Positions 1-64,000 of a stretch of DNA of 64,000 bases are shown here, piece by piece. The DNA comes from Micropterix aruncella (lineage: Eukaryota; Arthropoda; Insecta; Lepidoptera; Micropterigidae), in the NCBI GenBank assembly GCA_944548615.1, contig OX155951.1, forward strand, positions 23,098,606 through 23,162,605, written 5' to 3'. How positions within the stretch are numbered: the stretch's first letter is position 1; each line of letters begins with the position of its first letter. The position numbers and the translations under genes are program-made. The notes under the pieces were generated by a model that ran no database searches, had not been told where the DNA came from, and was given only the letters and a program-made list of their open reading frames with translations.

Positions 1-112
1 AATTAAGTAAGAGAAGAAAATTTGCAAGAAAACCACAGAGTGTTATGAACTGGAAGAAAGTGGTTTGAAAGACACTTAGTCACATTGCATAAAGTGTATT
101 AGGGTTATGGCT

Positions 113-350
113 TATTTTTACACGACTACCCAACAAAAAAGTAGTGTGATGTGTTCAGACTTAAACTGATTTAGAATTGTTTGGTATTGTTAGAATATTA
201 ATGTCATCCCAAAGACATATAAGGCACCCATAGGGCAACTTAACTGTCCAGATATCAAGTAAGTAGTTGTCTAAATGTCCTAATGTACAAATGTCAATAA
301 ATTACCATAAATATATCGTGTACTGTATAGTATCAAATGAAAGGTCTGAT
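113..350 (+). repeat. Interspersed repeat, family F1, copy 1
   Basis: This stretch matches 18345-18610 in the opposite orientation. Shared landmarks in order are a TTTTTACACGACT block, a run reading CAAAAAAG-AGTGTG, ATTGTTAGAAT followed by ATGTCATCCC, and a distal block CAAATGTCAAT followed by TCAAATGAAAG. No reading frame is conserved between the copies, so it looks like a non-coding mobile repeat or the untranslated end of one. The left boundary is not defined. Confidence 0.6.
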
Positions 351-1255
351 CGAATACATTCCGTAGATATACATAATATATCCATGTGGATAAATATATA
401 AACCACAAATATTTCATTAAAAAACAGTAAAAAAAATATATTATAAATAGTTCACTTTATGTAATGGCAGTCGTGTTTTCATTATTTTTAATATTTTGTT
501 TAATATATGTAATTACTTGTCAGATTGTATGCAGGTTTGTCCGAGCTACATAGCAAATTAAATGACCTACTTTATCAAGAGATCTTCTTGTGGTTGTGTA
601 AGTGTGGCTCTTGCAATAAGTTGTTGACGAATCAATATTTCACAGCTACCTAAATAAAATTACGTTTTTGATCTCAATCTCATCCCCGTGAAATAATTCA
701 TAAGTTACGTCACGCGCGCGAACCTGCGAAGGCATTATCTGACACCCCATTTCACACATTAACCAGGGGGAAAAGGTAAAAGGAATATAAGCCCGTGGAT
801 GAATTTTTCAGAAAGTACTCTGCCGTTTTCCTCGCTCGTCATTTTCTTTCTCTAGAGGGCCTAAAATGGAGTAAAGTGAAAGTTTACGGGATATTTTATA
901 TGTATTTTTGGAGCTAGGATAATGCTATAAACATAAATCCCGAGCTTGAGTATGGGTGTGACTACGCTTTCCTACAGAAAAATATCAGTCTCCAGACAAT
1001 TGTCTTGGTTTTGATGAAAGTGGTAAATCGCCATTAACAGAAAACTTAAAATCTATCCAGAAATTATCTACCTTCTTTATTTCGCGTTGAATCTCATAGA
1101 AATGATATATAAAAATATTTTAAATCAATGTACACATTTTTGTTCAATGTGTCTTTAATGCTATACGTAATATGCCTTTTACTCTTTATATCACTATATA
1201 TTACTGTTATATTTAAGATAATCATTGTGAAGTAACTCTATCACAGCTTATTCTT
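351..1255. other. AT-rich stretch without recognisable gene
   Basis: Nothing in this interval could be tied to a gene or to another repeat in the window. It is AT-rich with a slightly less AT-rich patch around 700-850 that contains GCGCGCG. No long open frame is present. Confidence 0.5.
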
Positions 1256-1803
1256 AACCGACTTCAAAAAAAGGAGGTTATCAATTCGGTTTAATTTTTT
1301 TTAAATGTTTGTTACCTCAGAACTCCGTCATTTATGGACCGATTTCGAAAATTATTTTTTTTTTAAATGATGTACTTCCAGATTTGACCCATTTTTATCA
1401 AAATCATCTTCTGATAATGGGATCCATGGCGAAATGAGGTAACTCTTCAAATATTATTATATGAAGTTGAAAATTTAAATGTTGGTTCAGTTCCGATGAA
1501 AATGCATTTTTTATGGTAAGCATGACCTAATTCTACATCCAGGGCTGGCTCCTGAAGGCGGAACTTCTCAGCGGTCGACAGCACATACACGAAATTTTGT
1601 ATACGCATTCAGTTATGATATCCCGTCTTCGGAGTTTCAACATTAAATGGCTGTTGCACCCAGGGTTGGCTCCCGACGAGGGGGATCCTCAACGGTCAAC
1701 AGCAGAGACACGAAATTTTGTATATGCATTCAATTACGACAGTCCCTTTTAAGTTTCACCAAGACAGGACTGCTGCACTTATTTTTAAAAAGGGAGTCGG
1801 TTT
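1256..1803 (+). mobile_element. TIR element, family F2, copy 1
   Basis: The left end reads AACCGACTTCAAAAAAAGG and the right end reads AAAAAGGGAGTCGGTT, which are inverted relative to each other. Between them are two consecutive units of about 119 bp (about 1541-1660 and 1661-1779), each holding GGCTCC, CTCA-CGGTC-ACAGCA, and CACGAAATTTTGTATA-GCATTCA. The second copy at 4960-5508 has the same length and the same two-unit layout. It carries no ORF that I recognise, so it is best called a non-autonomous DNA transposon (MITE-like). Superfamily is not determined because the target duplication is unclear. Confidence 0.7.
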
Positions 1804-2092
1804 TTTTATTTTTTATTTTATGATTATCTTTATATACGAATACTATTTACCAATATTATTTCGAAAGTTTTATATGTACAGGTACATATGCAATTATATA
1901 TTTTTTTTGTTTGTCAAAAATTTAAAAATTGAGAGGCTATCCTACATCAAAATATATGGTATATTTTTTAGAGCTCACTTTAATAAAAAAATATTGTCAA
2001 CCTACTTGTTTATCTGCCTTTCGATTCCATATGTTCAATGACCAGATTGTCACGGATATTGACATTAATAAGTCACCGGTCGGAAGACATTA

Positions 2093-2660
2093 AACCCGAT
2101 TAACGAAACAGGACATTATGTTACAGTGGAATATTAAAAGAATGATTGTCACTTTTCCAGCATAAAACTACCAATCGAACATAAAGCGGCATAATGTAAA
2201 ACCTAACAAAATGTTTTCAAACTAATACAGATTATTTCATGTGCAGCAGGTAGTTTTTGTACAAAAAGGAACTGATTGTTCATTTTACAACCCTTCCCTC
2301 TAACGCACTGCTTCGTCTCGTTCGCACATCGATATATTAGCTAGATATGCCCTCACATACAAATAAATTGGGTCCACATACCTTTTGCACGTACCTAAGT
2401 AGACATCAATGTGACATCAATAAATTAAACAGTATGCGAGAGAATATCCCGCCAATATTCTTCGCGTCAGCTCTCACACCGGAAACGGTCGGCTGTCTGC
2501 CAGCGGACTGCGACCAAACTACTACTGGCTGGCTTTCAGTAGAGGTTTTGAAGGGGTCATTTTCGAGCGTTAAAGTCCCATCTAGGGATTCATACATATA
2601 TCGATGCGTTCGCATGAATTATTTTCCGATATTAGTTTACGAAGAAACGCAATCGATCCC
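2093..2660 (+). mobile_element. Probable TIR element, family H (GGGnTCGATTGCGTTTC end)
   Basis: The right end, 2641-2660, is GAAGAAACGCAATCGATCCC, the same end as in elements at 41339-41657 and 49547-50291. About 60 bp into the element, GATTGTCACTTTTCC (2143-2157) matches the equivalent place in the 41.4-kb copy. The left end near 2093 is only weakly recognisable. A 145-codon open frame at 2347-2784 crosses the right end and resembles nothing I know, so I treat it as chance. Confidence 0.4.
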
Positions 2661-2904
2661 ATTATACGGACGGAGTGTATATGTGAAAAAAAACTATTAT
2701 TGCCGTGTAATGTGTTATTATTGCTCTTTAAGGACCATGGGACAAATGTATGCCATAACTTCTAAAATATCGAATTTTATATAACTTTTATAAATTATCG
2801 AATACGAATAATACATAAATTATATTTTTCCATGTTATTCAGACATCAAAATCCGAATATTAGGAAAAAAATATTGTTTTATAAAAACCGTATATTTTTG
2901 TTAT

Positions 2905-3225
2905 ATTATCGCAATTAACCAACGAATTCTGGTGATTCTGAATAAAAAAAATATGGCAGCTTTTTTATATTGATTTTTTTCTTGTGATACGTTATTTTAG
3001 TACTGATTTTTGGCTTAAATAATAAAATAGTCAAATTTAGGAAAATGTTGTAACTTTGCATCTTTATGGGCCACAGGGACACTTATGTCTTATCAATTTA
3101 TATAAAATCTATTGAACCGATTTTTACAAAACTTGATATATATGTTATTTACATCGCCCTTTAACAGTTTGAAGTATCAAAAAAATCCATACTCTACCAC
3201 AAAGCTTATGGCCCTCAAAGGGTTA
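2905..3225 (+). repeat. Interspersed repeat, family F3, copy 1
   Basis: This segment matches 43360-43675 in the same orientation. The best-conserved part includes AACTTTG-ATCTTTATGG, ACTTATGTCT, AAAATCTATTGAACC, ATCGCCCTTTAA and ATCCATA-TCTACC-CAAAGCTT. Neither copy has an open frame, and termini are not sharp. It is a dispersed non-coding element of unknown class. Confidence 0.6.
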
Positions 3226-3367
3226 ACGAACTTGAACCTCGACAATAGTACTGTATAATCAATGATATTACGATGGAAGTTGCCATCTAGTTTACTTCGA
3301 CGGTTATTTTCAGTGGAGCCTATTAAACAAGGCAAATAAAAAAAAGTTTGGTACTATTATTGTTTCT

Positions 3368-3498
3368 TGATGTTGTATATAATGTATTGTAATATAATGT
3401 ATATAATGTAGGTATTGTATATAATGTATTGTAATATTTATATAATGTATATTATATATAATGTATATTATATATATATAATGTATTGTAATATAATG
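3368..3498. repeat. TATAATGTATTG-type minisatellite
   Basis: Irregular tandem units built on TATAATGTATTGTAA and TATAATGTATAT fill this stretch. The open frame on the minus strand here consists only of this repeat translated (runs of His, Tyr, Ile) and is not a gene. Confidence 0.8.
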
Positions 3499-3564
3499 CA
3501 CTATTATTGTTCCTCATGTGTGCAATGTTGAATACCAGATTTTTGATTTGATTTGATTGCATTA

Positions 3565-3826
3565 ATCACTACGCTTGATCTTGTCATTCTGATCCATTTC
3601 AAAATACTAACTTTCTTACAACTTTAAATTTACGTAAATTCATGCTTATCTATTTATAAAATGTCTTGGCTTCATAATTCGCGCATCGAAACCATTCACC
3701 GATCCATTAATATTGAAGCTATTATACAATGCGTTTGTTCTATCTCACCTTGAGTTTGCTTCTCCATATGGTCTCCCATTTATCTATCAGGTCCATATTA
3801 ACAGACTACAAAGTATCCAAAATTAG
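3565..3826 (+). pseudogene. LINE reverse transcriptase C-terminal fragment
   Basis: From 3665 the frame reads LGFIIRASKPF, then LLYNAFVLSHLEFASP, then VHINRLQSIQN and a stop at 3824-3826. This matches the region just after the RT palm of Jockey/CR1-type non-LTR retrotransposons (the 'LGFI..R', 'LEYAS..W.P', 'I.RLQ..Q' block). About 100 bp upstream, around 3570-3610, weak DL-V-KxxF similarity suggests the element continues leftward out of frame. It is a short, dead remnant, and the Trp expected after FASP is missing. Confidence 0.6.
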
Positions 3827-3913
3827 AATGTAGTTCAAAATCCAGAAGTTCGTTCGATTTTTAAATTTCAAGAAGAAAATTATTGTAATACTAATAATGA
3901 GGCGGTCTTACTA

Positions 3914-4959
3914 TCTTCTTATATATAAAAATGAATCGCCGTGCGTTAGTCTCGCAGGATCTCGGAAACGACTGGACCGATTTGAATTATTTTTCTTTTA
4001 TTTTGTTTGGCTTGATTCAGGGGTGGTTTTCAAAAAAAAATATTAAGAAAAAAACCAAAGGCTAAAAAATCGAAACAGCTAAAAAATCGAAAAAATCTAA
4101 ATTAGTACTTCTAGGGATGGCCACTTCGTATTTCTGTCAATAGATGGTGCTCTCTATATTTTCTAACAATAGATTCTATTGTTTGACAGCTACGCCATTC
4201 ATAATTCATTCCGCGCGACTGTGTGAAATTGTTATTACATTTAACGTCGTTTTTTCTTTTAAAAAAAGGTAGTGGGATTGGAGAATAGATTTGTTCACTT
4301 TGATCAGCCATTATATCAAGGTAAATAGACTTTGCAGGCTTATACATAACTACAAATTTGGCCTTAGTCTGAGGATTTCAATATTGTTAAGTTCTCAAGG
4401 AATGTTCGACAGATTTGAGTGACTGAAAACAATTCCGTGTCTTTTTACAGTGTTCATTATAATGCCGAGGAGAATAGGTAACATAGGTCGTCGAAGTCAG
4501 TCAAATGCGCGGCGATCTACTTCACGTGCAAGCCGCACTGATGACCAGCGAGCGACGGATAATGAAAATAGTCGTATTGGCATTGTCGGAATTATGTTTG
4601 AGAGCCACTGAAAATGAACGACAAGCGAATACATTGAGAATGCAACAATTTCGTGCACAACATACACAACGCCAGCAATCACGACAAAATCAACATGACC
4701 GATTGCGCCGTCGCAGTGTTCCTGTCAACCTGGAACAAGCGGCATTCCATTACGATCCGGAAATCGAAAACGGTGCGGAGAGATCAGTAGCAAGACTTTC
4801 ACCTTCCCTTCTCCGACAGACTTACTTGAGTGGATTACTTACGTGTGGATTTGAAATTTTAACATCTTAGTCTGCTGTGAACATGCCCTTCAAATGATAA
4901 AGCTCTTTTCGTTTTCCTGTCAGGTCCTATAGATCGTAGACAACAGCCGATTTATTTTT
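3914..4959 (+). mobile_element. Helitron, autonomous-type fragment
   Basis: It starts with TCTTCTTATATATAAAAATG after an A (3913), the same 5' end as the Helitron at 5896. The two share about 280 bp at the 5' side, including GAATCGCCGTGCGTTAGTC, GACCGATTTGAAT-ATT and ATTGTTTGACAGCT. Unlike the short element it runs into a broken Helitron protein gene at 4462. No CTAG 3' end was found before the F2 element at 4960, so it is 3' truncated or interrupted there. Confidence 0.6.
4462..4870 (+). pseudogene. Broken Helitron (RepHel-like) N-terminal coding fragment
   Basis: The ATG at 4462 opens a frame beginning MPRRIGNIGRRSQSNARR that stops after about 50 codons. After a +1 shift near 4600-4612 the protein resumes with ENERQANTLRMQQFRAQHT and continues to VNLEQAAFHYDPEIEN. 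An Arg/Gln-rich low-complexity leader followed by an AAF-YDP motif is typical of the start of insect Helitron Rep-helicase proteins (Helitron_like_N). No Rep HUH motif or helicase domain follows, so only the N-terminal tip survives and it is frameshifted. The family call rests on remembered motifs. Confidence 0.55.
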
Positions 4960-5508
4960 AACCGACTTAAAAAATAGGGGGAGGTTATAAATTCGATCGT
5001 ATTTTTCTTTAAATGTTTGTTACCTCAGAAATCCGTCATTTATGAATTGCTTTGGAAAATTATTTTTATTTGAAAGGATGTACTTCCAGATTCGTCACAT
5101 CTTTATCAAAATTTTGTTCTGATGATGTGATCCATGAGGAATTGAAGGAACTCCTCAAATATTAACATATGAAGTTGAAAATTTACATGTTGGTTCAGCT
5201 CCGATGACAATGCATTTTATATAGGAAGCATGCCCTGATTCTATACCCAGGATTAGCTCCCGACGAGGGAACTCCTCAGCGGTCAACAGCACAGTCACGA
5301 AATTGTGTATATGCATTCAATTATGACAGCCCGATCTAAGTTTCATCAAGACAGGACTGCGGCGCCCAGGGATGGCTTCCAACGAGGGAACTCCTCAACG
5401 GTCAACAGCACAGACACGAAATTTTGTATACGCATTAAATTATGATAGCCTGTTCTACGTTTCACCATGACATAGCTGCTGCACTTAATAAAAAAAAAAC
5501 CTCGGTTA
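4960..5508 (+). mobile_element. TIR element, family F2, copy 2
   Basis: This is the second copy of the element at 1256-1803. It begins AACCGACTTAAAAAATAGG and ends near ACCTCGGTTATT, and carries the same two tandem units (about 5248-5366 and 5367-5485). It sits immediately downstream of the Helitron protein fragment and probably inserted into it. Confidence 0.7.
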
Positions 5509-5895
5509 TTTTTGTTAACATTTTGTTTATTACCTGCAACTTTGCATTACAAAGATCTAGGGGCTAATTTTCTTGAGAAAAAATACGCTTTCTTTGATAT
5601 GAAATATGGTCGTAGCTATACCGTACCACCCACGCTATACTTAATCTGTTTTCACCGTAAACATGGAATCGTCCATCGATTAAGACTTCTCCTCCGAAGA
5701 ACAAATATGAGGGGCTAAACGTCGTCGTCATACCGCTTGTGTTCAAGGCATGTTATACAAGTGGTACCTACTTTTAATTTCTTCCATGACCTGATTTTTT
5801 CGCTTACTGTCCTTTACACTTTTTTTCGCGTGTCCTTTCAGCAGTTTCATGTATATCACCTACGGTCTTTTTTCCATAATGTTTTATTCTATCTA
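5509..5895. other. Unassigned interval between mobile elements
   Basis: No gene or repeat could be assigned. It lies between the F2 element and the downstream Helitron and could be the displaced remainder of the upstream Helitron, but no motif proves that. Confidence 0.4.
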
Positions 5896-6615
5896 TCTTC
5901 TTATATCTTATATATAAAAATGAATCGCCGTGCGTTAGTCTCGCAAGATCTCGAAAATGACTCGACCGATTTGAATGATTATTCTTTTGTTTTGTTTGCC
6001 TTGATTCAGGGGTGGTTTACAAAAAAAATATTTAGGAAAAATTAAGAGAAACAACTGAAAATCGAAAATATCGAAATTGGTCTTTTTGGGAAATAAGCCC
6101 CTTATATAGATGGCGTTCGCGGCTATCCTATTGTTTGACAGCTGCGCCATCCATAACTGTTATTCATTGCGTGCGATTGTGTAAAATTTCAAAAAGTCGA
6201 AAAGTCGAAAAAGTCGAAAAAGTCAAGAGTCAAAAAAGTCAAAAAAGTCAAAAAAGTTGAAAAAGTCGAAAACGTAGAAAAAGTCGAAAAAATCGGAAAA
6301 GTCGAAAAGTCGGAAAAGTCCAAAAAGTCAAAAAAGTCAAAAAAGTCGAAAAAGACAAGAAAGTCGAAAAATGCAAAAAAGTCGGAAAAGTCGAAGAAGC
6401 ATTATTATTTTATCATGTAAATTAAATACATTGAATTTATTTTATTATAAAACGATTTTCATTTATTCACCGAACGAAACTCAAACCGTACACGATTCGG
6501 CCATATTATAGATTTCAATGAATTGGATTTGGAAGGTTGATATAATCAATAAACGCTTATGAAGAGTTACAAACGAATCAATTTTAGGTGGTACGAAGTT
6601 CACCGGGTCATCTAG
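5896..6615 (+). mobile_element. Non-autonomous Helitron, complete
   Basis: The element is 720 bp and has both Helitron ends. The 5' end is TC at 5896, preceded by A. The 3' end is ACCGGGTCATCTAG, followed by T, so it sits between A and T without a target duplication, as expected for Helitrons. A short GGTG/CACC pairing lies just before the terminal CTAG, in the place of the usual 3' hairpin. No protein is encoded. Its 5' part matches the Helitron at 3914, and the interior is a minisatellite. Confidence 0.8.
6190..6400. repeat. AAAAAGTCG minisatellite inside Helitron
   Basis: More than twenty imperfect units of about 9 bp (AAAAAGTCG with variants such as AAAAAGTCA, GGAAAAGTC and AAAGTTG) run through this stretch. 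Minisatellites are common inside insect Helitrons. The units lack spacers, so this is not a CRISPR-like array. Confidence 0.85.
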
Positions 6616-6639
6616 TTTAAAATAAATTCGCTATCTTAT

Positions 6640-7120
6640 CGGCGCAACTTGAATGATGTTCTGTGCCTCTATACAATAATGAATGGTATATTCGATTTTT
6701 CTCACCTAGTGGGCTAGAAAAATATTAATGCCCCAATGCGGACCACACGCCAATTTGATTTGTTTTAATTGCCGCGTTTTAAAACTAACGCATCAAGGAA
6801 TGCAATACTCACACGCTGCTGTGAGCTTTATAATACCCATTTAAATGGTATTGATATATTTAATAATTCCATAATCACTTACAAATACTCCGTAAATCAA
6901 ACCCTTACCAATACAATAAGCTGACTATTCGTTTTTACCTATTTTTATTGATAATTATTATTATTATTATATTTTATATACGCCATTACTAATATCATAC
7001 ACTCTCACACTCCACACTTACACGCTCAACACACTCCCACAAATACAAACACACACCCTGAATACTAGACTCTTATGTAGTTCTAAAATTGCAGGTACAT
7101 TAGTTTTATTAGGTAGTTTT
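6640..7120 (+). pseudogene. LINE family L-A, 3' end with RT C-terminus
   Basis: One frame reads LNDVLCLYTIMNGIFDFS, then NINAPMRTTRQFDLF, then TNASRNAILTRCCELYN and GIDIFNNSIITYK. This is the C-terminal tail of a Jockey/CR1-type LINE ORF2 and is broken by in-frame stops. A CA-rich 3' UTR follows (7000-7062). A minus-strand copy at 36885-38240 and a plus-strand copy at 62830-63060 share these features, including ACACGCTGCTGT-AGCTTT and the GGTATTGATATATTT-type segment. Confidence 0.65.
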
Positions 7121-7277
7121 TTTTTAAAAAAAACGTATATAATGTAATTTTATTGAAATCCGTAACCGGTTTTATTTGTTGCAAATCTGCATACATTTTT
7201 TAAATAATATATATTATTACTGTAATACTGTGTGATTTCTCAATAAAGAATAAAAAAATAAAGAATAAAGAAAATCT

Positions 7278-7283
7278 ACTTAC
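7278..7283 (-). other. Splice donor of dipeptidase exon
   Basis: On the minus strand the exon end TTTCAA is followed by GTAAGT, a consensus U2 donor. It sets the exon boundary at 7284. Confidence 0.8.
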
Positions 7284-7510
7284 TTGAAATCAGCTATCCT
7301 ATTATGTAGAAATTTCCGAACGTTCCAAGGTAGGTCGTTGTGGCCATCGACGAGAGGCGTGTCATGTAGAAGTTGTCTGGCTAGCTGTACGCGCTCGGAG
7401 AGTGGCGCTCCGGCAGGTGCTCGAAGTGCCAGAGGACCTGCCACGCACGCAGTTCCTGCCACAAGCACCAAGGCTGCCACGCAACACCAGCGCCTGCTGG
7501 GACTGCTCAT
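7284..7510 (-). CDS. Membrane dipeptidase, first coding exon (partial gene)
   Basis: Membrane (renal) dipeptidases are zinc hydrolases that cleave dipeptides at the cell surface. This 227-nt exon starts at the ATG at 7508-7510. It encodes a signal peptide (about residues 1-24, core CCVAALVLVAGTACVAG), a short leader, then TPLVDGHNDLPWNVRKFLHN. DGHND is the family's signature and holds the first two zinc ligands (His57 and Asp59). The exon ends before a consensus donor, GTAAGTAG, in phase 2. A TTTCTGCAG acceptor lies 11 nt upstream of the ATG, so a 5' UTR exon probably lies to the right. No later exon (second metal site, catalytic His) is visible between 1 and 7283; the gene continues beyond the left edge or is broken. 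Higher GC than its surroundings also fits a host exon. Family assignment is strong; substrate is not inferable. Confidence 0.85.
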
Positions 7511-7521
7511 GCCACGCCCTG

Positions 7522-7530
7522 CTGCAGAAA
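7522..7530 (-). other. Putative splice acceptor upstream of dipeptidase ATG
   Basis: Read on the minus strand this is TTTCTGCAG, 11 nt before the start codon. It suggests an upstream untranslated exon. A second AG follows 3 nt later, so the exact junction is ambiguous. Confidence 0.5.
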
Positions 7531-7589
7531 GATAACAATGCTTAAAACGTATTCACTTCAAGGCAGTGCAAGATTTACGTATAAGCTAC

Positions 7590-7975
7590 ACAAGCTATAT
7601 CTTAGGGTCCCCAATTGGACCCCTCTTGGGTCCCAAACAAATGTCCGAGTGAGCAATTGTCATATATACTTAAATATATTGCAGCAACAGCTCGAATGTG
7701 GTTTCGACCTTACGACGCCTCTGTGTACCGAATTTTAAATCTCTAAGTCCAATATTTTGAGATTGAAGTATGACTAGCGCGCCCCCTGGTGGACTGATTT
7801 CAACCATATCTTCAACAACTCTTACCATGACCAAAGGATACATGCATGCCAAATTTTAGCTCGATCGGATGAAGTTTTTGGGTGCTATCGTGGAGAAATA
7901 CACAGACACACACACAGAGAGAGAGATACAAAGAAGTGCGTTTACAATACTTTCCTTGCCAGGAAATTAAAATAT
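7590..7975 (+). repeat. Interspersed repeat, family R1, copy 1
   Basis: Landmarks are GTACCGAATTTTAAATC, TCCAATATTTTGAGATTGAA, TAGCGCGCCCCCTGGTGG, GCCAAATTTTAGCTCGATC, GGTGCTATCGTGG, a CACACA/GAGAGA patch and the terminal CTTTCCTTGCCAGGAAA hairpin. The minus-strand copy at 12590-12985 and the plus-strand copy at 48240-48545 share the order. It looks like a short non-coding element (SINE or LINE 3' end). It sits about 70 bp from the dipeptidase exon, in that gene's upstream intron or flank. Confidence 0.65.
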
Positions 7976-9869
7976 ATAATAATATATAGAGTAGCGATTG
8001 TGCATGATTTTAGATTTGTATACTCAAAATGATATAAAATTGTTACTGAATCTAATGTTTAAACTATATAAGCAAGAGTATATTAAATAATGTTAAAAGT
8101 ATTTTTGCTTATCAGTAATGTTAATAAATACATGTAAATGTCGCACATGTAATAACCAATAAATTCTGGGCGAATTTTTCTCTCTGACTCACCCAGAATG
8201 AATGATGCATTTTACAAAGCTTGAAGCTCATGTAGACCCTTGAGATTTGGTGGCATTTTAGTACAACTTTTGGTACTGCTTTGCATAAGTAAGCATATGT
8301 ATTCTTATTTTAAATAGCTTAAACAGGGGTCCAAAGTGGTTGTCTCTAGGCACACCTACAACGTTGCGTACTGCCTGCTTCTGCAGTATACATTTTCCTC
8401 GTTTGCCTGACGCATTTTGCCATATATTTTTTTCCTAACTCATCCTCGAGTAAAAACAGGCACGGTAGACTGTTAAGAAGCAGATTCCCCAGCAATCAAC
8501 TGATACAAATTTGCTATATTTACAATTAAGCTTTGTGCAATTTACGAACCAGATACGTAATAATAAATGTTCCTCGAAACTTTCGCTCCGTCTGCTTTGA
8601 CATTTCATAATAACCGACTCGACGATTTTCGCTCGCAGCCGTATTTCTCAGAAAGTCTTTTCTGTTATCGCAGCACATAAGAGAAATGTCAGCACAAGTT
8701 GACGAGCCCACTGGAAAAGCTCTTAAGCCGGAAAGCGAGCCGAAACACCACACGAATATTGTTAACTCGATTTTATGAGCTTTTCCTCTCAATTATAATC
8801 GCACCGCACCAGTAGAGTAGGTACTCGCCGGTTAAATAATTAATTAGTTAGAAAATCAAGACACGCAAAAGAAATTAAAATAAAACATTTCTTTTTCAAA
8901 TCACTTAAAAATATTTGAATCCTAAAATTAAATTAAAATTTCCATATCATCTAGATATTTTCGGTCCTTGAAATTTATTGTAAACCAGAGGACCTTTAGT
9001 CGCCTTAAATACTGCTGAGCGCAAAAGAACGCATTTAAGAGCCTTATTACAAAATAGCGTAGGTATTCTTTTAAAATGAGTTGAAAAAATGAACGCATTT
9101 TTTTTTGGATGTAACTATAAAAGATAGGATAAATAAATAAATAAATAAATAAATAACTATTCAACCCTGGGAGAAAACCGCGGCACTGAGCGCTCTTCTC
9201 TTGCGCAAGCAAATATATACACAATTTCTAATTGTTTTTTGCAGTGTTTTCTCCTTTCTAATGACAATAATTTATATTAGGTCGTATTGCTAAAAGAGTG
9301 AACTTTAATATAGTATAAGTATTATATAAGAATCTTATTTTATTTCGGAGAAAATTAGAATGATACAGGAAGATTTTTTTTTAATTTTGTGTAATTGTAA
9401 GTAATGTATACCTTAGATATGTGGTCAAAAAACGAAAAAATAAAGCCGTAGTGTACATCAAGAATACATGACGGACATAAAAAAAAATAGTATACGGTTT
9501 TCGTTGTAGTGATATTACTGTATTAAGGAGCTCAAAGTTTGCCTTCCGAGCGTTTTACGAATAACGACTTTCGGAAAATGGGCTGAATAAGTAAATAATA
9601 TTCGTTATATCTAAAATTAAAGGCCGCTATGGTCAACATCAAGAAATGGTCCAGGTAATTCAGTAATTAAAGTTTGTAGAAATCTCTTCATTTCTTGGAA
9701 TTAGAACGCCAAAAATCCACTTTTCTTGCCTTTCTGGAAAGAATATGTGATAGGGCTCTTAAAGTCTTGGGTTCGTGTATAAAATGAAATGACAAAATAT
9801 GCGAAACTCAAAAAGGTGAATAGTTCACTTTGTTATATTTATTGGTAAGAGTATATTGGATATGGCATA
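7976..9869. other. AT-rich intergenic or intronic DNA
   Basis: No gene recognised. There is an (AATA)n run at about 9129-9157 that could be the tail of a decayed LINE. A minus-strand open frame of 88 codons at 8526-8792 has moderate GC and no family resemblance; I do not call it. Confidence 0.5.
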
Positions 9870-10265
9870 TAGAAGATGACTTTTTAATTATTGACATCCT
9901 TGTAGTGGGTAAATCAGTACGACGAAATAAGCAAATTCTAATAATGTTTCTTACAAAAAACTAAAACATTTTTTTTTGTCAAATTTGTATATATTATCTA
10001 TTGAAGAAAAGAATGAGAAGCATTGAGCGCGCTGTGTCATCTAGCAATAGGTAAAATATCGCTAATAAACAATATCAGCGACATTTTACCCACCATTAGG
10101 TAGCGCACCGTTTCGCTTTTTTTCTTTTTTTAAACAAAAACAAAACACAAAAAAAAACAATTAAATTAAATTTTGTTTTTCTAAAATTTCCTATCTAGAG
10201 TTATATAGTTGGTCGTACTGATTCACCCACTACAAGGATGTCACTAATTAAAAACTCACCCTGTA
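9870..10265. mobile_element. Foldback MITE, family P (TACAGGRTGAG), copy 1
   Basis: Long inverted ends surround a spacer: the left arm has TTGACATCCTTGTAGTGGG and CAGTACGAC; the right arm has CGTACTGATTCACCCAC, AAGGATGTCACTAATTAAA and CTCACCCTGTA. In the centre is a second palindrome built on GAGCGCGCTG and GGTAAAATATCGCTAAT. Copies at 28641 and 56233 share both structures. The TA at the left border and the 56-kb copy indicate a TA target site. No transposase is encoded. Confidence 0.7.
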
Positions 10266-12589
10266 TTAGTGGTATAATCGACACATATATTATGATTACA
10301 CATAGTCATATGTCATACTGTTGCAAATATAAACATTTTTTATATTTTGACGAATAAGGTTACTCTACTTATGTATGTATTTGCTGGTACTACGGGAGGT
10401 TGAACGTAAAGTTTGTCTGGTCAGTTTTTGGTTTTTTATGTTAATTTTTACAATAACAGCAAAGTTTTACATCAAAAATTTTACATCTAAAAACTGAGAG
10501 TGAATAATAATAAATTCATTGACCAAAGATATAGGTATTTTTTATAACTAGAGTATCGAGGAAGCACATACAAAATTAATTATTTACCTTAGAACAGGTC
10601 CCTAGTTAGATGACATTGCTATCGACCTATGTGATGTAATCATTATTCTTGTATTTACTCGATGATAAAAATATTTTGTGCATAGTACCTAAGTTCTGAG
10701 ACTATCATAATATATTTGTATCACAACAATCTATAATAATATTTTTAAAAAGTAATATGTGTAAGCTATATTTTATTGTGATAAATATTGGTTTTTGATA
10801 CTGAATCATGATATTTATAAATCAAGCCTGAGAAAAATGACCTGGTGAGTTTTTTTATCGACGCGCGGTGACGAAACGGTCTGATATATTATGTGACAAC
10901 AATATAATTGACAAAAATATCGTCCTCAGGGAGATCTATAAAAAGGTCAGCGACAGCATATATCTAACTTTTATATTTAAGCTATAATAACTGCCTTTAT
11001 ATCTCAAAAAAAGAAAAATAAGTAGGCAATGTTTGTTGAAGACACTAGCAATAGAATAGGAACCCTTATCAAAATAAATTCATCCATAATCACGGGTGGT
11101 TAATATACATAAACTTAGCTGTACTGTAAGTTTTTAGGTGGTATGGTTATAGAGATATAATGAAATTAGTAACGCTTGCAAGCCCCCGAAATACCTAGCA
11201 GGCGGCGGCGGCGGCTGCCGGCCCAGCAATGTCAGCATTACGCGAAAGGCGGCGCGGGTGGCAAGGAACAAGACGCTTACGTCTACGATATATGTAGCGT
11301 GCATCTGAGGGGGAGCGTCTTGCACTTTATACATATCTAAATGTAGCGACTAAAAAGGCAAAAATACCCTACCGTACCTAAATTAACAAATCGATTCGAA
11401 ACTTAACGCGAAGCGAAGCTAGTAAATAAATAAATGATGCGTGATTCGATTTTTTATATTAATTTACAAAGCCTTGTGTAACAACAAACGGTGGCTTTCC
11501 GTGTTTACCTCTTCTCTCTTTAATTATAATCACAGATTATGAAGTTTTCGTCAAAATAGTTGTTATAGCACATTTTCAAACACATGAATTATGTAGTATA
11601 ACTACTTCGAATTTTATTTTTCAAATAAATCACCCAAAAATATAGTATGTATACAAAGCTATAAGGCAAGTAACTGACAGCCATATACTGTAATTGTAGT
11701 GTTGTAATAGTAGGATTTACCCTACTGTTCTACGAAAGTGTCAAATCAAATTAGGACATGTATTTTGTCGGTACTGTATTGTAATATCTGTAAAACAAAA
11801 CAGCATAACGGATTGTTGTTTTGGCTTGGTGTACCACGTATATTTGATGACCTTGTCATACTTAGTCCTACTGCTGTGCTCAGAAGGTGATATATGATCT
11901 CAAGGTGTTTGCATCGGATGTCTGAAAAGGACTCCCGAGAAGCTCGGTAAAATTACAAAGCTTCTTAAAATTCAAATTTAAGGCGGCCAGGTAAATGAAC
12001 ATGTTTTTCTATTGAGGAATATAAAATCTCATTCCTTAAACTCTCTTTAAAATTGCAAATATAACTGCAAACGTAATCAAGTAATTTTGCACCTAGTTTT
12101 ATTTGCGCACCTTTATACGTTGTGAGGCCGACATCAAAAGCGTCGAGTCACGGCTAGAGCACCACTCGTAGAGTCCTTTTAATTTGGTTTATGCGGCGGT
12201 CTGTTTCGTTTGCATTCCGGTACTTTGTTTGCTAAACAAATACCCGCCCTTGTCGCTTTATTCCTAAGGAAGAGTAGGATATTATGGTGTAACTTTGACT
12301 ACGCTGGCCTGCTTTGAAAACAATCGCCTTTGTAATATCAATTTAATTAATTATTTGCATGTAGCGTCATATAATTTATTCGACGTAAGAGTATTTTAAA
12401 CTTTTAATGGATAACTTCTGCAAACAAAGCGTGTTTTTTATTTGCGCACTGGTACACGTTTACAAAATAGAATTGTAATCTAAATGCATAGAACAACTAA
12501 CTACTATATACATTCAAGATATTTTTTCTAATTTATTCATCAATCCAAGATGTTCCCCATTTTTTAGGTATTTAGGTTACCATTTTTTT
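10266..12589. other. AT-rich DNA with one GC-rich patch
   Basis: Nothing is assignable except a GC-rich patch at about 11185-11300 with a CGG trinucleotide run. A 66-codon minus-strand frame there (hydrophobic, with a Pro run from the CGG repeat) is flanked by AG|GT-like sites. It could be an unrecognised small exon or promoter, but evidence is weak. Confidence 0.4.
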
Positions 12590-12985
12590 CCCGGTCGACC
12601 AACCGACGAAAAGGGAAAGTATTGTTAACTCGCTTCGGTGTGTCTGTGTGTGTGAATACTGTGTAGTCACCCACGATAGCGCCTAAACGCTTAATCCGAT
12701 GGAACTGAAATTTGGCTTGCAGCCATCATTTGGTCATAAAAAGAGGTGAAAAGGTTGAGGTTGAAATTGGTCCACCACGGGGCGCACTAATGTCTGCCCG
12801 AACGCTCCTGGCACGCGGATTTATAAAACGTAAGAACGGAGTAGCGCATATTGCGCGCTCTCATGCACTTACGGTTCTTATGGTGGGCGTAGTGAGCAGG
12901 TACCCGAGGTACTGTCATATTTCAATCTCGTAATATTGGATTAAAATTTGGTATACAGTGCGTTATTGTGCCGAAATCACATTGT
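12590..12985 (-). repeat. Interspersed repeat, family R1, copy 2 (with inserted segment)
   Basis: Read on the minus strand it follows copy 1: TATACCAAATTTTAATCC, CCAATATTACGAGATTGAA, GACAGTA, then after an interruption GTGCGCCCCGTGGTGG, CCAAATTTCAGTTCCATCGG, GGCGCTATCGTGGG, CACACACAGACACAC and CAATACTTTCCC. About 100 bp at roughly 12800-12905 has no counterpart in copy 1 and contains AACGTAAGAACGG facing ACGGTTCTTATGG, so it may be a small secondary insertion. Confidence 0.6.
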
Positions 12986-14099
12986 GAATTTTTTGTTTAA
13001 ATATTTCGTATACAAGTTTCACTAATAATATCTAAATTCCGACATACATGTTTATCAAAATATATTAACGCCTCGGGCGGCGCCTTAAAATATTATTAAC
13101 GAATATTATTGATTTATTTTAATTTTTATTAGAAATTTCACTCATCGCATAAATATAAAAAAGTGAAATTTCGTTTAAAAAGTACCTAAACTTTTTTTTT
13201 AATTTATTATACAGGATTTGAAATGCGTGCGGGTATCGTTATTAAAGGTTATTTACTAAAATAAAACCGAAAAAATATTTTTTTATATATTTTTTTATAT
13301 CGGAAAATGTTTGTTACGATTATTTTTTTACACTAAAAACTCAGTTTAAAAATCACCTACACCTTTATTTAAATTGGGCCGTCGTTACTGAGAAAAAAGG
13401 TTGGATATCCTTAAGTTAGACTAAACATGCTTTTTTCATGGTAACAACCCCACTAAATAAAAAAAAATGATTTCGTCTCAGTTTTTCGTCGCAGTTTGCA
13501 ACTCTCAACTTGCAACTCAATTATTCGTTTACTATAATTTTCTCTGAACAAAAATCTCCTAGATATACAACTTATTTTGAAAAAAAAAACCAAAAAATAC
13601 ATTTGTTCATATTCAGTGTAATGTACAGAATTACCGCCCTTAAAAGGAGGCCCATACAATAATAACACTATGTATATATGGATCATTCCCATAGCTACAT
13701 AATATGCTTTTTCTCGGTAATAAAACCCTAAATTAAAAAAAAAAACATTTTTACTCACTTTTTTGTATCAGATCTTGGTTAGAAAAAACATAATTTCAAG
13801 TCTATCGATCTATTGCGATCGATTAAGCGATCGAAATGAATGAAAGAAAAATAAAATAAAAGTGAAGTCACTGTGTCTTCACAAAAATGTTGTTAAAGAT
13901 ACTATTATTTATACTTTTGTTTTTGCCAAAATCTATTTTTTGTATTAAATATTATTAAAATTTAAAAAAAAAAACAATAATTTTATTATATTTTTTTTAA
14001 TTCACTCTTTGCAATAGTGCTCATTAATAAAACTAACTCTATAGAATATTTCATATTTCAGTTCGAGAAAAACGATTAAGTTTAATATTAAATGTGATT
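12986..14099. other. AT-rich DNA, nothing recognised
   Basis: Very AT-rich with many homopolymer A/T runs. A 101-codon minus-strand frame at 13453-13758 has low-complexity composition and no motif, so I do not call a gene. Confidence 0.5.
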
Positions 14100-14186
14100 A
14101 AGTATTGAATTTTTAAGTATTGACTAAGGAAATTGATTTATATATTTGACTAAGTATTGACTAAGGAAATTGATATTTGATAAGTA
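14100..14186. repeat. Tandem target sequence left of LINE insertion
   Basis: Imperfect tandem units of TAAGTATTGACTAAGG and AAATTGATTTATATATTT occur here and again at 14788-14832, on the other side of the LINE fragment. The last unit before the insertion and the first after it form a target-site duplication of roughly 20 bp (GGAAATTGAT...TAAGTATTG), differing by a 6-bp indel. Confidence 0.6.
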
Positions 14187-14787
14187 TTGGGAAATGAAAA
14201 AGCCGACGAACTTGCTAGGACGGGAGCAAAGGGAACGTTATACGGCCCTGAACCTTGCTGTGGCGTACCAAAAAGCCTTGCAAACCTAATGCTCAAACAA
14301 ATGTGTTTAGAACAATCCGTCAACCACTGGAACAACACGCCTGGGTTGAATCATTCCAAAGCGCTTATTAAGCCTTACGACCGTAAGACGGCCCGTGAGG
14401 CCCTATCGCTAAATAGGAACAATCTACGCATACTGGTAAGGGCGCTCACGGGACATTGTGGCCTGAACAAACACATGTTCAACCTCAAGCTCAAAGACAC
14501 ACAAATGTGCAGGTTCTGCCAAGGGGCAGAGGAAACTCCCCAGCACCTCATGTGCGAGTGTGGCCCGCTGATGCGTAAAAGATACAACCACCTGGGTGGT
14601 CACTACCTCCAACCTGAGGAGGTAAAACAATCTGGCGCCAAAAGCCTACTGCGGTTCTTAAATGACACGAGGCTTAGCGCAGAACTATAGTAGGTGGCGA
14701 GCACAATAGATCAGCAATGGTCGCAGTGTTACAAGGCTCATAAAGACCTTAGAAAAGCCCCACTCAACAAATAAAAATAAAAAAAAG
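14187..14787 (+). mobile_element. 5'-truncated LINE, RNase H tail (I/R1-like group)
   Basis: The insert carries an open frame from 14187 to 14690. It starts in the last part of an RNase H domain (GNEKADELARTGAK, holding the final catalytic Asp of the N-x-x-A-D motif). It continues as a linker region with ALTGHCGLNKHMFNLKL and ends in a CCHC-like knuckle (CRFC...HLMCEC). This order is typical of the end of ORF2 in RNase H-bearing non-LTR retrotransposons. A 3' UTR ends in AAATAAAAATAAAAAAAA. It is 5' truncated at the RNase H domain, and the remaining frame is uninterrupted, suggesting a fairly young insertion. Confidence 0.75.
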
Positions 14788-14830
14788 GAAATTGATTAAG
14801 TATTGACTAAGGAAATTGATTTATATATTT

Positions 14831-15713
14831 ATTCAATTGCGAGATATTCTGGGCCTGCCCTATGAACAATATATTTCGCTATATGCCAATCCGTAATGAC
14901 ATACGGTATACTTAGATGGGGAGCTTGCGGAAAAACCCTCCTCCAGAAAGTTAACGTTGTCCAAAAGGCAATAATTAGAATCATGTTAAGGAAGCCTATG
15001 CGTTACCCTTCTGACGACCTGTATGTTGAGGCACAATTGCTTGATTTTAGGCAGTTGTATTGCCTGAAATCAATACTTAATCTTAAAAACAACAATGAAG
15101 ACGAATATTGTGTTTCTCCGGAAAACAGGGAGAGATCAAGTCGTTATAAGGGAAACTTTAAAGTGCCGAAACGTCTAACGTCTTTTAGACAACGTCATTA
15201 CAGCTTTCTTGCTCCAAAAATGGTTAATATCATGAGTAAATAGAACATATTGGAAATTAACAGAAACCAACAAAAATATAACCTTACATTATGGTTAATA
15301 AACTTTGGTAGGAGAGAGACGGAGAAAACATTCATTACAATTATAAAATAAATAAATATATTTATTTTCTATATATTTTATATACGTATTTTTACTAATT
15401 GGTATATATTATTAGTTAATATTATAAATGATTATTTATTATTGCTATTATATACTATTATTATTATTATACATTATTATTTAGTATTACTTGTTTATAG
15501 TTCTAATATTATTTTGGTTTAGTGAGAATTTCATTTTAACTTGATTTGATTCAAATTTTTTATTTTTATTTTGGAAGTTATGTAGTTTATAACCATTTGT
15601 ATTGGTGTTCTCCTTAGAACAGCTCTGCCTAGTTAGGAGCAACACAAGCTATGTTAAGTGCTAACGGTGTAATTTTTTTGTGGACCAATAAATAAATAAA
15701 TAAAAATAAAAAT
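14831..15713 (+). pseudogene. LINE family L-B, RT C-terminus and 3' UTR
   Basis: The frame from about 14878 to the stop at 15241-15243 reads SVMTYGILRWGACGKT, LLQKVNVVQKAIIRIMLRK, RYPSDDLYVEAQLLDFRQL and ends NIMSK. This is the region C-terminal to the RT palm in Jockey/CR1-type elements ('LRYG...WG', 'QK..IR.I'). Upstream of 14878 the frame is damaged. About 450 bp of AT-rich 3' UTR follows, ending GTGGACCAATAAATAAATAAATAAAA, the tail at about 15680-15713. The RNase H LINE lies directly upstream. Confidence 0.65.
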
Positions 15714-15714
15714 A

Positions 15715-16047
15715 TATATTTTAAAAGGATCTCTAGATGATCAAGCATGCTTGTCAAGCATCGCGTCGGGGGCTGGGTGGAGATCGTAAAGCCCAGGAAA
15801 TATGCTTTTTTTTTATATTTACGAAAAATACCTAATTTTGTAGTTTTATACCAGGGAGTCACGTCATTCATCAATCAATTACGTCTAATTAACGTGACTC
15901 CCTTGTATAAACTACAAAATTAGGCATTCTTGGTCAATATTTTTTTTAAATATTTGCATATTTCCTGGGGTTTACGATCTCCTCCCAGTCCGCGACGCGA
16001 TGCTTGACAAGCATGCTTGATCGTCTAGAGAGCCCCTTTGAATATTA
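15715..16047. mobile_element. Long perfect-type palindrome (foldback element)
   Basis: The two halves are near-complete inverted copies: GATCAAGCATGCTTGTCAAG and GCATCGCGTCG on the left face CGACGCGATGC and CTTGACAAGCATGCTTGATC on the right; AGATCGTAAAGCCCAGGAAA faces TTTCCTGGGGTTTACGATCT; and TACCTAATTTTGTAGTTT faces AAACTACAAAATTAGGCA. The loop is centred near 15875. It has arms of about 150 bp, no ORF, and abuts the LINE tail. This is most likely a foldback MITE. Confidence 0.75.
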
Positions 16048-16475
16048 CAGGTTGTATTATTTTATGTTCTGATACTAAAATGATTATAATATGTACTATA
16101 CCAAATAACGAAAATACACATACATAAACTATAGATATAAATACGAAAAAATCGATATATTTGAATAACTCTATACGTTATAAATTGATCATTTATTTAT
16201 TTCATATAAAATGTTTTTTTAACATGTCTCGTATTTCAGTCTGAGGACTTTTTTTTCGTGTTCACCATTGTATCATATACAGTCGAAAAAAATCCTGACC
16301 TAGGTATTTGATCTTTTCAGATAAAAAATATTCTTGACTTATTATTCAGTATTTATAACTATTTGTAATATTATTCACAGAATATTCCCTATAATCGGAA
16401 GTAGAATATTGCATCGGCAAACTGAAAGAGAGAATATACAATTTTCAATTCTACACGACATAAGAGCAAAGATAG

Positions 16476-16484
<9 letters not shown>

Positions 16485-16568
<84 letters not shown>
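16485..16568. repeat. (GA)n microsatellite
   Basis: A run of about 40 GA units. The overlapping frames on both strands are artefacts of this repeat. Confidence 0.95.
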
Positions 16569-16570
<2 letters not shown>

Positions 16571-18344
16571 TTCAATATCCGCTCAGCATCCGGAAAATGA
16601 AACTCTTTGATCGAGAAGCTTGGTATTTACGAGTATACATAACTAAAGCACCTGAAACTTTCAGAATACCAAGAGCCGGAAAGCTCTGATGCCATAAATA
16701 TTTAACATTGAACCCACACACAACTTTACCGCTAGGAAAGGGGAATTCTCAAAATGTACACAGCTGATCTTCTTATTAAAAAAATAAAAAGCGTTATGAG
16801 ACGAACACTCTATTTTAGTTAAAAATTGTACATTCTTTTATTAGAGTAATAGCCAACAATATACAAGCAAAAACATAGGCTTATTAATAACTCAAATTTA
16901 TCACAACTAGGAAGTTAATTGAAAAATTCACGTACGAACTTGACATAGGCTCGCTACTGTGAGTAATGATGCTAATATTTGTTCGCAAAATGTATGCCTG
17001 GAAATTAGGTCACTGCTTCTTCGATTTTTTCCGCCCGAATGAGGATGGCCGAATGGCAGCGCTGGTTGGTGGGCTCAAATTTGATTACAGATTAATTGAT
17101 TATTCAGGGAAAATACCTTATCTACCTAGGCATTATTGTCTCGTTCTCGTCGTATTCTTTGTCTCGCTGGAGTTTCTAGGAAAAAAGATTTTATTCCGAA
17201 ATCGTAATATAACTAAATGATTCAATCAAGTTACTTTAACATATATTTGAGTAGATATTTATATGTGTCCTGTGTATTTATTAATAATAATTCTGCTTAA
17301 TGTCTCTTCATGTTTCGGGCAATGGTATTGTCGGATATCTGGCTGTCGTGCGTTGTCGATATTACCAGAATATACCCAACGGTTGTAGAAGTCTTGTTAC
17401 CTCGGCGTACATATGGTAGAATAAACACAGTGTTAACAGTTAGACTATTTAATTATTAAAATAAGATAATAGAAGAGAGATGGCTCACCGTTAATACGAT
17501 CGACGAGAGTAATTATTATGCTAAATGTATGCGCTTTTATATCCGCAAGTCTTGATGCTTGTTGCCTAGGAGGGGGATTGTTCGTGTGAATTATTTTTTG
17601 CAACTGTGAAAGACAACGTTGAAAAACGTTATTTTCATACATTAATTATTTGCATCGTAAGCATTATTTGCAACATTTGAAAGACGAATTTATCAATTCT
17701 TTAAAGGCTTTAAGTTTTTCAGGCCTATAGATAATTTTGCTGATGGCATGACGTCAATTGAATCTTGGAATTAAAAATGACTACTGAATTGAGTGAATAA
17801 CGTTGAACGATTTTTGATGCATTGTTCATCATCATGTGTCACTATAGTATATTTGCCCAGATAGCGTAAGCTGGCATGCAAATATCTATCATTATAATGT
17901 GGGTTTCCGATATACCGTATTTCCGAGATTATTATCCTTTCTCCTTGTGACCAGTGTAGATTTTATATGGATTAGTTTGAGAAATTTTTTCAAGAAAGTC
18001 TATCAATTAATTAAATGTACTTTGATATCAAAATTTAGTCCACATAGTACGAGGATGTGAGAATTTTCATTAAAAATAAATCTCGATAAAATTAAGAAAA
18101 CTACTCTTTAGTTCAATATATAAACCAGATATATAAACCTAGAACAATATATAAACGGAAAAATATAATAGAAAAATATAAAATAATGCTTAGAAAGTAA
18201 ATAATATAATAAAGAGAATAAAAAACACGACTGCCTTTACAAAAAATAAACTATTATATTTATAATTATTTTTATTGTGTTTTTTTTACGAAACATTTAT
18301 GGTTTATATACATAAAGATATATCTAAATTTCCGAAATGTTTTA
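16569..18344. other. AT-rich DNA, nothing recognised
   Basis: I see no gene. An 84-codon frame at 16966-17220 includes a mixed-composition stretch but has no motif I know. Confidence 0.45.
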
Positions 18345-18610
18345 ATCAGAACTTTCATTTGACACTTAACAAGGTGTATTTATATTCATTCATTGACATT
18401 TGGACCTTTAAACCACTACTTATTTGATATTTAAAGAGTTAGCGTGAACCCTATGACACTCGGGATGACATAACGATTCTAACAATTCCACACATTTCTA
18501 ACTCGGTTCAAGCGTTTAGAAGTTATGGTGGAATACAGAAACGGAAAACATAGATGAACCCTGAACACAGTACATACACTCCTTTTTTGCTGGGCAGTCG
18601 TGTAAAAATT
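18345..18610 (-). repeat. Interspersed repeat, family F1, copy 2
   Basis: Reverse-complement partner of 113-350. On the minus strand it shows TTTTTACACGACTGCCC, GCAAAAAAGGAGTGTATG, GAATTGTTAGAATCGTTATG, TCATCCC, AATAAGTAGT and AAATGTCAATGAATG. Confidence 0.6.
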
Positions 18611-19554
18611 ACTCGAGAGCGACATTTTATTTAATTACATTTGATTAGTAACTTAGGTATTTCAGGCAGATACTCCACTGATTACACATAGAAAATCATG
18701 CTTTGTACAAATTAAAATGTTAACAATTATTAAAGGTCTTAAAGTAATAATACTTTGTCCTAAATAACAGATGACAGCATTCTTAATTATTTTATTATAT
18801 ATATCGAATATTTCACAGTAGGCTCTAAATATCTACAAGTATATTTTATGAACGAACTGACCTGTAGGTACGAAATTCTTCGTCCGAAGACATCAGCATC
18901 ACTCCCACCTTTTTAGTTTACCTATTATTGCAAAATATTCAAGCACATGAAAAAACGTAGCTAAATTTAAACTTAATAAAGAGCATAAGCGTGAAAGCTG
19001 ATTAAATGTTACTAATATAATAGATATAAGCTGAAAGGTTACTAATATTTTTTAATCTCAAGTAACTAACAGTTACTACAAGTACAATAATATTACGCTA
19101 TCTGTTCGGACGAAGCCCTTCGTATAATTATGATAGAACTCAATTAAGTACACAGGTAAGTTCGTTTAATCATTATTTATCCATTAGTAAATGAATATTT
19201 TAAATGTTCCGTATCCGATTTAACTAAACAGGTCACATTACTCTCCAATGAAAGCTGCATAAATGCTCTGAAGATACAAAGCAAATTTAAATAGGGCAAT
19301 TTACATATCATTCCCACATTTGTTCAGTCTAATTCGGTTTCGCTCTGGATTCGTGTTTCCATTTTGGGAGCCACTAAATATAATAGGTTTTGAATCGTTA
19401 ATATAATGTTATTCTATATGCATGGTAAATGGAGTGTCGGACACAATGTGATGTACATTATGGAGCGTTTTTGAGATATAATAGTAAATCTACAATAGGT
19501 ATGTTTAAATTATTGCAAGAAAAAACGAAACATGATCGAAACTAAATATCTCTT
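18611..19554. other. AT-rich DNA, nothing recognised
   Basis: No gene, repeat partner or structured element could be assigned in this interval. Confidence 0.45.
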
Positions 19555-19790
19555 AATACTAATAATAATAAAAAAAGCCTTTATTCACTGACCGTATTGT
19601 ACAGTTTTGCCCTATGTGATGCTTATAAAACAATAATATTTTTAATCTAATTTTGAAATAAGATATCATCTTCTTCAGCCGCCAGTTTGTTGATCGGGTT
19701 GTCCTTCGACAAAGGCCTCGCCCATTTTTTTTTCATTTGCATCAAATCTGTCACATCTTTGTAGAATGTATCTTTAGCTACTTTTGTACC
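19555..19790 (-). mobile_element. LINE 3' end fragment (RTE-like)
   Basis: On the minus strand a coding remnant reads DLMQMKKKWARPLSKDNP, NKLAAEEDD, followed by a short 3' UTR with GGGCAAAACTGTACAATACG and a terminal AATAAAGGCTTTTTTTATTATTATTAG. This is a typical LINE 3' end with a short-unit tail at 19555-19580. Only the last part is present. Clade is a guess from the tail and its layout. Confidence 0.5.
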
Positions 19791-20302
19791 CTGCTCTATG
19801 GGTGCATGCACTTGGATAATCGACGATGATTGTTTAAATTCTGTAGCTATATATCAACCACTGCAATCCTGTCTGATATTCCTTGGAAACTTTTTTTTTT
19901 ATCATTCAGATACTTTTTTATTAAGATTCTCATTCCATAATACATTGTTTTTCACCATAAAATTAAAAAAATTTAGATGTTATATAATTATATCTCTTCT
20001 CCAGTTTTTTTTATTTCGCAAGGACCGATGACATCCCATTTTATAAGTATAGAATATTATGGCTTCTTTAAATTATTCTAATCTGGTATCTGTCATTAGT
20101 GTTCTGACGTTTAACGTTACAAGGTACTTTTTTTTTTGGCGTACAGGTGTATTTCTAGGGGGGGGGGGTCTAGCAACCCCACGGGAAAAAATCCTGCCTT
20201 AGTTGCTACTAAGATTTGTTTGGAATATTCGAAAAAGAGTTTCCTTTAGGTCTCATAAAATCGAGTGCATTTTTCCTGTTTTCTTTTATTGCTGAAGTAT
20301 CG

Positions 20303-20729
20303 TTAGAGCTCGTTGATTTCTTGGTCTGCTTCTGATTTTCCGACGAAGTTGATTGATTTTTTTTCTTTTATTTTGTTTTGGTATCCTTCTTTCACTGCAA
20401 ATTGATCGTATTTTATGTAAGCAATATTTCCTTTCGCGCGTTCTTCTATTAGTTTCGGTTTCAATTGTCTTTGTTTTCCAAATATTTCCTTAGAAAAATC
20501 TTTGATAACGTATGCGTCTTTAAGGCTCTTCATCTCTTTTAGTATTTCGTCTCTTTTCCAGCTGTTTGCAAAAGCGATAAGAACCGGTCTTATTTATGTT
20601 TTTTGTTGAGGCTGATACGGTGAATTTTTGATACATCGTTTGGATCCAAGATGATTTTCAAATCAGACTTAACAATTTCCTTTATTCCCTGGAGCAGCTC
20701 CGATGAAGATTTCTCTTTTTATTATAAAC
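20303..20729 (-). pseudogene. LINE ORF1-type remnant
   Basis: The minus-strand frame begins near 20729 with EKSSSELLQGIKEIVKSDL and SKIHRISLNKKHK, breaks at a one-base shift near 20590, then resumes RPVLIAFANSWKRDEILKE, DAYVIKDFSKEIFGKQRQL, and IEERAKGNIAYIKYDQF before a stop at 20303. The pattern (short helix, 'RIG...RPVLI.F....K..IL', 'ED.....R.QL.P....R..G..AYLKYDKL') matches the small protein encoded upstream of the endonuclease in insect RTE-like LINEs. It is broken by at least one frameshift. The endonuclease that should follow is not evident. Confidence 0.55.
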
Positions 20730-22477
20730 CAAATATCTTTTGCGGTTTATTAAATGAATATATGGCTGTTTATGAGCATCATTATATTATGTGATAACAA
20801 AAAAATAAGACATTTGGTCCAATTTATCAGATGAATTGTGTTATTATATAAAGTATGTGTAGATTACATTATAGAGAACTCGCTTCTCCTCTATTTCAAG
20901 CTACGATTCATAGAAGGTAATATTAAATACAATCAAACGCCCTGAATCGGAACACAAATATGGACAAATACGCAATAACTCAAAGCTAGCAAATTGAATC
21001 AGAGCATCTAATTGACTGCAAACGTTGCTTCGCGTAAATAGTCCTCTGTATGTGCAGCAATCGGGTAGGCGAAATTACTATATTTGTTTGCAATTCATTC
21101 CTTATTGAAAATTTATGATTCCCGTTGTTTACAGCATGAAACTAGGGGCTCATATAATACAAAGCCAGGGGAACGAGACTGACAGGAAGTAGCAAAGAAA
21201 TAAACGAAGCGAAAGGTCACACTTGCATAGTTATATCCCTCAATTATGTATATTATACACAGGGCTTATTAAAATATTACAGTGCTTCTGGAAATATAAG
21301 ATTTAGGAAAAAAATCGTAAAATTAATTAATCAAGAAAAGTCGAAAAAAAAGTTTTAATTTTGAAATTTTTTCCGAAAATATGGTTTTTGATATTAGGAG
21401 AGATTTAATATTCTAAACGAAAAACTGTGTCGAATTTCAACGGGAATTTTTTTGTTTAGACTTTAGGTACCTACCAAAGAAAAAACACTGAAAATCGGAA
21501 TATAGAACAGTAACAATGCTTTTCCTCAGTAACAAAGTCTCAAAAAAAGTTTTAGTTCCTGTTTAACTTAGTATGTATTTTAATTTTGGATAACTTTCCG
21601 TCCTCAAAAATCCCCTAACTCGAAAAGGTAGTGAAAAAAAACATTGTACATGTCTGTCTTTATTTGACCTGGATCATTTCCCTTTGAGACTATATTTGCA
21701 GAAGCACGGTGTATTTAACTACTATATTATTAGTTGTTCTATTTATATGATATTCAATATTAGCTCATTGAATAGTCATGCTTTTGTCATCTGAAAAGTG
21801 CTGGTTTTTTTAATAACAGAATTACAATTCGTCTGGCGAATGAGTATGATACTTATATCATTATACGTTTTATATGATATATATTATATATTTATGTATC
21901 ATTCATATTTCCAAAAATATCTACGTAAAAGTATTATATAAGTTATAAGTCCTATCAGTTAGCAATTTTAATTTGAATTTCTGTATGAACTAGAACAATA
22001 TTATATAAAATTTAATTAAGACATTCCCTGCGGCAGTTAGGTAAAATTTGAATCTCGCTCGAGATTCGTCAACCTCGAGCAGAACTAATTCAACGTGCAG
22101 GCGAGGTCTATTAGACCTTGCTGGTAGGAGGTATTTTTAAGATGCTGATACTCAATCAACTTCATATATTATGAGTTTTTTTTGTTAAAACATTAAAACA
22201 TATAATCAGGTTTAATAGGATTAAAGCCGATTTTCGTCGGAAGACCCAATTTAGAAATTACAGAGGGTTTTCAGTAGACAAGGATTAAATGTCCCGTCCC
22301 TCATACAATGATAATAACATCGATAAAAACTAAGGATGGAAAATAGGCGCAGAACGAAAACACCTAGTGAATGTTAATTAAGTTTTATTAAAATAGTGAC
22401 ATTACAATCAAATTACATTGTAAAACATAAGGATTTAAAAAAATAAAGTAAATTATCGAAATATTTAGATCGCCCTT
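20730..22477. other. AT-rich DNA with a cluster of small palindromes
   Basis: No gene recognised. At 22050-22118 three perfect short palindromes cluster: GAATCTCG/CGAGATTC, CTCGAG, and AGGTCT/AGACCT. The block from about 21300 to 21660 is dominated by A/T runs and does not resemble anything else in the window. Confidence 0.45.
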
Positions 22478-23463
22478 TTAAGAAACATTTATTTCCGTTC
22501 TCTCTCTCGATTTATTCAAAACAGTTTTATCTGGAATAGTTTTTTCTGCGAATATGATAGTTTCTTCAATCATTCTGTTTATAATTTCGTTGGTTACAAA
22601 TAACTTCAATGGGATCCTTTGCTGTAGCTGGAGCATGATGTTTACTGGTATCTGCATATTCATGAAATTGTTACCTTTTCTTAAAAATATCACCCCACTC
22701 TGCATTAGCCTGGGAAGGGAACTGGACAGGTACTTGGTTTACTTTTCAGAGTCGGTAAATAATGACAAATCATCATCTGTAGTTGAAGGGTAGTCCGAAG
22801 GCTTATAAGTTATGTCACTCTTACTGATGGATTCATTTACCTCATTCAGCTTAGCAGACTGCTGTGTCACTCTCTGTTAAATTTTCAATGTTCGTTTGTA
22901 GTAGTGGTGTTTGAAAAGTATTTGAAATCATAGGATTGATATTCGAGACAAAAGGATCATGCGGAGATAAGTTTTGTTATCGCCCAGTTGTGAAGACTCG
23001 GTTATCAGGTGATACTTAAATCCACAGGCATACATGAAAAAGACTGCCTCTCTTGTTGATCTATATAGGTGAACGCAGGGTTTAAAAAAGTAGAAGGCCC
23101 TTTTACTGATGTTGCCGTTACTATTTTGCGATGCCGACTCTTGATTAGACTTGAACCCATTTCAGTTTCTCCACAATACTGTGACAAGGGGAGTTCTCTC
23201 ACCATAAAAGATTCATTTATGCTTCTAACTTCTGAATCAAGTGCGTCTATTGAACGGTTGGCAACTGTTGGTATTAAGTCCAAGTTGAGGTCCAAGATCA
23301 TAGGCGTTTGTAATGCTGGTTCAAAATTCAGGTGACATTTGGACGATGGAGCAAACGTATTGACTTGATCGTTGTCGCAATCATTTAAAACAGTAAAGTT
23401 TACCTCTCTTTGGGTTCGGTTAATGTCGGTGTAACAAATACCACCTTCTCCAATTAATCCTGC
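22478..23463 (-). pseudogene. Decayed coding block, possible piggyBac-like N-terminus
   Basis: Several minus-strand pieces in different frames look like former protein. The upstream part (23301-23005) includes MILDLNLDLIPTVANRS and YCGETEMGSSLIKSRHRK. A middle acidic part includes SDITYKPSDYPSTTDDD. The last part (22705-22478) includes PLKLFVTNEIINRMIEET followed by IIFAE. The final piece resembles the 'F.LFVTDE....I..ETN.YA' entry into piggyBac-type transposase domains, and an acidic Ser/Asp-rich leader would fit. No catalytic region follows. Stops and frameshifts separate the pieces. Identity is tentative; a dead host gene remains possible. Confidence 0.35.
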
Positions 23464-23465
23464 AA

Positions 23466-23615
23466 GGCAAGATAAAAGGCCGCCGAAGACCTGGCCGAAG
23501 AAGAACCCACTGGCTGCAAAACCTGATTAAATGGTTCAACTCAAGCCCCACCGAGTTGTTCCGCGCCGCAACATCACGGGCCCAAGTGGCCATAATGGCC
23601 GCCGACCTCCGATAG
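23466..23615 (+). pseudogene. LINE ORF2 C-terminal tip
   Basis: A 49-codon frame reads GKIKGRRRPGRRRTHWLQN, LIKWFNSSPTELFRAAT and SRAQVAIMAADLR before TAG. 'GK..GRR..GRRR..WL.NL..W......ELFR' is the usual last segment of ORF2 in one group of insect LINEs. The frame is intact but nothing upstream belongs to it, so it is a strongly 5'-truncated insertion inside the decayed coding block. It is markedly richer in GC than its surroundings. Confidence 0.55.
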
Positions 23616-24250
23616 GAGATGGCACCTAGAGAGGAAGTCGGTGTACAATTTGGAGTATTGATTAGCAGATCTATTTCACACGACTTTAAAGTTAATTCGC
23701 GGCTGCAATGTAAATAAACTTGTTATTTGTCAATGACACATTTTGAAAAACTTGAATCTTTGTTCCTGTACTAGGGCTGAGGTAAACACTATTTTCATAT
23801 TCAAGACGTAGGACTGTTTTTGGTCCAATCTTGTAATTTCGTTGGTCACTATCTGGTTGAGGTAAACTTCAAGAAGGTCCAGAAGGCTCTTCTTCCAAGT
23901 CCTTGGCCATCACCAAATTGAGTCATACTTTCGACCGAGTGCTTGATCGCTTCATAGTGCTTGCTTCTGTACTCAGATTGACGCAACACACACAGGCTAC
24001 GTACACTGATACACGCGAAACATCGTGAATTTTATGCGCGAAAATGTATCGACAGACGTGCTTGCCTGTGTGCAACCCTACGCTTGCTGGCACATCAACT
24101 GCGTTTGGCTGGTGCGGCGTGGGACGTGAGAGGGCCGCTCGCAGTGGTGAGTTTGGTCCCGTGCCGCACTGCAAGTAATGGTGTTGCTCTGAAGAGCAAC
24201 ACTGGAGATGCGGGCGCACTGAAAACCGCACTGAAGTGCGGGCGAGATCT
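23616..24250 (-). other. Possible further remnant and GC-rich segment
   Basis: On the minus strand a frame near 23870-23700 reads YKIGPKTVLRLEYENSVYL and TGTKIQVFQNVSLTNN, which looks like former coding sequence and may belong with the block to the left. From 24050 to 24245 the DNA is GC-rich. It holds two perfect palindromes with the same GA loop: GTGTTGCTCT-GA-AGAGCAACAC (24181-24202) and CCGCACT-GA-AGTGCGG (24226-24241). No product is recognised. Confidence 0.35.
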
Positions 24251-24452
24251 TTAGAACCTCGTGTACTTTTTAAAGTTTAAATGTTTACATATGACGAGAC
24301 ATTCCTAAATATATATTTATCTCTTTTATACGTAGCTCCTAATCATATAAACCGACTGCCGCACCTGAGGAAGACAGCGTATTTTCGGCCCCGTACCAGA
24401 AAAAAGTTGTGCGCGGGGTCTGATAGACCTAGCGCCGCAGTGAATACTGCGT

Positions 24453-24492
24453 AAGTGTTAAAATTAATTGTGTTAAGTGTTAAAATTAATTG
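24453..24492. repeat. 18-bp perfect direct repeat
   Basis: AAGTGTTAAAATTAATTG occurs at 24453-24470 and again at 24475-24492, separated by TGTT. It is a local tandem duplication of 22 bp. Confidence 0.85.
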
Positions 24493-24559
24493 ATGATGTT
24501 TGCTCTTAGGCCAGGAAATAAAGAGGTTTTCCCTACCGCTAGGATCCACCTTAGCGCAA

Positions 24560-27279
24560 GTTGATATCTGGTGAGGTGGTAAATAATTATTATGTCAAAT
24601 ACCTGAATCTGCTTTACGAGCTAGGCATACAAAAATATATTATGATAAGTAGGATAAGGAATTTTTGTACTTTCTAAATGGTAATTTTGGATCAATAAAT
24701 TAAATAGAAATATATTTTCAGATCTATTTTGACAAAAAGCTAATAACTGCAGTATACAAACAAGACCTAGGTGAATTAAGAGTGATTTTCAACAGTGCTA
24801 CGTGCTTTCGTATAAGGGATTGATGAGCCACGCGGTGCAAGCAACGCGGCGAAGGCAAGAGTCGGACAGTTTGCGGTATAAAGATTGATGACGGGGCTTA
24901 ACACTGATGCTAGTGGACGGAGTAAGCAAAAAGGAGGCATATGACGTGAAGCAATTACCAATCTTCTTAAAGCTCCAGACCGATTAAGCCTTTTCGGATA
25001 TTGCCCATCAGAGCGCCCTTACCGCATTATTATATCGGATTAAAAGTGGACATGGGCTGGCATGCCTGTGTATCTTGGAATTATGGCGATGGATAAGATG
25101 TCAATTTCACCCTTTTTCATTGTAAATGGCAATTAAATAATTAATATATTTGATAACAATTTGAAAAAGCTTATTAAATACTCATTTTTTTTTAATTGGC
25201 GCCTTAGACGTCTGACCAGATATTAAACCAAAACACTTTCTCATAATATTTTATTTCCTTAAGCTACAAAGTCATTTTTAGAGTAAACACGCTTAGATTT
25301 GTGAAATAACATGTTTTGTCAACATTTACATTCACTCCTCTAATAATTATGAGAAAAAAAAATACTGTACATATAGGAATTAGACTATATAATTAAAATA
25401 GAATTCGACGTGGCCGTTTTACAAGCTAAACATAAAATGTATTTTTGTTCTCATATAGAAAAGTGAAACAAGATTTTTTAAAAACTGGGATAAAAACTGC
25501 CAATAAAGGATCTAAAATGAGCGCCACTGCGTTTTGGAGACGAAAAGTGGATACTAAATTTAGGAAGAAAAACTATACTACAAATAATGAAATATTAAGA
25601 GTAGGTTACCAAAACTAATTACTACCCGATTTGCCAGGCGGTAGGTTTCCATAAATAAAACACAAAAATAGTAGAGTTAATCCTTGTAATTTGCCATGCT
25701 ATCCTCCTCGTCAATCCAAGAGCAAGAAGGACATACGAAAAACTGCGTCTCGAAAATCCGCAATTAGGTATATAAAAAAATATTGTTGAAGGTTAGTCCT
25801 AAAATACAGCTGAGTTTGCGGTTACGCCGTTTTTAACCCGCCCTTAGACTCGCGAGAAACCCGGAGTTTGGCTGAAACTATCGGCTATAACATAGCCCCT
25901 GAAACCATATTATTTTACTGCAATATAAACATTACTGCAGGCTAGGCGGATTTCCTAAAACTTTTGTGCGGCTGGCGCGTGAAAGCAATGCCTGCTTCCC
26001 CCCCAAGCTATCATGCCAACAGGATCTCGTTTGCTATAAATTAAACATATAGTATGGCTATGCTAGCTGGCTAGCAAAGAAAGTATATAATATTTTTTTC
26101 ATTGACTGAGGATACACATTGATAAACTGATACTATAAAAAGTTGAAATATTAACAAAACGCAATAATAGCAGAGAGCTGACATATTTGGCTATCAAACC
26201 AATACGATCAGCGTGATTACAAATTTGCTAGATAACTCCAGGAATGCAACCAACCTATTATTTTATTATTATCTCATACATTTAGATGTAACTTAGAATC
26301 ACAGAATATGTTGTTGTCCCATTTCTAAATATGTAAATTGTACTCATCTATGTCAGTAAGAGAATAGTGTAATCTTAGAATAATTACTCGTCATTTTTTA
26401 TTCAAAATGTCACAGCATCTGACATCGTTTATCGTGGTGTAACTCTAAATATCATTTTTTCACTCCTAACCATTGATCCTAGTTGACTTTTAGAAAGATA
26501 ATTTTAAAAATCTGTGGCGGTTTTTTTCGTGAAACTGTCGATAATGCCTTGCGGCGCGGCACATAAATAATAAATGGTGCGGAATCGTCCCTTTTTTTCC
26601 ATATTTTCTGAGCGCTTAAAGTTGCGTGGGCGTCCTCTCTTAGCAACCTTAGCAAAGCCTACATAAGTGCTCAAGTAATTATTAAATATATTGAATATAC
26701 TACAGTCCCACGTAAGAAATATGACATCATCATTAGCATCAGCGTTTATTTACGAGATAAATTAATTTTGATTCGATTTGAAGTTTAGTTTACCTGTACC
26801 TTATTTTATAATTGGGAACCCACAACAATATTTTGCAAAAAATATACTAGCGCCAGCCCGACCCGACGGCTCGCGAGAATCGTCTGGTTCATTAAATTTA
26901 CCTAAAAAACTGATTTGCTAATAATTTAATTTCTCCACGTTTTACAAAATTTAGAAGCAGAAAACGAAAAAAATCGCTATGTCCGTCTTTCCGCCTGTAT
27001 GTCTGTATTTCTGTCTGGTCCATCGTTATATAAAGAATTTTTTGTCCGGTGTCGTATGTTGATTTAAAGTAATTTACGAAGTTTCCACCGTGTCCATTAA
27101 TAATAATGACGAGCCGCGCCGTCTTTTATCATGCGAGTGGGCACCGAAAAGTCGTCATTAAGGCCTTTTTATAGGACCAAAACTGCTTTAGATTATTCGC
27201 TAAGCTATGTAGCTTCACATAATGATATATAAGACTAGAAGCATGTTATTTTCGTAGATTTTTGGCGCGGCTACATTAG
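24560..27279. other. Intergenic DNA, nothing recognised
   Basis: No gene found. A segment at 26925-27050 (CTCCACGTTTTACAAAA, GAAGCAGAAAACGAAAAAA, then TCTGT-rich sequence) resembles 63862-63960 and may be a short repeat. A 61-codon minus-strand frame at 24776-24961 is more GC-rich than its flanks but has no known motif. Confidence 0.4.
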
Positions 27280-27410
27280 GCTTCTTGTTCTTCTTTGGGT
27301 GCCTCTCCAACTAGTGAAGGTTGGCAGTCAGCTCTCCATACTTCTTTATCCATATGAAGCTGAGTACAAGGGAAAATTATGCAGTGGTTTTCCATTGCCT
27401 TCTGCACAGA
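27280..27410. repeat. Probable dispersed repeat segment
   Basis: The sequence TGGGTGCCTCTCCAACTAG, GTTGGCAGTCAGCTCTCC and GCAGTGGTTTTCCATTGCC is of a type I associate with insect interspersed repeats. There is no second copy in this window, so the call rests on memory alone. Confidence 0.3.
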
Positions 27411-27555
27411 AACCAACGAAAAAAAACGATGTTAAAAAAAAACCAACGTATGAAACCAATCATATCCCATGATAGGCTTAAGAGGCTGTAAATATAGAAT
27501 GCATTGTTCGATAACGAAAAGAACGTTAATCTGTTTTATTCATCGATGGGAAGAG

Positions 27556-27608
27556 CCGTTTGTATAGCTCCATACCCGAAATGGAACGGGGAGCTGCTAT
27601 ACAAACGG
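27556..27608. repeat. Inverted repeat (hairpin)
   Basis: CCGTTTGTATAGCTCC at 27556-27571 faces GGAGCTGCTATACAAACGG at 27590-27608, with a loop of 18 nt. The right arm has a 3-nt bulge. It may be the core of a small palindromic element. Confidence 0.75.
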
Positions 27609-28640
27609 ATGATTGAGAAATCGCATTTTTATCTGTAAGTTCGCCAAATTTATATTAGCTATCCCAATCAATACGACAGGCAAATTACCCAAAGAATTTT
27701 TGAAATAATACTACGCGTTCTTGAGTTACATAACTAAGGCCCGGTTGACTCAAGTGGCCTTAACTTTTAAATGAATGGTCCGATTTGGAATTTTATTTTG
27801 CCAATTAATGTTTTCCATCGTTTGGGTGAGCTGATTAAAGCTGCCATATTCAAACCGATCCCAACTTAGCGCGTTTCGAAAAGTAATTGTACGTTTCATC
27901 GTACTACTAGTTTATATATGCTTTCCATTTTTCATCGAATCAGTCTTTCGATAAATTCTAATCAAGTTCATACTTAAGGACTTTAAAGTCCGGCTACCGC
28001 CTAAAACGATATAAGTGCATCTGGATTAATGATGATTATGACGGTGATTCTTATTTATAGTGAAATATATACGACATCTTAGGTAACCGACACGAAATTG
28101 TGAAACAAGCGCCATAACAGCGTAAAACAACACTGCTTAATTTCACCTCCAAATAAACACCACTAATTCGGCGACATCCCAGAAGCGGATCATAAATTAA
28201 ACAGACCCCGGGGTTAATAACACGGCGTATCAAACCCTAGATCAGCGCAGATTAGATTCCAAGGCTGTAAAACAAACAGCGCGACGAATGGTGCAATCTC
28301 AACCCCTTGCCACTTCGCTCATGCCCTCCCCTCCTTCTGATTGCGACTTAGACGACCCGCGAAAAGCAGAGATGAAATAATTTTGTATTCAAATTTATAG
28401 GATCGTCGCCTTTCTGTTTACTTTACCCGACTGAATATGTTACGAATATTGATAGGTTCGACCTCGTTTAGTAGCGCTGTATCAACTCCGCCGGAAAATA
28501 TCATACGTTTTAGGATATCTGTTGTGGGAAATTTTACGTGGAAGTATAATAACCTAAAATAGGCAAGAATAAGCGTGATGATCGAGTGGAAACATTACGA
28601 ACGATGCTGCCGCTCATACGTTTAGTTATGACAGCTTTTA
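27609..28640. other. Intergenic DNA, nothing recognised
   Basis: No gene or repeat partner identified. The 60-codon minus-strand frame at 28051-28233 has no motif. Confidence 0.4.
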
Positions 28641-28990
28641 TACAGGATGATATTTTAATACGTGACATCTTTGAAGTGGGTGAATATAAGCAAATTTTGA
28701 ATTAAAAAAATAAAAACAAAAAAAAAAAAATTTTTTTAATTTAATATTTTGAAAAATAGTCTAAAAGGAGTTGAGCGCGTTGCGCCATCTGGCGGTAAGT
28801 AAGATATCGCGAATATTGTTTATTCGCGATATTTTACCTAATGCTAGATGGCGCTGTACGCCGACATCGAGTGCCTAAGTGACATCGATTTTTTTTAATA
28901 AGTGTTTTTTTATAAGTGACACATGAAGTGGATGAATCTATGCAAGCAAGCAAATATGCATTTTCAATTTTTTAAAAAATAAAAATATAA
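28641..28990. mobile_element. Foldback MITE, family P, copy 2 (rearranged)
   Basis: The left end TACAGGATGATATTTTAATA follows a TA dinucleotide. GTGACATCTTTGAAGTGGG and the inner palindrome AAGATATCGCGAATATTG/ATTCGCGATATTTTACC with GAGCGCGTTGCGCCATCTGG match the family. In place of the inverted right end, a second left-end-like block (AGTGACACATGAAGTGGATG) appears in direct orientation at about 28914, so this copy is chimeric or a partial tandem. Confidence 0.6.
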
Positions 28991-30619
28991 CAAACAAAAA
29001 CAAGATACATATATTTTTTTATTCTTTTTTTTTTTACTGCTGTTTCAGGATTTTACTTCGTTAAATTTAAAACAATCGAAGTTTCGCCGTTGTCTAGGGT
29101 AGATTAAAGCGCTGTCTGTCTAATATTGCTACTGTTACCGCGTAGATTGTAGCGGTGAGGGGGGGGGGGGGGGGGATCCTGCGATGGCGGCGAAATTCCG
29201 GTCAACCGGCCAAAGTTTGACCCTGATCAGCGAGTAAGAGGGATTAATGCCAGAAGGGCGGTGGTGAAGGGAGAACCTATGATAACGATGAATTTATAAA
29301 TTTAACTGATGGCGTATTGTATTGAAAAATGTTACTAATGTTGATTAATTCTAAATTTATTTATACGGCAGATGGGAATTATTAAATGCATTATGAACAC
29401 TGTGAACACGAAAATAAGCTAAGCCCGCCATCTTGCAAACGCAAATCCAAATTTATCTGTCATTAATTTATGCGCTTTGATCATTGAATATTAAATTGGG
29501 CAGTTAATTAAATAGGCAGATCATATTAAATAGGCTGCCGTATGTTAGGATATCATTGCAGAGCATTACCCAAATTTGTATTGATCGTTCTCTTAGGTAC
29601 TCCTAGCGCCTTGCGCATTTAATTCTCTTTTATTTTCCATTGGTTCTGTTTAGTTTTGCGTTGCGTTTCGTTGAGCCAAGGTATGGAGTCGAGCGTAGGA
29701 GTCGTGGCACTCGCTGTAGCAGGGATGAACAATTTCGATTAGGTATATGGACGCCGATTTAAAATAGTAGAACGAAAGTGCTATCCTTTATTCGATCTTT
29801 TTTTGGTAATTGTTCAGACGGTACAAGTAACTTTAAGTTACAGGGTGTGTGAGAGAGACCATAGTGTATCTTGTTCATTGCGCTTGCACCTTCCCAAATA
29901 CCACGGTCCGCTACTGCACACTAAGTAGGTATACTACAAATTCATCGTCTGAGATGAGAGTGTACCCACGAAAAAAAAATAACATAAAAAAAATACCAAC
30001 TATACTAACAAAAAAATATAACTAAATAATATGTACATTTTTAATTTTGTCCTATTGAAATTACGATAATTATTTATGACTTTTCTTTTTTCTCCTATTG
30101 CTGCTGGCCTTATTTCAAGTTCGGTGAACATAGGTATTCATACACATAGCTTCATGTCTTATTATACACATAGCTCCATGGCATTATTATCATATGACCA
30201 AATTGTAATTATATATAAAATAAGTATTCTAACGTTAAGATACTATTTTCCCAATCGGAATTTTAATGAAATTGTCGTTTATACAGAAAACATATATTCT
30301 AAAAAAAAAAAAAAAGTAGGCTATAGAAGAGTAGTTAGGTGATTAATAATAGTCTCTGTGATGAAGAAACCATTATATTATATATAGAGTAAAAGGAGAA
30401 CATCAAAATTTGGTAAAAGTATAGGTACCTATATAAATTTTGGTGAAAAAAATAAATAGGTCAGACAATGGTCAAAAATAAGCAGATCATCATCCAACCG
30501 TGTTAGCGAACTGACGTATTATTATAAGCTGCATCTTTTTTAAGATTCAAAAAGTGATAAAGTGTGCGAATCTATCTTAACTTGATACCTACCTATAGCA
30601 AATTCTTCAGTGAGTAAAG
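28991..30619. other. Intergenic DNA with a poly-G tract
   Basis: No gene recognised. A run of 18 G at 29159-29176 (after GTGAG) stands out; shorter G or C runs occur near 20160, 57530 and 58290. An 88-codon frame at 30076-30342 is low in complexity. Confidence 0.45.
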
Positions 30620-31104
30620 TAGCAAATGTGAAAATCTCGAACACCAAACCGTACGTAGAAAAAATACATTTTAATTAAATAGTGGTCACCTACAATCGAG
30701 CGTAAAACCACCAACAGATACAATCGTACAACAACAATACCATCACTGTATATATGTAATTATTATTACTGCAGCGACCAGTCGGACAATAGCCCCGTCA
30801 TTTCGTCGCCGAGCTGCAATTTGCCTATCGTGAGTGCCTGGGATCGATACTCGGTCCGGCTAAAACATTTTTAATTAAAATAGATACGCGAGCGCCATCT
30901 ATCGGTGTTTAACTATACGCATGAGGCAGGAGAATTAAATTGCCATATCAAGAAATAAAAATAATAATAATAATAATAATCTAATAAAATCGGCCTACTG
31001 CGGCATCTCGTGGAAATTCCAAAAACTATCAATCGCAGGACTAATTCAGCACCATCTAGGATTGACTAGTTGAATTACGAAAAAAATAACCGCCAGTAGT
31101 GGCA
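30620..31104 (+). mobile_element. Probable 5' UTR of LINE L-C
   Basis: This is the segment upstream of the LINE ORF1 start. It is less AT-rich than its left flank, contains GCGCCATCTATCGGTG, and an (AAT)n run at 30958-30985. The left boundary is an estimate because no target duplication could be confirmed. Confidence 0.4.
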
Positions 31105-32437
31105 ATGGCACCGTCATTCGCCTCCGTAATTTGTAAAAAATGTGTAAAGTGTACGGAGTGCAAAAAGACGTTCCACATGACTTGCACTTCAAACAGAAAG
31201 ATCGGCAAGACTACTTTAAAAACCTGGAAATGTGATGTTTACTTGGAGGACAAAGCACCGAAAACAGCACATACCCCTCTTTCTATCAGTGCTATGAGTG
31301 CCTGCAGCAGCAATCCTAACATCTCTCTCCATTCTCCGTTAATTAATCTCGCATACGATATCGAGATCAACACGCTAGCTGACCAGTTCACTCATGTCGG
31401 AGACTACTTTCAGCAACAAACAGGCCGAAACCGCAGCTGAAAAGCATGCTGAAATTGCCGCTCAAAATTGCGCTATCTTAGAAGCCATTACCATCATTTC
31501 AAATAAATACGATGAAATAAACCAACGGATAGCAGACATCGACAATAAGTTTAAGGTAGTGAAAAGGCTGGAGAACTCTAACATCAACCTGTCAAAGCGG
31601 GTGTCTTTCCTGGAGGAAAAGATCGATCTTATTGAAGCTCACAAAATCGCAACGGATGTAGAAATACGTGGTGTGCCTGAACATCCTCGGGAAAATCTGT
31701 CGCAATATATATTGGACATAGCGAAGACCATAGACTTCAATGGGGACGTTAAACAAATTATATCAATGGAGAGGAAACACAACGCAACCGCTGCAAGAGG
31801 GAATCCGAAATCTATAATTATAAAATTTGCAACCCAGAGCCAAAGGGATAATTTCTTAACCTCTACAAAGGCTTTCGACAAAAAAAGCAAAAATAATAAC
31901 GAAAAACTTAACTCTAGCCATATTAACTTGCTATGCGATAAGCAACCAATATTTATTTCCGAACACCTGACGCAGCGAGCAAAGTACATATATATGATCG
32001 CCAGGAAATTTGCGAAAGAGAAGCACTTTGCTTTTTGCTGGTTTAAAAACGGAAAAATATTTCTCAAAAACAAGAAAACGCTAAAACTTTTCAAATCAAA
32101 AATGAATCGACCTTGGATACTATGTCTTAAGTCTTCGGTAGAACGCTTTGCTATAAATTCCCTTGAACAAAAAACGGCTTTCATTAAAATCTTTCAATTC
32201 GTTCTTGAAGTAGCTTCAGTATGTATGAAATTATTATTAATAATATATAATTTATTAACTATTTATATAACAAATAACTCTCACTATTTTATACTAAAAT
32301 ATCTAACAATTATTTTGGAAAATGTGTTTATCTGGTATGCATTTTCACTTATGAGTATTGCACATGAACGCTGTAAATTGCACTTTTTGCAATGCATCGA
32401 GAACCTATTCCCCCGGTATTGTCTTCAATATGACTGA
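31105..32437 (+). pseudogene. LINE L-C ORF1 (PHD-like, coiled-coil nucleic-acid-binding protein)
   Basis: ORF1 proteins of CR1-type LINEs bind element RNA. The ATG at 31105 opens a frame with a PHD/zinc-finger-like motif (CKKC, CTECKKTFHMTC, WKCD) that ends at 31440. A second frame (31394-32437) continues the protein: Ala/Glu-rich stretch, coiled coil (RIADIDNKF...LSKRVSFLEEKIDLIEA), then the RRM-like core DVEIRGVPEHPRENLSQ, DVKQIISMERKH, and C-terminal QRAKYIYMIARKFAKEKH. The two pieces overlap and need a frameshift near 31400-31440. After about 32130 the frame leaves recognisable ORF1 and reads AT-rich sequence. The order of domains is typical; the frameshift makes it non-functional. Confidence 0.7.
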
Positions 32438-32546
32438 TATATGCGATTCAATTAATCGTTTTTCTCGGTTTAATTGCATTGAGTTTGATTGCCCAAATCA
32501 ATGTAAACAACATTTAAACTAACAAAAGTCTCTGAATATTTTATCT

Positions 32547-35409
32547 ATGAATATCCGTAGTATTACCTAACAGAAACTATGCTGATCTCCTAATTGTTAT
32601 AGACCAGTTCGATAATTCGTTGGATGTCCTAATACTAACAGAATGCTGGATCAACGATTTGCGTGTGCCAAAGACTATAGATGGGTTTGTATGTTACAAC
32701 ACGAACCTAGTACAGCGACAAACCGACGGTGGAGTCGTATATGTTAAAACTGAATTACGGGTAGTAGTCACAGAAAATAATATCGATGACGCAAATTGCC
32801 TTCATGTTCTGTTAGAAAACGATATTAATATTTTAGCCAATATAGATCCCCTAGTAAACCAAACATTACGGTTTTTTTGTAATCTTTAGATAAATTATTA
32901 CAGAAATATAGCAGAGCTTTAAATGTTGTAATTGTCGGGGATCTCAATATTAATATACTAAGTGAAAACGACAAACAAACAGACGATTATTTAAATTTAT
33001 TGGCTCATTATGGCCTAGGTATAGCAATTGACAAGCCCACGAGAGTTGACGGAGATCGTCAAAGTTGCTTAGACCACTTCATGGTTAAATCTAAGTATGA
33101 GATGAGACCATTGGTACTTCAGTGTTCTATTACAGATCACTATGCCACCGGGATCTGTATATCAAAACAAATTAGAAAAAAACCGCCCAGATATATTACA
33201 AAACGTATTACAGATAAGAATATGTTCCTAGAAAATATAAAATCAATTGATTGGGAACTAATAATCCATGAATCTGATCCAAATAAGGCAACTCGCAATT
33301 TCTTGGGTCTAATTACTGAAGGAATAAAATGCGCAACGACTGAGAAGGTCATTAAAATAAGCAGATCCCAAATAAAAATTAAACCATGGATCACAGACGG
33401 TCTTGTTTCATGTATTAAGAAACGTGACAGACTTCATAGGAAAACCAGAGAAAGTCCAAATGATATTCAGTTGCAAAATCATTATAAAAGCTATCGTAAT
33501 ATATGCAAAAAAAATAATCGAGAAAACGAAAACAAATTACTGTAAAGAAGTTATTAAAGAAGTAAATGGCGATCAAAAAAAACTTGGAGTATTATAAAAG
33601 AAATTGCATATGGTAAAACTCAGCGTCATAAAATAACATCTATCAATATTAAAGGGGACATAAAATACATAGAGGAACATCCTGCAGAAATTCTCAATTA
33701 CACAAACGACTTTTTTAGTAACATTGGACAATACCTGGCCGTAAATATATTGTAAAACCTTAAAACAACCGAGTCCGCTCTAGCTGATAACTTTAATGTA
33801 CGAGCCAATAGCCAAACTTCATTTAATTTTGAATTCACTCCAGTCGATATCAAAGAAATCTGTCAAATATTAAGTGACCTCAAGGACGATTCGGCTCCGG
33901 GTCAAGATGGAATTCAAGTGGCCATGCTTAAAACGGTGCCTAGCTTTATTTCTGTCCCTCTTACGCACATCATAAACAGGAGCTTCGAAAGCGGAATTTT
34001 CCCGGAGTGTTTAAAATATGCCAGAGTTACCCCAATATTTAAATCTGGGGACGAGGAAGACATTAGTAATTATCGCCCGATCTCCCTGTTGAGTGTAGTA
34101 TCAAAAGTGATCGAGAAAGTGGCCAAATCTAGGCGTATGCACCACCTAGAATCTGCGAACTTACTATCAAACAATCAATATGGCTTTAGACAAGGTCGGG
34201 GAGCAAACGAGGCCATAAGTTCGGTTACAGAATTTATTGCCAAAAAACTTGACGAAAAGAAAAAAGTACTTGGTATTTTCCTCGACCTGTCTTAAGCCTT
34301 TGATACTATCTCTCAAACAATCCTAATAAGAAAGCTTCACCTTTTTGGTATTTCTGGTAAAGCTAATGAGTGGCTCGAAAGTTTTTTTACAAACAGGTCA
34401 CAGATCACTGTGATAGGGGATCAGGAAAGTAATAAACATAATGTTTTATATGGGGTGCCGCAGGGCAGCGTATTGGGTCCTTTACTCTTTCTGATGTATG
34501 TCAATGATTTATGTGATATGTGACATAATCTCATTTGCAGATGACACCGCTGACATAATTGAGGCAGATACTTGGGATGAAGCGTTTACAGGCGCGCAAT
34601 GCTCCCTGAACAGTATTAAAACATGGCTTGATCGATATATATTGACACTCAATATCTCGAAAACGAAGTACCTAGCATTTTCACTCAGAACTAACCTAAC
34701 CTCCAACGTATTACCCTTAAAAATTCACAAATTTAATTGCAATGTATCTTCAACTCAGAATAATTGCAAATGTGAGCATATAAACATTGAAAAAAAATAG
34801 ACATTTAGGCATAGAAATCGATTCCAAACTTAATTGGGAATGCCAAATAAAATCGCTTACGGCGCGAACGAGGAAATTACTGTACGTGTTCCGAGAACTT
34901 AGGAATGTACTGAGTAAAGAAACACTGCGAATGGTGTATATGGCTCTTGGTCAAAGTATATAGGTGCATGGAATTATAGCGTGGGGCTCATGTACAAAAA
35001 CAACAATGGACCGACTATTAAAAGCACAAATTTACTAATAAGAGTCATAAACAAAAAGCCTCCTCGGTACAGTTCAAATCAGCTCTTTGCGGAGTTTAGG
35101 GTTTTGGATATCTGCCAGCTATTTATTAAGCAGTGCCTTGTAAGCTTTCACAAAACTAAATAGTACAGAGCAAGAAGTCAACAAATCTACTTAACGAGAA
35201 ATGCTGAAAAGGAATTTTTCACAATTCCAAAAGTAAAAAGCACATTTTCCCGAAGACAATGTTTTTTTATCGCCCCGAAAGTTTACAACTCAGTATGTGA
35301 AACCACAAAAAACGTGAAAAATGATGTAACTTTTAGAGGTAAAGTAAAAAACTGGCTTCTAGATATTGGGCGTTCAAAAACTAAAGATCTTATTAATACT
35401 GTAGGGTGA
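32547..35409 (+). pseudogene. LINE L-C ORF2 (endonuclease-reverse transcriptase), multiply broken
   Basis: The start MNIRSIT at 32547 is the usual beginning of an apurinic-type endonuclease domain, but a stop follows at once. Endonuclease pieces follow: DVLILTECWINDL (32620-32889) and KPTRVDGDRQSCLDHFMVK (33000-33545). The RT part includes YARVTPIFKSGDEEDISNYR and NNQYGFRQGRG (33918-34295). Motif A is FLDLS-stop-AFDT, so a Lys codon has become TAA. Motif B is GVPQGSVLGPLLFLMYVND. After a shift near 34510, motif C is FADDT. The C-terminus ends KVKNWLLDIGRSKTKDLIN before TGA at 35409. The element is CR1/Jockey-like. Five or more disruptions show it is dead. Confidence 0.8.
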
Positions 35410-35463
35410 ATATTAAAAAAATGTGTATTTGTAAAATTGTGCAATATTACATATCATTTTCTT

Positions 35464-35536
<73 letters not shown>

Positions 35537-35978
35537 TGTATTGTTTATTCATATATTTGTATATATTATTACTTATTTTCCACTTAAATTCATGGAATAT
35601 AATGTAAAGTTTACTTTATTTTAGTCCATAATTGCATACATATTTTTTTCTACTTCAAATTTTACTTTAATTCGTGTAAACAACACATTGGTTAGATTTA
35701 GAAATATTTGATAATTGATCACCTTCGTCAGTTCGCGAGTTACAAAAATACAGTTGGTATAACACAGCACAGCCAGAGACAGACCTTCTAGGTCTAGTTG
35801 GTTGTGCGATTTCGCCTCATTCGGATATGCTAGCATATTTATATGCATAGAGCTATGTTTTTCGCTATAGAAATGTTTGTTCTTAATTATTCCTCATGTA
35901 CAACAGTATGCATGTCCTTGTATTTTTTTTTCTTGTACGTTATAAATGAAATAAAATAAATAAATAAATAAATAATGT
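35410..35978 (+). mobile_element. LINE L-C 3' UTR and tail
   Basis: The AT-rich 3' UTR holds a (TA)n expansion and ends in GAAATAAAATAAATAAATAAATAAATAA, a short-unit tail typical of CR1-type LINEs. With 30620 as the left limit the element would span about 5.3 kb. Confidence 0.6.
35469..35531. repeat. (TA)n microsatellite
   Basis: About 31 TA units inside the LINE 3' UTR. Confidence 0.95.
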
Positions 35979-36884
35979 AAAATCTGTGATACGTGATAAA
36001 CTCCGTGATAAAAACCCTTGTTTTTTTTCCTTTGATTTTACGCAATATTAAAAGTCTTGAACTATTGAATATTAATGATCTAATGTTTTATACATTCTTT
36101 CGTTGTCTACAAACAAAATAATCAATATACGTTTTTCTCGGATTTCATATTCACTGATTTTAATTATTTGACCAAATTTAGAAGTCTTCTCAGTGGCTTC
36201 AGTCAGTTTGTATTTATATCAGCATTTTTAATAAAAATAGCCGCCAGAAACTGATAAATCTGTTGTTAAATCAGAAATTTATTGCAATTACAATGGAACA
36301 GTTAAAAGATAAAATCCATAATAGATTTGGCAAATTATCCTCATTATTCACCGTATAGATTATCTTTAGCAAATAAGCTATTCATGGTTAATGCAGTGTT
36401 TACGTCTAAGACAAAGCGAATGATACGCAACTTCCGGATAGTTCGATAATAACAAGCCATTACGCAGGCGATTTCCATGGACCGTATCTTTCCGAGGTTT
36501 TTCCTGGAAACTCGCCCGATCGAGCAAAATTGCATATTCAGTAATACAGCAAAAGTTTTGCGGTTTCCTCATGAATGAATTAATAAAAAAAATAATAAAC
36601 TCTTTGTTCCACAAAATATACAACTTTGCACAATGGCGGAGTTATTACGCTACGGCAATCTTTTTAAGTAAAACATAGTGCAGTTGTGAGAGTTGCCGGG
36701 TAATTCAAAGATAATTCTTTATTCTTTATTTCTTTATTTTTTATTCTTTGTTTAGAAATTATACAATTATACATATTAATTATAGAGTAAAATTACATAA
36801 TTATACTATAGATTACTTAAAAATAAAACCAATTACGGATTTCTATGAAATTACAGAAATTACCGTTTAACTACTTTAAAATTA
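35979..36884. other. Intergenic DNA, nothing recognised
   Basis: No gene recognised. Two overlapping minus-strand frames of 63 and 81 codons (36344-36623) have no motif. Confidence 0.4.
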
Positions 36885-38240
36885 AAATACCTACAATTTT
36901 ATTTCTACATAACAGGCTTGCGTTTAGGATGTGTGTTTGTGTGTGTGTGTGTGTGTGAGTGTGTGTGCATGTGTGTTTGTGGGTGTGTTGAGTGTGCGGG
37001 TGTGGAGTGAAAAAAATGCATATAATAGTGATAATAGCGTATATAAATTATAATAATAGTAATAATCATGAATAAAATAGCTAAAAATTGACAGTTTTTG
37101 TATTGGCTAAAGATTTATTTACAAAGTATTTGTAAGTGGTTATGAAATTATTAAATATATCAGTACTATATAAGAGGGTGTTGTAAAGCTCACAACAGCG
37201 TGTGAGTGCTCCATTTCTGGATGAATTCGTTTTAAACCGTGGAAATCGAAAAGGGTGAAATTTTGCGCGTGGTTCTCATTGGGGCGTTAATATCAATCGC
37301 GCCCATCAGATCAGTGCCGTCAAATATGCTATTCATTATTTTAGAAAGGTATAAAGCATAATTCACGTTGCGCCGATATGATAGAGTATTTATTTTAAAT
37401 AGTAGGTCCGCCGCATCAGTATTACTGCAGCAACTTTTGGTCTTGAAATTTAAGTACCGAACGAACTTCTTTATTATATTTTATAATACCAAAATAAGAA
37501 AAAAAAAATTACTTGTACAATTTCAGATGCTTAGTAAAAATTCACAAGAGAATTGAAATATCACTGGCACAGTCAAAGGAAAACGGTTCGGAGGGGGTTG
37601 GCTTTACAATTGATGAGGGAAGAAATACGTTTTTAGAAGAAGCTTAAAAATTAAGAGCGATTGCACGCCTCTATTATTTGAAGGGTACTGGTACTATAAT
37701 TGTGCTGCTTACAGGAAAAGAGTAAAAGTAAAACATAATTTTGTGATTTGGGGCGGTAATGATGTTATATTGACTTGATCGTACTGTGAGCCTGTGGCCC
37801 TAATAGACTTACTTTATCCTTTAGGTAAGACGGTGAGGTGGGGTTGTTGAGCACATTTTGCAACAAGGCTAGGATTTGTATACCTCTATGATTTTGAATC
37901 CATTGCATGCTATTCTATGCCACCATTGCATGCTATTTCGGGAAGCTGAAATATGATCACATTTCCGTAGATACAAAATACAAATTTCACACAGACGTTC
38001 TGTAAACGCTCTAACTTGTCGAGGGTAGCTTCGTTTGCATCGAAGAACGCAACGCCCGCATAATCGAAGAGAAGCAGTAAAAGTCTGATTTACATTATTC
38101 TGCAGAAATATTTGCAACCAGTGCTTTGTGCCTGCCTTATCAGAGGTCTGTGCCTGCAAATTAAGAGTATGGTCGATGAGTAAATCCGTTTTTTACAAGT
38201 CCTAAATATTGGATGACATTGTGACCGATTCGAGCTGAAG
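36885..38240 (-). pseudogene. LINE family L-A, minus-strand copy (RT C-terminal half)
   Basis: Read on the minus strand, pieces in changing frames follow the order of a Jockey/CR1-type ORF2 tail. These are a LGL...IDHTLNLQAQ-like block near 38230-38165, LFDYAGVAFFDANEATLDK and LERLQNVCVKFVF near 38075-37975, and, after more decay, NAPMRTT and the ACACGCTGTTGTGAGCTTT segment shared with 6640-7120. The end is a CA-rich 3' UTR (36917-36985 on the plus strand as GTGTGT). Numerous stops and frameshifts. Agreement of coding tail plus CA-rich UTR between the copies supports one family. Confidence 0.6.
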
Positions 38241-38444
38241 GCAATGAAGACAGATCAATCCACGAAAACAGTTGTTGTCTATCAATCACAATTAATTGTA
38301 ATTCTGATTGAGATATCTAATTTGGTCGGATTTACAAATATTAGTCGTAAAAATGGTCGGATTTATATTGGCTTATGGCCTGGTTGGATATGTGGTATAG
38401 ATTCGAGTATATTTCTGTATTGGCCTCCTAAATATCTGCTGGTT

Positions 38445-38482
38445 TTGCGTGAAGATATGCTTGCAGAAGATATGCTTGCAGA
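38445..38482. repeat. Short tandem duplication GAAGATATGCTTGCA
   Basis: The 15-bp unit GAAGATATGCTTGCA occurs twice in a row (38451-38480) with a third partial start. Confidence 0.75.
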
Positions 38483-38487
38483 TTTTG

Positions 38488-38720
38488 GGAGCTAATGGGC
38501 CCTTGCTGAGTTGGCCACGAAGACCCATTTGTTCAGGGTCGGTCACACTCACGGGTCAACACCCATCCGGCGGCCTCCACACGTGAAGCGCAAGCCCGGG
38601 TAGGACTCTGGCCTGAGGGTTAATTTCCCCATGGAGTCAATCTTCTGGCGCTCCTGGACGGTCTGCGCACCGTGAGGTGTAAGCCAATCGATTGTGCATT
38701 CTAACTAACAGAAGCTAGCT
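38488..38720 (+). repeat. Interspersed repeat, family F4, copy 1
   Basis: This matches 61205-61430 in the same orientation. Shared blocks are GGGAGCTAATGGGCCC, GACCCATTTGTTCAGGG, ACTCACGGGTCAACAC, AGCCCGGGTAGGACTCTG, and CTGGACGGTCTGCGCAC followed by GTGCATTCTAACT. It is GC-richer than its surroundings. No coding potential is shared; a LINE 5' UTR or SINE is possible. Confidence 0.6.
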
Positions 38721-40428
38721 GTTATTCAGAATGCACTACGGAATGCCTAGCTATGCCAATCAAATGGCCGAAACCCTAATCTTTTAGACGCGCTATTACC
38801 AATCCACGTGAATTTATATCACATCATCAAACTCGAAAAGGACCACCGTTATCGGCAAGCCCGATCTAAGTCAGCACAAAGGAAACTCACATAAAATACG
38901 GTCAAGTCTCGGAAGTAATAAAGATCACCGTAGGAAAAAAAATGTACCAAAATGAACCCTCCCCTCGCCAGCATACTCTTACTTTTTTGCTAAGAGAAAT
39001 AAACGAAATGAACGAACACCACGATGATTGACACAATTTGTCGATTATGAAATATAATTCTGCCCAGAGAAAACAGAAAACGGGAAAATAATGGAAGGAA
39101 ACGATGCGAAAGTCGGGGTGAAACGGCTGCATGATTTCTGCAAAACAGAGGGAGATAGCAGATTCACGTTAACGGAGTTGCAAGCTCATGCAAAATTTAA
39201 GATTCCATGAGAATAAATATTTGAATTGCAGACTGCAATCATTAATTTTAGTAGTATCCCATAGCGGAAAAATGTCTTTATTGAAACCAGCAGCATATTT
39301 TAATTCTGACTAAGAAACCATCGGGAGACAATTTCTAACGTGGCTGAGCCACCAGTTATGCCGTCATCAAAATAGCCGCTGCTGCGTTCAGAATTTTTCG
39401 TATACAACAGAAACTATTATGTGGGGTGTCATTAAAAGCAAAATTAAATGCTCTACAATATTGTTACAACTTTTCACCTTGCAAAGACCATAGTTTGCGA
39501 GAAATTTTAAGTTTTAATTAAGTTTTCCCAAAAAAAGCTTCCGTTTTTTATCTTTATCAACTTTACTAGTAACTTGGCAATAAAATATTGTATGTTTATA
39601 TATATGCTATATTATTAGTCTATAAAACGCAATTAACATTTTGACAATCGGTTTATAAAAAAGCAAAATACATTAGTTTTGTCCCATACCGGATGTCACA
39701 ACCAAGAGTCGAATGGCTGTTTCAATACAATTTGCAAGGCAAATGACGTTTAAAGCTAATTCCAATAAATGTATTTAGGGCTCTTCGTAGCTAAAATGCT
39801 AATTAATTTTATATTAGAAATAGTTATCTGCATCTCATTTATTATTTAGGGAATTAAACAAATGGTACCTAACAATTTTTTACTCTATGATATTAACTGT
39901 ATAACTTCTGATTATTTTTCAAATACATAAAAACGACCAAATTAAGTATTACTTTTAGAAAGAATTGTGATTTTTTTGGAAAATGTTTAATGCTTGGATG
40001 AGGGCTATGAACGTGACGATGGGTTTTTATTTCAATTAAAGAAAACTACAGAGAAAAGGAATGTTTAATTGGCTTCTATAGTTTCTGCGTATGCACAGAA
40101 TCATTATAATTAACAGGGTGTGTTTTATTACAGCACGTGAAAGTCGATTTTTAGGTACATGAATCGAGATAAAAGTTATACTAATTGAATTGGTTTTCAC
40201 ATGGAAATACCTATTAATATGCACGAGTATAATTCAATAATATATCCATTTTTTCTAATTACGTGTCGTCAATCTGTAACTAATTAAGTATCGATCTAAT
40301 TCTAACATAATGTCGTGCATGGGTGCTTGAAACATTTTTTTGTTTTATGAGCGGCGTTCGGAATATTAACATTACCAGTCAGCGTTTAAAACGTATGAAA
40401 ATAGTTCTCTGAGCGTAGCCAAATCTTA
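38721..40428. other. Intergenic DNA, nothing recognised
   Basis: No gene or repeat partner found in this interval. Confidence 0.4.
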
Positions 40429-41160
40429 GGAGCCCTCCACATATTTTACGTAATCACCGAGGGGGAGGGGGGGTTGGAGCTGAAGGTGTCCGTCCTGCTT
40501 ACGTAATCAACTTCGGTCACCGCATGGCATTATGTTTGGTCTAAACCTGCACGGTAATAGCGCAGTGCCGCGTCGAAGATACCCCGCATGCGTGATTATG
40601 CTTGATAGTTCACGCGCTCGTCTGCGATTGAGTGGCCTGGGCCTGTTCCTACGCGCGCTGGCAACCGGTGGCCGCTCTGCGTCACGGCGACAAGGCTGCA
40701 ACTCTATCCTAGCGCGCCGCTGCACGCTCCAACTACAACGCGGAAAGATTAACGTTCTCGTGTGGCGCATCAACTATGGCCGATTTACACATGGAGTTTC
40801 TCAGTACATACGCAAAAGCTTTTCACTAATCTCGTATTGTTTTAGATTAATATTGCATATTAAATGTGCATTTTTAAATGTATTCTTAAATATTTTTTCT
40901 TTTTAATTCCGTCTATACAGCCATTGTGGTCTTATAAGATTGTGATGTTAAAAATAAATAAAAGAGTTTGAAATTTTGTAATCACTTTGAATTAATAAAA
41001 AGGATTACTTTACAAACGCTGGGTTCACGATTCTTTACATTTTCCGCAGATTCGATTGATCGGGGGGTCAGGCCGCTGATCAAGTCTGTTGACATGGGGG
41101 AAAGGGAGGGGTGGTTTGAAAATTCCAAAAACGTGTTAACGTAATATATGGATGGCCCCT
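40429..41160. mobile_element. Possible TIR element with GC-rich interior
   Basis: The left border GGAGCCCTCCACATATTTTACG (in two parts, GGAGCCCTCC and ACATATTTTACG) faces CGTAATATATGGATGGCCCCT at the right. Both are followed inward by a G/C-rich pyrimidine or purine run (GAGGGGGAGGGGGG; CCCCTCCC). I associate such GGSGCCATCCATATATTACGT ends with a widespread insect DNA element. The interior at 40520-40760 is unusually GC-rich with long open frames on both strands but no known motif. Confidence 0.4.
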
Positions 41161-41338
41161 TACAGCAAAGTTCTGCTGGCAACGTTGCTAACTCTACGTT
41201 TGAGATATGCTCTCTCCAGCCTAATGGTAAGCTAGGTGTATGAAAAAAACAAATATATCCTTTGTATAAGTTTAAAGTTCATTTTTTTCCAAAAAACCCT
41301 GCAAGGGTAAAGAACATAATACAATGTATACATACATT

Positions 41339-41657
41339 GGGCTCGATTTCGTTTCTCTTAAACTAAAATCGTGAATTAGTTCATATGAACGAGATAGAGC
41401 AGTACGTCACAGCGAAATATGAAACGAACGGTTGTCACTTTTCCGCATTAACACTACCCACCAAAGTTAAAGGAGATAATTCTTACACCACATAAAATGT
41501 GTCCAGACTTATTCGGGCGTCTATAAGTTCGAGAGGCAGTTTTGGTGCGGCAAAATCGACGATAATTCATTTCATATTCCATTCTAACATATTGGCCTGT
41601 CTCGTTCGGTTGAACTAAGTTCCTATTTTAGTTCACGAAGAAACGCAATCGCGGTCT
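41339..41657. mobile_element. MITE, family H, copy 2
   Basis: The left end is GGGCTCGATTTCGTTTCTC (41339) and the right end GAAGAAACGCAATCGCGGTC. The ends are inverted, and further inward AAACTAAAAT faces ATTTTAGTT. It carries GGTTGTCACTTTTCC as in the 2.1-kb copy. Length is 319 bp and no ORF is present. Confidence 0.6.
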
Positions 41658-42255
41658 ATTATTTATAACTCTTATTTTAATAATATATTTCTCAAAAAGA
41701 AAATTTTCACATTAGAAATCTGAATGCCAACAAACTATACAAAATTATCCATTATATTGTCTTAATTTTAAAATAAGAATTAAGAAATATACAAAACAGA
41801 AATACCAAATCCACGACAAAGAAAAATAAAGTGATTAATCTTGCAAGAAAAATAAAATAATAATAGTCCAACAGTAAAAATATAATAATCAGGTAATACA
41901 ATAAGGTGTCGCACCGCATCCAAGGATGATTGACAGTGTTGCCAACGTATATACTAAGACATTAAAACATATGAAGCTGTTACAATGTAAATTCAAAAAC
42001 AAAGACTGACATAATCGTCTGGACCCTTGGTTGAAACCTACGAACAACCTAACATTTAGGTAGGTAGCACTCAGCGCAATCACAGATCAGTCGCTTCTCG
42101 AACGGAGGTGGGATGAAGTTAAAGTTCACTAGTTCCCAAATAATCTTTACCTGCACGTCTCTGAGCGCCAATTATTAGCACTTAAAAAGTTTTCTGTTTG
42201 GGATCAGCCAACTACCCTGCAATAATCAAAATCCGGATCTAGTGAGTACAAATAC
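41658..42255. other. Intergenic DNA, nothing recognised
   Basis: No gene or repeat partner found. Confidence 0.4.
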
Positions 42256-42658
42256 ACTGAGAAAAATATAACGTTGTAATACACGTAAAAACACATATTT
42301 CAACAAGGATTACGAATATGTATGAATTAACATGACGCGTAACAGTATTGGCGTGACGGTAGTTACCGTGTTAAATAAAACGTTACTTTCTTGACGACCT
42401 TGTGATCTCGCTTCTAATATGGAAGAATGTAGTAGTATACGTATGGTTATAGTCTGACACATGAATCATGTTGAAATTACAATATACTGTTATTTCCTTA
42501 CTAACCGTAAGGAAAATGTTGATACATAGAATCGAGTAATGGAGTTTTTACAAAATTCCGTGTAATTCAACAAAATTACGATTGAAACGTCGTTATACTG
42601 TATAAAACCGTAATAACAAAATTATAATGTAAGAATCAATTCCAAATATTTCTCAGTG
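42256..42658. mobile_element. TIR element, family M (CACTGAGAAAAAT)
   Basis: The left end ACACTGAGAAAAATATAACG and the right end AAATATTTCTCAGTG are inverted. Near the right end AATTCAACAAAATTACGATT and AAACCGTAATAACAAAAT match 60859-60967, whose end CTCAGTG is followed by TA. That points to a TA target site and a Tc1/mariner-type origin. The element carries no ORF. Confidence 0.55.
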
Positions 42659-43359
42659 CAGACCGTTATGAGCGGGCTTATGTTATAGTAATTTAAATAA
42701 TAACAATTCTCCCTCTAATCATTAAAATCAATTATTAACAGAGAGTTCCTTCGATGATGTAAAAGTGTAACAAAATAGATAAGGTTTACGATTACATTTT
42801 GAGTTACACTGACTTATTTCAGCTTACTTCTATACGTCCGAGTCTACTCGTAATATGAGATAGTGGCGTATTTCTTGCCAAATCTGGCAATCTCGTATTC
42901 TAACCGACACTGAGCATAAACGCAGAGTGGTCAACCAATTTCTCTCCTAATCCCCATTCTCTATCAAAGCGGAAGAATCGAGCTACTCTGCGAGAGGCCA
43001 AAGCGGCAGTCTTCTCTCCTCGTAAATGGAAAATATGAATCCGGCTGGAGTGATAAACTTGGCCATAGCTGAAGTAGCCGCCCTTTCGCCTTGGCTCTAA
43101 AACGTACGTCCTACTTCGTCACAGATTAAACGGAGATTTGAGCTGGTCTAGAACAGGTGTGACATGACTAGGAATATATACGATATACCTTCTCGGCTAA
43201 TAAGAAGAGAGTTAACTATGCTAAAATGCTGTTTACCCTTTATAGACCTTGTGACAAATGCATCCCATAATTTCAAAATGTATAAATTCTATTTTGTCCA
43301 TGTTAGCAAAAATGAATATTATTTAAAAATATAACGTTTTTTTTAATATATCGTAAATG
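42659..43359. other. Intergenic DNA, nothing recognised
   Basis: No gene recognised. The segment 42880-43150 is moderately GC-rich but contains no long open frame. Confidence 0.4.
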
Positions 43360-43675
43360 TCCAACGTTTTCTAGTGGTTTCAAAAAAATTAATAAAAGAT
43401 TTATGGCGATCATTTCAATTAGATTTTTTTGTCTTTTAGTACGTTTTTTGTACGTATGATTTCTGAGTTGAATAATATAATAATATTTTTTTTAACCAGT
43501 TTTAACTTTGTATCTTTATGGACCATGGACGCTTATGTCTCAATAATTTATACAAAATCTATTGAACCAAATTACACGAAATCATACTTGTTATTCAAAT
43601 CGCCCTTTAAGAGTTTTATGTAACAAAAAAATCCATAGTCTACCGCAAAGCTTGAGGACTACTCAAAGGGATAAG
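43360..43675 (+). repeat. Interspersed repeat, family F3, copy 2
   Basis: Same orientation partner of 2905-3225, with AACTTTGTATCTTTATGG, CTTATGTCT, AAAATCTATTGAACC, AATCGCCCTTTAAGAG and ATCCATAGTCTACCGCAAAG. Termini are not defined. Confidence 0.6.
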
Positions 43676-43879
43676 ATTAGTTTAATAAATAAATGATTTT
43701 CAAAATTAGTTTTAGATAATCATAGAGAGACAATAAAAGTAAAAATTGGCAATTAAATATTTATAAAATGCCTCATTTGTCGATATCTACAATGTATGCA
43801 AAAAATTCCGGGACTACCTTGAAATGAAATCTGAAAAGCGAAAAAAATATTGTCGTGCTAGTTTTCACTCACAGCACTT

Positions 43880-44010
43880 CCATTACACTACCCTCACCAA
43901 ACACTCGCGCGACTAGTTGTAGAGACTTTGGAATGCCCTAACCAAAACTTTAACTTAAATGTATTTCAGAAACGCCTCAAAAATCTCTTTCTTGAGGGCG
44001 GGTTCGAGTT
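43880..44010 (+). pseudogene. LINE ORF2 C-terminal scrap
   Basis: One frame gives RLWNALTKTLT, and after a one-base shift NVFQKRLKNLFLEGG follows. 'LWN.LP......F...LK..L' is the usual end of Jockey/CR1-type ORF2. This is a short remnant directly left of the Penelope-like fragment. Confidence 0.4.
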
Positions 44011-44042
44011 TGAGGAAAAGAGCCTTGAAGGTTTTTAAGGCC

Positions 44043-44492
44043 TGTAAAGGATGTAATACCACTGCGAAACTCCGGGTGTGTATAAAGTTAAATGCAGCTG
44101 TGGTTTCGCCTATGCTGGACAAACTAAACGACCCATAGCTACTCGACTGATGAAACACATCAAAGCTGTTAAAAATGTTCAACAAGAAAATTCGGCGATC
44201 TAGGGACATATACAACGAAAGTAGCCAAAGGCTGCAGTTTCAAAATCCCATTGTGCAATCCAAAAAACAATTTTACTTCCCTCGCATGATACGGGAAGCA
44301 ATCCAAATAAGAGGAACCCCGAACTTTAATAGAGACGACGGTTACAAACCCTCTTCTACGTGGAACCATCTTCTTAAAATGTTCCCACTGCCAATCGCCG
44401 AGCGCAAGGACGTAACACAAGATACAGTGAGTGTTGTGTGCACGACGGATTTCCGAAATTGGCGCGCGCCGAGCCCGCATCCCTACCACAGT
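44043..44492 (+). pseudogene. Penelope-like element, GIY-YIG domain, left part
   Basis: Penelope-like retroelements encode RT plus a GIY-YIG nuclease. Here the nuclease domain starts at 44075 with GVYKVKCSCGFAYAGQTKR (the 'GIY' and 'YIG' strands appear as VYK and YAG) and continues PIATRLMKHIKAVKN with the catalytic-type Arg. A stop and frameshift at about 44203 follow, then NPIVQSKKQFYFPRMIRE and TPNFNRDDGYKPSSTWNH, matching the family's C-terminal 'REAIEI..HP.NFNR..GY' block. The element is cut at 44492 by the DNA transposon and resumes at 46984. A second copy lies at 54154-54782. Confidence 0.75.
44491..44492. other. Left GT target-site duplication
   Basis: GT at 44491-44492 is repeated at 46984-46985. 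The related uninterrupted sequence at 54614-54651 has a single GT at the same place, supporting a 2-bp duplication. Confidence 0.6.
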
Positions 44493-44526
44493 TGAATGCA
44501 TGATTGTAAAAACCCACTTCAGACCA
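44493..44526 (+). repeat. Left terminal inverted repeat
   Basis: Starts TGAATGCATGATTGTAAAAA and continues CCCACTTCAGACCA. It differs from the right TIR at two positions (C/A at 7 and T/C at 26) and includes one reversed copy of the GGTG-TTTTTACA motif. Confidence 0.8.
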
Positions 44527-44700
44527 AATGCAAAAGTTTCAGAAAATCAATGAAAACTGTCTGGTGTAAAAAAAAATTAAGTCCATGTTTTTCTTTATTT
44601 ACTATTTACGTTGAAAAATATTTAATATATGATATGTTAAAAAGTGGTAGCATAATATATTCATAGATATTTTTATTTGATTTTTTTAAGTATTGGGATA

Positions 44701-44746
44701 AGGTGGATTTTTACAGTCATCGTGTACAAGGTGTGTTTTTACAATC
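44701..44746 (+). promoter_or_regulatory. Left subterminal motif pair (putative transposase-binding sites)
   Basis: Two direct copies, AGGTGGATTTTTACAGTC (44701-44718) and AGGTGTGTTTTTACAATC (44729-44746), sit 28 bp apart. The first shares a longer block, GGATAAGGTGGATTTTTACA, with 46804-46823 at the other end. Repeated subterminal motifs are known transposase-binding sites in several DNA transposon groups; that role is inferred here. Confidence 0.6.
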
Positions 44747-44777
44747 AAAGTCCAATTTGTACCAATGTTAAACAATA

Positions 44778-44783
44778 TTTATT
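44778..44783 (-). terminator. Polyadenylation signal of the transposon gene
   Basis: AATAAA on the minus strand lies 21 nt beyond the stop codon. It is the first such hexamer downstream and is suitably placed for the mRNA of the 613-codon ORF. Confidence 0.55.
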
Positions 44784-44803
44784 TTCATAAAAAACTAACA
44801 GAA

Positions 44804-46645
44804 TTAATCTAATTCTTCATCTTCGACATTTTCAGCTGTTGGCCATTGCAATATTTCGTCCCAGAACTTAATTTTTTCGTCTTCAGGTACAAACTGAACA
44901 CATTTTTTCAGGTCCTGCATCTTCTTTGCATTAATGCAGAGCTGCCTTGATCCATATGCAGGTTCATTCGGTAGCGATACGGTAATCTGTGGCCTTATTT
45001 TCAACAAGAACGTATGCTTTGTCAGTCCATCAATGAATTCCTGCGTTTTTACCGGCACGTCACTGCCAATCTTTTTGAAAGTGAGGTGATGGAACTTTGA
45101 GATACTGAAGCTTACTTTCTCCGTTCTCGGAATTCGCCGATCCTTTGTTTCGAGGGATAGTGCAGTCTTTTTGAAATGTTGAACCCACCATTTTTTAAAT
45201 TCTATCACATCCTCTCCGCTGACTAAGTGAACTGTAAAAAAATCACTCTGCCTGCTCGAAGATACGATCAATTCCATAAGTTCCTGTACACTGTACAGCC
45301 TTTCTTTACGACGAAGGCTTCTTTTTATAATACCAAATGCTCTATCACACGGCAGAAAAGAATGACCACGCATCGGAAAGATCTGTTGAATTTTTTTGAA
45401 ACGCCCACTGTCAACTAGGGCCATATTCATTCGTACCGATGTATTGTTTTTATTCTGACCGGCGCAGTTATCAGAAAAGAGCATTAGTTCCACCACTTTT
45501 TTGTCAACGTACTCTTTAATGTATGTCATAATAAACGAGCATACTTCGTTTGGTCCCTTTTTTGCTTGCCCTTCATGATATACGAACAGGACATTTTTAC
45601 CCGTTTTCAAATTATGGATGCAGAAGATAGAGATGCTCAGTTGCCGAAAATAAAATATTTCTTGCACTGGAATCATTGGCAGTGACACATTCTGCATGTA
45701 ATCGTAGCAAATTCCCAAAAATGTTTCATCTTCTTGAGATCTTTGCCTTGCTTCTTGAAGTTTATTATAGAACTTCTTAGCCCTCTTTTTGTGTACTAGC
45801 TTTTCGGCCAAAGCTACCTTTTTAGCTACGTCGTTCAGGGTTTTCGAATTGATTCTCAAGTCTAGACTCTCGCAGAGGCAGCACGTATCTACTGCTGGGC
45901 GCCCAAAGCGAAGAGCGAAGTTCTCCTTGAATATTTTATTATAATATTCGTACTTAATCCTAGTTCCTGGGTATTTTTCCTTATAAAGTCGAAACATTTT
46001 TTTTACTGATAAGTCAGCAGGAAGATACTTTATTATGCCAGAAGAACAGTGGCTCTCTTTTGCCGGAAAACAGGAAATATGAGAGATCACTGCAGTGATT
46101 TCATCACTAGACATTGCATTGACCGTTTTCGATTTCCCTCTCTTGTCTTCCGGTATTTTACCCAAGACCAACAAGTCACGAAGCCTCTTAACACGGTCCT
46201 TAGTAATACCAAACAAGCTAAGAAAAGCCGAATGGCATACATCTTTCTTCTCATTACCAATTTGAACGGTGTATGTAAACACTTTCTGTCTCAATGGGTT
46301 TTCCTTCAGCACTCGGCGTCGTTTTATGTCCTTACAGGATATTAACCCCTGGAGATAGATATCTTGTTCATTTTTAGTCGTCAAGTTATATAATTTGGCA
46401 AGGTTTTCTAATTTGTCATTTTCGGATATGATTTCCCAGCATTTTTTAGCACACTTGCATGGAGGTCCTATTGTCTTAGCCTGTACAGTTTTATTTTTCG
46501 CCGTCACATAAGTTTGCCCATGAATACGTGCTTGTTTGATCTTATTCCGAGAATAATCAGCAGAGTTGTCACGTCGTTTTTTAGTGCGTGTTTCACCCAA
46601 AGAGGACTCACCTGGGTTTTCCTCCATTTCAGCTCTCGTTTTCAC
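44804..46645 (-). CDS. Putative transposase, DUF7869-like, 613 aa
   Basis: Intact single-exon ORF, ATG at 46643-46645. Residues 1-60 are basic and charged, likely nuclear and DNA-binding. A CKCAKKC cluster lies at 63-69. CHSAFLSLFGITKDRVKRL follows at 137-155. CCLC is at 255-258, then a charged helical region at 270-308. The core has GICYDYMQN (Asp315), VYHEGQAKKGPNEV, LMLFSDNCAGQNKN (Asp392), and RGHSFLPCDRAFGIIKR (Asp434). Three aspartates in beta-strand/helix contexts fit an RNase H-fold DDE/D nuclease. I recall the YHEG/SDNCAGQNKN/GHS-D signature from insect and other invertebrate proteins carrying DUF7869. The C-terminus is Trp/Asp/Glu-rich. Flanking TIRs and subterminal motifs argue that it is the transposase of this element, not a host gene. 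The catalytic role is inferred; the open frame suggests recent activity. Confidence 0.75.
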   Translation of the reverse strand: MKTRAEMEENPGESSLGETRTKKRRDNSADYSRNKIKQARIHGQTYVTAKNKTVQAKTIGPPCKCAKKCWEIISENDKLENLAKLYNLTTKNEQDIYLQGLISCKDIKRRRVLKENPLRQKVFTYTVQIGNEKKDVCHSAFLSLFGITKDRVKRLRDLLVLGKIPEDKRGKSKTVNAMSSDEITAVISHISCFPAKESHCSSGIIKYLPADLSVKKMFRLYKEKYPGTRIKYEYYNKIFKENFALRFGRPAVDTCCLCESLDLRINSKTLNDVAKKVALAEKLVHKKRAKKFYNKLQEARQRSQEDETFLGICYDYMQNVSLPMIPVQEIFYFRQLSISIFCIHNLKTGKNVLFVYHEGQAKKGPNEVCSFIMTYIKEYVDKKVVELMLFSDNCAGQNKNNTSVRMNMALVDSGRFKKIQQIFPMRGHSFLPCDRAFGIIKRSLRRKERLYSVQELMELIVSSSRQSDFFTVHLVSGEDVIEFKKWWVQHFKKTALSLETKDRRIPRTEKVSFSISKFHHLTFKKIGSDVPVKTQEFIDGLTKHTFLLKIRPQITVSLPNEPAYGSRQLCINAKKMQDLKKCVQFVPEDEKIKFWDEILQWPTAENVEDEELD

Positions 46646-46780
46646 CAGTACGCAGCAAATTTTAATTTAATTTGTGTAATACAAGTAATCCGTGTCCGTT
46701 ACAGTCACCTCAGTCGTTCAAAATAACGTTAGAAACGTCAATATTGACAGCTGATATTTTCAGGTGTTGCCACATGTTTG

Positions 46781-46890
46781 GTTGTAAAAAAACACCTCAT
46801 CCAGGATAAGGTGGATTTTTACACTCATTGAAATATTCGCGCTTCTATAACTGTGGGATGCTTACATGACTGAGGTGTGTTTTTACACTC
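46781..46890. promoter_or_regulatory. Right subterminal motif cluster
   Basis: Three motif copies precede the right TIR: GTTGTAAAAAAACACCT (46781-46797, reversed), AGGTGGATTTTTACACTC (46809-46826) and AGGTGTGTTTTTACACTC (46873-46890). The cluster lies 136-245 bp upstream of the ORF start, so it could bind transposase and also affect transcription of the gene. Both roles are inferred. Confidence 0.6.
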
Positions 46891-46949
46891 GAACAGTTTG
46901 TCTTGCCATAGAGATTACAAATCCGCAATAAACGGTATTTCGGAAAAAG

Positions 46950-46983
46950 TGGTCTGAGGTGGGTTTTTACAATCATTCATTCA
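46950..46983 (-). repeat. Right terminal inverted repeat
   Basis: Read on the minus strand it begins TGAATGAATGATTGTAAAAA and continues CCCACCTCAGACCA. It includes the motif copy at 46957-46974 and is followed by GT, the second half of the target duplication. Confidence 0.8.
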
Positions 46984-47140
46984 GTTATAGTTTACGCAGT
47001 GGTGGCAGCGGTATGCAGCCTATCCGCGGAGCAACGGATTGACAGCTCTTTCAGTCTACCCCAGACAACGGCGGTTGCAGTATTGCCGAAACGTCGGGTG
47101 TTACACATTTCACGCGGTAAATTCGTCTTTTATCTTATTT
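46984..47140 (+). pseudogene. Penelope-like element, right part after insertion
   Basis: This continues the 3' untranslated end of the Penelope-like fragment. It reads GTTATAGTTTACGCAG, GGCGGTTGCAGTATTGCCG and AAACGTCGGGTGTTACA, which parallels GTTATAATCTGCGTAT, GGCGGTTGCAACAACTCTG and AAACATCGGGTGCTACA at 54624-54755. The GGCGGTTGCA...GCCGAAACGTCGGG block is a recurrent motif near Penelope-like ends. A hammerhead-like core is conceivable but its CTGANGA part is not intact. Confidence 0.6.
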
Positions 47141-48063
47141 ATAATGTCCGCCTTCTCCGTTTTGTCAACGATAGCAATACATATAGACGCGCTGACGCGG
47201 ACGACGTGTACACGAGACACCATGCTACCAACATTTTACAAAATAAATATGATAAATAGAGGAAGGCTCAGTCTACGTAGTTATATATTTCTTCAAGCGA
47301 TATTGCCACTTGTTTCTTCTACAAAAAATCAGCATCGGGCTTATTGAACTCAGTATGAAAAGTTCGTTTTCCTGTAAAATTTCGCAAAATGAAACTTGCT
47401 ATTAAGTAATTAAAAAATATTGTGACGTTCTTATTATTTATCTTTCTCGTTTAATCGTTATTTAATTGTAAAATTTCTATTGATGTCGTTTTTGATAAAA
47501 CACAGATTGTAATTCCCTTTGCGTCTCATCGCCCGAGGACTGAGTTAAGAGATTCAGGGCCTATTAAATTTTAATCGTATTTTAAACCTTCCAATAATAC
47601 CTCGGATTAAATGTAAAGTCTGCAAGTCTGATTACGTCGAAAATTCTGAAATCTATGAAAGATGAAAGATAATGGTAGAGAATTAGGATCAAGGCATTTG
47701 AGTGAATAATAAATTCAGATAATAACGAGATTGCTAATTCTGCAACGAAATCAAGTCGATTCAAGTTATAACAGCGCAATGACTATTTTATGACGACACA
47801 GCCGTGTCGTTTAGCGTGTAACGATTACGGTTATATTATTACGGCAGTTATGGTTCCTGGCTACGCTTATATTATTAAGGCAGTTAAAAAGCAATTACTG
47901 TTATTGCTATAAATGTAATAATATCGAAGTACAGCTAGTTCCCTAAACAAAATCTATGCTACATGTATGTCTGATCTCACAGCGCACTTAGATCAAGGTA
48001 ATCATATAAAAGAAAGATCAATTTCAAGCACTGATTGCGACCTAATTTCGCTATAGAAATACT
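47141..48063. other. Intergenic DNA, nothing recognised
   Basis: No gene recognised. A near-duplicate TTATATTATTACGGCAGTTA / TTATATTATTAAGGCAGTTA occurs at 47831-47850 and 47868-47887. Confidence 0.45.
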
Positions 48064-48256
48064 TATCTTTTATTTGCATTACAGAAAGCTGTCGGCGCGT
48101 CGCTTAAGCTGGAATAGGTACAACTATCTCGCGGGATGGTATTAATCCATTAACCGAAAAAAGTATAAAGGAGAGCGTTTTATTAAGGAATCTATTTAGA
48201 TGATTCTTTAGCTGAATTCGTATTTTATTTCCCCGTCTACCGTTATCAATTGTTGG
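48064..48256 (+). repeat. Interspersed repeat, family G, copy 1
   Basis: This matches 53605-53795 in the opposite orientation, with TTATTTGCATTACAG, TGTCGGCGCGTCGCTTAA, GCTGGAATAG, TTAATCCATTAACCGAA, GCGTTTTATT and GAATTCGTATTTTATTTCC followed by CCGTCTACCG. It is immediately followed by an R1 copy. Confidence 0.65.
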
Positions 48257-48545
48257 GGGATATTAAATGTTTTTTAACACTTTTGTCACATCTTGCCATG
48301 ATCAAATGGTCCTGCATACTAAATTTTAAAGTAATCGGATTATGCGTTTGGGCCCTATCGTGTAGGAGTACAGACATACACACAGACAGAGAGATAGACA
48401 CACTTGACTTGCTCAGACTTGATCAATCTGGTAATGGTCTTAATCGTCTCGGGGGGCTCAAAATGGATACATCCGTCTTCATTTCGAAAAAAAAATTAAC
48501 ACGTTCAGAATACTTTCCCTCCTGCTGATACCAGGAAAGTAAAAT
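48257..48545 (+). repeat. Interspersed repeat, family R1, copy 3
   Basis: It shows CATGATCAAATGGTCCTGC, ATACTAAATTTTAAAGTAAT, CGGATTATGCGTTTGGGC, CCTATCGTGTAGGAGTACAG, CATACACACAGACAGAGAG and the terminal ACTTTCCCTCCTG...CCAGGAAAGT. These correspond to the second half of copy 1 at 7820-7975. The first half is missing. Confidence 0.6.
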
Positions 48546-49546
48546 CGTGATGGTTTAATGACTTGGCGATCAGCCACCCGACGAGTATATCGCGTTCGTC
48601 ATCCTTGTGTCGCCTCGCTTCTTCGATTTTCATTCAAGCCCATCGATATTTAAAAATGAGTCGCTCAAGTGTTTGTATTTTATGTGCTGCTTTGTTAGCA
48701 TGTATTTAAATAAATATGATTTAACCTTTTTATTGCTTTGTTGTTTGATTTATTTCTCCATCAATTTGAACAAAAAATTAGAAGCTATCTTGATATCACA
48801 CACGTCAATAGAAATTAAAATGGTCAATGTTATTTAAGCTTTTAGAATAACAATATAATTACTACAAAATCTCAGTCGATTTTTCCTAGAATATCCATTT
48901 TATTGAACTCATCGTTTGTTTTGTACAGTCCCGATTTAATCCCATTTAAAACACATAAAACATAGATTTCATCAGTCGTTTTTCAATACGGTAATTATAG
49001 TTTAAAATATCGCTATTTATTAAGGTTTATTTATCAGTCGATCATTTTTTGGAATCGCTGTATAGGCGCGGCTAGTACTGTTATGAAATCCCGACGCATC
49101 TGACTCCTTCTACTTTGGCCAGTTCGCAGTTCATCAGTAAATTTTGCTTACGTCTCATCGAAGCATCGGCACGGCGCAATGCAACGTAAATGTACGCTTA
49201 TCGGCCGATAAGCATACATATGGCTTATAGTTCTGCTTAATTATGTTTAATTATGGTCAAAACCAGCTAAAGATTAAGAACATTTTCAAATAAACCATTT
49301 CCCCTTCTTTTTCAATATTTATAAATTCAGTGTATATAAATTATTTAGAACATTATGAAAGGATTTCGCTACAGTAATTTCATCTACTCCTATATTTTTA
49401 ATAATATAGGTACATATACATGCCACTTTGTAGTTTTTGTAGAATCACTTTTTAGGGTCAAGAAGTTTCGTAATTTCTGTTTCTTAATACACCACTTTCA
49501 AGCTTTTCTCGTTTTTCATTAACTTCTTTCGTTTTTCTTTCTCAAT
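48546..49546. other. Intergenic DNA, nothing recognised
   Basis: No gene recognised. ATCGGCCGATAAGC at 49200-49213 is a small palindrome. Confidence 0.4.
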
Positions 49547-50291
49547 GGGTCCAATTGCGTTTCTATTGAGTTAAAATTAAGTCGATTTGAAAATAAGTGG
49601 GATTAGTGCGTGCATTAAAATAATAGCTATCGCGTGTCTGTCTGGTTTAACACACGTAACAAAATCTGCCTTCGTTCTGTGTCTATGGTAATGTACTAAA
49701 AACCTGGCAACAAAGGTTTTTCGAAACGTCAAAATCGGCGCTCTGAATCCATTTTTCGCGCGCAGCTGTCAAGCAGGTTTTTTTGGCATTTTTTTGGACC
49801 CAAATGATATTGATGCGGCGGTGTTCTAACCACCTTCTTATACTAAAAGACAACATATAATTTACAGGTTATGACGGAAGACGAATTTTGTTCGAAATCG
49901 AAAAGTATAATACACTTAAGTACGTACCGTTGTCGTTATTTATTCGATCTCCTTTGTAATATCCCAACATACGGGATACAGAAGTAACAACAAAAACGGC
50001 AAATTCATAAGTAAAAACACAAGCGTCACCCACTAAGTCGCACCGAAAAGCGCGTTTTAAAATTGTCACGTTCAAGCCGGTTTTTATTCAGAAAACTGTC
50101 AAATGTTGAGAAACGGAATAGCGTTTCTGCCAGAATGTAATAAATTTAATACAAAATGCATTAAACACGGTATCACCAAAATCTGACACATTAAACCAAT
50201 GTGACTTAAAAATTTTATTACGGATTTTGTAATAAATTTAACGCATTTTTTTCACTTTATTTTAAACCGCCGAAGAAACGCAATTGGACCC
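49547..50291. mobile_element. TIR element, family H, copy 3 (PIF/Harbinger-like)
   Basis: A perfect 18-bp inverted repeat, GGGTCCAATTGCGTTTCT, bounds 745 bp (49547-49564 and 50274-50291). AAT lies on both outer sides (49544-49546 and 50292-50294), a candidate 3-bp target duplication. Ends beginning GGG with a 3-bp duplication are usual for PIF/Harbinger elements. No transposase is present. Copies at 41339-41657 and 2093-2660 have related ends. Confidence 0.6.
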
Positions 50292-50751
50292 AATCTATAC
50301 CTTAAAATATCCATTAAATTTGCTACACGTCTCTCTTTTCTCTATAAAATCATCCGTAATAGAGATAGACGCTATCGGGGTGTAGCTTTGCGTCCAATAA
50401 AACAAATTAGTGTCCAACAAAAGTGTTGGACTGAGCCAAAACAGGGTGTATTGCGTCCGCGGCGGCGACCGACAACTCGAATATTAAAACCGCAGAGGGC
50501 GCTCGCTTAATGTGCCAAATTTGGTCTGGCGACTCGCTTTCAAGTTACGCTGACGTCGACTCGAGTTTAAACAAACAGGATCAAGTGCCAAATTGTCACG
50601 CCCCAAGAGTTGTCCTTGTAGCTAAGAGGCGTGAAGGGAGCATTCGCTAATGCCGCCGAAATAAAGGTGGTTAAATAGGCAATGGTGCTATTGATAATAT
50701 TAGTGCTGAATTTCGTTGTTGCGTAAGTAAATAAGATGAGGAGACAGGTGA
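50292..50751. other. GC-richer intergenic segment
   Basis: No gene recognised. GTCCAACA-AAAG-TGTTGGAC (50412-50431) is a perfect 8-bp hairpin. The part 50450-50640 is relatively GC-rich, but contains no long frame. Confidence 0.4.
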
Positions 50752-51671
50752 TATTTTATTTTTATTTTATTTTATTTTATTCTGGAACCAAAACTACATA
50801 CAATGCAATAAAAAATGTGATTCCGAATATATAAAATATACAAAATGAACGCAATATAATTTTATATTGTTTCCGCTTGAGAATGGGGGGAATCAGGATG
50901 GGAAGTGAGGTGAAAGGAAGAGACAATATAGTTAAAAAAATATTATGTATGTATATAAATATATTTATATTTAATTGTAGGTATGATATATAGGTATTAT
51001 AATGAATATACTTGAGATAAAAGTATGTCCATGAACTAAATTAAATGAAATATAATATGCATAAATGTTTTGTGATCATCTAGATAGACTCAAGATTTTT
51101 TTCTTGAATTCTTATAAGAGGTTTTTGATGAGTGTAATATGTCCACACTTAAAAAGTCTGTATTATATCTATGACAGGCTCTGTATAGAAATGATGCGTT
51201 GGTTTTCACTACAGGGAGATGAAATACTCGATGCGATCGAACAGGGCGGGGAGGAACATAAAATTCAATGCGCTCCAAAATCGCGTTCGCATCGAATTAT
51301 TTACCAATTCGGAATTATTGACCAATTCATGTATATATATAAGGCTACGGCTCTCCAATGACATTAACTTGTGGGCTTTTTAAGGATTCCTCATAGGAGC
51401 TGGGCTTAGTGCAGGAAGTGAAATTTAATCGCTTCACAAATCTGTTTTGTATCGATTCGATCCGCGATATATAGTAGTCAAATATTGGGGATTCTAGACC
51501 ACTGATGCAAATTCCAACTGACTTCTTACATAAGAATTATAGAGGGTTTTAAGCGTGTCAGTGGATTTGAATACCGATGATACCCTTAGAATAAAACTTC
51601 GTAATATATATGATTTTCTAATAATATTATCGATGTGTTCGGCGAATAGCATTTTCATGTCAAGTGTATAT

Positions 51672-51755
51672 TTATATAAATATAACTTCCATCTCCGGTA
51701 AACCATGCATTTAATTTATATATGTATATATGTGTGCATGTGGTATGTATACATG

Positions 51756-51834
<79 letters not shown>

Positions 51835-52127
51835 TTTTTACTCCCACATCTCCCTTCACTCCCACATCTCCGTTCACTCCTACATCTCCTTTCCTTCCCC
51901 CGCCTGATAGATTAACATAGTTAAATATTATTTTTTTTCTTTTTCTTCTCTTTCTTTAATTATAAAATTTATAAATTTATATATAAAACTTTTGTTGACT
52001 TGTTTAACTTTCGGAAACATGATTTTGGTTATTGTCACATGCTTTATAAGAAATTTAGTATAAGTACCAATTGTTACTGTTTGTTTCCTAAATAAAATAA
52101 AAATAAAAAAAATAAAATAAAAAAAAG
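51672..52127 (+). mobile_element. Inserted 5'-truncated LINE 3' end
   Basis: This plus-strand insert contains a (TA)n tract, a CT-rich stretch with three tandem ACTCCCACATCTCC-type units (51840-51895), an AT-rich 3' UTR and a tail AAATAAAATAAAAATAAAA continuing to 52127. It divides the minus-strand LINE between LGIT and LDMK. No coding sequence remains. Confidence 0.55.
51762..51831. repeat. (TA)n microsatellite
   Basis: About 35 TA units. All three overlapping plus-strand frames here are translations of this repeat. Confidence 0.95.
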
Positions 52128-52436
52128 TTATCCCAAGATCTCGCACCGCTGCTACTCTTCCAACTATAGTGCCATTCAAGTTTTAGTCAAACATTGTATT
52201 AGTATTTTTATCTGTAGTATGTGATTATGTGACATTACCTATGTTAACGAAGAGACTGTTATCGAAACAGTATTTCATAAGCGGTTTATATCCGCCTGTA
52301 AATTAATCCAGTTATTAATTGATCGGATCTCACTAAAAATCTTCGTGTCATCCGCATATATGACTATATTGGAATGTAGCATGCAATCGGTGATATCATT
52401 GAGGTATATTTTAGATTAAATATCCAAAGTAAATAC

Positions 52437-53604
52437 TCTGAGAAAAACGTTGATTGGAATATTATGTATAGTGTAAGTAAATGACAGACGGATGATTAGT
52501 CACCTATACAATACGAATATGATAAAGGAAAATGTTGTTTATAACTATGTTTATAGTGAAATGACGTAGGGCCCTTACTAATCTGAGATTATAATAACCA
52601 CCACTCCTAACGTTATTAGAATATAACCTAAGTTTTTGCAGGGTAGGTACCCTTAACTATATCCCCAGCGTATTTATTGTGCTGTAGGTACTCTTAACAA
52701 TATCGAATTGTAATTCCATCTTGGAATACTTTCAACCAGTGAAACGAAATTCACTACGTTATTCGCGCTCGATCAGTCGTTATTACGCTTTAAATCGACG
52801 ACAGTGCCATCTATTAAAGCGCGACAAAACTCACTCATATGTAGAAGTTGTAAAGTTTTTGTTGTTATGAGTAAGCTGACCGTCAGCTGTTAGTTTGTAA
52901 CTGCTGGAACGCAGCCGCATCCATTGTATATGTATATGATCGATTGCGTGGATCGCTCTTGCGAGACGCCATTAATAACGTATAATAGTATAACTGTTAC
53001 ATCACTGCTTAGAATGTTGTTACGTCTAATCGAGAAAAATCTGTACGTGTCTTTCGGACGTAATTGAGACAACATACACATGTAATTGAGTAATACGAGT
53101 ACAATTAGTGTGTCTTTTCCGTTGTATCATTGCGTCTATTCGATATTGCCATTTTAGTGTAGAAATCAGGTAGGTCATTTTGTCAATAACCATATTTTTT
53201 ATATGATATGATAAAAGTTTACTCTCTGAACATGTTTAAAGTTTCCGTTTTACAAATATTGAACGAGTCAATTTCTGAACGTCCATTTAACATGGATAAT
53301 TTAATTGTGTGCATAATTTTATCACAGCATAAGGAAGACGCTGTATTGACATTGAGACATGTATTAATGTTCTTTTTATTCTTTGGATGAAAATATTTTT
53401 TTTTATATAGTTTAATCTAAGGCTTATTTTGGCGACCCTCCAGTTTACCTAGAAATTCCTTCGAATGCACGATATTAAAATAATAACGAGAAAGCATTGC
53501 TATGGAAAATCTACTACTCTTATTCGATGTCTTTTACATCCAGCCATGTAGCTAGATATCTGTCGAGACACTGAGAGAAAAAACCCATTTAATATCGCGT
53601 AACA
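52437..53604. other. Intergenic DNA, nothing recognised
   Basis: No gene. CTCTGAGAAAAACGTT at 52437-52452 and CACTGAGAGAAAAAA at 53569-53583 resemble the family M end and may be solo remnants. Two similar blocks, GTAGGTACCCTTAACTATAT and GTAGGTACTCTTAACAATAT, lie at 52644-52663 and 52684-52703. Confidence 0.4.
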
Positions 53605-53795
53605 ATTGCTACCGGCAGACGGGGAAATAAAATACGAATTCAATTAAAGAAACATCTAAATTGCTTCCGAAATAAAACGCCCCGTTTTTCCTTCTTTCGG
53701 TTAATGGATTAAGACCGTCCCGTGCGATGGCTGTAACTATTCCAGCTTTAAGCGACGCGCCGACACGTTTCTGCAATGCAAATAAGAGAGAAGAA
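53605..53795 (-). repeat. Interspersed repeat, family G, copy 2
   Basis: Reverse partner of 48064-48256. On the minus strand a frame runs through most of it (MANSSLLFALQKRVGASLK, AGIVTAIARDGLNPLTERR, KNGAFYFGSNL). Copy 1 does not keep that frame. TTTGCATTGCAG before the conserved GTGTCGGCGCG block looks like a splice acceptor and is nearly retained in copy 1 (TTTGCATTACAG). Confidence 0.6.
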
Positions 53796-54153
53796 TTTGC
53801 CATTCCGGAATTCGGTCGCGATCGGCGCTTGAAATCAATCTCTTTAGAGCGATTTTAGATTAAAGCGTGCCGTTGATCTTATTATTTATTATCTGTGAGA
53901 TCAGAAATACCAACAGTTGTATGTAGTAAATAGTCTTTAATTCGATATTAATATATTTATAGTAATAAAAGAAATTGCTCGCTTCATTGCCAAGAAACCT
54001 TTACCACCAACACAATATAACAGAAATTGTTACGCATTAAACATTGTGCGATAGATCGTAGACCAAATGCATACATGAAAACCACTAATTCCAATAACGT
54101 GAAACATTAATAAATCAAGCTATAATGCATTGGTCATGTTAATGGAGACTAAA
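53796..54153. other. Intergenic DNA, nothing recognised
   Basis: No gene or repeat partner found. Confidence 0.4.
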
Positions 54154-54782
54154 TGTAAAGGATTTAATACCACTGCAAAGACCGGGGGTGTTTAAAATCG
54201 AGCGCACCTGTGGGTTAGCCTACGGTCGACAAACGAAACGGCCCATAGCCACTCGACTGATAAAAGACATCAAGGCTGTTTAAAATCTTCAGCGAGAAAA
54301 TTTGGCGATCTGTGATTACATATTAGATAAGGAAACTGTGCTATCCAAAGAAAAAATTCCGTTGTGCTATCCAAAGAACAAAATTACAATTTCCCCGCAT
54401 GAACTAAGAAACAATTGAATTGAAGAATACCCCGAACTTCAATAGAGTCGACGAGCTTAAATTTTATACTACGTGGAACCCTCTTTTAAAATGTTCCCAA
54501 TGCCAAACAAGTAATACAGTGACTATTGTGAGCAGTGAGTGTTGTGTGCAAGATACAAGGAATGTTGTGTGCACGGCGGCGGCATTTCAAAATGCACGAG
54601 CGCTGAACCCTCGCCTTACCACCGTTATAATCTGCGTATTAGCGTCAGCGGTTTTCTGCCTTCCTGCTGAATAACAGATGATGATTCACAGCACTTCAGT
54701 TTACCCTGAACAAAGGCGGTTGCAACAACTCTGAAACATCGGGTGCTACAAACTTCATGTGGTCAATTTGTTTTATCTAATA
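54154..54782 (+). pseudogene. Penelope-like element, GIY-YIG remnant, copy 2
   Basis: This copy parallels 44043-44492 plus 46984-47140 without the transposon. The nuclease part reads GVFKIERTCGLAYGRQTKR, PIATRLIKDIKAV and then a stop. Later TPNFNRVDELKFYTTWNPL corresponds to the NFNR block. A short internal duplication, GTGCTATCCAAAGAA, occurs at 54330-54344 and 54364-54378. ACCGTTATAATCTGCG at 54621-54636 preserves the site where the DNA transposon inserted in the other copy. Many stops and indels make it older and more decayed. Confidence 0.7.
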
Positions 54783-56230
54783 TATATAAAGTCAAATAAT
54801 AGCCAAAGTCTTCGATTTCATAAAAGACTAAATGGTCCAAACATACAAGACAAAAAATAAAATAGTAAACAACGAAGCTAAATGCTTGTAAAAATATTAA
54901 TTTTGGAAGTAGAACCGATTATTATCGAGAATTAATTTGTGCATTGGCAAAACTGCATCAGAGCTGTCAAACTTGTGAACCGCCGCTCCGCGTTTGATAA
55001 AGCTTTGAGTATTTTTCCGAGCGATTGTACTATGAAATTATAGCAATTATTTTTCGGTTGTGATCCTGAGCGGATTAAGGTCAGGAACTTTGCGATATCA
55101 AGTTATTTTTAGTAAAAAAATAACTGTTAAGCTCGACGCTGTATTGGGGCGCAAGAGATATACTCATTGGATGGTTGAATGGAAAGTGCGGTTTAGAGGT
55201 TATGTATTGCAGCGTGCTGAGGTATGTTTACCTAGGTTGTACCTATTCAGTAGGTACACCAAGGCGCATTGAGATAGTTGTGTCAAAGAGGAAACTGGAA
55301 AACTGTAGCCTGATAACTGCTATCTCCTCCTTGAGTGAAACCTGATATTTATCATCGCTCTCAATCGAACAAGCGAAAGAGAAACGGCATGGAATAAAAC
55401 AGATACTTATTATTTGCTAGATTTAAGTTAGTAATATTTTTTTCAGGAACAATGATAGCCATAATACGGTGATGCAAGTATTTTCCCCAATAACGAAAAA
55501 AATATATACAACGTGACTTAGGAATTACGAAAGAAACACACTGGAGAAATGCTTGAACAGCAAGACTCTTGCAACCCAGTAGAAAAATATTCAAGTTTCT
55601 CGAAGGAAATCACAGGACGATCACAATATAACTTAAAACCTACGGGATAAATACGCCTGTCACATTCGTCTCATTTGCCTACTTACTCCAGGGATACCAA
55701 TCGAAAAGTAATAAGATCGATACAGGTAGAAAGATTATCTCAATCCTGACAAAGGATATTTAATTTTACAAAACGAAAGAGGAATGGAAATAATTGGCAC
55801 AAGACAAAACCAAAATGTTAAAAGCAGAACAGGAAGTATATAAATTGGAGAAAACTAGCGATGTGTAATAGACAAGTGGATAACCGATTAGAGAAAAAAT
55901 CAAACAAAAACATGTAAAGATACAGAATATACTAAATATTATGGATGAAAGCGCTAAGTTACTAAATAATTGCTGCTCTCACAATCGTAGATCCTCACCT
56001 CCAATTCTCCTTCCGATATCACCTGTAATTTGCTGGTTTACTAGTCGATTGATTTACCCATCCCGTCCTCCTTAAATGTAGGTGTTTCTCAATCTTAAAA
56101 ATGAGCCGCCTAGTTTATATGGTTTACTGTCTCAGCGGCACTTCTGGCTGGTGTGCACAATTCTAACATTCATTCATTCATTGGAAGTAGAAGCGATTAA
56201 AAATGATATTATATAATGTTGCAACAACTG
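54783..56230. other. Intergenic DNA, nothing recognised
   Basis: No gene recognised. A 70-codon plus-strand frame at 55060-55272 lacks a known motif. Confidence 0.4.
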
Positions 56231-56232
56231 TA

Positions 56233-56674
56233 TACAGGTTGAGTTTTTATTACCCCTATCTTTCAATGGGGTGAATCAGTACGAGCAGGTAAGCAATTTT
56301 TGATAATAAATTTTGAAAAGAAACAAAAAAATAAAGTTTTTTTTTTTAATTTGAAGAATTTCACTTTAAATAAAAGATTAACAAGCCTTTGAGCGCGCTG
56401 CGCTCGTTAGGTAAAAAGACGCTAATTAAGAATATTAGCGATATTTTACCTACCGCTATATTGCGCATCGTGCTGTGTTGCACATGTTATGCTATTTAAA
56501 AATACAATAGCACATGTTATGCTATTTAAAAAAAAAAGATTTAAAAAAAAATATATTTTTTAATATTTTTTTTCTTTTTATACATTTTTCCACAAATATT
56601 TATTAAAAGTTGCTTACCTGCTCGTACTGATTAACCCTTTTCAAGGATGCCGGCTAATTAAAGCTCATCCTGTA
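56233..56674. mobile_element. Foldback MITE, family P, copy 3 (best preserved)
   Basis: The element starts TACAGGTTGAGTTTTTA and ends GCTCATCCTGTA, with TA directly outside both ends (56231-56232, 56675-56676). Arms pair over about 65 bp, including CAGTACGAGCAGGTAAGC facing GCTTACCTGCTCGTACTG. The central GAGCGCGCTGCGC and AAGACGCTAATTAAGAATA/TATTAGCGATATTTTACC form an inner palindrome. A TA duplication with such ends points to Tc1/mariner-type mobilisation. Confidence 0.75.
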
Positions 56675-56676
56675 TA

Positions 56677-57402
56677 GTTCGAAAATATCTATACTTACTG
56701 ATAGAAGCTTCAAGCTGCATTATCAAATACAGGGAAACTCCGGAAATAGATAAACGCTACATATCGAGAATTCTTTCCCTGGACGACCGCAATAACTAAC
56801 TCTCCAAACATCTATTTCGCAGACGATCGTCTACTCGTTATTACGTTAACCGTACATATCAGTTTCCTGTTCGCATGAAAGTTTCCGTCTATATTTCGTC
56901 CGGCCTTGTTAGTATAAGACGGTCCGGAACTGGCGTAGCAGGAAATGTTCTCCTCGCCTCCGCTGCAAAATGGCCGAAGCCCCGAGCCTCCGAAACGTTT
57001 GACTGTACATAACCATCCACCGACCGCCTATTCTTTTACGTTCTGTCATTTTCCTCTTTGGACGTTTACAGATGCTAAACGCTATACGATCGTGTACTCG
57101 TACGGTAACTTCTATGGGAGTGATCTCAGTTTCATACACAATATAGACTTTAAATCCTTCGGTTTAAACTTTGCGTTACTACGATTCCAACGATCTTTCG
57201 AATTCTATAATTAAATTTATTCATTCTCTTTAATACAGGATTTCCGTAATTATTTTTCATCATTTCTAATATTCAAATTATTTGATATAAATGACTATTA
57301 ATAAGATAAAAAATGACTTTACCCCGTGAAGTTTGTAACACCCGACGACGACGTAGCAATGTAGGATCATGCGAGGACCGTAGCCGTTAAAAATGCCCGG
57401 GT
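56677..57402. other. Intergenic DNA, possible unrecognised exon
   Basis: No gene is called. Around 56890-57070 the sequence is less AT-rich and has overlapping frames of 76 and 89 codons on opposite strands. TCTTTGGACGTTTACAG at 57056-57072 is acceptor-like, but no protein family is recognisable. Confidence 0.35.
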
Positions 57403-57587
57403 GGTGGATCAAGGACGTATCCAGGGGAAGCTGGGGTAGTTGGGATTTAACCCCCGGAAATCCGGCTTATTTTTGTTTCAATATACGGGCAAATACAAGG
57501 TTAGTGGGTACTGCGTTATTTTAATAAATGCCCCCCCCCCCCCTCCCCCCCGAAACTGAAGTCTGGATACGTGCATTACGGTGGATC
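57403..57587. mobile_element. hAT-like MITE with 8-bp target duplication
   Basis: GGTGGATC flanks the element directly at 57403-57410 and 57580-57587. Inside, ACGTATCCAG near the left end faces CTGGATACGT near the right end. The interior holds a C14 homopolymer at about 57531-57544. An 8-bp duplication and short TIRs suit hAT elements. It is 169 bp and non-coding. Confidence 0.6.
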
Positions 57588-58734
57588 GTTTTTTTTCTCT
57601 TCAGAATTTCAAAACCATCCTATTCGGAAAAAAATGTTCTTTAGTATATAGATCGATAGAAAAGTAGGATAATTTTTTTTTTAGTAATGTACTGCCGCAA
57701 AAGGGGATCGAGCCTATTTATAATAAAAAGTCAAAGTGTTTTGTGTTACAGGGAAAGAGGCATTTAGTACTTTACAATATTTATATGAGAGGACACATAC
57801 TTGTTGTAACCATTTGGTTGCTATAAAAAACTTCAGATACATTTGCCAGCTTCTCTTCTTTCTTTTCTTGATTTAATTCTTCAGAATTACATCAAGAAAA
57901 ACCTAAAAAACCAACAAAATTACAGTGGACGGTAATCACGTTTGGTGTTGAAAACTGACGTGAGGTTTCGTGATTCCAGACAATTTCTTATATACCTAAC
58001 TCCTTAATGTCCGGAGACATCACCAGATGTTTCCCTGGCTATTTTGAGCATTCGTTTCCTAGTTTAGTGTGCCAGGGAAACCCCTTGATAATAGGCAGTA
58101 ATGCCGCCGGGTGAACGGGTTTTTCCACGTGGTCGGGTCTTATCGCGTGGGGAGTACTTCAGACGTATCGCTTCCGTCTCTTAAAGGGGCGGCAGGTTAA
58201 AAAGGGACACGGAAATACTGGAACTGCCTCTATATCTTCTCTGTAGTAGTAATACTGCTCTATAGGATTAGCGGACTGATTTGACAGGGCGGGGAGGGGG
58301 GGGGGGGATCTGCATTGTACGTACGTAGTAATATCCGTTACTAACTATTCAGTAATCATTATTTTGGTTATATATTATTATTCATATTGCCGAAAATCAA
58401 TTATTTTGAGTCTAAAATTATCTAACAAAATTACCACTTTCACATTTTTTCCCAAAAATTCAATCGTCCTGCGGCGGTTAAATTATGATTTTTTATTATT
58501 ATTATTATTATTTTTCTCATAACCTATATACCATAGACCATGTTTTTCGCATAAAGAGGTTTTGATAAACAAATATATTTTTTTCTCCATACAAGAGCGA
58601 TCCATCCTAACGTGCATGTGGTGGATGGATTGACTTCTGTCTCTATCATCCCCGTAGGAGTAAGGAAACGGTGCATATATATAGTAGCTAATCAGCCATT
58701 ACCCCCGTAACTATCCTGCCTAAATAGAAGAAAG
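57588..58734. other. Intergenic DNA with a G-run
   Basis: No gene recognised. A G-rich run (GGGGAGGGGGGGGGGG) lies at about 58292-58307 and an (ATT)n patch at about 58494-58513. Confidence 0.45.
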
Positions 58735-59085
58735 CAAGCTCGAGGCGCAGCGCAGCGCAGAATGGCGCGAAAAGTAGGCATACATCTTTCGGATTGCGCT
58801 GTTTACGGCGCGGGCGCTCACACGGCGCGGCGGGCGGCACGGCGCGGGCAGTCATACGGCGCTGGCGGGTAATGGCGCCCCACATACGCAGCACGGCGCG
58901 CGCTCACTGGCAGGCGGGCACTAATTCACCCTTTCATTGTTTCGACGCAGAGCGCACTGCAGCTACCAAGGTATCGGCTTCATTTCCAGGTGTGCCCGGT
59001 GCAACGTATTGCCCGACGTGACGGTCGTATTTCACTGCGGGCGGCCCGCACCGCCGATTACCGAGCCTACCTCTCCTTACGGCAT
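58735..59085. promoter_or_regulatory. GC-rich, CpG-rich island
   Basis: This segment is far richer in GC and CpG than the rest (GGCGCAGCGCAGCGCAG, ACGGCGCGGGCGCTCACAC, CGGCGCGGCGGGCGGCACG). Overlapping frames exist on both strands because stop codons are rare, but none resembles a protein I know. CTACCAAGGTATCGG at 58964-58978 would make a passable splice donor. It could be a promoter or 5' UTR exon of a host gene. Confidence 0.35.
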
Positions 59086-59689
59086 TGCAAAATGAAGCTC
59101 AGATCCAAATTTGTCGCATGAGAAACTTGAACAATCGGTGATAGTACGAACATGAATACAACGAGAGCAATTGTGAAACAAATTACAGGCCAATCTATAA
59201 ATTACAAGAAAAATATTTATATTATAAATTTATACTATTTAATTTCTTTTAATATAATTATTTCTACGGCTGCTATTATAAAATGTAAGTATGTATCTAA
59301 CTTTAGTTTAATTTTGTAACTGTATAACTTTTATTATTTAAAAAGTGTTAGTAGTAGGTACGTTGTTAGAAAACCGCTCGCTGCGAACCCCTGAAGTCGT
59401 TAATCACTAGTCAATCAGTTCAGTTGCGTTCAATACGAAACTATCTGCCTACCTGCTTTATGGATAGCAATATTTACAGGGAAACGAGCGGAACTCATAT
59501 GAATACGATGCGACAATCACCTCTATATTGCAAAATAGGGGATTCGCGCTTGTGGATTCTATTTTGCGGTTAAAAAAACTAGAAAAATAACAAAATAATA
59601 AAATAAATAATAATAATAATAATAATAATGATTATAAATTAAAATAGAAATCATTAAAAATATATATATATTTTAGATCTTTCCTGACA
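59086..59689. other. AT-rich DNA with (AAT)n
   Basis: Nothing recognised except an (AAT)n microsatellite at about 59605-59628. Confidence 0.5.
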
Positions 59690-59985
59690 CAACCTGACAC
59701 AACCGTGGCACTCTAGTGTGACTCCCGAAGTGAGCTCGCCTTAACACAGGGGTGCCTAGCAAGGCGGGCTCGGCTGCTCTTTGCTTAGCATAATAGAAAT
59801 ATTACCATTTGCGTTTAACGTATGCCCTATGTAACCTAGGCTCAGACAGATGTATAATGCGTATATAACGTTAAAAGCATACGACGGCATTGTATAAATT
59901 GACATTGTATTTTCTGTTGTGCTCATGAATTTGAATGTATATGTATATGTAAATAAAAAATAAAAATAAATAAATAAAGACAAAA
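59690..59985 (+). mobile_element. LINE 3' UTR with (AATA)n tail
   Basis: A moderately GC-rich stretch (GAGCTCGCCTTAAC, AAGGCGGGCTCGGCTG) runs into AT-rich sequence and a tail AAATAAAAATAAATAAATAAA at about 59956-59978. This layout matches 3' ends of Jockey/CR1-type LINEs seen elsewhere in the window. No coding part remains. Confidence 0.5.
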
Positions 59986-60229
59986 GTGTCTTTGATCAAT
60001 TAGTCTCAGCGACATGTGCACTTACAGCCTCTGACCTACACGGCTTGAAAAAATCTAAGGAAAAACTAATTGGCTTTACCGAGTCAATCCTTAAATCTAC
60101 TTGTTGCACACCTGTTGCAGCCTGTCCCCAGAACGAATTAATTAATAAAACAAAACCAGTACGGTCTATTTATAGTACAAGATATACAAATGACTCAACA
60201 GAGTAGCCATTCACGTACATACTAGATTG

Positions 60230-60858
60230 GCACCGCCGTGGTGTATAGTGATCGACTCCATAGAACATTTGCGCGTTAGATGCCGCGGGAAAGGACGCTG
60301 GCATGCGGATATAGCTGTACCGCTAAATGTCTAAAGTGGCATCATGATGGCGGAGGGAGAGTGACATAGCGCGGTACCAAAGAGCGAGACGTCACGATGC
60401 ACCATATAGCCATGAGCGGAAATCTGAGGTAACTGTGACGAGTTTGGCATCGGCACTTCTCAGGACGATCAGCGTTTCCAGGACTCAGCGGCGCACAAGC
60501 AGCGCGTCGAAAATCAAAGTGTTTGCGGCGGTCGCAGACGTGGGCTCTGCATCGCAGCCGAACTAATACTGGCGGACTAACATTCTGTGAGTAAGTCGAC
60601 AAGCGTTGTCCAAGGCCCGTAATGTCTTTCGCTTGCGAATTGTCCTTTAACGGGGCGAAACGTGAGTTGGGCCCATTGATCCGGCTTACTGGATGTGGCA
60701 TCGCAGGGCGAATCGGCCTGCGACTGGTATCTGGCGAGGCGGCCGATGATCCAGGCGTCTTGTGGTGATAGACTGTGTGGACGTGAGTACGTAGCATCTT
60801 CTGCCGTAAATGACTGCAGAGCTGTACTTGACCGTCTTCTTCCACGGTACCGGGGTGC
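60230..60858 (-). other. GC-rich block with long open frames, unidentified
   Basis: The block is GC-rich and all three minus-strand frames stay open for long stretches. One frame runs 167 codons (60845-60342) and another about 90 codons through ALQSFTAEDATYSRPH and WIIGRLARYQSQADSP. Neither matches a family I know. It ends exactly where a family M transposon end begins, so it may be the interior of a larger element or a captured host segment. Confidence 0.35.
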
Positions 60859-60967
60859 TGTGGAGTTTCAACAAAATTCTTTGTAATTCAACAAAATTAC
60901 GATTTAAACATAAAACCGTAATAACAAAATGGTAATGTAAGAAGCAATCCAATATTTATCTCAGTGT
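60859..60967 (+). mobile_element. Family M transposon right end
   Basis: GTGGAGTTTCAACAAAATTC, AATTCAACAAAATTACGATT and AAACCGTAATAACAAAAT match the right part of the element at 42256-42658. CTCAGTG followed by TA marks the terminus. Confidence 0.55.
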
Positions 60968-61204
60968 ACCAAGTCCAAGCACTTTACACAAATTTCCAAA
61001 GTATTTTCCAAGCTAAACAATGATATATTATTCTAAATATTTTAGGGTCTCGGGATAAGGAGTGGCTGTTACAGATGGATATCGTAGTATACATCAAATA
61101 GAACTCAAATTGCAAGCAGGCTGTAGTGCAGTTTCCAAATAGCATTTGCAAAAATATTTTCTGGTGTACCCCAAGGCTCATATTCCTTGTGTATATTGAT
61201 GATG
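60968..61204. other. Intergenic DNA, nothing recognised
   Basis: No gene or repeat partner found. Confidence 0.4.
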
Positions 61205-61430
61205 GGAGCTAATGAGCCCAGTGCAGTTATGCTATTATGACCCATGTGTTTAGGGTCGGCCCAACTCACAGGTCAGCACGCTTCAGGTAGCCTCCAAGAA
61301 GAAGTGAGAGCCCGGGTAGGACTCTGTGCCTGCAGGCCAGTTCCCATGAGAATCGTCTTTCGGGCGTTCCTGGATGGTTTGAGCACGATGCGGCGTCAGT
61401 CAATTGACTGTACATTCCGACTGATAACTG
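61205..61430 (+). repeat. Interspersed repeat, family F4, copy 2
   Basis: Same orientation partner of 38488-38720: GGGAGCTAATGAGCCC, GACCCATGTGTTTAGGG, ACTCACAGGTCAGCAC, AGCCCGGGTAGGACTCTG, TTCCTGGATGGTTTGAGCAC and TGTACATTCCGACTGAT. The sequence stays GC-rich to about 61720, where the first copy has no counterpart. Confidence 0.6.
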
Positions 61431-61499
61431 GGTGAGTCTGTAATCGGCTTTGTTTCCTATATCGCGAGGGTGGTTGGTAACCTTACGGCAACTGCTTTT

Positions 61500-61545
61500 G
61501 TAACGACCAACCGGGTGATTCGGTGTACACCGATTGGGAGACACC
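61500..61545. repeat. Inverted repeat GGTGATTCGGTGT/ACACCGAATCACTG
   Basis: GTGATTCGGTGTACACCG at 61516-61533 and GAGACACCGAATCACTGCC at 61538-61556 form nested inverted repeats around CGGTGTACACCG, itself a perfect 12-bp palindrome. This could fold into a hairpin within the F4-linked GC-rich segment. Confidence 0.6.
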
Positions 61546-61559
61546 GAATCACTGCCACG

Positions 61560-62829
61560 TAAGGGAGAGGACTGTGCAAGTGACCTCGAAACTGTAACCA
61601 GTCGGGAATCCGGATAAATCTGACCATAACTGGTAGCGAGGGTGCTTGGTCTACCCCTTGGTTAACTGCCCCGGTGTCGGGCCATCAGGTTTGGTCTCTC
61701 GCGGGCTAGTTAGCAGAGCTAGATAGTGGATTGTCATTGTCTAAGTCTTCTAAGCTCCTAAAGAACGATCACTTATCGTTATACCAACCTGGGGTAACGG
61801 GTTCGCCCGTTGAATCGTACCAAATAAAATGTGTTTATTACGCAACTTACCTGCAAATATTTGTTATTTATATTTGTTTTAGGTATGTGTTCATTAAAAT
61901 ACGCATATTATATTTATTTAATGTGTATAATACCTACTATACAACTGAGTTTCACATGTAGATTGATTACGATTAGGCTCCCAAAAAAACTATCTTTCTC
62001 CCCTGACCTCCTAAATAATGTTGTAAAAGTTATTATGCAGGACAGTATAAAATCTCAAGGGAACTTTTTGATTGTCATAATGTAAACGAATGTCATAATG
62101 CCCGATTTCATAATTTGTGTAGTGCAGATGCACTTCACAAATATGTTTTTATTTATTAAAGAAATAAAATGTTTCTTCCAAAGTCAAATTTTGTAATCTA
62201 AAATAAGCCTGTAAAGCTTAGTCAACATAATAATATATATTATGTATTACAACCGTACAAAGAATAGAAAGGCAAATTAATTTTTAAAAATACCTAATTT
62301 ATGTTACGGTTCACCAAATAGGTATGTAGTATTGGAAACCAGTCCCGATAAACGGCTGCCCTAGATTTCGTATGGATAGATGGCAGTTAATTTATGATAT
62401 TCCATCATGCGGTAATCACTTTACCTATACGGCATAGTTGCCTTTTATTCACAACAACACAATGGGCATCAACGCAATGAGATAAACGACGACATAAACT
62501 TCATTGTTTGTAAAAATTAATGTGCTGTTCAGCCAGGTGAAAGTCTACACGCTCTTTGTTAGACTAGCGGAAGTTACCTTTTTGGGAAATAACTGTTTCA
62601 GTAGCAGCGATAGCCACGGTTGGGTCAAAAAATGCCCGGTTACTTCAAAAACTTGTCTTTTTAAAATATTAATAATTTTACCTACATAAACGTATTCCCC
62701 GTTGGATATTACGTCCATCGATTATGCACGAATGTTAAAAAGCAGTCCTCAATACAGTCCTGGCATGTATAACATTAGTGAATTTGTTTTATCTCCTCTG
62801 CAGAAGCAAAACGCCTACGCGCAATGAGA
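61560..62829. other. Intergenic DNA, nothing recognised
   Basis: No gene recognised. The GC-rich part up to 61720 may belong to the F4 element; the rest is AT-rich. Confidence 0.4.
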
Positions 62830-63060
62830 ACCAAGCGCCAATTTCACCTTTGTCGATTGACACGGTTTAAAACTAATTCATCAAAAAATGGAGTAGGTAC
62901 TTACACGCTGCTGTAAGCTTTACAACACCCACTTAAATAGTATTGATATATTTTATAATACTATAACTCCTTACAAATACCTTGTAAATAAAACAATAGC
63001 CAATACAAAATTGACTATTTTTAGCTATTTTATTCATGATATTTTATGTTGGGCATTGAC
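62830..63060 (+). pseudogene. LINE family L-A, 3' end scrap
   Basis: Shares CGGTTTAAAACTAATTCATC, TTACACGCTGCTGTAAGC, TTTACAACACCCACTTAAAT, AGTATTGATATATTTTATAA and CTTACAAATACCTTGTAAAT with 6640-7120. The frame for TNSSKN...LTRCCKLYN is only partly kept. The CA-rich UTR is absent. Confidence 0.55.
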
Positions 63061-64000
63061 CCACTTTTAAATAAATTTGAAATACAAATTAAACGAGAAA
63101 TTCTTCAGGCGATACCTGTCCTGCCATGGAGTCTGGTATAAAAGAGCCCTAAAGTAAAAAGTTTATTGAAATAGCGTAAAAAACTAATAAGATTTATGCT
63201 TATTAAGAAGCCAATAAACAGAATAAAACGTACAGGTATCTCATTACTTAGAGAGTACTACTCCAGTGTACGATAATACACCAAGAAAATATATTCAATC
63301 ATACACCTACTCAAGTATTCAATCCTTTATTACGAGGAAAATGAAAATAAATGCGAGAATCCTGTTTCTGATCGATATCAAATCTCAGCAACTAAGTGGG
63401 TCGGATAAAAACAGGAGATACCTTGATGATTAATTAGGTTGGTTAGGAAAAACAGGTCCTCCCCTCGCAATTTCGCCAAACAACTCAGATAACGACTGTA
63501 ATTTGGGACGAAAGGATTCCAGCACCGCAAGCACAAATTGCCCGTAATATATTTTATGCATAAATCGTTCTTTTTACTTCAATTATTTGTTTGCAATTCT
63601 GTCGTGTGTGGTATTTGTGCGTATTTTAAGGGTTTTCTACAACATTATAGTATTTGAATTATTATTTTTTTTTTGTATTTACCATAGCTAAGCTTTTTTA
63701 TTTACCATATAATCGAACAAGCGCCAGCCTACAATTAACAGAATTACCATGCCTCATACCTAAACAACATTTTTTTATATATATTTATTTATATGAATAC
63801 GAAAAATTATATAAACAACATTTTTTATAAAGATTCGAAAACATACATTTCGCTCAAAATTAAATTCCTCCACGTTTTATCACAACCAGAAACAGAAAAA
63901 AAATCTTTTAGGCCGTCTGTGTGTATGTTTGTCTGTTTGTCGTTGATATGTAAATAACGAGTTGTTTGATATCGACAATTTTCAGAAAAACTGTTTTATT
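63061..64000. other. AT-rich right edge
   Basis: No gene recognised. CTCCACGTTTTATCACAA with AGAAACAGAAAAAAA and a TCTGT-rich run at 63862-63960 resembles 26925-27050 and may be a short repeat shared by the two places. Confidence 0.4.

Follow-up and report, generated by a model that had tools for sequence, protein, structure and literature searches.

Does the long reading frame that lies between two inverted repeats at this locus belong to a transposon that has moved recently, and if so, to which group of DNA transposons? The locus is part of a 64,000-nucleotide stretch of the Micropterix aruncella genome, which was analysed as a whole and is called the window here. A sequence-only reading had taken the locus for an intact transposon, and an empty site, a 4-bp target duplication and genomic copies with the same two end points bear this out.

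Boundaries and target site

The empty-site alignment and the end points of the genomic copies place a complete DUF7869 transposon of 2489 bp on the minus strand at 44494-46982, with the following parts and flanks:

44043..44489, plus strand: left flank, a repeat remnant that was the target of the transposon's jump (matches 54154-54506 and 54549-54626)
44490..44493, no strand: target-site duplication AGTT, left copy (empty site and genomic copies)
44494..46982, minus strand: complete DUF7869 transposon (boundaries from empty-site alignment and genomic copies)
44494..44526, plus strand: left terminal inverted repeat (TIR), 33 bp, beginning GAATGCATGATTGTAAAAACCCAC... (arm comparison, empty-site alignment)
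46950..46982, minus strand: right TIR (empty-site alignment, comparison of copies)
46983..46986, no strand: target-site duplication AGTT, right copy (empty site and genomic copies)
46987..47130, plus strand: right flank, the same interrupted repeat continued (alignment to the second copy, ungapped at the junction; the end of that copy is near 54793)

The near-identical 34-bp ends described earlier (44493-44526 against 46950-46983) do match at 32 of 34 positions (94%), but the outermost base of each arm is part of the target duplication; the element therefore runs from 44494 to 46982 and its TIRs measure 33 bp, with 31 of 33 positions matching. Both inverted ends start GAATG; the right one reads GAATGA, with a C at this sixth base in 23 of 23 other copies compared. 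An 18-bp stretch is the longest over which the two ends are exact inverted matches. By itself it is weak evidence: a run of this length at 500-6000 bp spacing arose in three simulated windows out of 100, and other repeats in the real window account for eight more listed inverted runs, 18-26 bp long. The decisive proof of a transposon is the empty site, together with genomic copies that end at the same two points.

The empty site is a second copy of the flanking repeat within the window (54154-54626, in two pieces, continuing with the right flank). When the flanks were joined with a single AGTT, the alignment score of 179 equalled the sum of the left (70) and right (109) parts, and there was no gap at the junction. 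We take the interrupted repeat to be Penelope-like, from a GIY-YIG-like motif in a translated stretch; a Pfam search of its translation gave no match at E <= 0.1.

Copies in the host genome

The window protein had at least 74 matches in the host assembly (1.079 Gb, 742 contigs), 15 of which cover residues 1-607 at 99-100% identity, 11 of these 15 without a stop codon. Thirty loci were fetched; three were duplicates and three (L019, L021 and L026) lacked a 2400-bp alignment, which left 24 distinct copies. The number of copies of 2400 bp or longer in the host genome is thus 24 or more, and 23 of the 24 keep both ends (L016 lacks the left one), so that the multi-copy, TIR-bounded elements for which a search had been suggested are indeed there. 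Perfect 4-bp duplications flank 20 of the 24 (ATAT 8, AATT 3, ATTT 3, AGTT 3, ACAT 1, AAAT 1, AGTA 1), including an uninformative one at L011 that sits in an AT repeat; the copies without are L002, L005 and L009, in which two of the four bases match, and L016. A chance 4-bp match would be expected at about 0.5% per copy, as calculated from the base composition (35% G+C).

Pairwise divergence of the 24 copies is small (median 0.42%, 0.24-0.77%, 276 pairs), and 119 variants are private to one copy while 5 are shared. Such star-like divergence marks a recent burst from one or a few sources, and the recent mobility proposed earlier is upheld. The window copy itself carries eight private substitutions and one change in the right TIR. 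Given the youth of the family, its copies may still be able to move.

The first 24 bp of the TIR match the genome at 79 places with at most two mismatches, and the reversed control at none. Two pairs of TIRs lie just 746 and 744 bp apart and bound short elements that are 98% alike, each flanked by AATT. Outside the TIRs, their similarity to the ends of the window element is about 73-79%, which makes them relatives and not recent deletion products. A third short element is 1095 bp long, has the ends GAATCGATG and is flanked by ATCT.

Further DUF7869 families

Another 20 host loci (L031-L050), at 44-46% protein identity to the window family, make up two further DUF7869 families. Family B comprises L031-L037, with elements of about 2.9 kb, and family C comprises L038-L050, with elements of about 2.64 kb; the two subsets of C are 99.5% identical over 2.64 kb and form a single family. 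Copies within each are nearly identical. Their TIRs start GAATCGTT (GAATC), so that GAATC/G is the terminus in each of the three families. At 17 of the 20 loci (B 7/7, C 10/13) the two ends could be located at a spacing within the expected size range, and 16 of these 17, all except L035, have perfect 4-bp duplications (AAAT 4, ATTT 4, AACT 3, AATT 2, ACAT 2, AGTT 1). Fifteen of the 16 are independent, because L031 and L032 represent one duplicated insertion. Across the 36 perfect duplications of the three families, the first position is A in 36 and the fourth is T in 35.

At L033 (family B), L040 and L046 (family C), the first 55 or so residues match a separate stretch upstream of the main frame, which points to a likely intron in families B and C beyond roughly residue 55; the gene of the window family is intronless. 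L019 (G000:C11:17709251-17714035), with a 635-aa open frame free of stops and 69% identity to the window protein, is a further DUF7869 lineage. The 1095-bp short element named above, L053 (G000:C24:20995671-20996765), is non-autonomous; its ends, GAATCGATGATTG, stand midway in type between those of the window family and those of families B and C, and its duplication is ATCT. Beyond the host, DUF7869 proteins of the stick insect Bacillus rossius share 43-44% identity with the window protein, as members of the same family; seven such records, 99.2-100% mutually identical, apparently come from at least four contigs. The comparison with Bacillus rossius covers proteins.

The DUF7869 protein and its predicted fold

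The element carries one long gene and, among ATG-started ORFs of at least 150 aa, no other:

44804..46627 including the stop codon, minus strand: very probable transposase gene, intronless, 607 aa, DUF7869 (PF25273), with proposed catalytic residues D309, D386 and D428 (ORF list, Pfam, model, alignment)
44778..44783, minus strand: AATAAA, possible polyadenylation signal, shortly past the stop codon (sequence scan)

The frame is 607 codons from the ATG and 620 codons in all, against a longest open run of 207 codons in 30 Markov-1 simulated windows. Its product matches the Pfam DUF7869 model at E = 6.1e-15 (55.8 bits, cutoff 26). At E <= 0.001, protein searches returned 342 clusters with the window protein as query and 539 with a distant member; 201 homologues, fetched from the best 120 of the 342 and the best 120 of the 539, were aligned. 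A DUF7869 match was present in 39 of 39 aligned members, and an integrase or mariner Pfam match was listed for none of these 39. The named sources among the matches listed are, as we take them, beetles, stick insects, a moth, true bugs and a cockroach.

When structure prediction was compared with RNase H-fold transposases, a check proposed with the original reading, the core of the AlphaFold model was RNase H-like and similar to those of retroviral integrases and mariner transposases. The three aspartates named earlier as the catalytic triad lie at the places expected for DDE/D residues in the predicted fold, their apposition being judged from how strands and helices succeed one another, and they are invariant among the 201 homologues. 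Their numbers, given as 315, 392 and 434, were six too high: the residues are D309 (200/200 ungapped), D386 (201/201) and D428 (200/200 ungapped), spaced D-76-D-41-D. As far as the alignment goes, such conservation is not unique to the triad, since D89 (185/185), D247 (201), E253 (201) and D161 (199/200) are equally or nearly as conserved among the 201 homologues. C249 and C252 are likewise invariant (201 each). In its N-terminal part the model shows helices and, at about residues 172-242, a stretch that weakly resembles a winged helix.

Foldseek alone was weak (best E 3.4e-4, low global TM-scores), and in VIA-align, Mos1 and many integrase rows stood at rmsd 9-18 Å because those rows extend beyond the core. 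In the rows shown, the cores of retroviral integrases and of Mos1 and Metnase (mariner) are 9-15% identical to the window protein, whose element makes a 4-bp duplication and not TA; the third acid of integrases is Glu, whereas that of the window protein is Asp. Judged from the predicted RNase H fold and the invariant triad, the protein is very probably the transposase, as had been proposed, and DUF7869 very probably a DDD transposase catalytic domain. This would give a likely function to a Pfam domain of unknown function that occurs in several hundred protein clusters. Several of the DUF7869 proteins listed are filed as "uncharacterized protein", as if they were host genes, and the named ones listed are from insects.

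Terminal and subterminal motifs

The TIR motif TGATTGTAAAAACCCACYTCA, allowing up to three mismatches, occurs seven times in the window, with 0.02 expected, and all seven occurrences fall inside the element: both ends have one, a further two lie close to the left end and a further three close to the right end. The motif scan placed them as follows:

44501..44521, plus strand: terminal motif, left end (proposed transposase-binding site)
44699..44719, minus strand: subterminal copy
44727..44747, minus strand: subterminal copy
46779..46799, plus strand: subterminal copy, opposed to the copy at 46807..46827
46807..46827, minus strand: subterminal copy
46871..46891, minus strand: subterminal copy
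46955..46975, minus strand: terminal motif, right end

Classification of the element

With high confidence, we read the element as a DNA transposon that is autonomous, moves by cut-and-paste, encodes a DDD transposase of the RNase H fold and belongs most likely to the Sola2 type. Of the general features of DDE/D TIR transposons, matched TIRs at the fixed ends of dispersed copies and a duplication of fixed length, 4 bp, are present, and an RNase H fold with three Asp at the expected places is predicted. The Sola and Sola2 groups are said to have been reported in 2009. Excerpts of published accounts describe Sola elements as having a DDD transposase, 4-bp duplications, lengths mostly of 2-9 kb and TIRs of 11-1124 bp (PMC10741241), and amoebozoan Sola2 elements as making AT-rich AWWT duplications such as ATAT, AAAT and ATTT (PMC3627910, a paper on Fanzor proteins). 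Set beside these excerpts, the window element is like Sola2 in its predicted DDD-type triad, in its 4-bp, AT-rich A..T duplications (across the three families, 25 of 36 AWWT and 35 of 36 ANNT), and in TIR and element lengths that fall in the published range; Sola elements are also reported from mosquitoes, according to part of PMC7728395. We therefore think it probable that the element is Sola2 by descent and that DUF7869 is Pfam's unlabelled name for the Sola2 catalytic part, a likeness drawn from published descriptions and not from sequence. Against this, in the excerpt of PMC3627910 the amoebozoan Sola2 transposase has 888 aa, compared with 607 aa here, and its elements carry shorter TIRs (12-21 bp against 33 bp), and part of PMC10045372 ascribes 4-bp duplications to other superfamilies as well, for example Ginger1 and piggyBac.

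It is possible, if considerably less probable, that DUF7869 elements form a separate, unnamed superfamily of insect DDD DNA transposons, convergent with Sola2 in the length and composition of the duplication. The tentative marks of such a group would be GAATC/G termini, ANNT 4-bp duplications, the D-76-D-41-D spacing, the zinc-like C249-x2-C252 and arrays of subterminal binding sites. "DUF7869" is mentioned in none of the papers searched, the protein has no NCBIfam model above cut-off and no PDB sequence relative, and the family is large and diverse, as the hundreds of clusters from both queries attest. However, a DDD triad with 4-bp A..T duplications is the Sola2 description, and a family this widespread would probably be in Repbase already. 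The suggestion of an undescribed transposon group is accordingly doubtful and seems more likely wrong, since the features fit the portion of the published Sola/Sola2 description used here, compared by description only.

That the DUF7869 gene is a passenger or domesticated gene between repeats, mobilised by another transposase, is very improbable: in each of three families, of which B and C share no more than 44-46% protein identity with the window family, a DUF7869 gene is enclosed by the family's own matched TIRs and the A..T duplication recurs, the triad is invariant among homologues, and the window element has no second ATG-started ORF of at least 150 aa.

Several established superfamilies were also considered. 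The piggyBac target duplication is TTAA, found in 0 of the 36 duplications here, and the hAT duplication is 8 bp, not 4 bp. Merlin is set aside on the same ground (8 bp in the part of PMC10045372 used), as is Tc1/mariner, which an excerpt of PMC10741241 defines by a 2-bp TA. For MULE/MuDR, the same excerpt gives 7-12 bp and part of PMC10045372 gives 4-10 bp in the broad sense; the duplications here fit the broad range only, and no MULE Pfam match is listed. Ginger (Gypsy-type integrase, 4-bp duplication) fits in length, and an integrase Pfam match is listed in 0 of 39 members; the fold alone cannot separate the two.

Proposed mechanism

A cut-and-paste mode would be expected from the class of the element. 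The N-terminal part of the transposase, with its helical, weakly winged-helix-like stretch and C249/C252, may bind the terminal and subterminal motifs and pair the ends, while D309, D386 and D428 would hold two metal ions. The cuts at the ends would fall at GAATG, and joining would take place at a roughly symmetric A..T target with a stagger of 4 bp; filling of the gaps by host repair would then yield the 4-bp duplication, and failure of repair could give shortened, non-autonomous copies. The exact ends, the target preference and the nearly identical recent copies make a transposition test practical.

Surroundings of the element

Other repeats are present in the window. Adjoining the transposon is a decayed long-TIR element, seen as inverted arms of about 400 bp, 75% identical and about 5 kb apart (47890-48275 and 53578-53979). 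A 347-aa ORF at 31394-32434 on the plus strand has weak Baculo_FP matches below the cut-off, presumably of the type found in LINE ORF1-like proteins. Near the start of the window, two direct copies of about 535 bp (1248-1781 and 4952-5487) are 82% identical and contain shorter repeats.
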